DNA of 64,000 nucleotides from an uncultured bacterium (lineage in GTDB: Bacteria > Cyanobacteriota > Vampirovibrionia > Gastranaerophilales > Gastranaerophilaceae), in NCBI GenBank assembly GCA_950022695.1, contig CATLLN010000005.1, positions 62,001-126,000 of the forward strand, in the 5' to 3' direction. Below the pieces are notes generated by a model that was given only the letters and a program-made list of their open reading frames with translations, ran no database searches and was not told the DNA's origin. Shown here one piece after another: positions 1 to 64,000 of the stretch (its first letter is position 1; each line of letters starts with the position of its first letter). Made by a program: the position numbers and the translations under genes.

Positions 1-19
1 GGTGTGTCTCCTTGTTTTT

Positions 20-41
20 CCTATTTTTGCGCAAAAACAGG
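20..41. repeat. 22-bp near-perfect palindrome
   Basis: Inverted repeat with 11-base arms and one mismatched pair (centre TTTTTGCGCAAAAA). It lies just after the stop of the small minus-strand gene and before an AAGGAG-like sequence, read on the minus strand, that probably serves a gene starting left of the window. It could be an operator for that next gene or a hairpin between two genes. No protein site was recognised. Confidence 0.4.
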
Positions 42-63
42 CACAATTCAACACAAATCTTTT

Positions 64-303
64 TTATCGCTGTCCCATAGATTTTTGATATCTTGCGGTA
101 CGAGCATTAACCGCGTAACAAGCGATGTTTAATCTTTGTCGAAGTTCCATCATATTACGCAAAGTAGAAGCGTAATCATTCATGGCTTCAAGCATTTTAT
201 TAGGATCAACCATTGATTCTATATTATCGTGGTTATCAACTTTTTCTTCCTGGTACTTTTGTACTAACATCTTATCGATGTAATCTTCTGCGCCAACGCC
301 CAT
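64..303 (-). CDS. Small hypothetical protein, 79 aa
   Basis: I do not recognise the family. The product is hydrophilic and mostly helical by composition (many Glu, Asp, Met, Asn), with no signal peptide, membrane segment or cysteine pair; there is a single Cys near residue 62. The start is supported by a GGGAGGA sequence a few bases before the ATG. An AAGGAG-like site follows within 60 bases on the same strand, so it is probably the first gene of an operon continuing left out of the window. Function unknown. Confidence 0.7.
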   Translation of the reverse strand: MGVGAEDYIDKMLVQKYQEEKVDNHDNIESMVDPNKMLEAMNDYASTLRNMMELRQRLNIACYAVNARTARYQKSMGQR

Positions 304-551
304 GCATTGTCCTCCCTATTGATTTGTCTATCCTGTTCCTGTAAAAAATATTATCCTAGATATTCCTTATATAATAATAAAGTTTTTTGCGAGTTGAAAA
401 TTGCCTTTTTTAATAAATTTGTCTTTACAAATCTTCACATTAAGGTGATTTTTATCTTACAGGTATTATGTTGATTATTCGGAAAAACATCAGAAGAAAA
501 ACTTCCTGCTCAGTCTAATTTGCTTGAACGTTTCAAGGCTTAAATTTATGA

Positions 552-563
552 TATAATTCAGGC
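552..563 (+). promoter_or_regulatory. Extended -10 promoter, probably leaderless transcript
   Basis: TG-A-TATAAT (TATAAT at 552-557) is followed by six bases and then the ATG at 564. Transcription would start at or beside the start codon, and no Shine-Dalgarno precedes the ATG. No convincing -35 at normal spacing was seen, which fits an extended -10 promoter. Confidence 0.5.
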
Positions 564-2222
564 ATGAAAGAAATTTGTATTACTGCACCTGTGAAAAAGC
601 CTGATGATATTTTGTGTTTTAGTGAAAATACAAGATGCCGTGAATTTTATGTTTATTATACAAAATTCATGAACGAAAATTTTGAGTATCTTGAGGAGTT
701 TGTTAGAGCTGCAGAATCTGCCGGGGCAAAGGTTTTTGTAAATTTTAAACACGATATCACAGAAGAAGAACTTCCGGAAATTAAAAGATTTCTTAAGTAT
801 CTTAAGACTTCCGATATTGATGGGATTTTTATAAACAGTTTTGCAGTACTTGAAGCTATAAAGGTTTTTAAGCTGCCGTTTAAGGTAATTGCTGATTCGT
901 ATTTTGATATTCATAATCTTTCGGGAATTGATTTTATAAACAGTTTTCACAAGGTTAACGGAGTAATTATTACAGAAGAAATTTACTTAAAAAATATTGC
1001 TAAAATTAAAAAGTTTACAAAACTTCCGCTTGCTATAGATTCTGATAATCTTCCCTGGTGCGCAGAGGATATTATAAGGCTTAAAGCTATTGATAATGTT
1101 GTAATTAAAGGAAAATTTCAAACCTCAGATGATATTTTGGAAGGTATTCAACTTATTGAAAAAATTCTAGATAAACCGAAATTATTTAAAAATCAGAAAC
1201 TGCCTTTTAAACATGTAAGAAAAAGCTCTTATATGATAAATCATTTTTCCGGTGATATGGTCAGCGCCGAAGGTAAAGATTTTAAATTCAGCCGTAATAT
1301 ATCAAAATTTGACTGGGAAGTAAGTAAATCAAATGTTGAGGTTTCAAGATATGGAAGTTCTGATTATAAGTATAGAATTAATCTAAGGTTGACATCTTTA
1401 GCGCAAATTAAAGAACTAAAAAAATATATCAAAAAACTTGGCTTTTGTCCTATTTATTCATTGGAATACGGGGAAATTGTTTCTACTTGTGACCTTTCTA
1501 AGAACAGTTTTTCAGAAGTTATAACAAAGGTTAAAAAATTCTGTTCAAAATATGGAATAAAGTTTCAGCTTTCTACTCCGAAAATACTTATAGAAAGGGA
1601 TTTTGACAGGGTTTATGAATATGAGAAAAATCTATTATTATCTTCCCCAATGCCGGATTCTATTGTTATAAATAATATAGGTTTTTTCTGGGCTTTTATA
1701 AATGATTCGGATATTAATCACATTCCGTTTGAAATCGGTAAAGGTATTAATCTTTTAAACAGCATGTCAATAAAGTGTTTAAATAGTTTGTCCAATGTGA
1801 GTACTGTTGATTTTACTTCATTTAATGATTATAGTGCTGCTTTAAAAACACTAAAAAAGATAAAAAATGATATACCTAATAAAAAATATACAATAGCCGG
1901 TAATAAAAAAGTTTCTACAATCGGACTTTGCCCTCTTAATAATGACAGTGCTATCGTTTCAAGGCTGTCTTGCAAAGCGCCTTGCTACAAAAGTCAATAT
2001 GCTCTTAATGATCCGACATTAAAAAAAGTTTACCCGTTTGTTTGTGACGGTTTTTGTAGAATGCATATGTTTGAAGATGCTATAATGGACGATTTTTCGT
2101 ATATTGATGAATTATATCGAGCAGGTATAAATGAATTCGTATTTGATTTTAGCTCTCTTGATTCAAAATACATTCCGATATTGTTGAATAAATTTTTTAT
2201 GTATATTGAAAATGTTAAATAA
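564..2222 (+). CDS. Divergent peptidase U32-like protein
   Basis: 552 aa. The C-terminal third (about residues 450-552) has the cysteine pattern and ending of U32 family proteins: a GLCPLN segment, then SCKAPC, then CDGFCR, followed by a GINEFVFDFSS strand-like segment. The N-terminal half resembles the barrel of that family but lacks its usual GADAVYLG-like motif. U32 members include collagenase-like peptidases, the RlhA rRNA hydroxylation factor and the Fe-S proteins UbiU/UbiV, so the cysteines may hold an Fe-S cluster; this is inference. It probably has a leaderless start and may pair functionally with the DUF2229 gene 73 bases downstream. Exact substrate unknown. Confidence 0.65.
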   Translation: MKEICITAPVKKPDDILCFSENTRCREFYVYYTKFMNENFEYLEEFVRAAESAGAKVFVNFKHDITEEELPEIKRFLKYLKTSDIDGIFINSFAVLEAIKVFKLPFKVIADSYFDIHNLSGIDFINSFHKVNGVIITEEIYLKNIAKIKKFTKLPLAIDSDNLPWCAEDIIRLKAIDNVVIKGKFQTSDDILEGIQLIEKILDKPKLFKNQKLPFKHVRKSSYMINHFSGDMVSAEGKDFKFSRNISKFDWEVSKSNVEVSRYGSSDYKYRINLRLTSLAQIKELKKYIKKLGFCPIYSLEYGEIVSTCDLSKNSFSEVITKVKKFCSKYGIKFQLSTPKILIERDFDRVYEYEKNLLLSSPMPDSIVINNIGFFWAFINDSDINHIPFEIGKGINLLNSMSIKCLNSLSNVSTVDFTSFNDYSAALKTLKKIKNDIPNKKYTIAGNKKVSTIGLCPLNNDSAIVSRLSCKAPCYKSQYALNDPTLKKVYPFVCDGFCRMHMFEDAIMDDFSYIDELYRAGINEFVFDFSSLDSKYIPILLNKFFMYIENVK

Positions 2223-2295
2223 TTTCATTTAAGCTGTCAAAAAATATTTTTTTGGGCTATTATACTAATAGTAGAATTTATTAGGGAATAAAAGC

Positions 2296-3378
2296 ATGGC
2301 ACAAGCAAAATCAGAAGAAAAAGTTATCGGAATACCGAGAGCAATGTCTTTTTATAATAATTATCCGTTTTATTACGGTTTTTTTAATGATTTAGGTATC
2401 AAAATTATATTATCAGATGTGACAACTAAACAAACAATGTCAGAAGGTGCAGGGCTTGTTGTAACAGAAACCTGTCTGCCTATCAAAGTTTATATCGGAC
2501 ATATATTGAATCTTTTAAATAAAGGCGTTGATAAAATTTTTGTGCCATCATTACAATCTATTGATCATAAAATTTATAACTGTTCTAAAATCAGAGGCTT
2601 GCCAGATTTAGTAAGAAATGTTGTAAAGCAGCCTATTACAATGATTGAAGCTACTCTTGATAAATCTGAAAAAAATCAAGGACTATATGAGTTTTTGGCA
2701 GAATGCGTAAAACCTTTCGGAATAACTGATATGAACCAAATTAAAAAAGCTTCAAAAGCAGGTTGGAGATGTTATAACAATTTCCATGTGATGTCAAAAT
2801 CAGGTATGCCGTATTCGAAAGCTTTAAGTTATGCACTTCAAGGAAAAGTTGTTATTGCCAATAAAACTAAAGAATATCCAATATCAATTGCACTTGTCGG
2901 GCATGGTTACAACATCTATGATGAAAGAGTTTGTATGAAAGTTCTTGATAAACTTGAAGCAATGGATGTTGAAGTTTGTACATCTTTGCAATTATCTAAT
3001 GAACAGTTAGATGAAGGTATTGCAAGTCTCGGTAACGAAAAATACTGGGCAAATGAGGATGAAATGACAGGTTCTGCCGGTCATTATCTGAAAGATAATA
3101 AAGTTGACGGTGTTATTACAATTACAGCGTTTGGCTGCGGACCGGATTCTTTGATGGTGGAACGTATTACAAGACGTGCTAAACAATTTAACAAACCGTT
3201 ATTAAACCTTACAATTGATGAACAAACAGGTGAAGCCGGTTTTGTAACACGTTTGGAAGCGTTTGTTGATATGTTGTTCCGTAAGAAACGTGCAAATATT
3301 GTTAATAAATTAAATATTCAAAGTGATAATAATGAATTTACTCCTAACGTTGAATTTATAGAAACAAGAAGCAAATAG
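2296..3378 (+). CDS. DUF2229 / acyl-CoA dehydratase activase-related protein
   Basis: 360 aa. The N-terminus (IGIPRAMSFYNNYPF) and the following segment with ETCLPIK, a GHI..LL stretch and IFVPS match the DUF2229/COG3580 family, the non-ASKHA part of 2-hydroxyacyl-CoA dehydratase activase-like proteins. Conserved cysteines (TETC, YNCSK, FGCGPDS) are compatible with an Fe-S cluster. The ASKHA ATPase domain found in fused homologues is absent, so this is a stand-alone version. An AGGGA sequence lies 7-8 bases before the ATG. No dehydratase subunits are nearby; with the U32-like gene upstream, a redox or modification role is possible but unproven. Confidence 0.75.
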   Translation: MAQAKSEEKVIGIPRAMSFYNNYPFYYGFFNDLGIKIILSDVTTKQTMSEGAGLVVTETCLPIKVYIGHILNLLNKGVDKIFVPSLQSIDHKIYNCSKIRGLPDLVRNVVKQPITMIEATLDKSEKNQGLYEFLAECVKPFGITDMNQIKKASKAGWRCYNNFHVMSKSGMPYSKALSYALQGKVVIANKTKEYPISIALVGHGYNIYDERVCMKVLDKLEAMDVEVCTSLQLSNEQLDEGIASLGNEKYWANEDEMTGSAGHYLKDNKVDGVITITAFGCGPDSLMVERITRRAKQFNKPLLNLTIDEQTGEAGFVTRLEAFVDMLFRKKRANIVNKLNIQSDNNEFTPNVEFIETRSK

Positions 3379-3404
3379 TCGCAGGGGATTTTATGGCTTT
3401 AGTA

Positions 3405-3433
3405 TTGTAAAAACTTCATTGATACTTTATAAT
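3405..3433 (+). promoter_or_regulatory. Sigma70-type promoter of pilin 1
   Basis: TTGTAA at 3405-3410, 17-base spacer, TATAAT at 3428-3433. The expected transcript start is near 3440, just before the AAAGGAGGA Shine-Dalgarno (3442-3450) and the ATG at 3453. It also rules out the TTG at 3419 as a translation start, because that codon lies within the promoter. Confidence 0.75.
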
Positions 3434-3452
3434 AAAAATATAAAGGAGGATA

Positions 3453-4270
3453 ATGAAACTCTTACGCGATTTACAAAAACAGGGGGGGACTTATTGAAGC
3501 CTATTTTACAGTGTTTTTCGGGGTCGTTTCTAGCAGCATCAAAAAATAAATCTATACTTGCAACTACTACAGTATTTTCAAATTCTTCATCATTTTTTAA
3601 TAAAGCAGGTTTTACTTTAGCGGAGGTATTAATTACTCTTGGCGTTATTGGTATTGTCGCAGCCATGACTATTCCAACATTAATGACCAAAATTCAAAAT
3701 CGTCAGTATGGTACAGCTTATAAAAAGGCTTTATCTACATTGAACCAGGCATTAAGAAGCGCAAATGATGATGGCGCTCTGGTTAGTATGAAAGATGGTG
3801 GCGAAGTTGATACAGGTCATAATACCGGTCTAGGATTGACTGGAAAGAATTTTGTTGCTATTACAAAATATATGACAGGTGTTACGTCATGTTTTGATGG
3901 TGATAATACTGCTTGTTGGGAATGTAATGGGCAAGCAGGTAAAATCGTTGACAATTATATGGGATGCAATAAACAGTCTTATGCTTTTATTGATGCTTCC
4001 GGTACTCAATATTATCTTTATAATTCAGATGAATGGCCTATTGTTATTGATGTTAACGGGGTTTCAAAACCAAATGAACTTGGTAGAGATAGATATGTTG
4101 TTTATTTCGCTAATAGTTTCAATTCCGGTTATTATAGTGACGATGTAGATACTATAAAACCTTTACACGATTTGGAAACAAAACAGCGATGGTGTCCTTC
4201 CGGATATTGTCCTTTTACAAGCAGGTTGTTTGGTGACAGTTCTAAGAAAAGTAATCATCCATGGAATTAA
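3453..4270 (+). CDS. Type IV pilin-like protein 1, out of frame through a G7 tract
   Basis: Pseudopilin with the processing motif KAG|FTLAEVLITLG, a hydrophobic N-terminal helix and a 200-residue globular domain ending in a Cys-rich WCPSG.CPFTSRLFG segment shared with pilin 2. Promoter, Shine-Dalgarno and ATG (3453) are excellent, but from this ATG translation reads MKLLRDLQKQGG, then two codons, then TGA at 3495. The pilin frame is -1 relative to it and is open from before the G tract (3482-3488) to 4270. One extra G (G8) would join them and give a 53-residue leader before the cleavage site, very long for a prepilin. Either the gene is phase-OFF or a frameshift is used. Followed by a terminator shared with the convergent HD-GYP gene. 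Confidence 0.8.
3482..3488 (+). repeat. G7 homopolymer tract in pilin 1 leader
   Basis: Seven consecutive G after CAAAAACA, at codons 10-12 of the reading frame starting at 3453. The tract length decides whether the ATG is in frame with the pilin: G7 is out of frame and G8 would be in frame. Runs of this kind are rare in such AT-rich DNA; I found only three of 7 or more in this window, all at pilin genes. Confidence 0.85.
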
Positions 4271-4286
4271 TTTTGTATAATCTAAA

Positions 4287-4310
4287 CGGGCAAAGCTAAA
4301 GCTTTGCCCG
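4287..4310. terminator. Bidirectional terminator between pilin 1 and HD-GYP gene
   Basis: Perfect 11-bp stem (CGGGCAAAGCT / AGCTTTGCCCG) with a 2-base loop, followed by a T/A-rich tail on either strand. It lies between two convergent genes. Confidence 0.8.
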
Positions 4311-4335
4311 ATATTTTATATTTATAATTATGTTT

Positions 4336-5574
4336 TTATTTAATAATTTGTGATAATGCATTTACAACATCTTTATCCCATTTTGTATCAATTTCGGATG
4401 TTATAATATCAAATGCTTTATCAGATTCCATAGCCTTTCTGTATGGTCTGTCAGAAGTCATTGCGGAGTATGCGTCAGCTACTGCAATAATCCTAGAACC
4501 AAGCGGGATTGATTGACCTTTCAGCCCTTCAGGTGTTCCTGAACCATCAACTCTTTCTGTTTGATAAGTTATATATGGCACAACTTCTGATAAGAAGTTT
4601 ATGTTCATAAGTAAGTTTACACCAATATTTGTATGGTTTTTGATTTTTTGAAGCTCTTCGGTGGAAAGTTTTCCGTTTGTTGCAAAAATCTTTTCAGAAA
4701 GTGTAATTTTTCCGATGTTTTGTAAAAGCCCTGCATAATAAATCAGGTCAGTTGTTTTTTCGTTAAGTCCTAATTTTTTACAAATGCTTCTTGCAAGTTT
4801 TGCAGTATTTCTAGAGTGAGAAACGGTGTATTGTCCTTTTCTATCAACAGCACTTGCCAAGGCTTCAACAAAATTCTGCTGATAATCACACAAATCTCCG
4901 ATTAAAGCAGTAAGTTCGGTTCTTGCTTGCTTAAGCTCGATTTCAGGAGTCTCTGCTGAATTTATTAAATTATTGGTAAGTTCTACTTCATTTTGTAAGG
5001 TTATTGTTGTACCGAGAAGGTTTGCAATACTCATTACAAGTTCTGCAAAATCCTTTTCAAGTTTTCTTGTTGATTTAATCTCAATCATACCCACAGGCAT
5101 TGTTGTGCTGCGCATTGAAATATATATATAATTTTCTTTTTCAATGATTTCATTGTGCAAAAGATCTTTTATTGAAATATCATTTGATGCCGCGGTTTCA
5201 GAAGACAGACCTACAGGAAGTATTTGACCATCTTTTATTAAATGGATGTTACATTCTTCAACTTCAAGCATTTGAACAATGGATTTTGCAATTGAGGTAT
5301 AGATAGCCTGTTCTTCCCCTGTTGTAAAATTCAAGACACAAAGGGTATTTTTTGAAGAATATATGTCAATTAATTCTCTTAATTGATTTTGAAGACGTTC
5401 TTTTTTATTTGCGGTGATACTTATTTTTTTTGCTAAATCTTCTGAAATAAGTGTCTCAGAAATGAAATCACCTAAGTTAAGTGCAAACATTTCTTCTAAA
5501 GGATCGTCACCAACCAAAAATTCTGACTGTCCGAAAAGCGAGATGCCTGTTTGCTTTTTCTCTTCTTTATCCAT
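4336..5574 (-). CDS. GAF plus degenerate HD-GYP domain protein
   Basis: 412 aa from the ATG at 5574, chosen because AAAGGA lies 6-7 bases before it; an upstream in-frame ATG at 5619 has no ribosome site. A GAF-like region (about residues 70-215) precedes an HD-GYP region (about 225-412). HD-GYP phosphodiesterases hydrolyse cyclic di-GMP using metal-binding HD and HHE residues. Here HD is replaced in LLQNIGKI, HHE becomes YQTE, and GYP becomes GTP in DGSGTPEGL, whereas the flanking AVADAYSAMTSDRPYR and NHTNIG segments are intact. It is therefore probably a catalytically dead sensor or binding protein. Convergent with pilin 1. Confidence 0.85.
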   Translation of the reverse strand: MDKEEKKQTGISLFGQSEFLVGDDPLEEMFALNLGDFISETLISEDLAKKISITANKKERLQNQLRELIDIYSSKNTLCVLNFTTGEEQAIYTSIAKSIVQMLEVEECNIHLIKDGQILPVGLSSETAASNDISIKDLLHNEIIEKENYIYISMRSTTMPVGMIEIKSTRKLEKDFAELVMSIANLLGTTITLQNEVELTNNLINSAETPEIELKQARTELTALIGDLCDYQQNFVEALASAVDRKGQYTVSHSRNTAKLARSICKKLGLNEKTTDLIYYAGLLQNIGKITLSEKIFATNGKLSTEELQKIKNHTNIGVNLLMNINFLSEVVPYITYQTERVDGSGTPEGLKGQSIPLGSRIIAVADAYSAMTSDRPYRKAMESDKAFDIITSEIDTKWDKDVVNALSQIIK

Positions 5575-5750
5575 AATTTTTCCTTTAAATATATACCTTC
5601 TTATTTTTATATACGGCACAAATTTTTAAAACTTTAATAAATTTTTAAAAATTCCATACTAAAGTATGAGATTTTTTATACTAAAGTAGGAAAAGTTTTG
5701 TAATAAATGTTAAAATTTTTTGTATATCCCCCTGCTGTCTAATATCTAAT

Positions 5751-6659
5751 ATGGTGATGTTTTGTAATAATAAAATCATGGAGAATATGATTAAGTTAAG
5801 TATAATTGTTCCGGTATATAATGCCGAGGAATTTTTGGAAAAGTGTTTGATGAGTTTAAAAAATCAGACACTTAAGGATATTGAGATACTTCTGGTTGAT
5901 GATGGTTCAACAGATAACAGTTATGAAATTTGTAAAAGCTTTGAAGCTTCAGATTCAAGGATTAGGGTTTTTAAACAAGAAAATTCAGGTCAAAGTGCAG
6001 CTCGTAATAGGGCACTGAGTGTATCAAAGGGCGAATATATTGCTTTTGCGGATTCTGATGATTGGGTAGATTGTGATTTCTACGAAAAACTTCTGGAAGC
6101 AGCTATTCGTTATGGTGCTGATATTGCTTGCGGTTCTGTTATTCGTGAGAAGAAATCTGCAGGGAAGATTCGAGTTAATTATAAGGAAGAAAAGGTTTAT
6201 TTAAGAGCTCAGGAAAAAATAGATGCTGCAGGTGTTCCAAATATGTGTTATGTTTGGAATAAAGTTTATAGGGCGGGATTTTTGAAATCTATTGATTTAC
6301 GTTTTGTAAACGGAATGGTATTTGAGGATACTGATTTTGTAACACGTGCAGTTTATTATTCGAATAAAATAGTAACAGTACCAAATACTTATTATCATTA
6401 TTGGACTAATGAAAATTCTACAGTAAGAACAATGCGTTCTTCTGATAAAAAACGTTTGGATTCTCTACGTTCCAAAAAATCAGTACTTGAATTTTTTGAA
6501 AAACATAAATTAACATCGAATCCTAAAAATCTTGTTAAAAAGAAAGATTGTGTGAAATTTCTGGGTCTGGTGATTTTAAAAACATATGAATGGGAAACTC
6601 GTAAGGTATATTATCTTTTCGGGTTTATTCCGATACTTGAGAAAGTCTCGTATGCTTAA
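5751..6659 (+). CDS. Family 2 glycosyltransferase
   Basis: About 290-302 aa. The GT-A fold begins at LSIIVPVYN, with DDGSTDNS near residues 50-57 and the metal-binding DSDDW near 101-105 (numbered from 5751), which are the hallmarks of GT2 enzymes that transfer a sugar from a nucleotide donor to a glycan or lipid acceptor. The C-terminus ends in a hydrophobic YLFGFIPIL segment. The start is uncertain: no ribosome site precedes 5751; ATG codons at 5778 and 5787 are alternatives, and 5787 begins right at the conserved domain. It stands alone, so the glycan it builds is unknown. Confidence 0.85.
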   Translation: MVMFCNNKIMENMIKLSIIVPVYNAEEFLEKCLMSLKNQTLKDIEILLVDDGSTDNSYEICKSFEASDSRIRVFKQENSGQSAARNRALSVSKGEYIAFADSDDWVDCDFYEKLLEAAIRYGADIACGSVIREKKSAGKIRVNYKEEKVYLRAQEKIDAAGVPNMCYVWNKVYRAGFLKSIDLRFVNGMVFEDTDFVTRAVYYSNKIVTVPNTYYHYWTNENSTVRTMRSSDKKRLDSLRSKKSVLEFFEKHKLTSNPKNLVKKKDCVKFLGLVILKTYEWETRKVYYLFGFIPILEKVSYA

Positions 6660-6701
6660 ATCTGTGTACCTGCGCTTCGCACTTGCTACGCATTTCCGCT
6701 G

Positions 6702-6755
6702 CGGAGCAGAACTGTTGAGATGACTTGGAAAAAAGTTGGAATGTATTTACCCCTA
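6702..6755. repeat. Copy A of a dispersed 3'-end repeat
   Basis: About 54 bases ending in ATTTACCCCTA on the plus strand; the final CTA is the stop codon of the ftsL-like gene. A second copy lies at 11078-11131, where it again ends in the stop codon of a minus-strand gene. Shared elements are GTTGAGAT, AGTTGG and ATTTACCCCTA. Confidence 0.5.
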
Positions 6756-7226
6756 GTAGCCGATAGCCCAGTCAAAATTATTGGATGCGGTTTTTATCGG
6801 GTGAATTGATTCTTTTTGTGCAGAGTTTAGCGCTGTAACTTCAATAACTTTTTCAGCTTTTTGAAGTAAGTTAAATTCACCAATTTTGTTATCAACGTTA
6901 TTGAAAGATTTATATTTATCAAGTTCGGCTTGTAAATCCTGATTTTCAGCGTTTAAGCGGACTATTTCGTTATCCAGATTATTAAGCTTAGCTTCATAAT
7001 TCATTGCAATATAGTAGCTTACAAAGGTTACAGCAATTGTGATACCAAGACAAAAACACAAAGATTTGTTAATTTTTCTTGTAACCATTTCTCTGATTGT
7101 TATAGGTTTTTCCTGCCCAAAAGAACCTTCAATAACAGAATTATCTTCTTTTACAGGATTTGAGGAATAATTACTTTTCTTATAAAGTAATTCCTTGTCT
7201 TCAATTTTAACTCTCACTGGACTCAA
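6753..7226 (-). CDS. ftsL: FtsL-like single-span membrane protein
   Basis: 157 aa: a basic cytoplasmic N-terminus, one membrane span (about residues 55-74), then a short coiled coil (about 78-108, NNLDNEIVRLNAENQDLQ) and a small extracytoplasmic tail. Size, topology and position directly after rsmH are those of the divisome protein FtsL, which bridges FtsB and FtsQ at the septum. Sequence similarity in this family is very weak, so the call rests on context and architecture. No penicillin-binding protein or mur genes follow, so the dcw cluster is truncated here. Confidence 0.65.
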   Translation of the reverse strand: MSPVRVKIEDKELLYKKSNYSSNPVKEDNSVIEGSFGQEKPITIREMVTRKINKSLCFCLGITIAVTFVSYYIAMNYEAKLNNLDNEIVRLNAENQDLQAELDKYKSFNNVDNKIGEFNLLQKAEKVIEVTALNSAQKESIHPIKTASNNFDWAIGY

Positions 7227-7260
7227 ATTTATACCCTTAAACTACCTGCTAATAAACTTT

Positions 7261-8196
7261 TTACCTTCTTATGCATTTTGCGATTCTTAGTTTAGCGCTT
7301 CTGGAAGGCGGGTTTTCTGAAATCTCTTGTTTAGATGCCATTATTGGTTTTTTGTTTACCAATTCAAGTATTGGTGGTGGGCAGTTACAAATCATTTGTG
7401 TTTTATCGCAATGGCATTTACTTGAATGATACTTAAATACTTGTTTTACTACCCTGTCTTCAAGAGAATGAAAACTTATTACACTGATTATAGCACCAAA
7501 GTCTAATAAATCCAATACATCATTTAATGTGTTTTTAACATTTTGTAACTCTTGGTTTACTTCGATTCTAATGGCTTGAAATACACGTGTTGCGGGGTGT
7601 ATAGATGATTTTACTTTTGGTGTTGAGTTGATAATAAGGTTAGCTAATTCAGTTGTCGTATTTATAGGATTAGCCTTGCGGGCATCAACGATTGCCTTTG
7701 CTATGCGCTTAGAAAAACGTTCTTCCCCGTATTCGGAAAAAATTCTTACCAGGTCATTTTCGCTGTATGAATTCACTATGTCATATGCGGAGAAATCTGA
7801 ATCCATATTGAATCTCATATCAAGCGGGGCTTCTTTAGAGAAAGAAAAACCTCGTTCTTGTTTTGTTAACTGGTGGTATGAAGCGCCCAGGTCAAATAGT
7901 ACTCCGCCTGTAATTTTTGGTATCCCCAGGTCTTTAAATACTTGTTTAATATTTGTGTATGAGCTTTTTACAATTGTAAGATTATTATAATCCTTTAAGC
8001 GTTCAGAAGCTGCATCAATTGCATCTTGATCTATGTCAAAGGAAACAAGTTTTCCGTTTGGTGAAATTCTTTTTAAAATAAGCTCGCTGTGACCGCCGCC
8101 GCCCAGAGTACAATCGGCATATATAAGTCCGTCTTTGCAGTTAAGAGCATCTACAGCTTCGTTTTTCATAACAGTATAATGTTTAAAATCGTTCAT
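7261..8196 (-). CDS. rsmH: 16S rRNA m4C1402 N4-methyltransferase
   Basis: 311 aa, full family length. It methylates N4 of C1402 in the ribosomal decoding site using S-adenosylmethionine. The AdoMet site GGGGHS is at residues 32-37; other family motifs are GVLFDLGASYHQL, RGFSF, the FSEYGEERFSKRIAKAI segment, FQAIRIEVNQEL and SFHSLEDRVVK. It lies 34 bases upstream of the ftsL-like gene on the same strand, the usual rsmH-ftsL order. The transcription factor gene mraZ that often precedes it is absent; a small unknown gene and a terminator are found instead. Confidence 0.97.
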   Translation of the reverse strand: MNDFKHYTVMKNEAVDALNCKDGLIYADCTLGGGGHSELILKRISPNGKLVSFDIDQDAIDAASERLKDYNNLTIVKSSYTNIKQVFKDLGIPKITGGVLFDLGASYHQLTKQERGFSFSKEAPLDMRFNMDSDFSAYDIVNSYSENDLVRIFSEYGEERFSKRIAKAIVDARKANPINTTTELANLIINSTPKVKSSIHPATRVFQAIRIEVNQELQNVKNTLNDVLDLLDFGAIISVISFHSLEDRVVKQVFKYHSSKCHCDKTQMICNCPPPILELVNKKPIMASKQEISENPPSRSAKLRIAKCIRR

Positions 8197-8219
8197 ATGT
8201 TAATACTAGCATAAAAAGT

Positions 8220-8249
8220 AAAAAGAGATACTTTTTAGTACCTCTTTTT
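8220..8249 (-). terminator. Terminator after small gene, before rsmH
   Basis: AAAAAGAG and CTCTTTTT arms with a further TAC/GTA pairing around a short loop. On the minus strand it follows the 73-residue gene and precedes rsmH, so it probably ends that transcript. Confidence 0.6.
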
Positions 8250-8277
8250 ATTCATACTTAAAGCTATTCAATTTTTT

Positions 8278-8499
8278 TTACATTATAAAGCCTGACAAGC
8301 CCTCCTCATCAAATATCTCAACAAATTTATCGTACGTACAATTTACTTCTTGCCCGGATTCGTCAATAATTTGGATAACTTTTTCCATTTCAGTTTCTTC
8401 AACTGCTTGGTTTCTTGACAAAATCAGGTATGAATTAATTTCATTTAAATTATTATCCTTGTGTTCAAATAATGCTGTTTCATCAAATTTAAATTCCAT
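8278..8499 (-). CDS. Small acidic hypothetical protein, 73 aa
   Basis: Family not recognised. The product is acidic (many Glu and Asp), with no membrane segment and one Cys; the second half (VIQIIDESGQEVNC...) looks like a small beta-alpha unit. The ATG at 8499 is preferred because AAAGAGGT sits 7-8 bases upstream; the longer frame begins at a TTG that overlaps this ribosome site. Followed by its own terminator. Function unknown. Confidence 0.65.
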   Translation of the reverse strand: MEFKFDETALFEHKDNNLNEINSYLILSRNQAVEETEMEKVIQIIDESGQEVNCTYDKFVEIFDEEGLSGFIM

Positions 8500-8612
8500 A
8501 ATTTTGACCTCTTTCAAGTTTGCTTCGTAACCGTAATTTATATATCGGAAAATATTTCTATAACTTTAGAAATTTGAATAATATATTTACAAATGTTTAC
8601 ATATTTAATAAC

Positions 8613-8640
8613 TTGTAATTTCTAAAAAATACTTTATACT
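8613..8640 (+). promoter_or_regulatory. Sigma70-type promoter of pilin 2
   Basis: TTGTAA at 8613-8618, 16-base spacer, TATACT at 8635-8640. The -35 hexamer is identical to that of pilin 1. It is followed by AAAGGAG (8656-8662) and the ATG at 8670. Confidence 0.65.
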
Positions 8641-8669
8641 TAAAATAGACATTTTAAAGGAGAGAAATT

Positions 8670-9496
8670 ATGAAATTAACAAACGAATTGAGAAAGCGGG
8701 GGGGGGTAACCTTAAAAGCCTTAATTTAGGCGCGTTTCAGCTATCTCCTTTCAAACGTAACGTTATTTTTAAAGATTTTGATAAGAGTGGCACTAAAGCA
8801 AACGTAGTTGTGTCGAAAACATTTTCTATGGCTGCTTTTACCTTAGCTGAAGTTCTTATCACTCTCGGCATCATCGGTGTTGTGGCAGCGATGACAATTC
8901 CGACATTGATGACAAAGATTCAAAATCGTCAGTATGCAACAGCTTATAGAAAAGCCTATTCAACTTTAAATCAGGCCTTAAAGTCTGCCAATGAGGATGG
9001 TGTAATAGTTGGACTTAAAGGTGGTGGCTATGTTGATTCCGGACATAATACTGGATTGGGGTTGGTTGGTAAGAATTTTATAGCTTTATCTTCTTATCTG
9101 GCTGGTGTTACTACCTGTTTTAATGGTGACAATAGTGCTTGTTGGGAATGTAGTGGCGAAGCAGGGCGTTCTGATAATAAATGCAATAAATCAAATTCTG
9201 CTTTTATAGATGCTTCAGGTACTCAATATTATTTGTTCAGTAATGATGAATGGCCTATAATTGTTGATGTTAATGGCTTTTCAAAACCAAATGTGCTTGG
9301 TCGCGACAGATATGTTATGTATTTTACAAACAGTTTTAAAAGAGGGTTATACAATAATGATATAGATGCCATTGTTCCTTATATGGATATTGTGACAAAA
9401 CAACGTTGGTGTCCTTCCGGAGATTGTCCTTTTACAAGTAGATTATTTGGGGATAAAACTAAAAAAAGAGATACAGATATTGATGCTAAAAAATAA
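8670..9496 (+). CDS. Type IV pilin-like protein 2, out of frame through a G9 tract
   Basis: Paralogue of pilin 1: FTLAEVLITLGIIGVVAAMTIPTL helix, then a globular domain with DASGTQYY, NDEWPI, NGFSKPN and the Cys-rich WCPSGDCPFTSRLFG end. The well-signalled ATG (8670) reads MKLTNELRKRGGV and stops at TAG 8727-8729. The pilin frame is -1 and stays open upstream through the tract: GNLKSLNLGAFQLSPFKR and onward for about 45 codons before the pilin motif, with no Shine-Dalgarno of its own. A GTG at 8810 is the only obvious later start and lacks a ribosome site. G10 would fuse both parts, giving a 56-residue leader. Ends at a strong terminator. Confidence 0.8.
8698..8706 (+). repeat. G9 homopolymer tract in pilin 2 leader
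   Basis: Nine consecutive G directly after AAGC, at codons 10-13 from the ATG at 8670, followed by TAAC. The flanks (MKLTNELRKR before, G-N-L after) are nearly identical to those at 43862. G9 leaves the pilin out of frame; G10 or G7 would put it in frame. Confidence 0.88.
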
Positions 9497-9524
9497 AAAA
9501 GCGGTTCTTCTGAACCGCTTTTTT
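9495..9524. terminator. Bidirectional terminator between pilin 2 and gltX
   Basis: A-tract, GCGGTTC / GAACCGC stem with a 4-base loop, T-tract. It lies immediately after the pilin stop and before the stop of convergent gltX. Confidence 0.9.
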
Positions 9525-9527
9525 ATG

Positions 9528-10991
9528 TTATTTAATTGCTTTTTTTGCTCTGTATAGTGAGGTTTCTTTCCCTAATATTTCAAGGATTCCTACCATATCA
9601 GCGCCACAGGTTCTGCCTGTTATTGCGGCTCTTATTGCCCACATTGTAACTTTAGGCTTAACCCCTTTTTCTTTCCATTCAGCACGAAATTCAGCTAGTT
9701 TTTCGTGAAGATTTTCTTCTGTCCATTCCCAGTTTTGAGCTTTTTCTACAAAATCAGGAAGAACGTTTTGTGCTGTTTCTGTATCAAGAGTTCCGGTTTG
9801 AGCTTCAGGATCAATCTCAACATCTTTTCCGAAGAAATACGGAACTGCATCTGTAATATCTGATAACAATGTCAACGGTTCACGTGTGATTTCAACCATT
9901 TTTGTATACTGTTCATCAGTAAGTTCGTCTAAATTATACTGTGTTAAATATGGTTTTAGCATTTCTTTTAATGTATCCATAGGTAACATTTTAATGTAAT
10001 GGCTGTTCATCCATTTTAGTTTGTCATATTCAAAAATAGAGTTAGATGATGAAATTTCGCCGATTCTAAAGTCTTGAGCGATTTGTTCAACAGGTTTAAT
10101 TTCTTCACCGTCTGATGGTGCCCAGCCCAAAAGTGCTACAAAGTTGATTAAAGCTTCTGTTAAGTAACCTTGTTTAACAAAGTCTGAAACTGCTGTTGCA
10201 CCATGGCGTTTAGAAAGTTTACTTCTATCAGGTGCTAAAATCATACCTAAGTGTCCGAATCTTGGAACTTCTTCACCTAAAGCTTCATAAATTAAAATTT
10301 GCTTATAAGTATTTGAAATATGGTCTTCTCCTCTTATAACGTGAGATATTTTCATTAGCAAGTCATCGATTACAACTGCAAAGTTATAAGTCGGAGCACC
10401 GTTTGATTTTTGGATTACAAAGTCGCCTAAAAGGTCTGTATCCATATGTAATTTACCTTTTACAAGGTCTTCAAATTCCAAAATAGAAGAATCGTGAAAA
10501 GCTTTTTGCGCTTTTGCAATGTTAAATCTTATTGCAGGTTTTCTGCCTTCTGCTCTTAATTTTGCTTTTTCATCTTCTGTTAAGTTTTCGCATTTTCTTG
10601 TGTAAACATAAGGTTTTTTTGCGGCAGTTGCAGCTTCTTTTTCTGCTTCTAATTCTTCCGGTGTACAGAAACATTCATAAGCAAAACCTGAATCTAAAAG
10701 TTTTTGAACATATTTAGGGTAAATATCAAATCTTTCAGATTGAGTGTATGGGCCGTAAGGACCGCCAACGTCAGGACCTTCATCCCAGTTTAAACCTAAT
10801 GCTTTTAAGCTGTCAAAAATATTATCAATGTATTCTTGTGAAGTTCTTTCAGCATCAGTATCTTCTATTCTTAAAATAAATTTACCGTTATTTTTCTTTG
10901 CAAATAAATAATTAAACAACGCAGTTCTGGCAGTACCTACGTGAAGGTTTCCGCTTGGAGACGGCGCAATTCTTACTCTTACTTCTGACAT
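9528..10991 (-). CDS. gltX: Glutamyl-tRNA synthetase
   Basis: 487 aa from ATG 10991, where the conserved N-terminus VRVRIAPSPSGNLHVGTA begins; the frame is open 22 codons further but that extension is not family-like. Class I synthetase that charges tRNA-Glu (and possibly tRNA-Gln if a GatCAB pathway exists; none is visible here). The HIGH-type motif is NLHVGTART near residues 15-23 and the KMSKS-type motif is KLSKRHG in the middle of the protein. Anticodon-binding domain at the C-terminus. Convergent with pilin 2, sharing its terminator. Confidence 0.97.
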   Translation of the reverse strand: MSEVRVRIAPSPSGNLHVGTARTALFNYLFAKKNNGKFILRIEDTDAERTSQEYIDNIFDSLKALGLNWDEGPDVGGPYGPYTQSERFDIYPKYVQKLLDSGFAYECFCTPEELEAEKEAATAAKKPYVYTRKCENLTEDEKAKLRAEGRKPAIRFNIAKAQKAFHDSSILEFEDLVKGKLHMDTDLLGDFVIQKSNGAPTYNFAVVIDDLLMKISHVIRGEDHISNTYKQILIYEALGEEVPRFGHLGMILAPDRSKLSKRHGATAVSDFVKQGYLTEALINFVALLGWAPSDGEEIKPVEQIAQDFRIGEISSSNSIFEYDKLKWMNSHYIKMLPMDTLKEMLKPYLTQYNLDELTDEQYTKMVEITREPLTLLSDITDAVPYFFGKDVEIDPEAQTGTLDTETAQNVLPDFVEKAQNWEWTEENLHEKLAEFRAEWKEKGVKPKVTMWAIRAAITGRTCGADMVGILEILGKETSLYRAKKAIK

Positions 10992-11077
10992 ATCTTCGCC
11001 TTCTTTCTTTGTATATTTCAGCAATTTAAGAATACCACAGGGGTAATTGATAATCAAGTATTGGCAATTGCAGAGGG

Positions 11078-11131
11078 GAGGCTGAATTGTTGAGATTATT
11101 ATGAAATAGTTGGCGAAAGCATTTACCCCTA
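11078..11131. repeat. Copy B of the dispersed 3'-end repeat
   Basis: Similar to 6702-6755. It ends in ATTTACCCCTA at 11121-11131, whose last three bases are the stop codon of the GlcD-type gene. The GH13 gene stop at 43753 carries the same 11-base core (TAGGGGTAAAT) on the plus strand. Confidence 0.5.
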
Positions 11132-12514
11132 AAATATTTTGTATGGATTCAAAATATTTTTCGGGTCAAAGATTTTTTTCATCTGACGCATATAATCAAG
11201 TGCTCCGCCTTCAACAACTTTGGATAAATAAGCTTTCTTTTCTAAACCTATTCCGTGCTCGCCTGAAATTGTTCCGCCAAGTCTGACAGTTAATTGATAA
11301 ATTTCAGATTTTGCAATTTTATAATGTTTATATTCTTCTTTATCATTATAATCAATCGGAATTTGCGGGTGAATACTACCGTCGCCTACGTGACCAACCA
11401 TACAAATTTTTAAATTGTGACGTGTACAAATTTCATTTATTCCTGATACAAGTCTTGAAAGATTTTCGCGCGGAACAATAATATCATCTGTTGTAACATT
11501 TGGACGAAGTTTAGTGCAGGCTGCCATAGATGAACGACGCGCTGCCCAAATTCTGTTAGCTTCTTGTTTATTGTTTGAATAATGAACATTTGAAGCTTTG
11601 TTTGCTTCAAGAACTTTGCAAATTGTTGTCCTTTGTTCATCTAAGGTAGATTTAAATCCATCTATTTCAATAATTAATGCGGCTTCTTTTTCTGTTTGTA
11701 AACCTGTCGGATAAAACATTTCAACTGTTTTGAGTGCATTTTTGTCCATAAAATCTATAGTTGAAGGGCAAATGTGTTGTTTTATTATTTGATTAACAGC
11801 AGAAATTGAAGATTCAATATCATTAAAATATGCCATAATTACTTGTGAAGCTTCCGGCTTAACGATAAGTTTTACGGTTGCTTCAACAACTATCCCCAAT
11901 GTACCTTCTGAACCGATAAATAAGCTTCCTAAGTTGTATCCGGCAGCATTTTTAATCGTATTTGAACCGGTTCTTATCAATTTACCGTCAGCGGTTACAA
12001 CCAGCATATCTATAACGTAGTCTTTTGTCGCGCCGTATTTGAAACATCTTGCGCCTGCTGAATTTTGGGCGATACTCCCGCCAATTGTCGAAATCCTAAG
12101 ATTTGAAGGATCAGGCGGATAAAATAAACCGAGTTTTTCAACAGCATCTTGTAAATCTCCGACAATGACTCCCGGTTGAACTTGTGCAGTCATATTTTCA
12201 GAGCTTATTTCTAAAATTTTGTTCATTTTAGAAAAATTCAGTACAATTCCACCGTTGGTTGGTACACACGCTCCTACCGTATTTGTTCCTGCACCGCGGC
12301 AAATGATAGGTGTCATATGTTTGTTTGCAATTTTGACTACCTGCTGAACCTGTTCTATGCTTTCCACAAAAACAACAGCATCCGGTAATGTGTGTTTGGT
12401 GTACGGGTCATTTGAAGCATCAATCGAATACACGTATCTTTCTTCGGTTTCGGTTAGTACGTTTTCTTTTTTTAGGGTAGTATTCAGTTCTTTTATAAGA
12501 TTTTTAGTCAACAT
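11129..12514 (-). CDS. glcD: FAD-linked oxidase, GlcD / D-lactate dehydrogenase type
   Basis: 461 aa. N-terminal FAD-binding PCMH domain with CRGAGTNTVG near residue 93 and GGSIAQNSAGARCFKYG in the middle, and a C-terminal FAD-oxidase domain with the metal-site-like MVGHVGDGSIHPQIP and the closing SGEHGIGLEKK. This family oxidises glycolate, D-lactate or related 2-hydroxy acids. No GlcE/GlcF partner is adjacent, so the exact substrate is open. The ATG lies inside the end of the giant coiled-coil gene (11-base overlap), suggesting translational coupling to it. Confidence 0.88.
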   Translation of the reverse strand: MLTKNLIKELNTTLKKENVLTETEERYVYSIDASNDPYTKHTLPDAVVFVESIEQVQQVVKIANKHMTPIICRGAGTNTVGACVPTNGGIVLNFSKMNKILEISSENMTAQVQPGVIVGDLQDAVEKLGLFYPPDPSNLRISTIGGSIAQNSAGARCFKYGATKDYVIDMLVVTADGKLIRTGSNTIKNAAGYNLGSLFIGSEGTLGIVVEATVKLIVKPEASQVIMAYFNDIESSISAVNQIIKQHICPSTIDFMDKNALKTVEMFYPTGLQTEKEAALIIEIDGFKSTLDEQRTTICKVLEANKASNVHYSNNKQEANRIWAARRSSMAACTKLRPNVTTDDIIVPRENLSRLVSGINEICTRHNLKICMVGHVGDGSIHPQIPIDYNDKEEYKHYKIAKSEIYQLTVRLGGTISGEHGIGLEKKAYLSKVVEGGALDYMRQMKKIFDPKNILNPYKIF

Positions 12515-15500
12515 ATGATGTTAGTTTTTCAATATTTGTACTTAATTTTGCAAGTTGTTTGTCGATTTTATCAATTTTTCTTGTTACTTTAGAATCATCA
12601 ATATCTTCAACTGCTGAAAGAATTTTTTCTAATGACATTTCAAGTCTGTCAATTCTTTCTTGCTGAGCTTCAAATTTGTCCTCAAGACCGCCCAATTTTG
12701 AAATCTGTTTTTCAAAATATGCAAGACGTTCTTGTTGTTCGTCGAATTTTTCTTCAATTGAATTAAGAATATCTGTTTGCTCTGGTACGGATTGTTTCAA
12801 ACCTTCTATAGCTGATTTGATGTCAATGATTTCTTCAGAATTTGAAGAAATTTTATTCATACTTTCGCTTGCAGAATCAATCCATTCTCCCATATAAATC
12901 AAAGCCTGACGCATAACTTTATCAGAAGCATGCGAAGTCTCGAGTAATTTTGTAACCCTATCAACTTTTGTTGATAATTGGGTAGTAATTACCTTGCCGA
13001 AATCTTCAAAATTGCTGTTTAATTCTGCGTAAGATTTATCAGAAGTTGTGATTAACTGATGTGTTAAAGCATTTAAACTTTTGATATCAGTATTTACGTT
13101 ATCAAATTTAACTTTTAAATCAAAGAATTCTTCTTTTGTAAGCGAGTTTTGTAAATCTTCAACTGTTGAACCTATATTATTAATGTTTTCAAGAATTGAA
13201 GACAGGCGTTCTGTTTGAGTTTCTTGTTCGCTTGTTTGTAGTTGATTTAATGCAAGGCGAAGTTTTGCAAGATCGGATTCAATATCCTGCATTGAATAAA
13301 CATAATCAGGGTCTTCGTTTGCATTTGTAATTTGTTTTAACTGGTTGGTTACAGTTACAAGGTTTTGGTTGATTTCGTCTGTTTTTTCTTCCACGAAATC
13401 TTTAATGTCTTCAGTTTCTTCGACAAATGAAACTTGTTCAAAGATAGTTACTACAGCAGCTAAAATAGATTCTTTCATGTCACGGATTGTTTTTTTAATC
13501 TGTTTTGTGCTGTCGCTTGTAACAAGATTGTTTACTTCAAGTGTTAATTCTTTCAGACATTTTTTCAATGCATCAGTTTTGTCATTTTTTTCAAGATTTT
13601 CGATATAATCGGTTTGAGCCATGATTAAATCTTTTACATCACTGAATTCTTGAATGTTTATTGCGCTTTCGCTTTCGGCAATTGAATCAATTTTATGATT
13701 TAGTGCTTCCAGCATTGAAGTGATTTTTGCATCAGTTTCAGAAAGTTTTTTAACAGAATCAACTTTTTCATCAACATTTAACAATGTATATTTAATATCA
13801 TCCAGACTGTTTAAAGTTTCGGATGTTGTATCGTTGTTAAGTTTTTCTTCAATTGTTGATAAAGTTGATTTAATATCATCAAGGTTATCTAACGTTTCTG
13901 CAGTAGTATCTATATCAAGTTTTTTCTCAATAGATCCTAAAGTATTTTTAATATCATCAAGATTATTTAAAGTTTCAGATACTGTATTTTTACTTAATTT
14001 TGTTTCAATAGCAACTAAAGCGTTTTTAATGTCATTAAAATCTTCAGAATTTCCTTTTGAATCAAGTTTTTCTTCAATTGTGATTAAGGAATCTTTGATA
14101 TCTTCAAAGTCTTCTGTGTTATCACCGGAAGCCAAAATATCAATTTTTTCATTGATAATGTTTAATAATTTATGTGTTTCCGGAGTTTTATTTACTTCAG
14201 AACTTAAATCTAACTTTTCAATAGCATCTCTTACTTCTTCAATCAGTTCATAATCATCAGCAGCTGCTAAGATATCAATTTTTTCATTAATTAAAGTTAG
14301 CATTGACTGTATGTGTGGGTCAATTGCAGCAGGTACAGTTTCTGAATTATTATTAATTTGATCCAGAGCCTGTTTTATTTCGTCGACCCATTCAGTGTTA
14401 TCAGTAAGTGTCAATATGTCTATTTTACCGCTGATTTCTTCTAACATAGACTGAATTTGGTCACCAGCGATATAAGTTTTTATTTCTTCCAGCCAATCTT
14501 TTTGGTTAACTGAATTTGCCAGAAGTTCTATTTTGTTATTCAAAGACAATAAAAGTTTATCATTTCCAAGAGTTGGAATTGTTTTTAGTGTAGAAGCAGC
14601 TTGTTTTTGCTCTTCTTTTGAAATGATTTTTTCTACATCTTTATGTAAATTATTGATATCTTGTTTTAATAAATCAAGAGCTTTAATAAAATCAAAATTT
14701 CCGCATCCAATAAGTGTTTCATCGGCATCTTCATTTTCTTCTGATGAAAATTCCGCATCACTATAGTCTTCGTCCTCAATAATTTCAGGAAAATCTTCAA
14801 TAACAGGTTTTGCAACTGTAATTGTTTCCATTTTACTTTTGATAACATTTAAAACTTCATTAATTTCCGGATTTTTATCAGAAAGTTCACTGATCAAAAT
14901 TGCAAATTTATCAAAATCTTTTTTGATATCTTCGACAATTTCGGAATTTTTATCTGTTTCAAATGCTTCTTCGAATTCATTTGTTCCAAGTATTTCAGGC
15001 TCATTAGTTAATACTTGGTCAAATTCTTTTATTTTTGCTTTTAGACAAGCTTTTAACGAATCAATTGCAGTAATAATTTCTTTATTATTTAAAGAAACTG
15101 TTAACATTGATTTTAATTCTTCATGTTTTGCGTTTATGTTTTCGTTTATGGAATCTTTTATTTCTTGAGATGTTTTTTCAATTATTTCAAGCTGCTCAGT
15201 TTTAAAGGAATTTATTTGGTCAACAAAAACCTTAAATTCAGCCATATGTTCAGCTTCAGGAGGAGCAATTTTAGTAAGATTTTCTTCTAAATCGCTTCTC
15301 AAGTTGTCAATTTTTATAATTACAGAATCAATATCACCCAGAATAAAATCTCTTAGATTATTTTCGGTTGTTGATAACTCTTTTGAAATTTGTTCATAGG
15401 TATTTTCTAGCTTATCGAATGTACTTTTTGAGTATTTACTACATTCTGCCAAATCCTCTTGTATAGAATCGTGTAAAACTTCTAAATGATTTTTTACATT

Positions 15501-18500
15501 TTCATTTTGAGAACTGTCTTGATTAAGTGAAAGTTTTGACAGAATTTCATTAATTGGCTCAAGTTGTTGTAAAAGAATATCTGTTTTTGAATTTAAATTA
15601 TTAATTACATCAGTATTAATAAGTTCTAATTCCTGTTTGAAATCCATTAGCTTATTATCAGTAACAGTTAATCTTTCATAAAGTTCGATATTGTTAGAGT
15701 TTGCATGTCTTAATTCTTTAATAAAATCAAGTAGAACAAGAGTTTTTTCTTCAATAAGTTCTGCATTATAAGCAAAACCGTGTTGAAGCTTTGTGTCAAA
15801 ATCTTCTGTTAGTTGTTCAAGATTTAAGCTAAGTTCTTGTAATTTCTCGGAAACAAAATATGAAATATTATCTTCTGTAGAGCCTTTTTCATAATTTAAG
15901 GCTTTGAAAGATTCACTAAGTTCTGTAATTCTATTTTTGATATCAGAAATTTCAGCAAAGGATGTTTGGATTTCCTGTACCGGAACAGTATCTTGTGTGT
16001 TTATATTATTTTGATAATCATCAAGTTTTGTTATAATTTCGGTCAATGCATTTTCGTTTGTTGATTGATATCCGAATAGTAACTGTTCAATTTGTGAAAA
16101 TTTTGCTGTTAAATCTGTATTTAAATCTTTGTCTGAAGTTTTTAATATAATTTTAATATCATTTAGATAGTTTTCGACTGATTTAGCAAGTTCAACATTA
16201 TTTTTTTCTAAATCAGCGAAATTAGATTTTTTATTTTCAAGAATTTCTTTTATTTCTGCGATGAATTCTATTATATCATTTGAATTTGTTTTATCTAAAG
16301 AACTTAAATATTCAGATATAGTAACCAGTTTTTCATCAACCGGCGCTATTTGGTTTGCTATGACATCTTTTATATCTATGCCTTCTTCTTTATCTTCTAA
16401 AGAATTCAATAATTGATTCATAGAATCAAGTTTTTGATAAACTGGTTCAAGTTGGTTTACGATGATATCTTTTAGGTCCGGAATTTCTTCTTTATCATCT
16501 AAAGAACCTAATAATTGATTCATAGAATCAAGCTTTTGATAGACCGGTTCAAGTTGGTTTACGATAATAGCTTTTATGTCTATGTCTTCTTCTTTATCGT
16601 CTAAAGAATCTAATAATTGATTCATAGATTCAAGTTTTTGATAGACCGGTTCAAGTTGTTGTGTGATAATGTCTTTAATATCACGAGCTTCTTCTTTTTC
16701 ACCTAAAGCATTTAAATATTCTGACATCGTAACAAGTTTTTCTTCTATAGGTAAAATCTGTTCAGAGATATATTCTTTAACAGAATAGATGTCAATATTG
16801 TTGAGTTTATCAATAATAATATCTTGATAATTTCTAATATCTACAAAATTGCTATTGGTTTCAGATGTGTTACTGACAGTTTGCTCAACAAAAGTTTTTA
16901 AATCACTTGTAAAGTCTTCAAAATCTTCTTTTTTTACTACCTTTGAGACAGTTTTTTGCAAACTGGAAAGCTTTTCGATAATGTTATTATTGTGAGAATC
17001 CGTAGTAGTAATAAAATCGTTTTTTAGTTCTTCAATGATTTGATAAACTTCTGCAACTGTTCTGTTTACTTTTTTGACATCCATATTTTTAGAAAGCTCA
17101 TCAATTTCCATTACTATTTTTTCAACAGTTTCAAGAATTGCAAGAGTTTCTTTTTGTTCTGATTTTGATTCGATTTTTGATAAAATTTCTTCAGAATTTT
17201 CTTTAACATTTGATTCAGAAAGCCAACCTTTAATTTCTGCTGTTTTGTTATAAAGATTGTCAAATTCATCATCAAAATTAAGGGTTTCAATCATATTTTT
17301 GATATCATCAGTTTTAGAAGAAAGTTTTTCAACAGAATTACTGTCAGCTACAAATTGAAGCTGATCTGTAATTCTTCCGGTTCTTTCTTCCAATTTTTTT
17401 AGAGAATTTCTGTTTAATTCAAAAACTTCTAAAAGTTTATCAATATCTTGTTTGTGTGGCAATTCTGAAAGCATTTTTGAAACATGGCTTTTAATATCAA
17501 AGCTTTCTTTTTCAAAAGAAATATCGTTGACAATGCCGTAGATTTTTGAAGTAACAACGTCATTCAGGTCATTGATAATATTTTTTATTGTTGACATTTC
17601 GTAATTTAAAGCTGAAAGTTTGTTGTCGACATCAGAAAAATTATCATTTAAATTTGCATTGTTAATAACAGAAGATAATTCATTAAGGTTAACGAAAAGT
17701 TCTTGCATTGAATCTTTTAGTAAGTTTGTATCCGGAAGATTTTCCATATCTTGAGTAACCTTGGCAAGAGCTTTTTTTATATCTTCGGTTAAGCTTTCTA
17801 TAGAATCTGTTTTATTAGAAATTTCTGTAAAAAGTTTTACTTGAGCTGAATCAGTTTCAGTTATAATTTCTTCGATATCTGATTTGTTTGCTAATGTAGA
17901 GAATTTTTCTGAAATTTCATTATTCTTTTCAATAATTGAATCAATTACACCTTGTGTCAGTTTCAGGCTTTCGCTTGTTGTAATTTCAGATAAAAGTTTT
18001 TCAAGATTGGCATCACGTCTTTCATATGAATTGAGATTATTTACTATATCGTATATTGAGTCATTTATAACATCCAGTTGAGCTTGTATAACTTCGTCAA
18101 TTTCGTTGGAATATACTGCAGTTATAATGTTTTTAACATCAGAACTTAAATTATCAATAGTATTTTGATAATTTAAATTAAGTTCATCAAGGTTATTTTT
18201 AAGAATATTTACAGCATCAGAAGAATTTTCGGTTTCTTTTATTTTTGTAAGAATATCATTTTGTTTTGCAGGGGATAAGTTTTTGATATTTTTAGAGAAA
18301 ACATCAATTAAGCTTTTTGTTTCTTTGTTTTTTACATGCTTTTTAATAGTTTTTGCTGCAGTTTCTATTGTTGTAAACTTACCTGCAGTTGTAGAAAGTT
18401 TTTCATCAATAGCCTTAGCAAGTTCTTCAATGTAGACTTTTAGTAAGTCTGCAGCTGAAGAATTTTTGTCTGTCATTTTTATGCTGACTTCAATACTTGC

Positions 18501-18590
18501 AAGAAGTTTATCAAACCCCTGTGAGTTTGCTCTGTTTGCTTCTCTCATCTCCCTTAACATATCAACAATTAGTTCTAATTCTTGAGCCAT
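12504..18590 (-). CDS. Giant coiled-coil repeat protein, 2028 aa
   Basis: Almost wholly predicted helical coiled coil: Leu/Ile heptads with Asp, Glu, Lys, Asn and Ser between them and hardly any Cys or Trp. No signal peptide, no membrane segment and no recognised enzymatic domain. Contains three near-identical 34-residue repeats (about residues 636-738, core NQLEPVYQKLDSMNQLL) and a second set of about 26-residue repeats (about 1490-1613, core LDDIK.TL..IEEKL). The N-terminus MAQELELIVDMLREMREANR and the C-terminus, rich in DKIDKQLAKL heptads, are both intracellular-looking. Possibly a filament-forming, tethering or septum/chromosome scaffold; this is inference. The gene end overlaps the GlcD-type gene. 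Confidence 0.85.
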   Translation of the reverse strand: MAQELELIVDMLREMREANRANSQGFDKLLASIEVSIKMTDKNSSAADLLKVYIEELAKAIDEKLSTTAGKFTTIETAAKTIKKHVKNKETKSLIDVFSKNIKNLSPAKQNDILTKIKETENSSDAVNILKNNLDELNLNYQNTIDNLSSDVKNIITAVYSNEIDEVIQAQLDVINDSIYDIVNNLNSYERRDANLEKLLSEITTSESLKLTQGVIDSIIEKNNEISEKFSTLANKSDIEEIITETDSAQVKLFTEISNKTDSIESLTEDIKKALAKVTQDMENLPDTNLLKDSMQELFVNLNELSSVINNANLNDNFSDVDNKLSALNYEMSTIKNIINDLNDVVTSKIYGIVNDISFEKESFDIKSHVSKMLSELPHKQDIDKLLEVFELNRNSLKKLEERTGRITDQLQFVADSNSVEKLSSKTDDIKNMIETLNFDDEFDNLYNKTAEIKGWLSESNVKENSEEILSKIESKSEQKETLAILETVEKIVMEIDELSKNMDVKKVNRTVAEVYQIIEELKNDFITTTDSHNNNIIEKLSSLQKTVSKVVKKEDFEDFTSDLKTFVEQTVSNTSETNSNFVDIRNYQDIIIDKLNNIDIYSVKEYISEQILPIEEKLVTMSEYLNALGEKEEARDIKDIITQQLEPVYQKLESMNQLLDSLDDKEEDIDIKAIIVNQLEPVYQKLDSMNQLLGSLDDKEEIPDLKDIIVNQLEPVYQKLDSMNQLLNSLEDKEEGIDIKDVIANQIAPVDEKLVTISEYLSSLDKTNSNDIIEFIAEIKEILENKKSNFADLEKNNVELAKSVENYLNDIKIILKTSDKDLNTDLTAKFSQIEQLLFGYQSTNENALTEIITKLDDYQNNINTQDTVPVQEIQTSFAEISDIKNRITELSESFKALNYEKGSTEDNISYFVSEKLQELSLNLEQLTEDFDTKLQHGFAYNAELIEEKTLVLLDFIKELRHANSNNIELYERLTVTDNKLMDFKQELELINTDVINNLNSKTDILLQQLEPINEILSKLSLNQDSSQNENVKNHLEVLHDSIQEDLAECSKYSKSTFDKLENTYEQISKELSTTENNLRDFILGDIDSVIIKIDNLRSDLEENLTKIAPPEAEHMAEFKVFVDQINSFKTEQLEIIEKTSQEIKDSINENINAKHEELKSMLTVSLNNKEIITAIDSLKACLKAKIKEFDQVLTNEPEILGTNEFEEAFETDKNSEIVEDIKKDFDKFAILISELSDKNPEINEVLNVIKSKMETITVAKPVIEDFPEIIEDEDYSDAEFSSEENEDADETLIGCGNFDFIKALDLLKQDINNLHKDVEKIISKEEQKQAASTLKTIPTLGNDKLLLSLNNKIELLANSVNQKDWLEEIKTYIAGDQIQSMLEEISGKIDILTLTDNTEWVDEIKQALDQINNNSETVPAAIDPHIQSMLTLINEKIDILAAADDYELIEEVRDAIEKLDLSSEVNKTPETHKLLNIINEKIDILASGDNTEDFEDIKDSLITIEEKLDSKGNSEDFNDIKNALVAIETKLSKNTVSETLNNLDDIKNTLGSIEKKLDIDTTAETLDNLDDIKSTLSTIEEKLNNDTTSETLNSLDDIKYTLLNVDEKVDSVKKLSETDAKITSMLEALNHKIDSIAESESAINIQEFSDVKDLIMAQTDYIENLEKNDKTDALKKCLKELTLEVNNLVTSDSTKQIKKTIRDMKESILAAVVTIFEQVSFVEETEDIKDFVEEKTDEINQNLVTVTNQLKQITNANEDPDYVYSMQDIESDLAKLRLALNQLQTSEQETQTERLSSILENINNIGSTVEDLQNSLTKEEFFDLKVKFDNVNTDIKSLNALTHQLITTSDKSYAELNSNFEDFGKVITTQLSTKVDRVTKLLETSHASDKVMRQALIYMGEWIDSASESMNKISSNSEEIIDIKSAIEGLKQSVPEQTDILNSIEEKFDEQQERLAYFEKQISKLGGLEDKFEAQQERIDRLEMSLEKILSAVEDIDDSKVTRKIDKIDKQLAKLSTNIEKLTSYVD
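13750..14120 (-). repeat. Degenerate 78-bp tandem repeats inside the giant gene
   Basis: Encodes about four or five copies of a 26-residue unit with the core LDDIKNTLGSIEKKLD, spaced by short Asp/Thr/Ser linkers. Boundaries are approximate. The copies differ at many sites, so the expansion is not recent. Confidence 0.7.
16376..16683 (-). repeat. Three 102-bp tandem repeats inside the giant gene
   Basis: Three copies of a 34-residue unit (NQLEPVYQKLDSMNQLL then SLDDKEE), differing at only a few positions, flanked on each side by more divergent copies (EEKLVTMSEYLNAL, DEKLVTISEYLSSL). The closeness of the central copies suggests recent duplication within the gene. Confidence 0.8.
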
Positions 18591-18752
18591 TCTTCTATCC
18601 TTAAAAAATATATCCCTACATTTTAATTCTAGCAGGCATAAAAATATTAGTAAATTTAATTTCGTTTATTTATTACAAATGTTAAGAATAAGTGTTTAAA
18701 AAATATTATTGGTGTTATGATACAAGCAGGATAGATTTGAAAGAGGGATATA

Positions 18753-18965
18753 ATGAGTCACATTGTTATTAATGAGAGCAGATGCAAAGCTTGTTATTTA
18801 TGCATAAAAGAATGCCCGAAAAACTTAATAAAAGTTAGTGAAAAAACTAATAGCTTAGGGGCAAATGTTGTAGAATTTTGTGATCCTGAACATAAATGTA
18901 TAGGATGTGCAATGTGTGCAACACGTTGTCCAGATTTAGCAATTACAGAAGTATACAGAGGTTAA
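18753..18965 (+). CDS. korD: 2-oxoacid:ferredoxin oxidoreductase, delta (ferredoxin) subunit
   Basis: 70 aa with two 4Fe-4S motifs, CKACYLCIKECP (residues 10-21) and CIGCAMCATRCP (about 49-60). It carries electrons between the catalytic subunits and external ferredoxin. GAGGG lies 6-7 bases before the ATG. First gene of a D-A-B-C operon that ends at 21342; the alpha gene starts 2 bases after this stop. Whether the substrate is 2-oxoglutarate, a branched-chain 2-oxoacid or pyruvate cannot be settled from this subunit. Confidence 0.9.
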   Translation: MSHIVINESRCKACYLCIKECPKNLIKVSEKTNSLGANVVEFCDPEHKCIGCAMCATRCPDLAITEVYRG

Positions 18966-18967
18966 TT

Positions 18968-20035
18968 ATGGTTGTTGAATGTGTTGAAAATAAAAAAGTT
19001 TTAATAAAAGGTAATTATGCAATAGCGCAAGCGGCAATAAATGCAGGCTGTGAATGCTATTTCGGTTATCCGATTACACCGCAGAGTGAAATTGGTGAAT
19101 ATATGAGCGGTAAAATGCAGGAGCTTGGAAGAGCATATGTGTCGGCAGAAAGTGAATTGGCAGCAATAAATATGGTTTTGGGAGCATGCTCAACCGGTGT
19201 TAAAGCTATGTCATCATCTTCATCATGCGCGGTTGCTCTTATGCAAGAGGCTTTATCTTATGCAACAGCGGATGAACTACCAATTGTTTTAGTCAGTGTA
19301 ATGCGCGGCGGACCGGGGCTTGGTAATATTTATCCTTCTCAAGGTGATTATTTCCAATCTACAAAAGGCGGCGGAAATGGTGATTATAAGCTAATTGTTC
19401 TAGCTCCTTCAACAGTTCAAGAATGTGCGGATTTAACTTATAAGGCTTTTTATCTTGCTCATAAATACAAAAATCCGACAGTTCTTTTAGCTGACGGTTT
19501 ATTAGGACAGATGATGGAACCGGTTGAATTTAAACCTTATCCTTATCCTGAAATTGATAATTCATCTTGGGCTTTGACAGGTGCAAAAGGAAGAGATAGC
19601 AGAATTATCCGTTCTTATGCTCCGCTGGCTGATAAGCAATGTGAATTTTTGGAAAAGTTATACGAAAAATATCGAAAAATTGAAGAAAATGAAACAGAAT
19701 GGGAAGAAATTGGAACAGAAGATGCAGATATTGTTCTTGTGTGTTTTGGTTCAACTTCAAGAAATGTAAAAACAGCAGCAAAATTATGCAGAGAAAAAGG
19801 ACTAAAAGTAGGAGTATTCAGGCCTGTTACATTGTATCCGTTCCCTAATAAACGGTTAAATGAATTAGCAAGCAGTGTGAAAAAATTTATTACTGTAGAA
19901 GTTAATATGGGGCAGATGATTAATGATGTAAGATTAGCTGTTAACGGAAAAGCTTCTGTTGAACTTATTCATAAAGGAGTCGGTGCTCCACCTTCACCGG
20001 AGGATATTATGTCGCAGATTGAGGAGTTAATATAA
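18968..20035 (+). CDS. korA: 2-oxoacid:ferredoxin oxidoreductase, alpha subunit
   Basis: 355 aa from ATG 18968 (the open frame extends upstream into korD, but this ATG follows the korD stop immediately). N-terminal pyrimidine-domain motif GYPITPQSEIGEYM near residue 38, SAESELAAINMVLGA and SSSSCAVALMQEALSYA, then the C-terminal transketolase-like domain with VGVFRPVTLYPFP. With KorB it oxidatively decarboxylates a 2-oxoacid to acyl-CoA, using TPP and reducing ferredoxin. The four separate subunits resemble 2-oxoglutarate (Kor) or 2-oxoisovalerate (Vor) enzymes; Kor is the preferred but not certain reading. Confidence 0.9.
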   Translation: MVVECVENKKVLIKGNYAIAQAAINAGCECYFGYPITPQSEIGEYMSGKMQELGRAYVSAESELAAINMVLGACSTGVKAMSSSSSCAVALMQEALSYATADELPIVLVSVMRGGPGLGNIYPSQGDYFQSTKGGGNGDYKLIVLAPSTVQECADLTYKAFYLAHKYKNPTVLLADGLLGQMMEPVEFKPYPYPEIDNSSWALTGAKGRDSRIIRSYAPLADKQCEFLEKLYEKYRKIEENETEWEEIGTEDADIVLVCFGSTSRNVKTAAKLCREKGLKVGVFRPVTLYPFPNKRLNELASSVKKFITVEVNMGQMINDVRLAVNGKASVELIHKGVGAPPSPEDIMSQIEELI

Positions 20036-20784
20036 TGACTACACAAGTTTTTAAAATCGCAGATACATTTAAAAAAGATGCAAAATATACGTTCTGTCCG
20101 GGATGTGACCATGGGGTTGCAATAAGACTTGTTGCAGAGGTTTTGGAAGAGTTGGGACTTAAAGAAAAAGCCATTGTTGCAGCAGCAATTGGTTGTTCGG
20201 TAACCATTTATGACTTTTTAAATATAGATGCTTTAGAATCTCCTCACGGTAGAGCTTTAGCTGAAGCTACAGGAATTAAAAGAGCAAGACCTGATAAATT
20301 TGTTTTTACATATCAGGGTGATGGCGATTTCGCTTCTATTGGTTTAGCTGAAAGTATGCATGCCGCATTACGTGGTGAAAAATTGTCTGCAATCTGTATA
20401 AATAATACTACTTATGGCATGACTGGCGGTCAATTGGGACCTACAACTCTTGTAGGACAAGTTACAACAACGTCTCCTACCGGTAGAAATCTTGAGTATT
20501 ACGGTTACCCGATAAAAATTGCCGAACATATTGCACTTTGTGATGGTACAGCTTTCAGCGCAAGAGTTTCTCTTGATACTGTTGCTAATATCAGGAAAGC
20601 AAAACAAGCAATTAAAAAGGCTTTTGAGGTGCAAATGAATGGATTAGGGTTTGGGTTTGTTGAGATTCTTTCAAGTTGTCCGACTAACTGGAGAATGACA
20701 CCGGAACAAGCTCATGACAGAGTGCGTACTGAAATGATGGAAGTATTTAAACCGGGTATTTACAAAGATATTACAGGAAATTAA
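20035..20784 (+). CDS. korB: 2-oxoacid:ferredoxin oxidoreductase, beta subunit
   Basis: 249 aa; the ATG overlaps the korA stop (TAATG), so translation is coupled. TPP-binding subunit with CPGCDHGVAIRLV near residue 19, then GCSVTIYDF, HGRALAEATGIKRARP, the TPP/Mg motif GDGDFASIG and NNTTYGMTGGQLGPTT. The C-terminal FGFVEILSSCPTNWRM is typical of Kor/Vor beta subunits. It acts as a heterotetramer with the neighbouring gene products in the cytoplasm. Confidence 0.93.
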   Translation: MTTQVFKIADTFKKDAKYTFCPGCDHGVAIRLVAEVLEELGLKEKAIVAAAIGCSVTIYDFLNIDALESPHGRALAEATGIKRARPDKFVFTYQGDGDFASIGLAESMHAALRGEKLSAICINNTTYGMTGGQLGPTTLVGQVTTTSPTGRNLEYYGYPIKIAEHIALCDGTAFSARVSLDTVANIRKAKQAIKKAFEVQMNGLGFGFVEILSSCPTNWRMTPEQAHDRVRTEMMEVFKPGIYKDITGN

Positions 20785-20793
20785 GGATTTATT

Positions 20794-21342
20794 ATGGAAA
20801 AAGATTTTATAATTGCAGGATTTGGCGGTCAAGGTGTTTTGTTAGTGGGTGAAGTTCTTGCTAACGGTTTTATGCTTGATGATAAAAAAGTTACCTGGTA
20901 TCCTAGTTACGGAGCTGAAATGCGTGGAGGTACCGTTAACTGTACAGTTGTAATGGCTGATGATGAAGTCAGTGCAGTACAAAAATCTCAAGCTGATTAT
21001 ATAATTGTTCTAAATCAGGCATCATTTGATAAATATGAATCCTGGGTTAGAAAAGGCGGAGTGATTATTGTAAATTCTTCATTAGCAAATATTTCAAAAA
21101 AACGTGATGATATCGAATATGTATTTACTCCAATCACTCAAATGGCGCATGAAAAACTCGGAAATATTAAAATGTCTAATATTCTTGCATTAGGTATTTT
21201 GTCAAAAATAAGCGGCTTTATTAATTTGTCAACTCTTGAAAAAGCTCTGAATAATGTCATTCCGGCACATAGAAAGAACTTAATACCAAAAAATATTGAA
21301 GCTCTAAAACTCGGTTATGAGTATGATTTATTGAAGGTTTAG
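20794..21342 (+). CDS. korC: 2-oxoacid:ferredoxin oxidoreductase, gamma subunit
   Basis: 182 aa, beginning with the family signature AGFGGQGVLLVGEVLANG and continuing YPSYGAEMRGGTVNCTVV, SYGAEMRGG being the usual conserved segment of gamma subunits, which contribute the CoA-related domain. AAGGA lies 7 bases before the ATG; 9 bases separate it from korB. Last gene of korDABC. Confidence 0.93.
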   Translation: MEKDFIIAGFGGQGVLLVGEVLANGFMLDDKKVTWYPSYGAEMRGGTVNCTVVMADDEVSAVQKSQADYIIVLNQASFDKYESWVRKGGVIIVNSSLANISKKRDDIEYVFTPITQMAHEKLGNIKMSNILALGILSKISGFINLSTLEKALNNVIPAHRKNLIPKNIEALKLGYEYDLLKV

Positions 21343-21424
21343 TTTAAAATCACCTAAAAAGTTGATTTTAAATCTTAAAGAACAGTTTATTCTTTATATG
21401 TGATATATAAGAGGTTTATTTAAG

Positions 21425-21658
21425 GTGAAACGAGAACTTATTTCTTCAATAGAGCAGAAAGAATTACAGCTGTCGAAATTAAGAGAACATATTGATAAAA
21501 GTGATGTTTGTTCAGATTTATATAATAAAGTTTTAATTGAAAAAGCTATTTTGACCAAACAGTTGGAAGATTTACAAAACAGGTCTCTTGTAAATCGTAT
21601 TAAGCATTTATTACCGCGTCAAGAAAAGCTTATTTGTGATTATTTTCGCGGAAGATAG
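21425..21658 (+). CDS. Small helical hypothetical protein, 77 aa
   Basis: GTG start. Likely a two-helix hairpin: SSIEQKELQLSKLREHI then KVLIEKAILTKQLEDLQ, with a basic C-terminus (KHLLPRQEKL). Family not recognised; length and hairpin shape recall Spo0E-like small proteins but the diagnostic SQxLD signature is missing. An AGAGG lies about 12 bases upstream, a long spacing. Located between korC and rpsU. Confidence 0.5.
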   Translation: MKRELISSIEQKELQLSKLREHIDKSDVCSDLYNKVLIEKAILTKQLEDLQNRSLVNRIKHLLPRQEKLICDYFRGR

Positions 21659-21764
21659 TCTTTTGTATTGAAAAACCTTTATCCTACTTGTTTTTTTATA
21701 TGTTTTGTTTTATAATTAGGTGTAACCTATTATTAAACAAGCTATAAAGGTGGTGAAAATATAA

Positions 21765-21938
21765 ATGGCAGAAGTTAAAGTTGGCGAAAACGAAAGCATT
21801 GAAAGCGCTTTAAGACGTTTCAAAAAGAAAATCCAAAAAGCTGGTATTCTTTCTGAAGTTAAAAAACGTGAAAGATATGAAAAGCCAAGTGTAAAAAGAA
21901 AACATAAATCTGAAGCTGCTCGCAAAAGAAAAGTTTAA
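21765..21938 (+). CDS. rpsU: 30S ribosomal protein S21
   Basis: 57 aa, starting [20 protein letters not shown] and ending in a basic [13 protein letters not shown]-like tail, the normal layout of bS21, which sits near the 3' end of 16S rRNA and helps initiation. AGGTGG precedes the ATG by about 12 bases, giving a rather long spacer. Followed by a clear terminator. Confidence 0.95.
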
Positions 21939-21954
21939 GATTTTGTAATAAATT

Positions 21955-21992
21955 AAAAAAAGAGAAGTGTCAAATGACCTTCTCTTTTTTTT
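21955..21992. terminator. Terminator after rpsU
   Basis: A-tract, AGAGAAG / CTTCTCT stem with a roughly 10-base loop, then eight T. It lies between rpsU and the convergent Cys-rich gene and can serve both. Confidence 0.88.
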
Positions 21993-21996
21993 GTGC

Positions 21997-22296
21997 TTAA
22001 GCTTCTGGTAAAATACTGAAACCAACAATTGAATTTGTACTGATATTAAACCAATCGTATTCTACGAAGGCTTCTAAGTTACATTCGCAGCCATCAGTTT
22101 TGCAGGTGCATAAATCTTTAAGTCTTGCAATTTGTACATCTTTTAAGGCAATAAGACAGTCGTGGCAGTTTTTGCATTTATCGTGGTAGTCGTGGATTAA
22201 ACCTGTTATGTATAAGTGGTTTGTCAGGATTAAAACTCGTCTTGTTGCGTTTTCTTCCATAATATTGTTGATTATTTCGCCTAAATTTTTACTCAT
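21997..22296 (-). CDS. Cys-rich hypothetical protein, possible SH3/LSm-like barrel
   Basis: 99 aa with a strong ribosome site (AAGGAGG 5-6 bases before the ATG). Cysteines cluster as CKNCHDC (about residues 41-47) and CTCKTDGCEC (about 63-72), which suggests a bound metal. The segments RRVLILTNHLYITGLIHDY and DCLIALKDVQIARL have the strand pattern of an LSm/SH3-like barrel interrupted by the Cys-rich loop; that fold is a guess. No signal peptide. Function unknown. Confidence 0.65.
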   Translation of the reverse strand: MSKNLGEIINNIMEENATRRVLILTNHLYITGLIHDYHDKCKNCHDCLIALKDVQIARLKDLCTCKTDGCECNLEAFVEYDWFNISTNSIVGFSILPEA

Positions 22297-22373
22297 AATA
22301 GCCTCCTTATCTACAGGAGCAGTTTAAATAAGATGTGTAAATTTTTCTATTCTGCAACAGGCAGGATAAGTGT

Positions 22374-22604
22374 TTAATTATTATTTCTAAAAATATTCCT
22401 ATCCTTGAGTTTTTCTCTAGGCATAATAAGTCCGCAGTATTTACAAGCAAACAGGGTATTAGAACTATCCAGCGGCAAAAACATATGATTGCAGTTTTCA
22501 CTGTCCTCATATTCATCTGTTTCTGAGTTTAACGGATCAAATGAATTCTGCTGCTTATATTTTTTCGTTTTAAAAAGCTGAGCTATAAGTTCAAAAATGT
22601 ACAT
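22374..22604 (-). CDS. Small zinc-ribbon-like hypothetical protein, 76 aa
   Basis: From the ATG at 22604, one base after the cdd stop codon on the same strand (TAAAATG), so it is probably translated by coupling; a longer frame exists within cdd but is less likely. The C-terminal half holds CNH...CKYCG, a likely single zinc ribbon, after an acidic linker. The N-terminus MYIFELIAQLFK is hydrophobic. Function unknown. Confidence 0.5.
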   Translation of the reverse strand: MYIFELIAQLFKTKKYKQQNSFDPLNSETDEYEDSENCNHMFLPLDSSNTLFACKYCGLIMPREKLKDRNIFRNNN

Positions 22605-22605
22605 T

Positions 22606-22992
22606 TTATAATGTAAAACTTTCAGGTAATAAATGAGCAAGAGTGTAAACTTTTAATTCATCACCAATTTTTACGATTACATCAAGTTCAGCATCGTTGT
22701 CGCAAAATTCGTGTAAAACTTGCCTGCAAGCGCCGCACGGCGTACAATTATCCTGCCTTGGAGAATATATCGCAACAGCTTTAAATTTTCTGTCTCCGTT
22801 TAGAATTGCTGTACCAACAGCGTTTCTTTCAGCGCAAATTGTCATTCCTAAGCTGCCGTTTTCAAAATTGCATCCGCAGTAGTGATTTCCGCTATCTGCT
22901 AAAATACAAGCCCCGACAGGAAAATTTGAATACGGAGCGTAAGCATTTTTTGATGCTTCGATTGCTTTTTGCATTAGTTCTTCATAAGTCAT
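22606..22992 (-). CDS. cdd: Cytidine deaminase
   Basis: 128 aa, homotetramer-type enzyme that deaminates cytidine and deoxycytidine in pyrimidine salvage. Active-site motif CAERNAVG (His replaced by Cys as usual for this class) near residue 53 and PCGACRQVL near residue 86 provide the three zinc ligands. The substrate-binding FPVGACILA and NFENGSLG segments are intact. An AGAGGTA sequence precedes the ATG. Confidence 0.96.
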   Translation of the reverse strand: MTYEELMQKAIEASKNAYAPYSNFPVGACILADSGNHYCGCNFENGSLGMTICAERNAVGTAILNGDRKFKAVAIYSPRQDNCTPCGACRQVLHEFCDNDAELDVIVKIGDELKVYTLAHLLPESFTL

Positions 22993-23130
22993 AGTATACC
23001 TCTTGTTCTTATTATTATATACATAATTTTTAAATTTGTATCCCTTAATTAGATGAAGCTTTTAATATTTATTAATATTTCTAAAGTTTTACAAATTGTT
23101 GCCGTAAATAAATATAAACAAGGGCGTATT

Positions 23131-24234
23131 ATGAACGTATCAAGAATTGAAGCAATTTCTCCCAAACAGATAGATTGGCGGAAGTTGACAGCAAAAGAAA
23201 TTATTAAATATGATAATCAGGGAATTAATGTACCTCCTGAATATTTGCAGTGGGCAAAAGAGTTTCGGGCAGATTTAACCGCGAATGATAAAGATGAAAC
23301 AACATATGAAATGGCTTCAAAAAATGTAAACCCGTCGCCGGCAGAAATTGCTCAATCTCCTGTGGATACAGAATCAGGTGATGAAAATTCAGCCCAAGAA
23401 ACAGATGAACCGATTGATGAAAAAACTACTGCACAACAAAAACGACAGGATTTACAGGATTCAGGTGTAAGTTTACGTAAGCAGGCTAAAATATTCACAA
23501 AAGACAGTAAAGAAGCTTCAAAATCTGTCCTGCAATCTGCTGCCATTATTTCAAATACAGAAGATATGTCAAATAATGAAATTCAAGCGCTTGATAATTA
23601 TATGAGTCAGTTATTATCAAAAGCAGAAAGTATTCAAAATGAATTAAAATCAGAAGTTGCCAAAATAAATGACGGTAAAAATGATGTGTTATCTTTTGGA
23701 AAAATAAACAAGCTTCAAAAACGTTTAGAGCAATATGGTAATGAAGGACAGGCAAATTTAGCCGGTGCTGAAGCTGATTTCAATCAATATGAATCAATAA
23801 TAAATGGTCATACTGATGCTATATTTAATGCTCAGGATTTTGGAACAGAGACTATTGGTGTTGGAAAAGAACTTTTAAAATCAAAATCACACGGGTTCTT
23901 TTTATTTGATTATATCCTGGGTAAGCGTGCAGTACGATCAGGTGAAAGAGCAGTTAACTTTTCTGAGATAACCGCGCAAATTCAAACTGAAGCGCTAACT
24001 GAAAATTCGGAAAACAAGGCAGCTGTTACAGGGTTAAAAAATGATGTTCAGGATAAGACAGGTGTTGCCGCAATCAGTCAGTCAAAACAAGGCGATAATG
24101 ATGGTTCTAAAGGAGGAGAAGAAAATCCGTCAGATCCATCAAATAAAGCAACAGAAGTAGATAAAGCTGCAAGTGCAAATTTAGATCAGGTATTACAAGC
24201 TAAAATTAAAAAAGGCGAAAACATCATTTCTTAA
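23131..24234 (+). CDS. Hypothetical protein with disordered flanks, 367 aa
   Basis: The ATG at 23131 is preferred (AGGG upstream); an upstream in-frame start at 23053 has no ribosome site. Begins MNVSRIEAISPKQIDWRKLTAKEI, followed by a Ser/Glu/Asp-rich disordered stretch (about residues 60-110), a helical central region with coiled-coil character, and a disordered Asn/Asp/Ser tail. No membrane span or signal. Family not recognised; the short N-terminal style recalls other lineage-specific genes in this window. Its stop overlaps the stop of convergent rpe by 4 bases. Confidence 0.6.
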   Translation: MNVSRIEAISPKQIDWRKLTAKEIIKYDNQGINVPPEYLQWAKEFRADLTANDKDETTYEMASKNVNPSPAEIAQSPVDTESGDENSAQETDEPIDEKTTAQQKRQDLQDSGVSLRKQAKIFTKDSKEASKSVLQSAAIISNTEDMSNNEIQALDNYMSQLLSKAESIQNELKSEVAKINDGKNDVLSFGKINKLQKRLEQYGNEGQANLAGAEADFNQYESIINGHTDAIFNAQDFGTETIGVGKELLKSKSHGFFLFDYILGKRAVRSGERAVNFSEITAQIQTEALTENSENKAAVTGLKNDVQDKTGVAAISQSKQGDNDGSKGGEENPSDPSNKATEVDKAASANLDQVLQAKIKKGENIIS

Positions 24235-24878
24235 GCTTTTAGGGATTTTATTGCCTGCTTGATATCATCTGATTTGTATATATAATTACCTGCAACAAGT
24301 GATGTTGCCCCGTAGTTGGTACAGATTTTGGCAGTTTTGTTGTTTATTCCGCCATCAACCTGAATAATTAAATTCTCAGGCGCGTGTTTTTTTATTGTTT
24401 TAATCTTTTCAGCACAGTCCTGCATAAATTTCTGTCCGCCAAAACCAGGCTCAACAGTCATAACAAGCAGCATATCAAGTTCCGGCAAATATTTTAAAAT
24501 ATCTTCGGGAGATGTTTTTGGCTTAATGGATAATCCTGCTTTAACACCTTTTTCTTTTATTCTTGTTATTAAATCAGAAATATTTTCAGGTAAAACAGCT
24601 TCATAATGAAAAGTTATAATATCTGCTCCTGCTTTTATAAAATCTTCAATATATTTTTCAGGATTTTCAATCATCAAATGTACATCAAGTGTTAAATTTG
24701 TAACCGGACGTAATGATTTTACAACCGGTGCGCCAATTGTTATATTAGGTACAAAATGACCGTCCATAACATCAACATGAATCCAATCAGCTCCTGCGTT
24801 TTCTACTTTTTTAATGTCTCTTTCTAGATTAGCAAAATCTGCTGATAAAATTGATGGTGAAATTATAATCTTTGACAT
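24231..24878 (-). CDS. rpe: Ribulose-phosphate 3-epimerase
   Basis: 215 aa TIM barrel interconverting ribulose-5-phosphate and xylulose-5-phosphate in the pentose phosphate pathway. Seen: SPSILSADFANL at the N-terminus, HVDVMDGHFVPNITIG, DVHLMIENP, MTVEPGFGGQKFM and QVDGGINNKTA, which carry the metal-binding His/Asp residues and the phosphate site. Final gene of the chain pyrH-frr-cdsA-rnc-rpe; 1 base separates it from rnc. Confidence 0.97.
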   Translation of the reverse strand: MSKIIISPSILSADFANLERDIKKVENAGADWIHVDVMDGHFVPNITIGAPVVKSLRPVTNLTLDVHLMIENPEKYIEDFIKAGADIITFHYEAVLPENISDLITRIKEKGVKAGLSIKPKTSPEDILKYLPELDMLLVMTVEPGFGGQKFMQDCAEKIKTIKKHAPENLIIQVDGGINNKTAKICTNYGATSLVAGNYIYKSDDIKQAIKSLKA

Positions 24879-24879
24879 A

Positions 24880-25563
24880 TTAAATTATTCCTAACTTTTC
24901 ACAAGCTGCATAAGCGCATTTTTGTTCGGCTTCTTTTTTACTTGTGCCTTTTTCTACTGCTAAAACTTCATTGTTATAGCGTACTTCTACTTCAAAAATC
25001 TTTTTATGAGCAGGACCGGTTTCACTAATTACCGTGTAAACAGGTGTGGTTTTCGTTTGTCCTTGAGTATATTCCTGTAAGATTGCTTTTGCATTAAATC
25101 TTTCAAAATGTTGGGCAACTTCTTCAATATATGGGTTAAAAGTTTTTTCAATATATTGGATTATTTCATTGAATTTTCCGTCAAGATAATAAGCTCCGAG
25201 TATTGCTTCAAATGCGCAGGCACAAATAGAATTTAAATTACGGCAGCCAAGTTTTTCTTCATGTTTACTCAATATTATAAGTTCTGATAATCCATTTTTC
25301 TTTGCAATTTCTGCTAGTGTATTATCAGAAACAATAATACTACGGATTTTTGAAAGTTCGCCTTCGCGTGAATCCGGATATTTTTTGAATAATACATCTG
25401 AAATTGTAAGTTTTAAAACTGCATCTCCTAAAAACTCAAGTCTTTCGTAGCATTGGGTTTCTGGCAGATTAAGTTCTTTTGTGTAGGATGGGTGTGTTAG
25501 TGCATATTTATAGAATTCATCAGTTTTTGTTTCAATTCCAAATATTTCAGCAACTGACTTCAT
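24880..25563 (-). CDS. rnc: Ribonuclease III
   Basis: 227 aa. Catalytic domain signature ERLEFLGDAVLKL and DSREGELSKIRS, and the second acidic site in CACAFEAILGAYYLD; a C-terminal double-stranded-RNA-binding domain starts near residue 155 (NAKAILQEYTQG...). Processes rRNA precursors and other structured RNA. The ATG overlaps the cdsA stop by one base, so the genes are coupled. Confidence 0.97.
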   Translation of the reverse strand: MKSVAEIFGIETKTDEFYKYALTHPSYTKELNLPETQCYERLEFLGDAVLKLTISDVLFKKYPDSREGELSKIRSIIVSDNTLAEIAKKNGLSELIILSKHEEKLGCRNLNSICACAFEAILGAYYLDGKFNEIIQYIEKTFNPYIEEVAQHFERFNAKAILQEYTQGQTKTTPVYTVISETGPAHKKIFEVEVRYNNEVLAVEKGTSKKEAEQKCAYAACEKLGII

Positions 25564-26432
25564 TAAAATATTCCTTTCACAAAGTTAGTTAATGTTGTGA
25601 TCCATTCAGTTTGGAATATAAAGCACTTACAGAAATAATACATCATAGGTATTGTAAGTATGAAACTGTCGGTTCTGTCTAGAAATCCGCCATGTCCCGG
25701 TAAGCTTGTACCTGAATCTTTTACTCCTGCATCTCTCTTTATTAAAGATTCACAAAGGTCACCGATTTGCGCAAATACAGTACACATAACACCCGCAAGA
25801 AGTGCAATATACCATTGAACATCTAAATATAAACCAATTCCGACCGCTCCTAAAATCGCAAAAAACATTCCGCCAATAGAGCCTTCAATAGTCTTGTTAG
25901 GGCTAATTACAGGTGCAAGTTTGTGTTTGCCGAATTTTGAACCCACATAATAGCATCCGATATCGGTTAAAAGGATAGCTGTAAACATCATTACAACAAA
26001 ACCTAAGCCGCTGTCGTATTTATCGCATGATAAATCTCTTAAAAATAGTAAGTGTAGAGGAAACCATCCGCAGTAAACCATACCCAGTAAAGTTGTTGCA
26101 ACGTTTGCAATATATGGCTGTCTGCCACGGAATAAAACCCACATAAATGAACACATTGCACATATAGTTAATGTTATTGCAACAAGATCAAAACGTTTAA
26201 AATATACAACAGTAGTAAGAATGGCTTCTGTTAAATAAATGACTTTAAGGCTTGGATAAAAACCTTTATGATTTAATATTTTAACGTATTCACGAGAACC
26301 AACAATTAGCATAAATATTAAAAGAGCAAGTAAATACAATCCTCCTGCCATAATACATAACAAAACAATTGTACCCATTATAAGCCCGGTTAACATTCTT
26401 GTCGCGTTTTTATTCAAGCCTAAATCAATCAT
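25563..26432 (-). CDS. cdsA: Phosphatidate cytidylyltransferase (CDP-diglyceride synthase)
   Basis: 289 aa, about seven membrane spans. Makes CDP-diacylglycerol from CTP and phosphatidate, the precursor of all phospholipids. The family signature lies near the C-terminus: SLIKRDAGVKDSGTSLPGHG followed by GFLDRTDS, with the metal-binding Asp residues present. Overlaps frr upstream by one base and rnc downstream by one base, consistent with a tightly coupled operon. Confidence 0.96.
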   Translation of the reverse strand: MIDLGLNKNATRMLTGLIMGTIVLLCIMAGGLYLLALLIFMLIVGSREYVKILNHKGFYPSLKVIYLTEAILTTVVYFKRFDLVAITLTICAMCSFMWVLFRGRQPYIANVATTLLGMVYCGWFPLHLLFLRDLSCDKYDSGLGFVVMMFTAILLTDIGCYYVGSKFGKHKLAPVISPNKTIEGSIGGMFFAILGAVGIGLYLDVQWYIALLAGVMCTVFAQIGDLCESLIKRDAGVKDSGTSLPGHGGFLDRTDSFILTIPMMYYFCKCFIFQTEWITTLTNFVKGIF

Positions 26433-26998
26433 TATACAGTCATAACCTCTTTTTCTTTTACAGAAACTGCACTGTCAATATTTGTAGTATATTTATCTGT
26501 TAATTTTTGGATTTTATCTTGGTTGTCTTTTACCATATCTTCAGGAAGATTTTCGCTTTTTTCAAGTTTTTTAAGATTATCAGTCATATCGCGGCGGATA
26601 TTTCTTACTGCAACTTTAGCATCTTCACCTAATTTTTTAACTTCTTTAGCAATTTCACGTCTTCTATCTTCAGTTAGAGGCGGGAAAGTTAATCTGATAC
26701 AAGTACCATCGCTGTTTGGAGTAATTCCGATTTCAGCTTTAATAATAGCTTTTTCGATTTCTTTCATAATTGTTTTATCATACGGTGTAATAACAAGGGT
26801 TGTACCGTCTTGAACAGAAACCTGTGACATTTGTCTTAATGGAGTTAAAGCTCCGTAATATTCTACGATAACTTTATCTAATATACCCGGATTAGCACGT
26901 CCTGTACGGATAGAACCGAATTCTTTTTGAAGCTGTGCGATAGCTTTTTCCATTTTTTCTTCGCCGAATAAAAATAATTCTTCTAACGATTCTGTCAT
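26432..26998 (-). CDS. frr: Ribosome recycling factor
   Basis: 188 aa, normal length. Splits post-termination ribosomes with EF-G. Conserved segments include GSIRTGRANPGILDKVIVEYYGALTPL, IRLTFPPLTEDRR and AKVAVRNIRRD. An AGAGG sequence precedes the ATG (revealed on the minus strand). Placed between pyrH and cdsA, the classic order for many bacteria. Confidence 0.97.
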   Translation of the reverse strand: MTESLEELFLFGEEKMEKAIAQLQKEFGSIRTGRANPGILDKVIVEYYGALTPLRQMSQVSVQDGTTLVITPYDKTIMKEIEKAIIKAEIGITPNSDGTCIRLTFPPLTEDRRREIAKEVKKLGEDAKVAVRNIRRDMTDNLKKLEKSENLPEDMVKDNQDKIQKLTDKYTTNIDSAVSVKEKEVMTV

Positions 26999-27022
26999 TT
27001 TTTACCTCTTTCGTATAAATTA

Positions 27023-27733
27023 TTAACTAATATATGTTCCTATTTTTTGACCATTTAAGATATCTTTAATACCGTTTTCTTTTTTGAAATCAAAGACTAC
27101 AATCGGTATTTTATTTTGTTTACATAAAGCGCATGCTGAAGTATCCATAACTTTCAAGCCGTCTTTAATAATATCGTCATAAGTAATATTATCAAGTTTT
27201 TTAGCTTCAGGGTTTGTGTTCGGATCGTCTGTGTAAACTCCGTCTACACCGTTTTTAGCCATAAGCATAGCTTCAGCATTTATTTCGGATGCTCTTAGAG
27301 CTGCTGCTGTGTCTGTTGTAAAGAACGGATTTCCTGTACCGGCTGCAAATATTACTACTCTGCCTTTTTCAAGGTGTCTGATTGCGCGGTGGCGGATATA
27401 TGGTTCCGCGATTTGATTCATTGCGATTGCAGACTGAACTCTGCATTGAACGTCAATTTGTGTTAAAGCGCTTTGAAGAGCAATAGCATTCATTACTGTT
27501 GCAAGCATTCCTACATAATCGCCTGAAGCTTGATCCATACCAAGTTTTGCACTGTTTTTCATTCCGCGGAAAATATTTCCGCCGCCTACTACAACTGCAA
27601 CTTGAGCACCTGCTTCAGTTACTTTTTTTATTTCGTTAGCAATCATTTTTACAGGATTTTGGTCAATCCCGAATTGCTGTTCGCCTAAAAGAGCTTCTCC
27701 GCTAATCTTTAATAAAATTCTGTTATATTTCAA
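27023..27733 (-). CDS. pyrH: UMP kinase
   Basis: 236 aa, starting at a TTG codon with a GGGAG sequence about 9 bases upstream. Phosphorylates UMP to UDP. Motifs: [11 protein letters not shown] at residues 6-16, [11 protein letters not shown] near 48, the [14 protein letters not shown] segment, and the C-terminal GTYI. First gene of the pyrH-frr-cdsA-rnc-rpe run; 24 bases before frr. Confidence 0.96.
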
Positions 27734-27795
27734 AATTGATATCTCCCTTATTCTTTGCTTATAATCCTAGCGTAAAGATAGTTTAAAGTAAAGCT

Positions 27796-28536
27796 TTACT
27801 CCAAAGTTTCCTGTATTGAAATTGAATCAACTCCATCTAAACTTTGGAATGATTTGTATAAATCTTTAATTGGTTTTCTTGAAATTACATCAATTATACA
27901 GGTAATTTTGGTACTTGAATTATCTGCAGTTATGGATTTTCTTGAAAGCTGGGAAATGTTTTTATAAGTATCAATTATGTAATCCTGAATTTTATCGGCA
28001 AATTCATTAAGACATACAACGGCAATTTTTACACGCGTAGTCCTTTTTGTGCTGCTTGGTAGAACTTTTCTTTCAAATACTCTTATAGAAACAAGTGTTA
28101 ATATAGAAAGCAGTGTTCCGGCAAATGCAATATCAAACATCCCCGAACCGCATGCCATACCTATACTTGCAGCTATCCACAGGGTTGCGGCTGTAGTTAA
28201 GCCAAGAACTATAGGACCGTTTCTAAGAACCGTACCAGCACCGATAAAACCGATACCGGTGACGATTTGAGCGGCAACACGTGAAGTATCTCTTATACCT
28301 GTAGCCTGATCTATTAAAACATTATCTCCCGGTGCAAATGTTGGAAAGCCGTATATAGAAATAAGAGTAAATACGCAAGCACCCAAACACACAAGAATAT
28401 GTGTTCTTAATCCTGCATATTTGTTAGTAAGTTCACGTTCTAACCCAATGCAGAAACCAAAAATTACGGCAACTGCTATTCTGATAAAATAATCCAGATT
28501 TATAATATTTTGTAAATGCTCAATTGTTGTTTCCAT
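27796..28536 (-). CDS. mgtC: MgtC/SapB family membrane protein
   Basis: 246 aa. About four N-terminal membrane spans with FGFCIGLERELTNKYAGLRTH, GIGFIGAGTVLRNGP and LTTAATLWIAASIGMACG, followed by a cytoplasmic ACT-like C-terminal domain (about residues 165-246). The family is linked to magnesium limitation and membrane potential control, but the biochemical role is unclear. It lies 9 bases after the TPR gene, at the end of a peptide-type transporter operon. A 14-base palindrome (AGTAAAGCTTTACT) spans its stop codon. Confidence 0.88.
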   Translation of the reverse strand: METTIEHLQNIINLDYFIRIAVAVIFGFCIGLERELTNKYAGLRTHILVCLGACVFTLISIYGFPTFAPGDNVLIDQATGIRDTSRVAAQIVTGIGFIGAGTVLRNGPIVLGLTTAATLWIAASIGMACGSGMFDIAFAGTLLSILTLVSIRVFERKVLPSSTKRTTRVKIAVVCLNEFADKIQDYIIDTYKNISQLSRKSITADNSSTKITCIIDVISRKPIKDLYKSFQSLDGVDSISIQETLE

Positions 28537-28545
28537 ATTTTCCTC

Positions 28546-29232
28546 TTATCTGTAATTCCTTTTATATTCAATTTCTTTTACTCTTTTTGAATATTTTTTA
28601 TAGTCAGTCGTTTTACCAAGTTGTTTTGAAATTACAACTTTATCTTTTAATACATCAAGATTGTTCGGAGCAAATTTCAATACCTTATTAATTGAAATTT
28701 CAGCTTCTTTCCATTTCTTTTCGCCCATTTGAACTTCTGCAAGATATCTGTAATTTATTATTTTTCCCGGATTTTCTTTTAAAAGTTCATTTACCAAAAC
28801 TTTTGCGGTATCAATATCTCCAATTTTTATGTAGATTTGCGTTAAGAAAGTTTTATCATTTAATTCTTTGGCAATTTCAAGTGCATCAGCATATTTCCCT
28901 GAGTGCAGGTAAGCGTACCCAGCAAGACGGGTTATTGCATTTTTGATAATACTGTCAGTATTTGTTTTTTTATATTCTTCATAATATTTTATTGCTTCAT
29001 CAAAGTTCCCGCTTAAAATTAATGACGGCATAATTGATTCAATTGTGTAAGTTTTTTGTGCAGGGAATATAGAATATTTAACAGCTTTTTTCAGATAATC
29101 TGTTTGACAATTTTCTTCATCTCCGTATGCTATCCAAACAAATATAAATGGTAATATCCAAACAAATAATAAAACTGCACATAATATCATTATTGAAGAT
29201 ATTACAATCGCAATTTTAGAATCTTTTTTCAT
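28546..29232 (-). CDS. Membrane-anchored TPR protein
   Basis: 228 aa: one N-terminal membrane span (about residues 9-31, ending FVWIAYGDEENC) and then about four tetratricopeptide-like helical pairs (SGNFDEAIKYYEEYKK, HSGKYADALEIAKELN, IGDIDTAKVLVNELLK, KWKEAEISINKVLKFAPNN). Such domains scaffold protein assemblies. Located between the transporter permease genes and mgtC on the same strand, 10 bases after the OppC-type gene. Specific partner unknown. Confidence 0.75.
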   Translation of the reverse strand: MKKDSKIAIVISSIMILCAVLLFVWILPFIFVWIAYGDEENCQTDYLKKAVKYSIFPAQKTYTIESIMPSLILSGNFDEAIKYYEEYKKTNTDSIIKNAITRLAGYAYLHSGKYADALEIAKELNDKTFLTQIYIKIGDIDTAKVLVNELLKENPGKIINYRYLAEVQMGEKKWKEAEISINKVLKFAPNNLDVLKDKVVISKQLGKTTDYKKYSKRVKEIEYKRNYR

Positions 29233-29242
29233 ACATTTCTCC

Positions 29243-30310
29243 CTATCTTGTTTTTGATTGCGGATCTAAGATATCTCTTATAGTATCACCTATTACATTA
29301 AATGCCAAAACTGATACAAAAATTAAAAATCCCGGAGTGAGAAGCCACGGTCTGTATAAAATATTTGTAAACTCCTGTGCTTCTTTAAGCATATTTCCCC
29401 AGCTTGCATCAGGCTGCTGAATTCCTAAACCTAAAAAGCTTAAGCCTGATTCTGATAATATATAAGAAGGAACAGACAATGTCATTGCAACTATTACAAA
29501 ACTTGTGGTTTGCGGCAGAATATGTTTTGTAATTATACGCATTCTTGAAGCTCCGATAGAACGTGCGGCTTGAACGTATTCTTGGTTTTTTATTGATAAA
29601 ACCATTCCGCGAACAACCCTTGCAAATCCTGCCCAGCCAATTAGTGCAAGGATTATTACAATAAGCAAAAATCTTTGTGTACTTGTCATTCCAGATGGTA
29701 GAATTGATGCCAGAATAATTAAAAGATAAAAACTTGGAATTGACATAATGGCTTCGGCAAACCGCATCATAATTGAATCAACTTTCCCGCCGAAATAACC
29801 TGAGATTCCTCCGTATAAAAGCCCGATAGGAAACAAAACGAGCAGGGCAAGAAATCCTATTGTCATTGAAATTCTTCCGCCAAAAAGCAGGCGTGAAAAT
29901 ACGTCGCGGCCGTTTATGTCTGTCCCAAGAAGAAATATTCTGCCGTCTTTATCTGTTGTAAACAAATGACGTTTCATCGGGATTAAGCCTAAAAATTTAT
30001 ATGGCTGCCCCTGAGAGAAGAATTTTATATAATGTTTTTTAGAACGATCAAGTGTGTATTTTATTTCTAAGTTTTCGTTATCAAATTCTCTGACATAATT
30101 ATATGTATAAGGCTTTGAAAGTTTTCCGTCTTTATCAATTGTGAAAATCTTTGATGGCGGAACGTATGCCATTGTTCTGTCTGAAAAATCCTTTGTATAA
30201 GGCGCGATAAAATCTGCAAAAAATAATGCCGCGTAGATTACCGCAAGAACGATAAGCGAAATTCTTGCAAATTTATCTTTCCATAATTGTTGAAAAACTT
30301 CTTTTATCAT
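29243..30310 (-). CDS. Peptide/nickel-type ABC transporter permease, OppC/DppC-like
   Basis: 355 aa. One N-terminal span, a long extracytoplasmic insertion (about residues 35-120), then the permease domain with the EAA loop ARSIGASRMRIITKHILPQT and the end LAFNVIGDTIRDILDPQ, the characteristic OppC-type finish. Overlaps the OppB-type gene by 4 bases. No ATPase genes (OppD/OppF) are adjacent, so these must be encoded elsewhere. Substrate unproven. Confidence 0.9.
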   Translation of the reverse strand: MIKEVFQQLWKDKFARISLIVLAVIYAALFFADFIAPYTKDFSDRTMAYVPPSKIFTIDKDGKLSKPYTYNYVREFDNENLEIKYTLDRSKKHYIKFFSQGQPYKFLGLIPMKRHLFTTDKDGRIFLLGTDINGRDVFSRLLFGGRISMTIGFLALLVLFPIGLLYGGISGYFGGKVDSIMMRFAEAIMSIPSFYLLIILASILPSGMTSTQRFLLIVIILALIGWAGFARVVRGMVLSIKNQEYVQAARSIGASRMRIITKHILPQTTSFVIVAMTLSVPSYILSESGLSFLGLGIQQPDASWGNMLKEAQEFTNILYRPWLLTPGFLIFVSVLAFNVIGDTIRDILDPQSKTR

Positions 30311-31281
30311 GATGATTTCACCCTTATTCTCGGATCTGTGATGATAAGGAGAATATCCGCAATTAAATTACCTAAAACAAGCATTATCGCACCCATCATC
30401 AAAGATGCCATAACAAGATTTATGTCTGATTTTAATACTGCTTCTAAAATAAGTCTGCCAAGTCCCGGGTATTGAAAAACGTATTCGGTCAACGCCGCGC
30501 CGGATAAAAGTCCGGCAAATTCAAACCCTAAAAGTGTAATCATAGGATTTACCGCATTACGAAGAGCGTGTTTATATATTACCATCCATTCTGGCAAGCC
30601 TTTTGCTCGTGCAAATTTTACATAATCGCTGTCTAAAACATCAAGCATATTTGCTCTCATCTGGCGTTGTAAGCCTGCAAGAGAAATTGTAAACAATACA
30701 AAAACAGGTAAAATTAAATGATACGCAATGTCTAAGACTTTATTGCCAAAACTCATATCCGCAAAATTCGGGCTGGTTAAGCCGCCAATCGGAAACCATC
30801 CTGTCTTAACCGCAAACATTAAAAGTAATACAGCAAAGAAAAATGACGGTATTGCCATCCCTATACTTGTTAAAACCGTTAAAATCCTGTCAAAATTTGT
30901 TTTCCAGTGTACTGCCGCGATAATCCCTAATGGAACTCCGACAAGCCAGGTTAAAAAGATTACAATTGTTGTTAAAAGCAGTGTATTTGGTATTCTTTCT
31001 TTTAATTTTTGGCTTACTTTTTCGCCGTTTGAAGTTACCCCTAAATCGCCTTTTACAAAAGATAATGCCCATTTGCCGTATTGTACAATAATAGGCTTAT
31101 CAAGTCCGAGTCTTTGTCGTTCTTTTTCAACTGTTACCGGTGAAATAGACGGGTTTAGTTTTAACTCGGCAAGAGGGTCTACTGGAGACAGTCTGATTAT
31201 AAAAAAGCTTATCAAAGATACCATTATTAGTAATGGTATTGTTTGAAGTATTCTTTTAAATATGTATTTTATTGTTTCCAC
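30307..31281 (-). CDS. Peptide/nickel-type ABC transporter permease, OppB/DppB-like
   Basis: 324 aa, six spans. N-terminus YIFKRILQTIPLLIMVSLISF and the lipid-facing RLSPVDPLAELKLNPSISP segment are typical; EAA loop is KFARAKGLPEWMVIYKHALRN; the C-terminus ends near ADILLIITDPRIR. Pairs with the OppC-type permease downstream. The ATG overlaps the substrate-binding gene's stop by one base. Confidence 0.92.
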   Translation of the reverse strand: METIKYIFKRILQTIPLLIMVSLISFFIIRLSPVDPLAELKLNPSISPVTVEKERQRLGLDKPIIVQYGKWALSFVKGDLGVTSNGEKVSQKLKERIPNTLLLTTIVIFLTWLVGVPLGIIAAVHWKTNFDRILTVLTSIGMAIPSFFFAVLLLMFAVKTGWFPIGGLTSPNFADMSFGNKVLDIAYHLILPVFVLFTISLAGLQRQMRANMLDVLDSDYVKFARAKGLPEWMVIYKHALRNAVNPMITLLGFEFAGLLSGAALTEYVFQYPGLGRLILEAVLKSDINLVMASLMMGAIMLVLGNLIADILLIITDPRIRVKSS

Positions 31282-33122
31282 TATTTACCTCTATAAATTT
31301 CTTCAATATTGTGTGTAATCCCGCTCAAACCTGAAGGATAAATATTTTTGAATTTATCCCTTATAGCAACAATTATTACCGGTGAATAAATGTATATAAA
31401 AGGTTTTTGCAAGTATACAATTTCCTGATATTTGTCATAATATTTTTTTCTGTCTTCAAATTTTGTTGCTAAAGCTCCTTTTGTAAAGCATTCATCAAGT
31501 TCTTTTTCCCAAGGCAGAATTTTATCCTTACCTTCTTGCGGTAATCTCATATTAAACATATGTAAACGTCCGTCAGATAACCAGACATTTTTTCCTCCGT
31601 TAGGCTCTAAAGATGAACCTGTAAGCCCCATTATAACCATATCCCAATCAAATGTGCTGACAAGTTTATTGACAAGTGAATTAAACTCAATCGGTTTAAA
31701 GTTTACTTTCATTCCTAAGTCTTCAAGGTCTTGTTTTACCATAACTCCGATTGCTTCGCGCTCAGTGTTTCCTGCATTTGTATACAGATCAAATTCTACG
31801 CGGTTGCCGTCTTTATCGTAAAGTTTACCTTTTTTTGTATAAAATCCTGATTTTTTAAGTAATTCACGGGATTTTTCAAGATTTCTGCTGTATGGTTTTA
31901 TATTTTTATTCAGGTAAATCGAGTTTAGGCTTTCCGGAGTGAAAAGAGGTTCACCGATGCCGTTTGCGATGTTAAATACCATATTTTTTCTGTCAATTGC
32001 ATAATCTACAGCTTGACGGAAGTTTAAATCCTGAAACCATTTTTGTTTTGTCGGGTTTACATAAAACTTGCCGTTTTTCCCTTTACGGTTATTTAGATTC
32101 ATAGAAAGATACATTGTACCAGTTGCAGGACCTAAATTGTATAACTTGAAATCAGAATGTGCTTCTAAGGATTTATACCTTGCAACTTTTGAACCTTGAA
32201 GTGAGATTACATCAAGTTCTTTAGCCTCAAATTTCAGGACTTCGTTGTTTAAATCACCTACAATTAAATATATAAATCTATCTAGATACGGAAGCTTTTG
32301 TTTTTCTTTATTTATTTCGTAATAATTCGGGTTTCGTTCAAATACAACTCGCTGTGCCGGTACGTATTCTTTAAGTTTAAAAGCACCTGAAACTACAATA
32401 TCTTTCGGCGGTGTTGTTGTACTTAAAAATCTGTCAAATGTTTCTGCTCCGCCTTTTACTGCAGGAAGAAAATAATGTTTTGGCGCAATTGAAGCTGAAA
32501 GCATTCTGATAAACGGGGCATACGGTTTCGGGGTTGTGAATTCAACCGTGTAATCATCTATCTTGCTAACAGTCGGAAGCTTGTCATCAATTACAAGAGA
32601 ATCTCTTGTTGAAGTGTCGCCAAGTCCCGCAAAAATTATATCACTCCATGTAAAAACAACATCGTCAGCTGTAATCGGTTTTCCGTCAGACCATTTTATT
32701 CCGCGGCGAAGATGTATGATGTAAGTTTTTCCGTCCGGTGAAATTTCGTATGATTTAGCAAGTTTCGGAGCTGGCTGTCCTGTAACAGGGTTTGTAGTCA
32801 AAAGCCCGTCAAACATTACCCCTGCCATAGTTGAAGACGTATTATCTTTACTATTAAACGGATTAAAAGTTTTCGGACCTTCGCCTATTGTTGAAGCTAT
32901 AAGTTCTCCTCCGAAATTCCCCAAAGGTGCTTGAGACTCAAGGTAATCCACACCGTCAATAGTTACATTTTTAGGCGCAGGATAAGAGGTTAATTCAGCA
33001 GAACTGCTGCCTGAAGGGGTACGGGTTTCTGTAATAATATCAGAATCTTTTACAAGGCAAGCTTTGCAAAGCACACCAATAAGTAAAATAACTAATAATA
33101 CCCTAAAAACTCTCCTAATCAT
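31281..33122 (-). CDS. Solute-binding protein family 5 (oligopeptide/nickel type)
   Basis: 613 aa. An N-terminal hydrophobic segment (about residues 5-24) precedes Cys residues at positions 20 and 23, but the sequence before them is a poor lipobox, so the protein may be a lipoprotein or remain membrane-anchored. The mature part has the SBP_bac_5 pattern: AKSYEISPDGKTYIIHLRRGIKWSDG, ITADDVVFTW, LNNRKGKNGKFY and the FNIANGIGEPLFTP segment. It captures the ligand for the two permeases downstream; ligand unknown. Confidence 0.9.
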   Translation of the reverse strand: MIRRVFRVLLVILLIGVLCKACLVKDSDIITETRTPSGSSSAELTSYPAPKNVTIDGVDYLESQAPLGNFGGELIASTIGEGPKTFNPFNSKDNTSSTMAGVMFDGLLTTNPVTGQPAPKLAKSYEISPDGKTYIIHLRRGIKWSDGKPITADDVVFTWSDIIFAGLGDTSTRDSLVIDDKLPTVSKIDDYTVEFTTPKPYAPFIRMLSASIAPKHYFLPAVKGGAETFDRFLSTTTPPKDIVVSGAFKLKEYVPAQRVVFERNPNYYEINKEKQKLPYLDRFIYLIVGDLNNEVLKFEAKELDVISLQGSKVARYKSLEAHSDFKLYNLGPATGTMYLSMNLNNRKGKNGKFYVNPTKQKWFQDLNFRQAVDYAIDRKNMVFNIANGIGEPLFTPESLNSIYLNKNIKPYSRNLEKSRELLKKSGFYTKKGKLYDKDGNRVEFDLYTNAGNTEREAIGVMVKQDLEDLGMKVNFKPIEFNSLVNKLVSTFDWDMVIMGLTGSSLEPNGGKNVWLSDGRLHMFNMRLPQEGKDKILPWEKELDECFTKGALATKFEDRKKYYDKYQEIVYLQKPFIYIYSPVIIVAIRDKFKNIYPSGLSGITHNIEEIYRGK

Positions 33123-33285
33123 GTCTTTAAGATAACATAAAAAGAGTTAAATGTATTCTCTTTGTGGTTAATGTTAATTATCTTAATCTTTTTATTGCAA
33201 TTGGTTTATTTACGGTTGTATAATTATTAAAAGGCATGAATGGGGCATGCTTTACATAAAATTTAATCAGATTACGGAGGTTAGT

Positions 33286-35307
33286 GTGTCAGACGGAAGT
33301 GTATATGTTGAGGAGTCGTTGAATCTTTCGGAAAATGCCGTTAAGGTTTTGGAAAAAAGATATTTAAAAAGAGATAAAGACGGTAATTGTGTTGAAAAAC
33401 CTGCCGATATGTTCAGAAGGGTTGCTGATACAATTGCAGCAGGTGATTTACAGTTCGGAAAATCAGAATCAGATGTTAAGATTTTGTCTGACAGATTTTA
33501 TAAAGCGATTACAAGCCGTTACTTTATGCCAAACTCACCGACTTTGATGAATGCGGGACGTGAATTAGGACAATTGGCTGCTTGTTTTGTATTGCCGGTT
33601 GAAGATAGTTTGGAAGGTATTTTTGAAACAGTTAAAAATACAGCACTTATTCATAAATCAGGCGGAGGTACCGGATTTTCATTTTCAAGATTAAGACCTA
33701 AAAACAGTGTAGTTCGTTCTACAATGGGTGTTTCATCCGGGCCAGTATCTTTTATGGAAGTCTTTAACGCCGCAACTGAAGCTGTTAAGCAAGGTGGTAC
33801 AAGACGCGGTGCGAATATGGGTATCTTAAGAGTTGATCACCCTGATATTATTGATTTTATCAACTGTAAATCTGATAATAATAAATTAAATAACTTTAAT
33901 ATATCTGTAGCTATTACCGATAAATTCATGGAAGCGTATTTAGCAGGTGAAGATTATGATCTGGTAAGTCCTCAAAATAATGAAGTTGTCGGCAGAATGA
34001 ATGCTAAAGAAGTTTTTGATCTTATTGTTGATGGAGCTTGGAGAAACGGAGAACCGGGAATTGTATTTATTGACAAGATGAATTCTGATAATCCTACACC
34101 ATTGGTTGGTGCTATTGAATCAACAAACCCTTGTGGAGAAGTTCCGTTGCTGCCTTATGAAGCTTGTAACCTTGGCTCAATTAATCTTGGTTTAATGCTT
34201 AAAAAAGAATCCGGGAATTGGAATGTTGATTGGGATTTACTTGAGCAAACTACAAGAACTGCAATGAGATTTTTGGATAACGTTATTGCTGTAAATAATT
34301 ATCCGCTTCCACAGATTTCTAAAATGGTTCAAAATAACAGAAAAATCGGGCTTGGTGTAATGGGCTGGGCTGATATGTTAATGAAAATGGGCTTATCTTA
34401 TAATTCAGAAGAGGGTACAAAACTTGCCGGTCAGGTTATGGAATTCATTAATTATGTATCAAAAACAGAATCTATTGAGCTTGCAAAAGAACGCGGAAGC
34501 TTTAATAACTTTAGAGGCAGTATTTACGATTCTGAAAATTATTTGTTTAACAAATATAAAGGAAAATCATCAGGTAAAGTTTCTGATGAAAAATGGGCGC
34601 AAATTGATGCTGATATAAAAAAATACGGTTTGCGTAATGCTACAACAACATGCATTGCTCCAACCGGTACGATTTCAATGATAGCATCAGCTTCCGGTGG
34701 TGTTGAACCGTTATTCGGGCTTGTATTCTCAAGACTGATTATGGACGGTACAGAAATGCTTGAAGTAAATCCTATATTTAAGGATTATATGGTATCTCAC
34801 GGCTTGTATTCTCAAGAGATTATGTCACAGATTGCAGCTGATGGTACTATTGCACATGTCGAGGGCGTTTCGGATGAAGTTAAACAGATTTTTGCAACAG
34901 CTCATGATGTTTCGCCATACTGGCATGTAAAAATGCAGGCAGCATTCCAGCTTCACACGGATAATGCCGTATCAAAAACCGTTAACTTTGTAGAATCAGC
35001 AACCCGCGAAGATATCAAAGAAGCTTATATTCTGGCTTATAAAAATAATTTAAAAGGTATAACAGTTTATCGGAACAATTCACGTCAATTCCAACCGATG
35101 AATCTGGATGACAAAAAGAAAGAAAAAACAATTGAAATGAAGGCAGTTGATTCAAAGCCGTCCGTTGAAGAAAAGAAAGAGAACGTAGAAGAGTACAATC
35201 CGTCAGGTGAAGTTAAGACTGTTAAATGTCCTGAATGCGGTACTGAAATTCAGATGGCAGAAGGATGTTTTATCTGCTTGAATTGCGGATATTCAGGCTG
35301 TTCATAA
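33286..35307 (+). CDS. nrdJ: Adenosylcobalamin-dependent ribonucleotide reductase
   Basis: 673 aa from the GTG at 33286, which has GGAGG (33276-33280) at ideal distance; an in-frame ATG at 33247 has no ribosome site and is less likely. Class II RNR reducing ribonucleotides to deoxyribonucleotides without oxygen. Seen: NSPTLMNAGRELGQLAACFVLPVEDS, the radical-site motif STNPCGEVPLL, EACNLGSINLGL, and the C-terminal zinc-ribbon-like CPECG...CLNCGYSGC redox tail. Indicates B12 dependence. No cobalamin riboswitch is visible in the 160 bases upstream. Followed by a terminator. Confidence 0.93.
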   Translation: MSDGSVYVEESLNLSENAVKVLEKRYLKRDKDGNCVEKPADMFRRVADTIAAGDLQFGKSESDVKILSDRFYKAITSRYFMPNSPTLMNAGRELGQLAACFVLPVEDSLEGIFETVKNTALIHKSGGGTGFSFSRLRPKNSVVRSTMGVSSGPVSFMEVFNAATEAVKQGGTRRGANMGILRVDHPDIIDFINCKSDNNKLNNFNISVAITDKFMEAYLAGEDYDLVSPQNNEVVGRMNAKEVFDLIVDGAWRNGEPGIVFIDKMNSDNPTPLVGAIESTNPCGEVPLLPYEACNLGSINLGLMLKKESGNWNVDWDLLEQTTRTAMRFLDNVIAVNNYPLPQISKMVQNNRKIGLGVMGWADMLMKMGLSYNSEEGTKLAGQVMEFINYVSKTESIELAKERGSFNNFRGSIYDSENYLFNKYKGKSSGKVSDEKWAQIDADIKKYGLRNATTTCIAPTGTISMIASASGGVEPLFGLVFSRLIMDGTEMLEVNPIFKDYMVSHGLYSQEIMSQIAADGTIAHVEGVSDEVKQIFATAHDVSPYWHVKMQAAFQLHTDNAVSKTVNFVESATREDIKEAYILAYKNNLKGITVYRNNSRQFQPMNLDDKKKEKTIEMKAVDSKPSVEEKKENVEEYNPSGEVKTVKCPECGTEIQMAEGCFICLNCGYSGCS

Positions 35308-35323
35308 GCTTTGTATGAATTAA

Positions 35324-35357
35324 GAAAAGCCTCTCGTTTATTTGAGAGGCTTTTTAT
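35324..35357. terminator. Terminator after nrdJ
   Basis: AAAAGCCTCTC / GAGAGGCTTTTT stem with a loop of about 7 bases and a T-rich tail, between nrdJ and the convergent small gene. Confidence 0.9.
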
Positions 35358-35569
35358 TATACTAATTCTATTTGTTTATACAATGGAATATCTTTTAAAA
35401 TATTTTCTATGTTAGGTGTTGAAACTTTAAATTTTAATTTTTTATTTCGCAGTTTACAGTTTGAGGAAATCATTATAATCGCTTTTGTTGTTTCAAACAG
35501 ATTTAAATCTCTTAAATCAATGATTTCATTTGCTGAATTATAAAATTTATGTTTAAAATCTTTAGTCAT
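35357..35569 (-). CDS. Small hypothetical protein, possibly STAS-like remnant
   Basis: 70 aa, no clear ribosome site. The segment NEIIDLRDLNLFETTKAIIMI followed by KLKFKVSTPNIENILKDIPLY recalls the strand-helix-strand core of STAS domains, but it is too short for a full domain and the similarity is only by eye. Could also be a real but lineage-specific small gene. It ends inside the nrdJ terminator region. Confidence 0.4.
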   Translation of the reverse strand: MTKDFKHKFYNSANEIIDLRDLNLFETTKAIIMISSNCKLRNKKLKFKVSTPNIENILKDIPLYKQIELV

Positions 35570-35661
35570 ATTTATAAAATCGGTAAAATTTTTAAAAATA
35601 ATGATAAGAATTTGTAAAGATACTGTATTTGTATAATTATTTTGAGTTAAGTGAGGTGGAT

Positions 35662-36642
35662 ATGGTAGCTATGACTTTAAGTAGAATTAATGAATTGGCA
35701 AATGAAGTGTTAGAAATTGAAGCAAATTCGATTTTGAGATTAAAATCAAATATAGGAGAGGCTTTTGATAAGGCAATTGATATTTTATACAATTGCAAAG
35801 GTCGTGTAATTGTTACCGGTATGGGTAAATCAGGTTTGATTGGTAAAAAAATTGCGGCAACAATGTCGTCTACCGGAACGCCTTCATATTTCTTACATCC
35901 GGCAGAAAGTACTCACGGGGATTCCGGTGTAATTACAAGAGATGATGTAATTATTGCTATTTCAAACAGCGGCGAGACTCAAGAATTGATGAACTTGTTA
36001 CCGCTTATTAAACGTTTTGGCTGTCCGATGATAGGTATGACAGGAAATTTAAACTCTACTTTAGCTAAAACAAGTGAAGTTGTTTTAGATATTTCTGTTG
36101 AACGTGAAGCCTGTCCTTTAGGAAAAGCTCCAACTGCCAGTACAACTGCAACTTTGGCAATGGGTGATACTTTGGCTGTTTGTTTAATGGAGAAAAAAGG
36201 TTTTACAAAAGAAGACTTTTTAATGTTCCATCCGTCAGGAAAACTCGGTAAAGGTTTGACCTACAAGGTTAGTGATTTAATGATTACAGGAGAACGTATG
36301 CCGGTTGTATCTGATTCTGAATCGTTTACATCAGTAATTAACACAATTTCTGAGTATAAGCTTGGTATGGCAATGATTGTTGATAATGCCGGTAAGCTAA
36401 GCGGAGTCTTAACAGATGGTGATATCAGAAGAACAATTATTAAATTTAGCGATTCATCTAATCTTGAGGTGAAAGATGTTATGACCATAAATCCAAAACG
36501 TATTACAGTTGATGCGTACGCGGCTTCTGCATTAAATCTAATGGAAAAATTCTCCATCACAGCTTTAGCAGTTGTAGATGAAAATAATGTTCCTGTCGGC
36601 GTAATTCATGTTCATGACCTTTTAAGAGCAGGTGTTGCATAA
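35662..36642 (+). CDS. kdsD: Arabinose-5-phosphate isomerase
   Basis: 326 aa from ATG 35662 (GAGGTGG directly upstream); an earlier in-frame ATG at 35629 lacks a ribosome site. N-terminal SIS sugar-isomerase domain with VTGMGKSGLIGKKIAATMSS, HPAESTHGDSG and SNSGETQEL, then two CBS domains (about residues 205-326). Converts ribulose-5-phosphate to arabinose-5-phosphate, the first step towards Kdo, a core sugar of LPS. Its stop overlaps the kdsC start. Confidence 0.95.
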   Translation: MVAMTLSRINELANEVLEIEANSILRLKSNIGEAFDKAIDILYNCKGRVIVTGMGKSGLIGKKIAATMSSTGTPSYFLHPAESTHGDSGVITRDDVIIAISNSGETQELMNLLPLIKRFGCPMIGMTGNLNSTLAKTSEVVLDISVEREACPLGKAPTASTTATLAMGDTLAVCLMEKKGFTKEDFLMFHPSGKLGKGLTYKVSDLMITGERMPVVSDSESFTSVINTISEYKLGMAMIVDNAGKLSGVLTDGDIRRTIIKFSDSSNLEVKDVMTINPKRITVDAYAASALNLMEKFSITALAVVDENNVPVGVIHVHDLLRAGVA

Positions 36643-37136
36643 TGGATTTAATGAAAGAAAAAGCAAGTAAAATAAAATTATTGGCTTTTGATGTTGATGG
36701 AGTTATGACTGACGGCAGTATAACTTACGATGAAAATGGTATTGAATATAAAACATTTAATGCTAAGGACGGTCACGGGCTTGCTAAAATGGCGAAAAAC
36801 GGGTTTATTACAGCTATTATTACAGGCAGAAATAACGGAACAGTTGATAGAAGGGCTTGTGATTTACGTGTAACAGAGGTTTATCAGGGAGTGAAAAATA
36901 AGCTTCCGATTTTAGAAGCTATTATGCAAAAATATGAACTTGATTTTTCTCAAGTTGCATATATGGGAGACGATGAACCTGATATTTGTATTTTAGAAAA
37001 AGTTTCGATTGCGGCTTGTCCTTCTGATGCAGTATCAAAGGTTCAGGATGTTTGTAATTTTGTAGCAAGACGAGATGGCGGAAGAGGTGCCGTTCGGGAA
37101 CTTTGCGATTTTGTTTTTGATAATCAGAAGATATAA
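36642..37136 (+). CDS. kdsC: Kdo-8-phosphate phosphatase
   Basis: 164 aa HAD-family hydrolase without a cap domain. Nucleophile motif FDVDGVMTDGSI near residue 16, KDGHGLAKMAKNGF, ITGRNN, and the acidic YMGDDEPDI site. Removes the phosphate from Kdo-8-phosphate. TAATG overlap couples it to kdsD. The Kdo synthase (kdsA) and transferase are not in this window. Confidence 0.95.
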   Translation: MDLMKEKASKIKLLAFDVDGVMTDGSITYDENGIEYKTFNAKDGHGLAKMAKNGFITAIITGRNNGTVDRRACDLRVTEVYQGVKNKLPILEAIMQKYELDFSQVAYMGDDEPDICILEKVSIAACPSDAVSKVQDVCNFVARRDGGRGAVRELCDFVFDNQKI

Positions 37137-37147
37137 GGGGATATAAT

Positions 37148-37510
37148 ATGTATGAAATTAAAACGCAGGCATTTTTTGCAGCTGCACATCATTTATTAAA
37201 CTACGATGGAGAATGTGAAAATCAGCACGGTCATAACTGGATGGTTGAAGCTTTTGTACAAGGAGAAAGCCTGAATAAAAGCAATATTCTAATTGATTAT
37301 AAGGTATTAAAAAGAGAGCTAAATTCAGTATTAGAAACTTTAGATCATAAGGATTTGAATGAACTTCCGGATTTTAAAGGTGAAAGTCCTTCAAGTGAAA
37401 TGATTTCAGCATATATATATTCAAAATTAAAAGAAAGAATTGTCCAACTAAGCAAGGTTACTGTATGGGAAACTCAGACATCTTGCTGTTCATATTTTGA
37501 GGCTGAATAA
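37148..37510 (+). CDS. queD: 6-carboxy-5,6,7,8-tetrahydropterin synthase
   Basis: 120 aa, T-fold enzyme of queuosine/7-deazaguanine biosynthesis. Zinc-binding His residues in FAAAHHLL and QHGHNWMVEAF, the catalytic Cys upstream in GECENQHGH, and DHKDLNELPDF with the C-terminal Glu in VWETQTSC. It sits 11 bases after kdsC, in a sugar/lipid operon rather than with queC/queE, so the grouping appears incidental. Confidence 0.93.
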   Translation: MYEIKTQAFFAAAHHLLNYDGECENQHGHNWMVEAFVQGESLNKSNILIDYKVLKRELNSVLETLDHKDLNELPDFKGESPSSEMISAYIYSKLKERIVQLSKVTVWETQTSCCSYFEAE

Positions 37511-37539
37511 ATAGTATATTTGGGAAAGAGAGATTTGTA

Positions 37540-38382
37540 ATGAATTTAATACAATCAGTATTGATGGGGATAGTTCAGGGCTTGAGTGAATTTTTACCTG
37601 TATCAAGTTCTGCTCATCTTGTTTTTACATCAAATTTTTATAAAGTGTTTAAAAATATTCCGATAGCAGAACAAGCTACCGAGGAAGTTTTTTTTGATAT
37701 TATGCTTCACTTGGGAACTTTAATTGCGGTTTTAATATTTTTTAGAAAAGATGTAATCGAAATTACGAAAGCCCTTTTTAAAGCTATATTGAAATGGGAT
37801 TTTTCCTCTCATTTAGCAAAACTGGGATTGTATATTATAGCAGGTACTGTTGTTACAATAATATTAGCTCTGCCGTTTAATGAAGTAGCTAATCATCTCG
37901 TCTTTCATCCTGCACTTGTGGGTGGTTTGTTAATAGTAACTGGTGGTGTATTATTTTTAAGTGAATATCTTTCAAAAAAGAAATCAACAACAAAAGAAGT
38001 GGGGTTAAAACAGGCATTGTTAATTGGTTTAGCTCAGGGGCTTGCAGTATTACCGGGATTTTCCAGATCAGGATGGACGATTGCAACTGGTTTGTTTACT
38101 GGACTTGATAGACAAACTGCTGCTCGTTATTCGTTTTTATTGAGTATACCAATTATTTTAGGGGCATCTATGGTTTATCCGCTTGTAAAAATTGATATTC
38201 ACGAAGCTGTTACATATAATTGGTATTCAATTATTATTGGAACAATAGTCTCAGGTACTGTAGGGTACTTATGCATTAAATATTTTATGAAATTTATATC
38301 TAAATTCTCACTGAATATTTTTGGCTGGTACTGTATTATAATGGGGATTTTTACCTTTTTATTTTTTAACGTTTTTAAGTAG
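37540..38382 (+). CDS. uppP: Undecaprenyl-diphosphatase
   Basis: 280 aa, about eight membrane spans. Recycles the lipid carrier for peptidoglycan and O-antigen synthesis by removing one phosphate from undecaprenyl diphosphate. Motifs: QGLSEFLPVSSSAHL near residue 14, and the catalytic segment LPGFSRSGWTIATGLFTG in the second half. AAGAGAG lies before the ATG. Last gene of kdsD-kdsC-queD-uppP. Confidence 0.96.
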   Translation: MNLIQSVLMGIVQGLSEFLPVSSSAHLVFTSNFYKVFKNIPIAEQATEEVFFDIMLHLGTLIAVLIFFRKDVIEITKALFKAILKWDFSSHLAKLGLYIIAGTVVTIILALPFNEVANHLVFHPALVGGLLIVTGGVLFLSEYLSKKKSTTKEVGLKQALLIGLAQGLAVLPGFSRSGWTIATGLFTGLDRQTAARYSFLLSIPIILGASMVYPLVKIDIHEAVTYNWYSIIIGTIVSGTVGYLCIKYFMKFISKFSLNIFGWYCIIMGIFTFLFFNVFK

Positions 38383-38474
38383 AGTTTTTTGTTAATATTT
38401 GTAAAAATAAATAATACAGAATAACAAAAAAAAATCTTTACATGTATTCTAATGATGTAAATTGCGGAGTTATC

Positions 38475-39494
38475 ATGATATTACCAATAAGTAATTATAA
38501 TCTAACATTCAGATCAAATAAAGAGGAGAAAAATAACGAACCATATGAAAAGGATACGTTATTGAAAAATAACTTTGCAACAAGAACAAGAATTGGTTTA
38601 GAACAGTTTACAAAAGCATTTACAGTGTATCCGGCAAGAGGTTTGAAGGGAAGCAAAAACTCTAATTTTTACGAATTTTTAACAATGGGTACTGTTCCAT
38701 ATGTAATTGGAAGTATAACATTGATGTCGATATTTAATTCTGCAGCAAAACATTTTGCGGCATTTGATAAATCTAAGTCTTTGAAACTCGGTAATAAAAT
38801 GGCTTTGGGAGTAATTTTTTACGCATTAATGAAAAGTTTATCAAAGTCATTTGTTAATGTTCCGGTAAAGATGGCAACAGGTATAGATACCGAACTTCCT
38901 TATGCTAAAGTTAATTATTTATTACCTGAAGATGAAGAAGATAAGGATTTAACAAGTACTGAATATCATAAAATTGGAGAGAGTGTAGATTTTACTCGTT
39001 GGGATTTATTATATAATACCGAAAAAGGCGAAGTTCTTAATGCCCGTTATGATAAAATCGCTAAGAAAAACGGGTTAGGTAGTGATTTAAATGATTCAGA
39101 TCAGGATGTTAAACCTATATACAAAGAAGTTTTAATTAAGTCAAAGCTTGCAAAAAGTATTTCAACATTTTTGTGGGCTGCAACAGGTGTAGCTTTAGCT
39201 TTTCAAAAACCGTGGGAAAATTATTTCCGTGTTGCAACTTTGAAATTCTGGAAAGGTAAAGAATTTACTCATTCATTAAAAGTGTTTGGTCAAAGTTTTA
39301 TTGATAGTGCAAAACAATTATATAAAGGTTCCCCGGGCTCGTTTTCTGTACTTGAAAGACATTCCGGTAAATTGATGATTGGTACTGCTTTAACTTCTAC
39401 TGTGTTGGGTGTGTTAAATACAGTTCATTTAACTAAAAAACCGTCAAAGATCGATAATGTCTTTGATAAATCAAAAGAAAGTGTGGTGAGTTAA
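38475..39494 (+). CDS. Lineage-specific membrane protein with paralogue downstream
   Basis: 339 aa from ATG 38475 (GGAG 5-6 bases upstream); an ATG at 38442 has none. N-terminus is short and ends in NYNLTFRSNK, a style shared with other genes here. Two hydrophobic stretches (around FYEFLTMGTVPYVIGSITLM and FYALMKSLSKSFVNVPVKMA), then FTRWDLLYNTEKGEVL, and a third near STFLWAATGVALAF. The pattern P.K...G, W-D-L, LW-TG-A recurs in the next gene. Family unknown; followed directly by it. Confidence 0.7.
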   Translation: MILPISNYNLTFRSNKEEKNNEPYEKDTLLKNNFATRTRIGLEQFTKAFTVYPARGLKGSKNSNFYEFLTMGTVPYVIGSITLMSIFNSAAKHFAAFDKSKSLKLGNKMALGVIFYALMKSLSKSFVNVPVKMATGIDTELPYAKVNYLLPEDEEDKDLTSTEYHKIGESVDFTRWDLLYNTEKGEVLNARYDKIAKKNGLGSDLNDSDQDVKPIYKEVLIKSKLAKSISTFLWAATGVALAFQKPWENYFRVATLKFWKGKEFTHSLKVFGQSFIDSAKQLYKGSPGSFSVLERHSGKLMIGTALTSTVLGVLNTVHLTKKPSKIDNVFDKSKESVVS

Positions 39495-42035
39495 ATGAGA
39501 ACAACAAATTTAATTCAATCATACGTAAATAATTCACCTGTAAAAAGGCAGTATAATTCAGATAAAGCTGTTAAAGATTTTGATGTAAAAAAAGAATTAT
39601 CTAACCGAACATTTATAAAGCCTCTGCCAAGTAATGGCAAGCTTGTAAAAATCGGTCCGTTTGAACTCATGTCCGAGTTTCGTAAAGATATAAAATATGA
39701 TGTGAAAGCGCTTGTGCGTGCTGCAAAAGGCGAAGCTAACGATCATGAATTGGGAAGATTAAATGATGTAGGAATGAAGGTCGGCGGGCTTGCAATTGCG
39801 GCTTATCTGGCAACTAAAAAAGCAACTCCGATGACAAAAGCTTTTGAATTTATCGGTTTGACATCATTTTTTGCGGCAATGGATTTATGGCCGAAGTTGT
39901 TTATTCAGCTTCCTGCAAAACTTGTTCACGGAGTTAATGTAAGGCAGCAATACGAAGATAATTACGGCAGAAAAAAGATGTTCTATCAAGATCATCAATT
40001 TATTCCGTGGGATTTATATTCTGATAAAGAAATTGATAAAATTGGCGACAGATTGAATGTTCCGAAAAATATTCCAAACAGACGAGAATTTATTCAAGAA
40101 AAAATGCGTAAAATTGCGCTTCAAAATAATACCTTATGGATGTTAACTGCAGGCTTTGCTACACCTGTTATGAGTGCATTGATTTGTAACGGACTAGAAG
40201 GTCCTGTCAAAAAATATCTTGCTCACAGGACAGATAAAAAAGCTGATGCTTTGATGACTAATTTTGCACAGGAAATTAAAAAGTATGATTTTTCTAAAAA
40301 TACAAGAAAGCTTGAAAAAATCTTAGCAGATAATGCTGGAAAGCCTATTACTCCTGAAATATTAGAAGCTATCAGGGTTAATATTACTGATGGTTTGGAT
40401 CATATGGTTGCTGTTGGAATCGAAAAAGATTTACACAGAATGTTTCCTGTGAGTGAACGTTATAATTTTTCAGGAGAAAATATTACAGGTATTCAGGATG
40501 CATTAAAGAAAACTCTTTCTGAATCCGGCTTATCAGAAGAACAACTTGCTAAAATTATTCCGGGTAAAGAACGTATTTCAGTAGCATTAGAACAAAAAGG
40601 CTTACTAAATGGTAATTTTAAAGAGTTTTCTGAACATTCAAAGGTTATTCAAAATATTTTGGCAGATAATATTCAATTGTTCATAACTGAAAACCCATCA
40701 GCTCCTGAAGCTAAAAAATTAAACTTCCTGATGAAAAAACTTGTTCACTCTCAAGAACACGGAGCAGATTCTGTTTTATCAGGAACATTTAAATCAACTT
40801 CATCTTCAGTATTGACTAAAGAAACTGCATCTTTATTGCAAAATATTTCCAACGAATTAAATGATTTGAAGGCTAGAACTGTAGTTCTTCATAAGTTTGC
40901 TTTTATGAAAGCTGCCCAAGCTCCGGAAACAGGTCTTGCTGATTCGTGGGGAGAAATAACAGAAACTATAATGAAATCATTAAATTTCACTCCGGAAGAA
41001 ATCCAAAAAGCAAGGCTTGATAGAGAATTCGCAGGTTCTGTTTTGAGAAATAAATTAGAAGCAATTACTCTTAATCAAGATACTTACGGTAAGTTTCTAG
41101 AAGATGTTGAAAAAGTTCTTTCATCTCTTCAAGGCAGAATAGAAACACTTGATATGACTCAAGATTCAAGTAAAAATAAATATAAAGCTGCTGTTATTAC
41201 AACATTTGATGATAGTGCTGCAAACTTGAGAAAATTCGGATTAACCAGTACTTCAGAGGCTCTTGTCGGGTTCCCGCAAACTGCTCATACCTCAACTAAA
41301 GAATTGTATTTTAACTTCTTAACTAACAGAGTAAAAGGGGTAACAAGTTCTATTTACAGATTTATAGATTTGGCAGATGTGTATTATAAAGTCGCAAATG
41401 TTTCAGGACTTGATCATGTTTTACATAGCGGTGTTCCTCGTGAAGTTAAAGAGGAAATGGTCGAACTTGCAAAACAAATGCTTTTAGAAGGTCACACTTC
41501 AGATTTCTCTGTGAAATTCTGGCAAAAACGTAACCCGACACCTGACAGGGCTGATACTTCCCAAATTGAAACTGCAATGGGTAAAGTCGTAAATAAATAC
41601 TTTGGAAAACGTGAAACAACCGAACTGGCTGAACTTGTTCATGACAGAGAATATTTTGAAGGTGTTATGAAGCTTATGTTTGATGGAGATGTACATCCGG
41701 TTACTCATTCAAAACTTAAAGATGCGATTTTCTTTAAAGATTTTATGAATTACAGAGCACAGGCATTAAGTGTTCTTGGCGGAGATTATTGCTTTACCCG
41801 TCCAAATTGTCTGGTAAACGGGCACAGAGTAGATTCAACTTCACAGTTAAAATTCCTGCTTATGGGGGCGGCTCCTGATGAAATGATTTTGAAAATGGCT
41901 AATCAGAAGTTTAATAGCGGTAAATGGTTCAGTATGTTTGGTAAACTCGGAGCAGCACTTGTAGGTGTTACTCTCATATCTCAACTGTTCTTTGGCAGAA
42001 TGAAAACTCCAAAACCGACAAAGGAGACTAAATAG
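39495..42035 (+). CDS. Large lineage-specific membrane/helical protein, 846 aa
   Basis: ATG immediately follows the upstream gene's stop. About residues 85-240 repeat the layout of the upstream protein: hydrophobic segment, LFIQLPAKLVHGVNV, FIPWDLYSDKEIDKIGDRL, then NNTLWMLTAGFATPVMSALI. The rest is long helical sequence, with a last hydrophobic span near the C-terminus (GKLGAALVGVTLISQLFFG). No known domain. Because it is tied to an intracellular-looking GH13 gene one base downstream, a role in polysaccharide or envelope metabolism is possible but unproven. Confidence 0.72.
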   Translation: MRTTNLIQSYVNNSPVKRQYNSDKAVKDFDVKKELSNRTFIKPLPSNGKLVKIGPFELMSEFRKDIKYDVKALVRAAKGEANDHELGRLNDVGMKVGGLAIAAYLATKKATPMTKAFEFIGLTSFFAAMDLWPKLFIQLPAKLVHGVNVRQQYEDNYGRKKMFYQDHQFIPWDLYSDKEIDKIGDRLNVPKNIPNRREFIQEKMRKIALQNNTLWMLTAGFATPVMSALICNGLEGPVKKYLAHRTDKKADALMTNFAQEIKKYDFSKNTRKLEKILADNAGKPITPEILEAIRVNITDGLDHMVAVGIEKDLHRMFPVSERYNFSGENITGIQDALKKTLSESGLSEEQLAKIIPGKERISVALEQKGLLNGNFKEFSEHSKVIQNILADNIQLFITENPSAPEAKKLNFLMKKLVHSQEHGADSVLSGTFKSTSSSVLTKETASLLQNISNELNDLKARTVVLHKFAFMKAAQAPETGLADSWGEITETIMKSLNFTPEEIQKARLDREFAGSVLRNKLEAITLNQDTYGKFLEDVEKVLSSLQGRIETLDMTQDSSKNKYKAAVITTFDDSAANLRKFGLTSTSEALVGFPQTAHTSTKELYFNFLTNRVKGVTSSIYRFIDLADVYYKVANVSGLDHVLHSGVPREVKEEMVELAKQMLLEGHTSDFSVKFWQKRNPTPDRADTSQIETAMGKVVNKYFGKRETTELAELVHDREYFEGVMKLMFDGDVHPVTHSKLKDAIFFKDFMNYRAQALSVLGGDYCFTRPNCLVNGHRVDSTSQLKFLLMGAAPDEMILKMANQKFNSGKWFSMFGKLGAALVGVTLISQLFFGRMKTPKPTKETK

Positions 42036-42036
42036 T

Positions 42037-43755
42037 ATGATAAATGTTTCTACAAATTTAATAGCTCAAAGAGTTAATACATTAAATCCTGCGTCAGTGA
42101 AATCACAAGCTGTTAATTCACCTCAAATTACATCTTTTTCGGATTCAAATTTAATTGCTCAATATTTAAATAATGCAGCAATGATTAATTCTGTTGCGGT
42201 TACAAAATCAACTGAGACGGTATTACCTTATAAGAATGATTTAAAAACATTATTTTTAACTAATAGTGCGAAAATACTTGCAATAGTTCCTCGAACATTT
42301 AACGCTCAGGATACAAATGGAAATGAATATATAGACGGTTTAGAAAAGAACGGAACATTTTTAAATGCAATTGAACGTTTAGATGAAGTAAAAAATCATG
42401 GTTTTAATACATTACATATATTACCGATAAATCCGCCCGGCTATAATAATGCAAAAGGTACTGCAGGTTCTGTATATGCCCCGGATGATTTACTAAAGAT
42501 AGATCCTATGCTGATTGATAAAAATGATCCTCGTTCAGATATGGAACAGTTTAAGGCATTTGTGGATGCTTGTCACCAGCGTGGAATAAGAGTAATGATA
42601 GATATGCCAAGCTGTGCTTCTTTTGATTTATATGAAGCAAAACCGGAGCTTATGGCACATGAAAGAAATGGCTTAGCAAAAACTCCTCAAGGATGGCATG
42701 ATATCAGAATGTTTCAGCCTTGGGAAGATGAAGGAAAAAGAACCTTAAATCCTGAGTTACTTGAATATCACAGAAAATTTGTTGATATGTTAATTGATGC
42801 AGGCGTTGACGGAATCAGAGCTGACGTTGCAAGGGCAAAACCTGTAGAGTTTTGGGATATTATTATACCTTATTCAAGAAAACGAGATCCTGAATTTGCG
42901 TGGTTAGCGGAAACTTATACATATGAAGATGCTTCACCTCAGGCAAATATGCCTTATGACAGGCCTGAAGATTCGTTGCGTGCGGGCTTTGATGCTTATT
43001 ACGGTCAATACCATATTTTCCACGAGTGGAATACTGCAAAAGAACTTCACGATTATGTAATTGATAATCTTAATATGTCATACAGAATTGAACGAGGAAA
43101 ATCTTTAATAGGATCTTTTGCAACACATGATGATATTTCTCCAATGTTTCACGGTGGTGAAGTATATTGTAATCTTACATCAGGGCTTCAGGCGACTTTA
43201 CCTATGCTGAACCCGTATTATGTTGACGGTTTCCAATCAGGAGATACATATGATTACAGCTATCGTGATAAGTATTCAACCGAGACATTGACTGATTGTA
43301 ACGATATGGAAGCTCATTGGGGAAAACTTGATATCTTTAACTTGTCAAGAAAACCGGGTGGAAAACAACCTGAAATCGGTGATTTTATGAAGGCATCGCT
43401 TGAATTCCGTGATAAATACGAAAATGTATTAAAACGAGGATCTTATATTATACTTGATAAAAAACTTGATAAACAAGATAAAGTTATAGCTTTTGCACGC
43501 CATAGAAAGGGTAAAACTTTATTAGTTGTTGCTAATAAAAACGTAAACAGACGTCTGGCATGTAAGATTGATGTTCCAACTTTAAAAGAAAATCAAAAAC
43601 TAGAAAACTTACTTCCATCGTACGGCGAAGAAAGTAAATTCCAGGTTTCACAGGGACAATTGGCTGTAGATTTGGGCCCGGGCAGAATTCACGTTTTCGA
43701 AATAGACACTCCATACATTGAAACTTATACTAAAAAGGTATATAAACAACATTAG
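42037..43755 (+). CDS. Alpha-amylase-family glycoside hydrolase (GH13)
   Basis: 572 aa. An N-terminal extension of about 60 residues (Asn/Ser-rich, ending SFSDSN) precedes a (beta/alpha)8 barrel with LHILPINPPGYNNAKGTAGS, the region-I-like IRVMIDMPSCAS, nucleophile Asp in DGIRADVARAK, acid/base Glu in AWLAETYTYE and the substrate His-Asp in FATHDDISP. No signal peptide, so probably cytoplasmic or on the membrane. GH13 enzymes act on alpha-1,4/1,6-glucans or trehalose-type sugars; the exact one cannot be read. Its stop codon is part of the TAGGGGTAAAT element. Confidence 0.88.
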   Translation: MINVSTNLIAQRVNTLNPASVKSQAVNSPQITSFSDSNLIAQYLNNAAMINSVAVTKSTETVLPYKNDLKTLFLTNSAKILAIVPRTFNAQDTNGNEYIDGLEKNGTFLNAIERLDEVKNHGFNTLHILPINPPGYNNAKGTAGSVYAPDDLLKIDPMLIDKNDPRSDMEQFKAFVDACHQRGIRVMIDMPSCASFDLYEAKPELMAHERNGLAKTPQGWHDIRMFQPWEDEGKRTLNPELLEYHRKFVDMLIDAGVDGIRADVARAKPVEFWDIIIPYSRKRDPEFAWLAETYTYEDASPQANMPYDRPEDSLRAGFDAYYGQYHIFHEWNTAKELHDYVIDNLNMSYRIERGKSLIGSFATHDDISPMFHGGEVYCNLTSGLQATLPMLNPYYVDGFQSGDTYDYSYRDKYSTETLTDCNDMEAHWGKLDIFNLSRKPGGKQPEIGDFMKASLEFRDKYENVLKRGSYIILDKKLDKQDKVIAFARHRKGKTLLVVANKNVNRRLACKIDVPTLKENQKLENLLPSYGEESKFQVSQGQLAVDLGPGRIHVFEIDTPYIETYTKKVYKQH

Positions 43756-43774
43756 GGGTAAATAAGGGAAAATG

Positions 43775-43803
43775 TTGACAAAAACTGAGTTATAAAATAA
43801 ACT
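43775..43803 (+). promoter_or_regulatory. Sigma70-type promoter of pilin 3
   Basis: TTGACA at 43775-43780, 17-base spacer, TAAACT at 43798-43803. It is followed by AAGGAGAG (43821-43828) and the ATG at 43834. Confidence 0.55.
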
Positions 43804-43833
43804 TGTAAATATATTTTATTAAGGAGAGAAACT

Positions 43834-44575
43834 ATGAAATTAACAAACGAATTAAGAAAGCGGGGGGGGGTAACTGCTTAAAGCTTATTTTAGGCGTTTT
43901 TGAGCAATCTCCTAAAAAAGCATTTACCTTGTCAGAAATATTAATTACCCTTGGTATCATCGGTGTGGTTGCGGCAATAACTATTCCGGGATTGATTACA
44001 AAATGCCGCAAAAATGTTATTGAAACTCAGTTAAAAGAAACTTATTCAATAATGAATCAGGCTTTAAAGCTTGCAGAGTATGATTATGAGGATATGGATG
44101 GCTGGGATTATCCTATAGGTGAAGTTGCTGTTGGTGGAACTTCTGCGTTTGCTTGGTTTCAGAGATATTTGCAGCCGTATTTAAAATCCAGTACCGTTTC
44201 ATCCTCATATCATTTATATTGTGTTTGTATTCGGGTTTTGCAATTGAGTTTATTAATGGTTCCGGGCTTTCTTGCGGAGTAAACAAGGGCGGCGGACCTT
44301 CTTATGGACATTTTGTTTGTATGTTTTATCCGAAAGCAGGTACTATAAAAGATATTAGAGATGATAATAAAAAATCAAAGAAAATAATTTCTGGAAAAGA
44401 TTATTTCGTGTTTGAAATTCAGCATGAATCTCCAACTAAAAAAGGATTCCAGCCATATCCAAGTGATGATTGTAAGCAGACGACGGGATCTATGTATCTT
44501 CCTTCACTTGGATGCACAAAACTAATCCAGAAAAATAACTGGAAAATTCCGTCAAATTATCCTGTGAAAATTTAA
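43834..44575 (+). pseudogene. Type IV pilin-like protein 3, off-frame G9 tract plus internal frameshift
   Basis: Promoter, Shine-Dalgarno and the first 13 codons (MKLTNELRKRGGV) match pilin 2, with TAA at 43876-43878 closing that frame. The pilin body (KKAFTLSEILITLGIIGVV) is again -1 relative to the ATG and open from the G tract to 44282. A second break follows: the C-terminal half (SGFAIEFINGSGLSCGV... to 44575) is in another frame, so a base is missing somewhere around 44190-44235. With G10 and one added base the full protein would be about 247 aa with a 30-residue leader. Likely a decayed or silent member of the same pilin set; sequence error is not excluded. Confidence 0.75.
43862..43870 (+). 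repeat. G9 homopolymer tract in pilin 3 leader
   Basis: Nine G after AAGC and before TAAC, at the same codon position as the tract in pilin 2, in a nearly identical 40-base context starting at the Shine-Dalgarno. Confidence 0.88.
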
Positions 44576-44583
44576 TGGTAATT

Positions 44584-45831
44584 TTATTTGCAGCTGATGT
44601 ATCCATTTAGAGCAGTATAAGCGGCAACATAAGGCGATGCAAGATAGATGTATCCTTTTGTGTTGCCAAGTCTGCCTTGGAAGTTTCTATTTTGTGTTGT
44701 TAAACAAACTTCGTCATCAGCTAAGATACCTGCGTGGATTCCGACACAAGGACCGCAGCCCGGCGGTAATATCGTTGCATTTGAGTCGATAAAGGTTTCA
44801 AGCAAACCTTCTTGAAGTGCTTGTTTATACACATCGCGTGATGCCGGACAAATTAACATCCTTACGCCATCGTGAACTTTTTTACCTTTTAAGATATTTG
44901 CAACTGTGCGCATATCTTCAATTCTACCGTTTGTACAAGTTCCTACATAGACTTGTTGGACTTTGATATCATTTAAGTCTTTTGCAAGTTTGGTGTTATC
45001 GACTGTATGCGGGCAAGAAACTGTATGTTCAATAGTTGAAGCATCAATTTCTATAACTCTTTCATAAACCGCATCAGAATCCGGATAAATTTCTACGTAT
45101 TTATCACCTCTGCCGCGTGATTCTAAATATTCTTTAGTTTTAGAATCAGGTACAAAAAGTCCGCATTTAGCACCGGCTTCTACTGCCATATTAGCTAAAG
45201 TAAACCGTTCTGCCATACACATATTATCAATTGTGTCACCTGTAAATTCTAGAGCTTTATATGTCGCTCCGTCAGCTCCAATCATTCCGATAAGATGAAG
45301 CATTAAGTCTTTTGAGCAAATTCCTTCATTAAATTTGCCGTTTACAACAATTTTAAAGGTTTGAGGAACTTTTAACCAGGTTTTTCCAAGTGCCATAGCA
45401 ACAGCAACATCAGTTGAACCCATACCGGTTGCAAAAGCGCCCAATGCACCTGAGGTGCAAGTATGAGAATCTGCTCCGACTAAGATTTCAGCAGGATTAA
45501 CAAATGTTTCTACTAAGCGCTGGTGGCAGACACCTGAACCGACTTCTGATAAAACTGCACCATATTCACGTGAAAAATCTCGCAAAGTTGTGTGCATATT
45601 AGATAATTCTTTTTTAGGACTCGGAGACGCATGATCAATAAACAAAATCGTACGTTCAGGATTATTTAGTTTTTCTTTTCCAAGTTTTTTGAATTCTTGA
45701 ACTGTTAATGGTCCTGTACCATCTTGAACTGCGCAAACATCAACGTTTGCAATTACAAGTTCTCCGGCTTTAACTGATTTCCCTGCGTGGTTTGATATAA
45801 TTTTTTCTACTAAAGTTTGTCCCATACTCAT
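44584..45831 (-). CDS. leuC: 3-isopropylmalate dehydratase/homoaconitase-type large subunit
   Basis: 415 aa aconitase-family enzyme. 4Fe-4S ligands: Cys in YVGTCTNGRIEDMR and the pair in PPGCGPCVG; ADSHTCTSGALGAFATGMGS is the substrate-binding loop. Length matches the shorter (archaeal-type) LeuC/HacA class rather than the 465-residue LeuC of proteobacteria. It isomerises 2-isopropylmalate (leucine) or a related hydroxyacid. No small subunit (leuD) is adjacent, and the two start ATGs (45831, 45825) follow GAGGGAC, either usable. Confidence 0.85.
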   Translation of the reverse strand: MSMGQTLVEKIISNHAGKSVKAGELVIANVDVCAVQDGTGPLTVQEFKKLGKEKLNNPERTILFIDHASPSPKKELSNMHTTLRDFSREYGAVLSEVGSGVCHQRLVETFVNPAEILVGADSHTCTSGALGAFATGMGSTDVAVAMALGKTWLKVPQTFKIVVNGKFNEGICSKDLMLHLIGMIGADGATYKALEFTGDTIDNMCMAERFTLANMAVEAGAKCGLFVPDSKTKEYLESRGRGDKYVEIYPDSDAVYERVIEIDASTIEHTVSCPHTVDNTKLAKDLNDIKVQQVYVGTCTNGRIEDMRTVANILKGKKVHDGVRMLICPASRDVYKQALQEGLLETFIDSNATILPPGCGPCVGIHAGILADDEVCLTTQNRNFQGRLGNTKGYIYLASPYVAAYTALNGYISCK

Positions 45832-45903
45832 GTCCCTCTTTTTAAACTTATTTTATCATAAAAATTCTACTGCGCTAAATGTTATGAAATCTTTATATTA
45901 CGC

Positions 45904-45932
45904 TTGACAGAGCTTTTTATTTGTTTTATATT
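45904..45932 (+). promoter_or_regulatory. Consensus promoter upstream of rpsE
   Basis: Perfect -35 TTGACA at 45904-45909, 17-base spacer, TATATT at 45927-45932, giving a start near 45939 and a leader of about 144 bases before rpsE. The leader carries a short GGGT/ACCC inverted repeat and no obvious ORF. It shows that these ribosomal genes have their own transcript. Confidence 0.75.
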
Positions 45933-46082
45933 TACTCTTGTCAGAAGTTAAAAATTAAATACGAATTCCAAAAGGCTGTAATGGCTTGTTATTTGGCGTA
46001 TTTATACATGTCGGGTAACCCAAAACCTGAAAATAATTAATTACTAAACTTAAGAAGTAAAATTACAAGAAAGGTAAAATCA

Positions 46083-46724
46083 ATGGAAAACAATGAAGAA
46101 TTAAATGTAACTGAAGCTGTAGAAACAGTATCTGAAGAAGTTAAAGCTGAAGAAACTGTTGAAGCTGCTGCAGAAGAAAAACCATCCAGAGCTAGAAAAG
46201 GCCGCGGTAGAAAACAAAAAATCGAAACTACAGAAGAAAAACCTCAATCAGAATGGACTGAAAGAGTTGTTCAAATTAGCCGTGTAACAAAAGTTGTTAA
46301 AGGTGGTAAAAAATTAAGCTTCCGTGCAATCGTAATCGTTGGTAACCAAAAAGGTCAAGTTGGTATCGGTTGTGCTAAAGCATCTGAAGTTATTATTGCT
46401 ATTCAAAAAGCTATTGCTGATGGTAGAAAAAATGTTATTACAGTACCTATTTTCAAAACAACTATTCCTCACCCAATCACAGGAAGATCAGGTGCAGGTG
46501 CCGTTATGTTAAGACCGGCTTCAGCTGGTACAGGTATTATCGCAGGTGGTGCTGTTCGTTCAGTATTAGAACTTGCCGGTATTGAAAATATTCTTTCAAA
46601 ATCTTTAGGTTCTAAATCTCCTCTAAATGCAGCTAATGCTACTATTGAAGCTTTAAAATCATTGACTCCGTTCAATGAAGTTGCTAAAAAACGCGGCTTA
46701 ACAATGGCTGAACTTTTAAACTAG
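46083..46724 (+). CDS. rpsE: 30S ribosomal protein S5
   Basis: 213 aa, longer than usual. The first 57 residues are an added tail: acidic (Glu/Val/Ala-rich) followed by the basic [11 protein letters not shown]. The core begins near [15 protein letters not shown] and contains [27 protein letters not shown]-like and [21 protein letters not shown]5 secures decoding fidelity and mRNA unwinding in the small subunit. It starts a rpsE-rpmD-rplO-secY transcript separate from the rest of the spc operon. Confidence 0.95.
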
Positions 46725-46761
46725 TATGAGTAAGAATTTAAAATTATAAGGAAATTAAATC

Positions 46762-46953
46762 ATGGCAGATAAAAAAACTAATACAATTAAAATTAAACTT
46801 GTTAGAAGTTTAATCGGCTCTTCTGATAAACAACGTAAAGTTGTTAGAGGATTAGGCTTATCTAAAAAAGATCAAATCGTAGAACATTCAGAATCAGCTA
46901 CAATTATGGGTATGGTTAACAAAGTTTCTCACCTTGTAGAAATTGTTAAATAG
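46762..46953 (+). CDS. rpmD: 50S ribosomal protein L30
   Basis: 63 aa, bacterial-type short L30: IKIKLVRSLIGSSDKQRKVVRGLGL, then the exchange of strands with MGMVNKVSHLVEIV. AAGGAAA lies upstream of the ATG. It sits 37 bases after rpsE and 57 before rplO, the standard spc order. Confidence 0.95.
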   Translation: MADKKTNTIKIKLVRSLIGSSDKQRKVVRGLGLSKKDQIVEHSESATIMGMVNKVSHLVEIVK

Positions 46954-47010
46954 TTGCCCGTATAGTGTATAAAAATATATTATAAAGTACAAAGAAAGAA
47001 GGAAAATAAT

Positions 47011-47460
47011 ATGTCAAATATAACATTAGAAGATTTAAGACCTGCTGCAGGTTCTACATCTAAATCAAAAAGAGTAGGACGCGGACGTTCATCAGGACAC
47101 GGTAAAACTTCTTGCCGCGGTCATAACGGTGAAGGTCAAAGATCAGGTAACTCTAGTAAAAGAGGTTTTGAGGGCGGTCAAATGCCGGCTTATAGAAGAT
47201 TGCCAAAATTGAAAGGCTTCCAAGTTTATTCTAAACTTAATTATGCTCAAATCAATGTTGGCAGACTTGATGATTTAGGTATGAAAGAAATTTCATTAGA
47301 ATCATTAAGAGAAAAATTAACAATCCACCCTACTTGCGTTGGTTTAAGAGTTTTAGGAAACGGCGAAATTAAATCTGCTGTTACTGTTAAAGCTGCTTAT
47401 GTAACTCCATCAGCAAAAGAAAAAATTGAAGCTGCCGGCGGAAAGGTTGAGTTAGTATAA
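47011..47460 (+). CDS. rplO: 50S ribosomal protein L15
   Basis: 149 aa. The Gly/Arg-rich N-terminus (KRVGRGRSSGHGKTSCRGHN) and the central FEGGQMPAYRRLPKLKGF are family hallmarks. Late-assembly protein of the large subunit. AGAAGGA lies 6-7 bases before the ATG. Its stop overlaps the secY start (TAATG). Confidence 0.97.
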   Translation: MSNITLEDLRPAAGSTSKSKRVGRGRSSGHGKTSCRGHNGEGQRSGNSSKRGFEGGQMPAYRRLPKLKGFQVYSKLNYAQINVGRLDDLGMKEISLESLREKLTIHPTCVGLRVLGNGEIKSAVTVKAAYVTPSAKEKIEAAGGKVELV

Positions 47461-48803
47461 TGGCACAACAAGGTGTAAAAATGCCTACAACTGAAGATTT
47501 GATGTCAATGTGGAATGCTTCTGGACTTAAACAGAAGATTATTTTCACATTCTTAATGATTGCAGTTTGGAGATTCGGTGTGCAAATGCCTTTATTTGGT
47601 ATTAATAACCAGGTGTTTGCAAATATTGCTCAAGGCAATAATATTGTCGGATTTTTGGACTTGTTTTCAGGCGGTGCTTTAGGTAAGGTTTCTATCCTTG
47701 CTTTAGGGATTGGACCGTTTATCACATCTTCAATTATTGTTCAGCTTGTTTCTGTAGTTATTCCTGCTTTGGAAAAACTGCAAAAAGAAGAAGGAGAAGC
47801 AGGCAGAAGAAAATTGTCTCAGTATACAAGAGTGTTTACTGTTGTACTTGCAATTTTCCAATCATTTATTTTCATGTTGTACTTGCATCATTTACCGGGC
47901 GCAATAATTTCTACGGTTAATCCGATTGCGTTCTATGTAAGTTCAGTGTGTGTGTTGACAGCAGGTGCTGTTCTTGTAATGTGGATTTCAGAATTGATTA
48001 CAGAAAACGGTATCGGTAACGGAGGTTCGCTTGTAATCTTCTGTGGTATCTTATCAGGTATTCCGATTTACGCGTCAAGAACAATGCAGTTAGTAAAAGC
48101 AAGCTCTCAAATGCAAATGGGACTTTTGGTTTTATTAACAATATTTTTCCTAGCTATGATTCTAATCGTAATTATGCAGGAAGCTGTCAGAAAAGTAGTT
48201 ATTGTAAATCCGAAAAGACAAATTGGCAACAAAGTTTATGGCGGTATGAATTCATTTATTCCGTTCAAGCTTAATCCGGGCGGGGTTATGCCGATTATCT
48301 TTGCGATAGCTATTTTATTGTTCCCGTCAACAATTTTGGCGCTTGTCGGACAGGCTAATTTTAAATCAATGGCTGTAAAAAACTTTGTTATGTCATTGAA
48401 TCATTGGTTAAGTCCGGATGGTGTTATGTATTATCTTTTGTATGTAGGTTTAATTATTGCGTTAACATTCTTCTACGCTTCAATTATGCCGAATATGCAG
48501 CCAAAAGATATTGCAGATAACCTGAAAAAGTACGGTTCATCAATTCCTGGTATTAAACCGGGTAAACCAACAGCCGATGCTCTTGATAAAATCTTATCTA
48601 AAACTACATTTATAGGTGCAATCGGTTTAGGTATTATTGCTCTTGTTCCGTCTATGGCAAGTGGTCTTACACGTATTGAGACCTTACAAGGTATCGGGGC
48701 AACATCTTTAATCATTATGGTTGGGGTTGCGCTTGATTTAATCAATCAGGTTAAAACTCACTTACTGGCAAGAAATTACGAATCTTTCTTAAAAGATATG
48801 TAA
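47460..48803 (+). CDS. secY: Preprotein translocase subunit SecY
   Basis: 447 aa, ten membrane spans. Forms the protein-conducting channel of the inner membrane with SecE and SecG. Seen: MWNASGLKQKIIFTFLMIAVWRFGVQMP at the N-terminus, FSGGALGKVSILALGIGPFITSSI, the plug/lateral-gate helices, and the ribosome-contact loop VNPKRQIGNKVYGGMNSFIPFKLNPGGVMP. Last gene of the transcript; adk, map and infA, which often follow, are absent here. Confidence 0.97.
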   Translation: MAQQGVKMPTTEDLMSMWNASGLKQKIIFTFLMIAVWRFGVQMPLFGINNQVFANIAQGNNIVGFLDLFSGGALGKVSILALGIGPFITSSIIVQLVSVVIPALEKLQKEEGEAGRRKLSQYTRVFTVVLAIFQSFIFMLYLHHLPGAIISTVNPIAFYVSSVCVLTAGAVLVMWISELITENGIGNGGSLVIFCGILSGIPIYASRTMQLVKASSQMQMGLLVLLTIFFLAMILIVIMQEAVRKVVIVNPKRQIGNKVYGGMNSFIPFKLNPGGVMPIIFAIAILLFPSTILALVGQANFKSMAVKNFVMSLNHWLSPDGVMYYLLYVGLIIALTFFYASIMPNMQPKDIADNLKKYGSSIPGIKPGKPTADALDKILSKTTFIGAIGLGIIALVPSMASGLTRIETLQGIGATSLIIMVGVALDLINQVKTHLLARNYESFLKDM

Positions 48804-48817
48804 TTTGATAGATAAAG

Positions 48818-48853
48818 AAAAACGGCTTTCGAAATTTCGGAAGCCGTTTTTTT
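48818..48853. terminator. Terminator between secY and pilin 4
   Basis: AAAACGGCTT / AAGCCGTTTT-type stem with one internal mismatch, followed by seven T. It lies between two convergent genes and can stop both. Confidence 0.88.
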
Positions 48854-48857
48854 ATGT

Positions 48858-49643
48858 TTATTTTGCAGTATTTAAAACGTATCTTGACGCAGCTGAACCG
48901 GGTGCTACGGTTCCGTCATAAAATATTACGGGAAATACATCTGCCATATAATTAGGGCTGTTTGGGACGATGCAGTTAGCTGAAATATCTTTGGTATGAG
49001 ATTTACCGTCTTTGCAGCGAACTTCCCGGTTTGGCAGGCTTACTCCGTTAACATCAATCCAGCCAAGGCAGTATCTTTGGAAATTTTCATCCTGCATAAC
49101 TTCTTCAATGGTTTTCTTACCCAGAGTACAGCTTGTGGTTGGTGAATGAAATGCAAAAAATGAACCGTCTTTTAGTTGATAGTAATACAAGTTTACATGT
49201 CTTTCTTTAATACCTGTATCAGAAGTTGTACCTTTATTGTATAAATCTTTATAATAAAGAGTATTTTTAGGCGTTTTTAGCTGGGTATAATCAAAAATAG
49301 TAACACCGGATAGTGAACCGTTAAATATTGCACAAGCAGATAATACAGAATCCGGATTATCTGTTCGGTTACAGGCTTGTCCTGCTGAATTGAAGTTAAA
49401 ATCATAATTTGCTTCGTTCATTTTTACAGCCTGATTAAGTGTTGATAGTGTCTTTTTGTATTGGTTACGGTATTTTGAACTTTGAGTATTTGCAATAAGG
49501 GTAGGAATTGTCATAGCTGCAACAACACCTATTATTCCTAATGTTATAAGTACCTCTGCTAATGTAAAACCAGCTTTAGAAAATACTGGTAGCATATTAC
49601 CCCGTCCGGCGAGGACCTCAGCTAAAGTAAAATCTTTTTTCAT
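48858..49643 (-). CDS. Type IV pilin-like protein 4, in frame, with duplicated processing motif
   Basis: 261 aa, fully in frame. Two FTLAEVL motifs: one at residues 5-11, the second (SKAG|FTLAEVLITLGIIGVV, the usual cleavage site) at 26-32. Between them lies AGRGNMLPV, encoded by CGG-GGT-AAT, a G4 run that matches the position of the G9 tracts of pilins 2 and 3 (C-G9-TAAC) but keeps the frame. The globular part is a different paralogue with several Cys. GAGGGG lies before the ATG. Divergent from an XRE regulator 99 bases away. Confidence 0.85.
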   Translation of the reverse strand: MKKDFTLAEVLAGRGNMLPVFSKAGFTLAEVLITLGIIGVVAAMTIPTLIANTQSSKYRNQYKKTLSTLNQAVKMNEANYDFNFNSAGQACNRTDNPDSVLSACAIFNGSLSGVTIFDYTQLKTPKNTLYYKDLYNKGTTSDTGIKERHVNLYYYQLKDGSFFAFHSPTTSCTLGKKTIEEVMQDENFQRYCLGWIDVNGVSLPNREVRCKDGKSHTKDISANCIVPNSPNYMADVFPVIFYDGTVAPGSAASRYVLNTAK

Positions 49644-49692
49644 ATCATATCCCCTCTTTTTGTAATGAAATCACTATTATAATAAATATATG

Positions 49693-49714
49693 GCTATTAT
49701 TATATATAGATAGC
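49693..49714. promoter_or_regulatory. Inverted repeat in the pilin 4 promoter, candidate XRE operator
   Basis: GCTAT and ATAGC arms separated by 12 bases. On the minus strand they lie just after a TTGACT and overlap the A/T-rich -10 region of pilin 4. The site sits about 30 bases before the divergent XRE start, so that protein could bind here; no motif library was searched. Confidence 0.35.
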
Positions 49715-49742
49715 AAAAAGTCAATATAATATTATATTAAGT

Positions 49743-49958
49743 ATGGATAAAGAAACATTTAAAAAAGAAATCGGCTTTAAAATAAAAGTTGAGAGAATGC
49801 GTAAGAAAATTTCGCAAGAGAAACTGGCTGAAATGGCTGATTGCAGTCTTTCTTACATTGGTTTTGTTGAACGCGGGGAAATGTCTTTGTCTTTGTATAA
49901 TTTTTTGAAAATTTCTAAAGCTCTTGAATTGAATGTAAATGAATTCTTAAGCTTTTAA
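49743..49958 (+). CDS. XRE-family transcriptional regulator, 71 aa
   Basis: Single helix-turn-helix domain: GFKIKVERMRKKISQEKLAEMADCSLSYIGFVERGEM, then a short helix. No extra sensing domain, so it probably acts as a dimeric repressor. TATTAT lies 7 bases before the ATG with no Shine-Dalgarno, hinting at a leaderless transcript. It is divergent from pilin 4, which it probably controls, and its stop overlaps the mtaB stop by 12 bases. Confidence 0.88.
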   Translation: MDKETFKKEIGFKIKVERMRKKISQEKLAEMADCSLSYIGFVERGEMSLSLYNFLKISKALELNVNEFLSF

Positions 49959-51236
49959 TAATTCTCCGAATAAAATCCCGTTTTCATATTTTGTTATTTT
50001 TATGTTTTGAAGGGTGTTAAATAAATCTTCTCGATCACATTTGATTTGTACGGTTAAGTAATTTCTTGTAACACCTTTTAAATTACCGGAGTGTTTATCT
50101 CTGTGTTTTTCAATTATAACATCTGTTGTGGTACCGATATTTTTAGAGATAAATTCCTCATATTTTTGTTTTGATATTTGTTTTATGATTGATGCTCTTT
50201 TATTTTTAATTTCATCTGAGTTTTGATCAGGGAGAGATTCGCCAAGTGTACCTTTACGTTTTGAGTACGGGAAGGTATGAATTTGTGTAAGCCCGGATCT
50301 TTCAAGGTTTTGACGTGTGATTTCAAAATCTTCATCTGTTTCGCCTGCAAATCCTGCAATAATATCGCTTCCTAGAAATGGTAAATTAAATTTTTGATTG
50401 ATTTTTTCAATTTGAGTAAGGTAATCTTCTGTTTTATAGAATCTGTTCATTGAGCGAAGAGTTTTATCATTAGCTGATTGTAATGATAGGTGAAAATGCG
50501 GACAGAATTTTTTAGAGTGACTCAAAAATTCAAGCATTTCATCAGTTATTTCTGTCGGATTAAGTGACCCGAGACGGTAACGTTCAATGGTTGTTTTTTC
50601 TTCGATTTCTTTTAACAGGTCTAATAGAGTCAGTCCGAAATCTTTACCCCATTGTCCGATGTGGATTCCTGTTAACATAACTTCTTTGAATCCGTTTTTG
50701 GAAAATTTATTTATCTGTTTAATTATAAAATCCGCATCAGCGCTTCGGCTTTTGCCGCGGGCTTTCCAGATAATACAATATGTGCATCTGTTGTCGCAGC
50801 CGTCTTGAATCTTCAAACTCGCACGGGTTTTAGATGTATCTATAAGTTCAATTTTGTTAAATTCAGCCAAATTCATAATATCTTTAGCGCAGAATTTTAT
50901 ATCAGAATTGATAAAATCATAAAGTTTAAGTTTTTCATCGTTACCAATTACAAAATCAATAAAATCGTATTCCAGTAAATTTTCTTTTTCAATTTGTGCA
51001 AAACATCCAGTTAAAATGGTAATAATTTGTGGATTTTTGTGTTTTGCCGCACGTAAAAGATACATTGCTTCGTTATCGCTTTTGTGTGTAACTGAGCAGG
51101 AATTTAATATATAATAATCAGCTTCTTTAATATTTTTTGTTGGTTGTAATCCGTGTTTTTGCAAATTTTCTTCAATGATTGCACTTTCAAATTGGTTAGA
51201 TTTACAACCCATTGTGTGGATGTTATACTTTTTCAT
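49947..51236 (-). CDS. mtaB: tRNA t6A37 methylthiotransferase MtaB
   Basis: 429 aa from ATG 51236 (MKKYNIHTMGCKSNQFES, the normal family start; the frame is open 22 codons further). N-terminal UPF0004 domain with three Cys (GCKSNQ, LNSCSVT, LTGCFAQ), radical-SAM motif CDNRCTYCIIWKARG, and a C-terminal TRAM domain. Adds a methylthio group to t6A at tRNA position 37. No clear ribosome site. It diverges from the 270-residue membrane gene, and the two share an A/T-rich promoter region. Confidence 0.92.
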   Translation of the reverse strand: MKKYNIHTMGCKSNQFESAIIEENLQKHGLQPTKNIKEADYYILNSCSVTHKSDNEAMYLLRAAKHKNPQIITILTGCFAQIEKENLLEYDFIDFVIGNDEKLKLYDFINSDIKFCAKDIMNLAEFNKIELIDTSKTRASLKIQDGCDNRCTYCIIWKARGKSRSADADFIIKQINKFSKNGFKEVMLTGIHIGQWGKDFGLTLLDLLKEIEEKTTIERYRLGSLNPTEITDEMLEFLSHSKKFCPHFHLSLQSANDKTLRSMNRFYKTEDYLTQIEKINQKFNLPFLGSDIIAGFAGETDEDFEITRQNLERSGLTQIHTFPYSKRKGTLGESLPDQNSDEIKNKRASIIKQISKQKYEEFISKNIGTTTDVIIEKHRDKHSGNLKGVTRNYLTVQIKCDREDLFNTLQNIKITKYENGILFGELLKA

Positions 51237-51307
51237 TACATAATAATATAAAAAATATGAATAATTGTAAATATTTACAGAAAAAATCTGAAAATTTAGC
51301 AAAAAAA

Positions 51308-51336
51308 TTTACATTCCGGTTTAACATGTGTATAAT
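51308..51336 (+). promoter_or_regulatory. Promoter of the 270-residue membrane protein gene
   Basis: TTTACA at 51308-51313, 17-base spacer, TATAAT at 51331-51336. The expected transcript start near 51343 supports the ATG at 51361 and excludes the in-frame start at 51328, which lies at the -10. Confidence 0.75.
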
Positions 51337-51360
51337 CAAAGTGTGAAAGTAGAGGTATTT

Positions 51361-52173
51361 ATGCAAGTAAATTCAGTTTCAGTAAATAAAGCATCTTTTG
51401 GCAATCGTCCTGAAGTAACCAGATATATGGCAGAACAATTTGCAAAAATGGATGATAAAACATTAAAAACTGCAGCTTATCAACAAGCAACAGTTGATGT
51501 TAATACTAAAAAGCACAATAGAATCGGGAAAGCAATTTTTTGGTCTATTCCTCTTGCAGCAGGTTTAGCTGCTGTTGTTAAAAATCCTGCAAAAACTGCA
51601 ACAAAAATCTTAAATACAAATACCTCAAGATTATCTAATTTAGGTAAGTTTGCAGGAACTGCTTTAAATTGGGCTAGTACGTTTGCGATTATTGATGTTG
51701 TATTTGGAGCTTCTCGTAAATTAGAAATGTCTAATGAGAAAACTAAACAATTTTCAAAAGAACATCCGACATTATCATTTATCGCTAAAGTAGGTACAGC
51801 TGTAGGGGCTTTAGCATTAGCCGGATTTGGTTTTTCAAAACTTGCAAGAAAAGCTGCTAGTAAGTCTGGGAAATTTGCGACTAAGAAACTTGTTTATAAA
51901 TTTAACAATGCATTAAATAATTCAAAAGTTCTTAACAAAGTTTCTAAAGGATTAGATAAAGTTCCTTCTGCAATCAAGGGTTTTGCTAAGGGTGTTGCAG
52001 AATGGAGTCCAATGCTTCTTATTTTAACAAGTTTATCTCACTCTTTAAATCATTCAAGAGCTTTAGCGGTTAAAACAGGTCAAAATTATGGACAACTAAA
52101 AGAATCTCAAGCAATGATTAAAGAACAATTAGCTAAAGAAGCTGAAGCTGTTGAAGATAATGCTGAAGTTTAA
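51361..52173 (+). CDS. Lineage-specific membrane protein with SFG N-terminus
   Basis: 270 aa from ATG 51361 (AGAGGT upstream, promoter placed correctly). Starts MQVNSVSVNKASFGNRP, a short leader ending in SFG. Hydrophobic segments near IFWSIPLAAGLAAVV, ALNWASTFAIIDVVF, AKVGTAVGALALAGFGFS and WSPMLLILTSLSHSL. Lys-rich between them, acidic C-terminal tail. No known domain; related in style, not clearly in sequence, to the proteins at 38475 and 39495. Followed by a terminator. Confidence 0.68.
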   Translation: MQVNSVSVNKASFGNRPEVTRYMAEQFAKMDDKTLKTAAYQQATVDVNTKKHNRIGKAIFWSIPLAAGLAAVVKNPAKTATKILNTNTSRLSNLGKFAGTALNWASTFAIIDVVFGASRKLEMSNEKTKQFSKEHPTLSFIAKVGTAVGALALAGFGFSKLARKAASKSGKFATKKLVYKFNNALNNSKVLNKVSKGLDKVPSAIKGFAKGVAEWSPMLLILTSLSHSLNHSRALAVKTGQNYGQLKESQAMIKEQLAKEAEAVEDNAEV

Positions 52174-52202
52174 TTTTTAAAGATTTAACTTAATATAAAT
52201 TT

Positions 52203-52240
52203 AAAAAGTATATCAAAATCCTAACTTGATATACTTTTTA
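52203..52240. terminator. Terminator between the membrane gene and the formyltransferase
   Basis: AAAAAGTATATCAA / TTGATATACTTTTT perfect 14-bp stem with a loop of about 10 bases. It lies directly before the next gene's TATAAT. Confidence 0.85.
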
Positions 52241-52255
52241 TTTTATAATAATTCT

Positions 52256-53206
52256 ATGAAGGTTGTTATATTAGGAAAAGGTTTAATGCTTGCAAATCTT
52301 GTTCTTGGCGCACTTGATGCGGGAGCTGAGATTGTTGGTGTTTTTAGATACGAAAATACTATTAAAAATCGTGTTAAAATGTTTTTTAAGGATACATTTA
52401 ATCCTGAACCTGAAACAACTTTATTAAAGCAACTTGGAATTAATCAGATAAGGATGAAAAGTGCAAATTGTGAAAATTTTCGAAAACTTATGATTAATTT
52501 AAATGTTGATTTGATCCTTGTTGGTACTTGGAAAGAGTGTATAAAAAAAGAAACTTTCAGCATTCCGAAGATTGCAACAGTTAATGTTCACCCATCGCTT
52601 TTACCAAAATACCGCGGTCCGAATCCTTATATGCAAACGATTCTACATGGTGAAAAGTTCTCCGGTGTGACTTTGCATTTGATGGATGAAAAATATGACG
52701 GCGGAGCTATTTTATCACAACAAAAAGTAGAAATTTTAGAAACTGATACTTCAAAAGAACTTAGGGAAAAAACTGTTCGCGTGGCAAGAAAACTAGTTTC
52801 TGAATTTATAACTGATTTGGATGATAAAATTATTACACCTATTGCACAAAGTGAAAAGAATGCAACATATTTCCCGAATATTTCGGGCGATGAAAAGATG
52901 TTGGATTTTAAATTCCAAACCTCGGATGAAATTACAAGAACTGTTAGGGCGTTGCATCCGTTTTTGCCTTGTTATATAACCCATAATGATAAATTTCTAG
53001 CTGTAAATCCTTATTCTATGCAAGTATTGCTTGAAGATACAAGAAATGCGAATCCTGGTGATATAATTGCTAAAACCCCTGAAAAATTATCTGTTACTAT
53101 TGTTTGTAAAGATAGAAAAGCAGTTAGGTTTAACGGGGTGAAACTATATAAGCAAGCTTTCTTAACCAAACACTTTATTGAAAATGAAGTGAAAATTACT
53201 TTTTAG
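52256..53206 (+). CDS. Formyltransferase-family protein (Fmt/ArnA-like)
   Basis: 316 aa from ATG 52256 (MKVVILGKGLMLANLVLGAL). N-terminal Rossmann-type domain with VNVHPSLLPKYRGPNPYMQTILHG, which carries the formyl-transfer Asn-His-(Ser) signature as NVHPSLLP, and the DGGAILSQQKVEI segment; a C-terminal domain (about residues 205-316) resembles Fmt_C. It could be a second methionyl-tRNA formyltransferase or a sugar N-formyltransferase; the neighbours do not decide. TATAAT ends 6-7 bases before the ATG, so the mRNA may be leaderless. Confidence 0.78.
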   Translation: MKVVILGKGLMLANLVLGALDAGAEIVGVFRYENTIKNRVKMFFKDTFNPEPETTLLKQLGINQIRMKSANCENFRKLMINLNVDLILVGTWKECIKKETFSIPKIATVNVHPSLLPKYRGPNPYMQTILHGEKFSGVTLHLMDEKYDGGAILSQQKVEILETDTSKELREKTVRVARKLVSEFITDLDDKIITPIAQSEKNATYFPNISGDEKMLDFKFQTSDEITRTVRALHPFLPCYITHNDKFLAVNPYSMQVLLEDTRNANPGDIIAKTPEKLSVTIVCKDRKAVRFNGVKLYKQAFLTKHFIENEVKITF

Positions 53207-55070
53207 CAATATTTCCGCGATCAAGCATTACCATTAAAATGGAAATATCAGCAGGCTTAACTCCGCCGATTCTTGCCGCTTGAGCTAAGGTTTTTGGTTT
53301 TATTTTAGATAGCTTTTCTTTTGTTTCTGTTGAAATATGCTCAATTGCTGAGTAATCAATGTTCTCAGGGATTTTAAATTTTTCCAGTTTTCCGGCTTGA
53401 TCAACCTGTTCTTCCTGCCGTTTTATATAACCGTCATATTTTACAATAACTTCAACTTGTTCATAAACTTCTTTTGGCATATTTAAAGACGGGTCAATTT
53501 CTTGGAGTATTTTATATGTAATATTCGGACGTTTTAAAAGTTCTGAAGCCCTCATACCACGGTCAACGTGTTCATTGTATTTTGCTAAAATTTCATTTAC
53601 TTCATCGCATGCTGAAATTTTTAGCCCGTCAAGACGTTCTTTTTCTTCTTTAATCAGTCTTTGTTTTTCATTAAATCTTGCAAATTGAGCATCATCAATT
53701 AAGCCTATTTTATGACCAATTGGAGTTAATCGTTCATCTGCGTTATCCTGTCTTAAAAGTAAGCGGTATTCAGAGCGTGATGTAAGCATTCGATAAGGAT
53801 CTTGGATATCTTTTGTAACAAGGTCGTCAATCAAAGTTCCTGTGTAGGATGAACTTCTGGAAAGCTCAAGCATTTCAGAACCATTAATATAATTAAATGC
53901 ATTTATACCGGCAATTAATCCTTGTGCAGCAGCTTCTTCATAACCGCTTGTACCGTTAATTTGACCGCCAAAGAATAAACCTTTGATTCTTTTTGACATT
54001 AATGAATGTGTTGTTTGAATCGCAGGAACATAATCGTATTCAACAGCATAGGCAGGCTTAATTATGTGCGCTTTTTCTAACCCCGGTAAGCTCCTAATCA
54101 TTCTTTCTTGAACATCAGCAGGAAGACTTGTTGAAAATCCTTGTATATAGATTTCGTAAGTTCCGAGCCCTTCCGGTTCTATAAAAATGTGGTGAGAAGG
54201 GTTAGATGCAAAACGTACGATTTTATCTTCAATTGATGGACAATAGCGAGGTCCGACACCGTGAATTAGTCCTTGATACATTGGAGATTTATCAAGGTTT
54301 GAGCGGATAATCTCGTGTGTCTCTTCTGTTGTTCTTGTTAAATAACAAGGATAAGTTTTTCTTATTGGACGATTAGGTTTGAAAGAAAAGAAACTTAATT
54401 CCTCATCTCCGGGTTGAATTGTCATTTTTGAATAATCAATTGTTCTTTTGTCAATTCTTGCAGGAGTACCGGTTTTTAATTTTTTTGTTTCTATCCCTAA
54501 TTTATGTAGAGAATCAGAAAGCCCGATTGCGGCTTTTTCCCCTAATCTTCCGGCACTGTATGAACGTAAGCCGACAAAAATTCTTCCTTCTAATGATGTT
54601 CCTGTTGTTAAAACGACTGCTTTTGCACGATATTCTATGCCGAATTCATCAACTGCGCCGATAATTTTATCACCATCTGTAAGAAGTTCTGTTATACAGC
54701 ATTGTTTAAGGTAAATATTTTCATTGCTTTCAATAATGTTTCGCATGTAACGGCTGTATTCAGCTTTATCGGATTGTGCGCGAAGCGCCCTTACAGCAGG
54801 GCCTTTTGAAGAATTTAAAACCTTCATCTGAATATAAGTAGCGTCAGTTACCTCACCCATAACACCGCCAAGCGCGTCAATTTCTCTGACGAGAGTGGAT
54901 TTTGCAGGTCCGCCTATAGCAGGGTTGCAAGGCTGTAATGCTATATTTTCGACATTAAGTGTGCACAGTAGCACTTTTATACCTAGTCTTGCGCACGCAA
55001 TAGCAGCTTCACATCCGGCGTGTCCTGCACCGACTATAATTATATCAAATGTGTTTTTTAAGTAATTCAT
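53196..55070 (-). CDS. mnmG: tRNA uridine-5-carboxymethylaminomethyl enzyme MnmG
   Basis: 624 aa, full length. FAD protein that, with MnmE, modifies U34 of several tRNAs. N-terminal FAD motif IIVGAGHAGCEAA; conserved CNPAIGGPAKSTLVREIDALGG, ALRAQSDKAEYS, LTTGTSLEGRI and LFFGGQINGTSGYEEAAAQG; C-terminal helical domain. It overlaps the formyltransferase stop by 11 bases in convergent orientation. Confidence 0.97.
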   Translation of the reverse strand: MNYLKNTFDIIIVGAGHAGCEAAIACARLGIKVLLCTLNVENIALQPCNPAIGGPAKSTLVREIDALGGVMGEVTDATYIQMKVLNSSKGPAVRALRAQSDKAEYSRYMRNIIESNENIYLKQCCITELLTDGDKIIGAVDEFGIEYRAKAVVLTTGTSLEGRIFVGLRSYSAGRLGEKAAIGLSDSLHKLGIETKKLKTGTPARIDKRTIDYSKMTIQPGDEELSFFSFKPNRPIRKTYPCYLTRTTEETHEIIRSNLDKSPMYQGLIHGVGPRYCPSIEDKIVRFASNPSHHIFIEPEGLGTYEIYIQGFSTSLPADVQERMIRSLPGLEKAHIIKPAYAVEYDYVPAIQTTHSLMSKRIKGLFFGGQINGTSGYEEAAAQGLIAGINAFNYINGSEMLELSRSSSYTGTLIDDLVTKDIQDPYRMLTSRSEYRLLLRQDNADERLTPIGHKIGLIDDAQFARFNEKQRLIKEEKERLDGLKISACDEVNEILAKYNEHVDRGMRASELLKRPNITYKILQEIDPSLNMPKEVYEQVEVIVKYDGYIKRQEEQVDQAGKLEKFKIPENIDYSAIEHISTETKEKLSKIKPKTLAQAARIGGVKPADISILMVMLDRGNIAKK

Positions 55071-55118
55071 ACTATTATTATAAAATAAACAAATTTAATT
55101 ATAGGTGAAACTTAAATT

Positions 55119-55742
55119 TTATTTAATTTTTCTTATAGCTTCTTTAAAATAATCAGGATTATTTTTTGCTTTAGCAGCACATCCCGCGGTACTCTGATAG
55201 TTACCTGGTTGTCTTAAGTTGCAATATATTTCACCAGAAAATTTTGTGCCAATTTCTCCCATAGGTATGAATTCACCATCAATTGGCTGAAACATAAAAA
55301 CATCATTTCCGACTTTGTTCGGCGGGTTATTGTATCCGTTTATATCAATAGTTATAAATCCGCTCTGTTCAAATAACCAGAATGTTCCATCAGCAAGCAT
55401 TATTTGTCCGTCGTCAAGATATCCCGAAAATGAATCATTATTCGGTCCTGTCGGATATTTGCTAATATCAACACAATTAGTACTGTAGCTAGTACCACAA
55501 TCTGTTGAACCCGGAAGATAAATTAGAAATTGATGATAATTTAATGGAATTTCAATTGCGATATCATCATTATTAAGTCTTCTTGATATTTGTTGAAGTA
55601 CTGAATAATTTTTTAAAAATTGTGAATGTAATTGTTTGGCTTTATATGTAGTAATGAGGTTTGGTATAGTTATTGCTGCAACAACCCCAATAATACCTAA
55701 AGTAATTAGTACTTCTGCGAGCGTAAAGCCGTAATTTTTCAT
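55119..55742 (-). CDS. Type IV pilin-like protein 5, no G tract
   Basis: 207 aa with the shortest leader of the set: MKNYG|FTLAEVLITLGIIGVVAAITIPNL. AAGGAG lies 7-8 bases before the ATG. The globular part has about six Cys (DCGTSY, NCVDI, IYCNLR, AGCAA) and an Asn-rich centre; divergent from pilins 1-4 in the body. Divergently arranged with the second XRE regulator, 69 bases away. Confidence 0.9.
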   Translation of the reverse strand: MKNYGFTLAEVLITLGIIGVVAAITIPNLITTYKAKQLHSQFLKNYSVLQQISRRLNNDDIAIEIPLNYHQFLIYLPGSTDCGTSYSTNCVDISKYPTGPNNDSFSGYLDDGQIMLADGTFWLFEQSGFITIDINGYNNPPNKVGNDVFMFQPIDGEFIPMGEIGTKFSGEIYCNLRQPGNYQSTAGCAAKAKNNPDYFKEAIRKIK

Positions 55743-55761
55743 CCCTTATCTCCTTTTAACT

Positions 55762-55777
55762 ATGACTAATAAGTCAT
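55762..55777. promoter_or_regulatory. Palindrome at the pilin 5 transcription start, candidate operator
   Basis: ATGACT and AGTCAT arms (6 bp) around AATA, with ATGACTA repeated directly 14 bases on. On the minus strand it follows a TAGACA-N17-TAATAT promoter, so it would cover the pilin 5 start site. It is 34 bases before the XRE gene and is the likely binding site of that regulator; this is inference. Confidence 0.45.
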
Positions 55778-55811
55778 GACTATATTATCATATCTTATTA
55801 GAATTGTCTAT

Positions 55812-56096
55812 ATGAAAAAGCTCAATAAAAAAGCAGAAAAAGATAAAGCATTGTTACTTGATGTTATAGGGCAAATTGTTAAAGAGAAGCGCAAAGCTTT
55901 AAATAAAGGAATATTGCTTCTTAGTTATGAATATGATATTCCAAGCAGCTCAATAGCTCAGCTTGAAAAAGGTAATAGAGATGTACAGATTTCCACCTTA
56001 TGGAAGCTGGTAAATGCTTTAGGGATGAGCTTTCCGGAATTTGTAGATGAAGTTAATACAAGGCTTCCTGAAGGGTTTAAGCTGACCGAAGATTAA
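55812..56096 (+). CDS. XRE-family transcriptional regulator, 94 aa
   Basis: ATG 55812 (an in-frame start at 55776 overlaps the operator-like palindrome). Lys-rich N-terminus, then the HTH: QIVKEKRKALNKGILLLSYEYDIPSSSIAQLEKGNRDVQISTLWKLVNALGMSF. A few residues follow the domain. Different subtype from the regulator at 49743 but the same arrangement beside a pilin. Probably represses pilin 5 and itself. Confidence 0.85.
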   Translation: MKKLNKKAEKDKALLLDVIGQIVKEKRKALNKGILLLSYEYDIPSSSIAQLEKGNRDVQISTLWKLVNALGMSFPEFVDEVNTRLPEGFKLTED

Positions 56097-56243
56097 ATTT
56101 TGCATAACAAATTAAACGTTTAGTAAATAAACGTAAATCCTACACTAAAAACTTCTCAAGCTCTCTTAATTGGCAAAAACGGAAATTAAATACTCTACGG
56201 CGCGCGAATTCCAGTTGTATTTCACGATCCTGTGCTGTGTGCA
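56097..56243. other. Non-coding stretch between the XRE gene and the small ORF
   Basis: Holds no ORF with a ribosome site on either strand and no tRNA-like fold that I can see. It contains a locally GC-rich GGCGCGCG at 56201-56208, unusual in this AT-rich DNA. It could be the 3' untranslated part of the small membrane ORF transcript. Confidence 0.4.
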
Positions 56244-56336
56244 CTATGATTCAGTAGTTAATTCTTCCCAGATGCTTGGTACAACGATTAGTGCAGTGTA
56301 CACAATGAAACCGAATAGAATCAAATTAATAGCCAT
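56244..56336 (-). CDS. Tiny single-span membrane protein, 30 aa
   Basis: Short ORF with a strong ribosome site (AAGGAG, 6 bases before the ATG). It reads MAINLILFGFIVYTALIVVP then SIWEELTTES: one membrane span and an acidic tail. The size resembles small accessory subunits of membrane complexes, but no family is assigned. Confidence 0.5.
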   Translation of the reverse strand: MAINLILFGFIVYTALIVVPSIWEELTTES

Positions 56337-56444
56337 GATAAACTCCTTTGGTTACATGTATATTAATCCCATTTTTTGAAGTAAAATAACAATTAATAGT
56401 ACAAATAGTTGAAAAGTTTACAAAATTTAATATAAAATATTGAT

Positions 56445-56735
56445 ATGAAAAGTTTTACTCAAAAGGATATAAAAACACTATTTTCGGAGCTTTGCTGCTC
56501 GCGTTGTAAAAATGAATTTACAAAAAATTCTATTAAAATTTTAGAAAGAGATTGCGATATTATGCTTTGTAGTTTATCATGCGAAAAATGCGGGAAGGAT
56601 TACGGGGAAGTCGTTTTCAATTTTAATAGAAAATCAGATAAGCATTTGCCGCTTGATATTGTTGAAGGACCGCCGCCGATTGATTTTGACGATGTTATTG
56701 AAGCGCATAGATATATTAGAAAAAATTTACATTAA
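56445..56735 (+). CDS. Zinc-ribbon-like hypothetical protein, 96 aa
   Basis: Two Cys pairs, CSRC (about residues 18-21) and CEKC (about 46-49), spaced as in a zinc ribbon, plus a further Cys on each side. The C-terminus (GPPPIDFDDVIEAHRYIRKNLH) is helical and may bind a partner. No ribosome site near the ATG; a TATAAA lies a few bases upstream, so it may be leaderless. Followed by a terminator shared with aspS. Function unknown. Confidence 0.65.
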   Translation: MKSFTQKDIKTLFSELCCSRCKNEFTKNSIKILERDCDIMLCSLSCEKCGKDYGEVVFNFNRKSDKHLPLDIVEGPPPIDFDDVIEAHRYIRKNLH

Positions 56736-56767
56736 TAAGATTGGAAATAAATAATCTTTTCGGATAA

Positions 56768-56799
56768 TAAAAAATCCCTGATTAAATCAGGGATTTTTT
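56768..56799. terminator. Terminator between the zinc-ribbon gene and aspS
   Basis: AAAAATCCCTGATT / AATCAGGGATTTTT stem with A- and T-tracts at its ends, between two convergent genes. Confidence 0.9.
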
Positions 56800-56806
56800 A
56801 TTTTTT

Positions 56807-58588
56807 TTATTTACCTAAGTTTGCGGTACTTTTGATGTGAAGTTCTCGTAATTGCTGTAATGAAGCAACACCTGGAGCATCACTCATTAAGCATTTAGCA
56901 CCTGCGTTTTTAGGGAACGCAATAACGTCACGGATTGATTCGGTTCTGGCAAGAAGTGCAACAAGTCTGTCTAAACCGATTGCAAGACCTGCATGAGGAG
57001 GTGTACCGTATTGTAGTGCGTTAACCATAAATCCGAATTTTTCTTGTGCTTCTTCTTCTGTTAAGCCTAAAGCTTTGAAAATTGCTGCTTGAACTTCTGA
57101 ATTATGGATTCTTACAGAGCCGCCGCCTAATTCTGTTCCGTTATATACGATATCATATGCAATTGATTTAACGTTACCCAAGTCACCTGATTTAAGTTTA
57201 TCTAAATCTTCTATGCAAGGTGAGGTGAACGGATGGTGCATAGCTTTGAATCTGCCTTCTTCGTCTGACCATTCAAACATAGGGAAGTCAACAATCCAAA
57301 GAAGTGCGTGTTTTGATTCGTCAATTAGGTTAAGAGATTTACCAAAATGTAATCTCAATCTACCCATAATATCATAAACTAATTTCGGTTTATCAGCTAC
57401 AAAGAAGATAATATCGCCGGCTTGTGCGCCTGCTCTTTCTTGGATAGCTTTAGCTTGTTCTTCTGTAACGAATTTCAATACAGGAGATTTCGCTGTACCG
57501 TCTTCGTTATAAATGATATTTGCTAATGCTTTAGCTCCGAATGATACGGCAAGTTTTGTTATATCATCGATTTCTTTTCTTGAATATTTAGCTCCGCCCG
57601 GAATTCTAATACCACGAACGATACCGCCGTTTTCAAGAGTATTTTTAACGATTTGGAATTCTGATTCCATAATGATATCGCCGATATCAAATAATTCTAA
57701 ACCAAACCTTGTATCAGGTTTATCAGAACCGAATCTGTCCATAGCTTCTTGCCAAGGCATTTGAATAAACGGAGGTTTAACTTCAACTCCTGCCGCTTTA
57801 AATGCGTCAACAATCAAACCTTCAACAACTTTAATGACATCAGGTTGTTCTACAAAAGACATTTCAATATCAACTTGAGTAAATTCAGGTTGTCTGTCTG
57901 CACGTAAATCTTCGTCGCGGAAACATTTGGCAATTTGATAATATCTTTCAATGCCGCCAACCATTAATAATTGTTTGAAAATTTGCGGAGACTGAGGAAG
58001 TGCGTAGAATTTGCCTTCTTGAACACGTGATGGTACAAGATAATCTCTTGCGCCTTCAGGTGTTGTTTTACAAAGGATTGGAGTTTCTACTTCCAAGAAA
58101 TCAAGATTGTTCATGTAATTTCTGATAGCTTTAACTATATTGTGGCGCATAACCATTTTTGATAACATTTGTTCGCGTCTTAAGTCAAGGTATCTATATT
58201 TTAATCTGATATCTTCTGATACATTATCATCGTCTAAAACAAATGGTAAAACTTTTGATTCAGAAAGAATTTCAACTGATTCAGGATACATTTCAACTTG
58301 TCCTGTTGGGTATTTTTCATTATAAGTTTCTTCAGGTCTTTTTGAAACTTTCCCTGTAACTTTAATTACATATTCTGATTTTACACGTTCTAAAACTTTA
58401 TGAACCTGCGGGTTAATTTGAGGGTTTGCAACAATTTGGAAAAAGCCGCTTCTGTCGCGTAATTCCACAAACAAAATACCGCCTAAGTCTCGAATAGTTG
58501 AAACCCAGCCTGACAAAGTAATTTGTTCATCAATATTTGTCAAATTAAGTTGACCGCAATTGTGGTCTTTAAAACTAGTTTTAATCAT
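56807..58588 (-). CDS. aspS: Aspartyl-tRNA synthetase
   Basis: 593 aa, full bacterial type with the internal GAD domain (about residues 280-420). Class II motifs: motif 2 in FRDEDLRADRQPEFTQVDIE and motif 3 in GLAIGLDRLVALL. N-terminal anticodon-binding OB fold (LSGWVSTIRDLGGILFVELRDR). Charges tRNA-Asp; whether it also misacylates tRNA-Asn depends on GatCAB, which is not seen here. AAGGAAA precedes the ATG. Confidence 0.97.
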   Translation of the reverse strand: MIKTSFKDHNCGQLNLTNIDEQITLSGWVSTIRDLGGILFVELRDRSGFFQIVANPQINPQVHKVLERVKSEYVIKVTGKVSKRPEETYNEKYPTGQVEMYPESVEILSESKVLPFVLDDDNVSEDIRLKYRYLDLRREQMLSKMVMRHNIVKAIRNYMNNLDFLEVETPILCKTTPEGARDYLVPSRVQEGKFYALPQSPQIFKQLLMVGGIERYYQIAKCFRDEDLRADRQPEFTQVDIEMSFVEQPDVIKVVEGLIVDAFKAAGVEVKPPFIQMPWQEAMDRFGSDKPDTRFGLELFDIGDIIMESEFQIVKNTLENGGIVRGIRIPGGAKYSRKEIDDITKLAVSFGAKALANIIYNEDGTAKSPVLKFVTEEQAKAIQERAGAQAGDIIFFVADKPKLVYDIMGRLRLHFGKSLNLIDESKHALLWIVDFPMFEWSDEEGRFKAMHHPFTSPCIEDLDKLKSGDLGNVKSIAYDIVYNGTELGGGSVRIHNSEVQAAIFKALGLTEEEAQEKFGFMVNALQYGTPPHAGLAIGLDRLVALLARTESIRDVIAFPKNAGAKCLMSDAPGVASLQQLRELHIKSTANLGK

Positions 58589-58646
58589 CTCTTATTTCCT
58601 TTTTAAGTCTATTTATATCGCAACTATAATATTAACAAAAACACAA

Positions 58647-58684
58647 AAAAAAGACTACAATATGTTACATTTGTAATCTTTTTT
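58647..58684 (-). terminator. Terminator after the 97-residue gene
   Basis: AAAAAAGA-C-TACAA and TTGTA-A-TCTTTTTT arms (one mismatched pair) around a short loop; on the minus strand it follows the small gene and precedes aspS. Confidence 0.55.
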
Positions 58685-58691
58685 ATTAATC

Positions 58692-58985
58692 TTAATCTTT
58701 TATAATTTGACAGGAATGAACAATATCAAGGTTTATATTATAGCATTTAACATGTTCCGGTTGATACTCAATATTTTCTCTGTTAGATATAACGCAATCA
58801 TATAACTGAATAAATTTATTTCCGCAGTTTAGTGCATAGAATAATAAATTTTCATTTGTTGGATTTTTTACAACTGAAGAAATTGGTAAGTATAATTTTC
58901 CTGTTATTAAATATTCTGCTGTTGTAATTAGTATCTTAACACTTTCATTACTTTGTTGTAATTCTAGTTTTTCTTCTTTTTTCAT
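58692..58985 (-). CDS. Small protein, DUF6812-like
   Basis: 97 aa with a good ribosome site (AAAGAGGG before the ATG). The centre, KILITTAEYLITGKLYLPI then NENLLFYALNCGNKFIQLYDCVI, fits the pattern of DUF6812 small beta-barrel proteins (a T-x-x-Y-x-x-G-x-L-x-x-P strand pair followed by F-x-x-L-x-D-V). The match is by eye. Three Cys. The 99-residue protein at 21997 has a comparable strand layout. Function unknown. Confidence 0.55.
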   Translation of the reverse strand: MKKEEKLELQQSNESVKILITTAEYLITGKLYLPISSVVKNPTNENLLFYALNCGNKFIQLYDCVISNRENIEYQPEHVKCYNINLDIVHSCQIIKD

Positions 58986-59066
58986 ATTTTACCCTCTTTC
59001 AATGTTGAAATTATAACATATTTTTTCTACATAGACAATATATATACTTTTTAGTAAACTCATTAT

Positions 59067-60485
59067 ATGATTACATTTGATGTTTTAACTTTAAGTGCTT
59101 TTGTAAAAGAGCAGGAAAACTTTTTTACAGGGGCAAGAATAAATAAAATTCAGCAGCCAACACGCAGGGAATTTATTTTTAACCTGCGAAATAACAGCGA
59201 AACAAGACAGTTTTACGTAAATATTAATCCGCAATTTTATCATTGTTGTTTTATGAGTAAAACAAATGTCGAAAAACGCGTTCTTGAAATCCCGCAAAAA
59301 CCGCCGATGTTTTGCATGCTTCTTAGAAAATATCTTGAAAATTCACGTATTGCAAAAATAAATCAGCCTGAAAATGAACGTATTTTGGAGTTTTATATAG
59401 AAACTTATAATGAAGTCGGTGATAAAATCTTTTTATGTCTTGCTTTTGAGTTTATGGGCAAACATTCTAATGTTATTCTATATAATTATGATACAAATTT
59501 AATTATTGGATGTGCTCATAACGTTGGGGCAGAAAAAAGTCGTGAACGAGAGATTTTTGGCGGGCTCCCGTATGTTTATCCGCCGAGGCAGGGGGTAAAT
59601 AATAATTGGACAAGTTTGCTTGATTCTGTTGAAATAAAAAGCTCCGTAAATAACTTGATTGACGATTATTATACTTATTTTATTGCGCAGGATAAGTTTA
59701 GGTCTCTTTCATCAAATTATAAAACTATTATTTATCAGAAATTAAAAAAGCTTAATAAGTCATTAAAACAAATGGAATATAAATTATTATCTGACTCGGA
59801 TTCGGATAAGTACAGACTTTACGGTGATTTAATCATGGCAAATCTTTATCAGTTAAAAGATTTTTCAAAATGTGTAAAGGTTTATGATTATGAAAATAAC
59901 AGAGATATTGAAATTTCTCTGGATGAAACTAAGACTTTAAAAGATAATGCTAATAGGTTTTATAAACTTTATAACAAGGCAAAAACTGCAAGAACTAAAT
60001 TAACAGAGCTTGTTAATGAATCCAATGCAAAAAAAGAATATTTAGAACAGATTTTGTATTCTGTAGAGTCCGCTGAAACAATCAGGGAGTTACAGGAAAT
60101 TTCAGGAGAAATCATAGAAGATAAGTCAGCTTCAAAATCTAATAGAACACAGCTTGAGATTATGAAAATTGATCTAGAAAATGGCGATAGAATATATATT
60201 GGCAGAAATAACAGACAAAATGATTATATAGTTTCGAAATTGGCATCAGAAGATGATTTATGGTTTCATGTCCAAAATTGTGCTGGTTCACATGTGCTTT
60301 TGAAATCTCAAAACGTAACTGAGGATTTAATTTTGCAATGTGTAAAACTTGCAAAAGAGTATTCCAGAGCGAAAGATTCTGCTAAGGCAGGAGTCATTTA
60401 TACAAAACGAAAATATTTAAGAAAACCGCCCGGGGCGGCATTAGGATATGTTACATACAAAAATGAAAAAGAAATTATTGTGTAA
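59067..60485 (+). CDS. rqcH: Ribosome quality control protein RqcH (Rqc2/NEMF family)
   Basis: 472 aa, somewhat shorter than the roughly 570-residue Bacillus enzyme. Domains: NFACT-N (MITFDVLTLSAFVKEQ, NPQFYHCCFM, AFEFMGKHSNVILYN), a central coiled-coil/HhH region (about residues 190-330), and NFACT-R at the C-terminus (GDRIYIGRNNRQNDYIVSK, DLWFHVQNCAGSHVLLK). Recruits tRNA-Ala to stalled 50S subunits and adds Ala tails to the nascent chain. Start ATG has no ribosome site. Upstream of rsmE and cca in the same direction. Confidence 0.9.
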   Translation: MITFDVLTLSAFVKEQENFFTGARINKIQQPTRREFIFNLRNNSETRQFYVNINPQFYHCCFMSKTNVEKRVLEIPQKPPMFCMLLRKYLENSRIAKINQPENERILEFYIETYNEVGDKIFLCLAFEFMGKHSNVILYNYDTNLIIGCAHNVGAEKSREREIFGGLPYVYPPRQGVNNNWTSLLDSVEIKSSVNNLIDDYYTYFIAQDKFRSLSSNYKTIIYQKLKKLNKSLKQMEYKLLSDSDSDKYRLYGDLIMANLYQLKDFSKCVKVYDYENNRDIEISLDETKTLKDNANRFYKLYNKAKTARTKLTELVNESNAKKEYLEQILYSVESAETIRELQEISGEIIEDKSASKSNRTQLEIMKIDLENGDRIYIGRNNRQNDYIVSKLASEDDLWFHVQNCAGSHVLLKSQNVTEDLILQCVKLAKEYSRAKDSAKAGVIYTKRKYLRKPPGAALGYVTYKNEKEIIV

Positions 60486-60524
60486 ATTCTTTGTGTTAAA
60501 ATGTCTTTTATAGAAAGGTTTTTT

Positions 60525-61268
60525 ATGCCGCATTTTTTTATAAATTCAGATCAAGTAAAAGATGATATTGTAGAAATTTCTGATAAGGAAAATTATAACC
60601 ATATAGCGCGCTCACTGCGTTCGCGCGCCGGAGAATCTTTATTACTTCTTGATGAAAATAAAATTCAGTACGAAACAATAATTACTGAAATTAGCGGTTC
60701 GAAAATTATTGCAAAGGTTGAAAGTTTTTACCCTTCAAAAAGGTTTTTGGATTTTGAACTTTATCTTGCTCAAAGCCCGTTAAGGTCTGATGCGCAGAGT
60801 TTTGTTATTGAAAAAGCTACAGAACTCGGAGTTAGTGGAGTTTATCCTGTTATGACTGATAACTGTACTGTGGCACGCCAAATTGTAGAAAAAAAAGTGC
60901 AAAAGTGGCAGAAAATTATGTACGAATCTTCAAAACAATGTGAAAGGGCTGTTGTGCCGGTGTGTTTTGAACCTTGTACAATAAGTGAACTTTTAGAAAA
61001 AAACAATTTTGATAAAGGGATTGTTTTTTGTGAAAGAATTGCAGATAAAACGATTCGGGATTCTTTTAGGGGTAAACCTATAAACAAAGACGATAAGGTT
61101 CTTGTAATTATTGGTCCTGAAGGCGGATTTTCGCAAAAAGAATTTGAATTTTTTAAGGAACGCGGGTTTGAAATGCTTACACTTGGCGAGCTGATTTTGA
61201 GAGCAGAAACTGCTGTAACTGTGGGATTAGGAAATGTGATTTATGAATATTCAAACTTTAACAGATAG
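60525..61268 (+). CDS. rsmE: 16S rRNA m3U1498 methyltransferase
   Basis: 247 aa from ATG 60525, with GAAAGG 6 bases upstream; an earlier in-frame ATG at 60501 lies before that site. SPOUT-fold AdoMet enzyme: a PUA-like N-terminus (HIARSLRSRAGESLLLLDEN), EKATELGVSGVYPVMTDNC, and the knotted end VIIGPEGGFSQKEFEFFKERGF and TLGELILRAETAVTVGL. Overlaps cca by 26 bases. Confidence 0.95.
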   Translation: MPHFFINSDQVKDDIVEISDKENYNHIARSLRSRAGESLLLLDENKIQYETIITEISGSKIIAKVESFYPSKRFLDFELYLAQSPLRSDAQSFVIEKATELGVSGVYPVMTDNCTVARQIVEKKVQKWQKIMYESSKQCERAVVPVCFEPCTISELLEKNNFDKGIVFCERIADKTIRDSFRGKPINKDDKVLVIIGPEGGFSQKEFEFFKERGFEMLTLGELILRAETAVTVGLGNVIYEYSNFNR

Positions 61269-62652
61269 AATAAAAAATGATGATATTTTAAACAATCTGG
61301 CAAGTTTTTTTTCTAATAAAATCTATCTTGTTGGTGGTTCGGTTCGTGATGCGTTGATGGGAAAAGACTTCTACGATAGAGATTTAATTGTAACTGATAT
61401 GGATGCAAGAGAATTCTCGTTAAATGTTGCTGAATTTTTTGACGGTGTTTTTGTTCCGTTGGATGAAGAAAATAAAATTTATAGGGTTGTACTGGGAGAT
61501 AAGAAAAATTATTTTGATATTACAAACCCTGTAGAAGGCAGTTTAGAACAAGATATTTTGCGCAGGGACTTAAGTATTAATGCAATTGCAGTTGATGTCA
61601 GAACAGGTGAAATCCCGGATTTCTGTGCTGGAAATGTAGATGATTTAACTAACAAAATTATTAAAGGTGTGCGGGAAGAAAATTTTACTGAAGATCCGTT
61701 AAGAATTTTGCGAATTTTTAGATTTTATTCGATTTTAGGTTTTGAAATTGTACCGGAACTTTTAGAATATGCTAAAAAATATTCCAAATTACTTGAGAAA
61801 CCTGCAAAAGAACGTGTAGAATATGAGTTAATGAAACTCTTTGACGGTGAATATGCACATTTAGCATTATTAAAAATGGATGAGTGCGGTATTTTAGAAA
61901 TGTTTTTCCCGTTTGTGAAGGAGCTAAAGCAAGTACCGCCTAATCTTCATCATCATTTGGACTTATTTTATCACAGTATCGAAACTGTTCGGCAGGTAGG
62001 AATTTTGTTTAAAAATTCCTCAAATGATGTGAAAGAGCATATGCAAAAAGTTGATTTTGGCGGATTCTCAAGAATCGCTCATTTAAGATTGGCAACATTT
62101 ATGCATGATATAGGAAAATTCTCAACCTGGACAATCGAAGAAGATACCGGACGCCACAGGTTTATAAAACATGAAGATGTTGGGGCTAAAATGTGTGTTT
62201 CTCTTTTAAAGAACCTATGTTTTTCTAATAAACAGATTGAATATATTTCATATATTATTAAAAAACATATGTACCCAACAGCAGTTGTTTCATCGCCTGA
62301 GCTTAGTGAAAAAGTAATGCTGCGTTATGTTCGAAAATCTGAAGATAATGCAATTGATAATATATTGATAGCTCAAGCTGACAGGCTAAGTGCGCGCGGG
62401 CCGGAAATTACAGATGATATTGTTGAAGAAAATATTACAGCGTTAAACAAGCTTTTAGAATTCTATCTAAATTTGCGTGAAACCTTAAAACCATTGCCAA
62501 AACTGCTGGATGGTAATGAAATTATGAAAATCTTTAATATAAAACCATCGCCAAAACTCGGTGAAATTATTGAAGCTCTGAATGAAGCTCAAATTTCAGG
62601 TGATGTTGAAACAAAAGAAGATGCTATTAATTTTATTAATACTATTCTATAA
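61243..62652 (+). CDS. cca: CCA tRNA nucleotidyltransferase with HD domain
   Basis: 469 aa. N-terminal nucleotidyltransferase with VGGSVRDALMGKDFYDRDLIV near residue 29, which holds the Gly-Gly and acidic catalytic pair, and RRDLSINAIAVD; the neck EDPLRILRIFRFYSILGF; then an HD phosphohydrolase domain with TFMHDIGKFSTW. Adds or repairs the 3' CCA end of tRNA; HD-containing versions may also remove phosphate groups. The ATG lies inside rsmE. Confidence 0.93.
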   Translation: MNIQTLTDRIKNDDILNNLASFFSNKIYLVGGSVRDALMGKDFYDRDLIVTDMDAREFSLNVAEFFDGVFVPLDEENKIYRVVLGDKKNYFDITNPVEGSLEQDILRRDLSINAIAVDVRTGEIPDFCAGNVDDLTNKIIKGVREENFTEDPLRILRIFRFYSILGFEIVPELLEYAKKYSKLLEKPAKERVEYELMKLFDGEYAHLALLKMDECGILEMFFPFVKELKQVPPNLHHHLDLFYHSIETVRQVGILFKNSSNDVKEHMQKVDFGGFSRIAHLRLATFMHDIGKFSTWTIEEDTGRHRFIKHEDVGAKMCVSLLKNLCFSNKQIEYISYIIKKHMYPTAVVSSPELSEKVMLRYVRKSEDNAIDNILIAQADRLSARGPEITDDIVEENITALNKLLEFYLNLRETLKPLPKLLDGNEIMKIFNIKPSPKLGEIIEALNEAQISGDVETKEDAINFINTIL

Positions 62653-62711
62653 GCTGACTTTACATTTTTATTTTATGATAAAATAATTTTGTAAAATGTT
62701 GAGGTAGGGTT

Positions 62712-64000
62712 ATGAGTAATAATAAATTGAAAAAATTAGGAATTATTGTAAGCTCTGTACTTATAGGGTTGTATGTATTGTTTTTGATATCACCGCTTGT
62801 TGTGTCGCCAATTATTGATTCATACAGTGATAATATCGAAGATTCATTAAAGAGTGCAACAGGTTTTGATGTTGATCTAGATGATATTGCTTTTACTACC
62901 GGTTGGAATTTATCTGCCGGTGTTAAAGCGAAAAATATTACTCTTACTATACCAGCTGCTGAAACTCCGTTTTTTAAAGCAGAAAATGCAGGTGCAAGAA
63001 TTGCGTTATTACCGTTTTTAGCAAGAAAAATTCAAATAGATAGTGTTTTTGCCAAAAATATTGATGGTGAATTCGGGATTAAACAGGATGGAAATTTCTT
63101 GGCTTTGGATTATTTGCCTAAATCCGAAGCCTCCTCAGAATCCTTTGTACTTCCGTTGGGCTTAAAACTCTCAAATCACCTGCCAAATGTTAATGTGAAA
63201 AACTATAAATTATCACTTTTGGATATCCAAACAGATAAATCATATTATGTTGAAGGTTCGGATTTAAAAGTTTCAGATTTCATTCTTGATAAAAAAGTAA
63301 AATTTAAGACAAATGGTAAAGTCGTTTTTGATAATAACATAATATCAAATTATGATTTAAAAGTTTATAACAAAATCATGCCGGATATTTCTCTGCAGGA
63401 TATGGTTTTCCCTCAAGATGTTGTTGTAGATGATGAAAAACCTGTCATAAAATCTACATCAGGTGAATTTAATATAATAGAAAGTTTGAATGCAGTTAAA
63501 AATAATCAACTTAGAGCAGATATTTTTACTGATATAAAAACAGCAGGAACAGTTAAAAATCCTAATCTGAAAGGAAATGTCAAACTTGATGCGATATCTG
63601 TGGCAGTTGACGGGAAAAAGCTTCCGGAAAGTTATATTGATTTAAAATTTAAAGGTAATAAAACTGATATTGATTCAATATTTTTCTCATCAATTGATAC
63701 TAATGAAAAAACTCAGCTTATCGGTAATGTAAAGTCAGGTAAAAAGCCTGCTATAGATTTAACATTACGTTCAAACGCGAAATTTAATAATATAATTCGA
63801 TTAGTTGATAGTGTTGCAGAATCATTTGGAATGAAAGATTTTGAAACTTTAACTGCAACAGGTGGAATTGATGCTGATTTTAATATAAATTCCGATATGA
63901 AAAAAGTATTATCAACCGGTTATTTGAAAGTAATGCCATCAAGTCTTAAATATGGATTATATAATGTATCAATTGATAATATTACTGCTGATGTTGATAT
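62712..64000 (+). CDS. AsmA-like membrane protein, 3' end missing
   Basis: Open from ATG 62712 (AGGTAGGG just upstream) to the right edge, at least 429 residues; truncated by the window. One N-terminal span (about residues 9-29, KLGIIVSSVLIGLYVLFLIS) followed by a long beta-rich extracytoplasmic region with repeated DLKV, IKFK and DNN segments and the AsmA-type N-terminal theme (LKSATGFDVDLDDIAFTTGW...). This family (AsmA/TamB/DUF748) bridges inner and outer membranes, probably moving lipids. It supports a diderm cell plan. Confidence 0.75.
   Translation, partial: MSNNKLKKLGIIVSSVLIGLYVLFLISPLVVSPIIDSYSDNIEDSLKSATGFDVDLDDIAFTTGWNLSAGVKAKNITLTIPAAETPFFKAENAGARIALLPFLARKIQIDSVFAKNIDGEFGIKQDGNFLALDYLPKSEASSESFVLPLGLKLSNHLPNVNVKNYKLSLLDIQTDKSYYVEGSDLKVSDFILDKKVKFKTNGKVVFDNNIISNYDLKVYNKIMPDISLQDMVFPQDVVVDDEKPVIKSTSGEFNIIESLNAVKNNQLRADIFTDIKTAGTVKNPNLKGNVKLDAISVAVDGKKLPESYIDLKFKGNKTDIDSIFFSSIDTNEKTQLIGNVKSGKKPAIDLTLRSNAKFNNIIRLVDSVAESFGMKDFETLTATGGIDADFNINSDMKKVLSTGYLKVMPSSLKYGLYNVSIDNITADVD

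Follow-up and report, generated by a model that had tools for sequence, protein, structure and literature searches.

The type IV pilin gene at positions 8670-9496 of the 64,000-nucleotide stretch analysed here (the window) belongs to a family of pilin genes that, judged from their sequences, are probably phase-variable, parked OFF and one favoured slip away from ON (estimated probability roughly 60%). According to this model, ribosomes would initiate at ATG 8670 and enter a poly-G tract, which at its present length of nine G (G9) would yield a short dead peptide (OFF). A slipped-strand replication error adding one G or removing two would bring leader and pilin into one frame (ON). The entire 56-residue leader would subsequently be cut off by prepilin peptidase, so that the mature pilin would be independent of tract length. 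Throughout the bacterial family, the register would be set such that the commonest slip results in ON, tracts of G8-G10 being one base short (ON by insertion) and tracts of G11-G13 one base long (ON by deletion). Most cells would keep nearly all tract pilins OFF, while a few cells would each display a different one. The switching itself, the cleavage of the leader and the silence of the OFF state are the parts of this model that we infer.

The locus of this gene, referred to as pilin 2 (window 8613-9526, forward strand), opens with a weak promoter-like element, TTGTAA-16-TATACT (8613-8640), which scored 9/12 in a consensus scan and did not exceed the regional shuffle level. The ribosome-binding-site-like sequence AAAGGAGA (8657-8664) precedes ATG 8670, and the same AGGAG-ATG layout is found at other leaders. 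From this ATG the 0-frame leader open reading frame MKLTNELRKRGGVTLKALI (8670-8729) runs to TAG 8727-8729. The G9 tract (8698-8706), a simple repeat with 7 or more units, begins 28 bases past the ATG, within the 5' coding region. The following spacer (8707-8836) is open in the pilin frame only and would supply the remainder of the leader. The body of the pilin, FTLAEVLITLGIIGVVAAMTIPTL... (8837-9496; 219 residues, stop at 9494-9496), starts with FTLAEVLITL at 8837, one base out of frame relative to the leader ATG, and is followed by a terminator-like hairpin (9493-9526). Its N-terminal F-T-L-x-E methylation motif and hydrophobic helix are the hallmarks of a type IV pilin. Pfam N_methyl scored above cut-off for pilin 1, the first of three tract pilins in the window, and Pfam gave no match for pilin 2 translated from GTG 8810. 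A first-pass annotation had described the ATG, the G9 tract, the TAG by 8729 and the would-be 56-residue leader as given here, and sequence and translation bear it out. It was equally right that the pilin frame is open across G9; no ATG, GTG or TTG occurs in this frame between the last upstream stop and the tract. The spacer, put at about 45 codons, is open as claimed but measures 43. Translation further confirmed that G10 or G7 joins the two frames, the G10 version being a single open reading frame of leader plus pilin.

The same annotation regarded pilin 2 as a repeat of the design of pilin 1, and this holds far beyond the pair, as the leader is common to 19 genes of the host genome (G000, a Ca. 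Gastranaerophilales (Melainabacteria) MAG of 1.95 Mb in 37 contigs) and to hundreds in relatives. Poly-G pilin leaders are not a product of chance, since the window holds two runs of at least 8 G, both in pilin leaders, against 0.15 matches expected from shuffles. Across the whole host genome, runs of exactly nine G number 22, and neither G8 runs nor runs of ten or more G occur; 18 of the 22 lie in the same leader before a type IV pilin, one in a pilin remnant and three elsewhere. Together with pilin 1 (3453-4270, forward strand; ATG 3453, G7 at 3482-3488, pilin motif 3611), which carries G7, these 18 make up the 19 tract pilins. The distance from ATG to tract is 28 bases in 17/18 G9 leaders, 27 in the remaining one (L005) and 29 before G7, and the leader peptides differ. 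All 19 genes require one additional G, so that all miss the frame in the same direction and none is ON. This includes pilin 1, one base short in the same register, and pilin 3 (43834-44282, forward strand; ATG 43834, G9 at 43862-43870, pilin motif 43923), in which a later frame break shortens the body. Matches to the pilin N-terminus number 69 in the host genome, and about 40 host pilins have no tract; most of the tractless pilins examined in the genus possess an in-frame start of the ordinary kind. The leader of pilin 3 (window 43834-44575) is nearly the same as that of pilin 2; its body stops at 119 residues and looks broken, because the rest of the pilin runs on in another frame from about 44250.

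We considered whether the pilin instead starts past the tract, at GTG 8810 or ATG 8828 in pilin 2, with the upstream reading frame irrelevant or encoding a regulatory peptide. GTG 8810 would give a leader of ordinary length, MSKTFSMAA; yet neither of these in-frame codons has a good ribosome site. Moreover, the region separating tract and pilin lacks ATG, GTG and TTG altogether in 16/19 host tract genes, and internal initiation therefore cannot account for the family. At nearly all loci, whatever the spacer length, the stretch from tract to motif is open in the pilin frame. We thus regard a post-tract start as very unlikely, although the two codons could allow low-level starts without a ribosome site in pilin 2 alone. 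Long spacers at loci of G003, G007, G053 and G001 (e.g. L135, L194, L102) carry repeated elements, with translations such as HSELDSESIHANK and LIDSDVRQND, that are open in the pilin frame.

Among 241 genomes of the order, 74 carry the leader pattern, all of them in one family and many with tens of copies, while the pattern is almost absent from reversed controls. The modal run differs per genome: 8 in G007 and G053, 9 in G000, G062 and G107, 10 in G199 and G006, 11 in G116 and G003, 12 in G153, and 13 in G009. MutS was found in 19/19 genomes checked and MutL in 17/19, with and without tracts, and we therefore rejected loss of mismatch repair as the cause of the tracts. The pilin N-terminus matches 115 places in G007 and 120 in G003, both genomes of less than 2 Mb, and many G003 and some G007 contigs end at leaders.

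What is conserved is the register rather than the run length. In the window's genus, G007 and G053 combine G8 with an ATG 29 bases away and G062 combines G9 with 28, so that the shorter tract is offset by the longer spacing and both total and register remain unchanged. Accordingly, about 55 G8 or G9 loci of the genus measure 41 bases from ATG to TAAC, and four measure 42 (in frame). Clean loci in frame, one base long and one base short numbered 0/0/17 in G000, 1/2/21 in G007, 1/0/6 in G053, 0/1/29 in G199 and 3/1/13 in G006, compared to 0/12/1 in G153, 0/12/2 in G116 and 7/17/1 in G009. For G062 the count was 1/0/12, beyond which this genome holds three one-base-long and two intact in-frame alleles, and one counted locus was completed. 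The register is held in genera g1, g7 and g20 and opposite in g9, g10 and g13. In G199, where G10 is fixed, the ATG-to-tract and tract-to-pilin phases vary yet compensate in 29/30 loci. The phase pair 0,1 occurs at eleven loci, 1,0 at twelve and 2,2 at two. Shuffling spacers among loci matched the observed compensation in none of 20,000 trials, which indicates that the register itself is maintained. Several leaders of G165 (L308-L316; genus g29) are equally spaced and carry G9, G10 or G11, all three registers being present; these tracts look freely varying, unlike those of the window's genus.

An assembly or sequencing artefact, with a true run one G longer, was also considered. Homopolymers are error-prone, and the contigs of some relatives (G102) have N's within the tract. 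Against this, runs of G7, G8, G9 and G10 all fall one base short, across several separate assemblies of MAGs, and contig names in relatives are of short-read type (NODE, metaWRAP); of all the explanations weighed, an artefact is the hardest to credit.

The side on which the frame is missed varies with tract length. One-base-short loci outnumber one-base-long loci 27 to 0 at G8, 40 to 6 at G9 and 51 to 4 at G10, whereas one-base-long loci outnumber one-base-short loci 17 to 4 at G11, 14 to 1 at G12 and 26 to 0 at G13. With the rare G7 and G14 included, the ratio of one short to one long is 119:11 for short and 6:58 for long tracts, counts that are not independent because they span only about eight clades, roughly four against four at clade level. 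For poly-G tracts of Campylobacter jejuni, a length-dependent insertion/deletion bias with a crossover at G9/G10 has been measured (PMC8224891), and by analogy our register-by-length pattern matches the direction of these biases. The proposal of a length switch, as put forward by the first-pass annotation, stands in part. The tract is indeed poly-G and lies ahead of the point at which a surface pilin would be cleaved, and alleles in and out of frame do occur at the same locus between sister species; a conserved register, on the other hand, is not expected under free toggling. It implies either an OFF state kept at a single slip's distance from ON, or an out-of-frame allele that is expressed in its own right through slippage.

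The second possibility would make the G9 allele a working gene, in which a ribosomal -1 shift at G_GGG_GGG, or RNA polymerase adding a G, lets each copy make full pilin steadily at a low level. Conservation that falls on register and not on tract length fits such recoding, as do out-of-frame bodies under purifying selection. The heptamer is in phase at 126/126 one-base-short loci, the minimal G7 of pilin 1 included; however, it is also in phase at all in-frame and one-base-long loci and therefore does not discriminate. Among the tRNA genes read, those for tRNA-Gly were UCC and GCC only, with no CCC, so GGG would be wobble-read. On the other side, no RNA structure was detected past the tract (mean z about 0 over the next 65 bases in most genomes). 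In E. coli, G_GG.G_GG.U without a stimulator shifted at 0.018%, the lowest value (PMC4066793), and in transcription data runs of G or C showed no tendency to slip (PMC5574713). In addition, long-tract genera keep the opposite register, and in-frame alleles exist. Recoding had been our leading explanation once the register proved conserved, and was demoted by the structure result, the E. coli measurements and the opposite register of long tracts; we now consider it a tentative alternative, with perhaps one chance in four. Equally doubtful is its extension to the entire family, in which hundreds of pilins would be expressed only through poly-G slippage of the ribosome or RNA polymerase, by -1 in short-tract genera and by +1 or -2 in long-tract genera. 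A ribosome site pairing with TCTCCT or GCTCCT 3' of the tract showed weak enrichment only and no clear energy signal, and was dropped. The G7 of pilin 1 is exactly G_GGG_GGG in phase, and 7 G is at the minimum length for tract-based phase variation.

Despite their out-of-frame position, the pilin bodies of one-base-short loci appear from sequence comparison to be under purifying selection, with dN/dS of 0.11-0.37 (few pairs, simple method). Alleles in both states were found at one syntenic locus between sister species, G10 and in frame in G062 (L452), G9 and out of frame in G000 (L023); L451 and L455 are further intact in-frame alleles. Such intact in-frame pilins in G062 contradict the idea, which we had entertained, that the three in-frame alleles of the genus are degenerate genes. 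Two loci of G007, within one MAG, are identical in all 70 flanking bases and carry G8 and G9, respectively, the tract length having changed with the flanks intact. Both length and register are unchanged in five of eight syntenic pairs; register differs in the other three. L458 of G062, the orthologue syntenic with pilin 2, is also G9 in the identical register, and the same gltX-side sequence follows (80% identity). Three G007 copies (L140 ~18001, L135 ~825, L144 ~9025) have tracts broken by a point change and are still out of frame with long pilin reading frames; they may be newly locked OFF. A forced repair of the frame upon tract loss was set aside; these three stay out of frame with intact pilins, which supports neither side.

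Slippage is rare in G7 and G8 tracts of other bacteria. The G7 of pilin 1, the G8 tracts, the absence of ON alleles from the host genome (0/19) and the uniform direction of the miss there weigh against a switch. When slippage was modelled with Campylobacter rates, broad length distributions with 25-43% ON were obtained, and a costly ON state led to collapse to the shortest runs. Under this model, plain slippage yields a wider spread than the single length seen per genome. The latter needs either selection for the position of one favoured slip from ON, lower mutation rates, or a functional out-of-frame allele. As MutS is present in all and MutL in most genomes checked, the tracts may be stabler than those of Campylobacter.

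In Neisseria, silent pilin copies recombine into expressed pilin genes. Out-of-frame copies might likewise form an archive of donors, a proposal for which the many paralogues sharing leaders, the identical leaders at separate loci and the contig breaks at leaders may be cited. It is nevertheless unlikely, since every copy comes with a ribosome site and an ATG of its own and pilin 2 is followed by its own terminator-like hairpin, since syntenic orthologues persist, and since silence would not call for a conserved register.

Our literature searches turned up no account of poly-G pilins or of phase variation in this group. Among known systems, a direct precedent for the tract pilins is given by bbr_0113 and bbr_1889 of Bifidobacterium breve UCC2003, a gut commensal whose pilus genes have tracts in the coding region (G10-G12), out of frame in most cells, and are mostly OFF and a single G from ON (PMC9187656). 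Those pili are sortase-assembled, confined to two loci and turned ON by deletion. Here, in contrast, type IV pilins occupy 19 loci per genome, the tract lies in the leader before the cleavage site, the register is conserved across genera and ON would be reached by insertion in the window's genus. The contingency genes of C. jejuni (PMC4965091, PMC8224891) likewise have many G7-G13 tracts in surface-related reading frames, but with lengths and ON/OFF states mixed across loci and mostly enzymes as targets, whereas here one length and register per genome dominate and MutS is present. Genes using programmed frameshifting or transcriptional slippage (IS elements, dnaX; PMC1088944, PMC4066793) share a conserved run and register between two frames; they differ in relying mainly on A/T runs or stimulated heptamers, while poly-G slips poorly in E. 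coli and the present loci yielded no stimulator.

If the pilins do switch, uncultured gut relatives of cyanobacteria hold one of the larger switchable pilus sets known, all a single slip short of ON, and the side on which they are parked agrees with the direction favoured by poly-G mutation. Selection tuning the readiness of contingency genes, and not just their presence, would then become testable from sequence alone. If recoding is correct, the family would be unusually large for one dependent on it, and would comprise non-mobile cellular genes with a motif thought to be non-slipping. In MAGs, the tract pilins are likely mis-annotated as truncated or wrongly started pilins.

Some further loci deserve mention. 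L079 (~801; G000:C5:128300) is a decayed leader and pilin start that has no ATG of its own and lies just behind another gene. At L029 (1501-1509; G000:C4:30535), G9 occurs near the 3' end of a reading frame, just upstream of a CMP-sugar (sialic acid type) synthetase-like gene, and is possibly another length switch, acting on surface sugar synthesis. Finally, L017 and L025 (~1500) contain in-frame C9 runs on the coding strand of two unrelated reading frames (VTPPR, ATPPR), which could serve as controls for tract stability.
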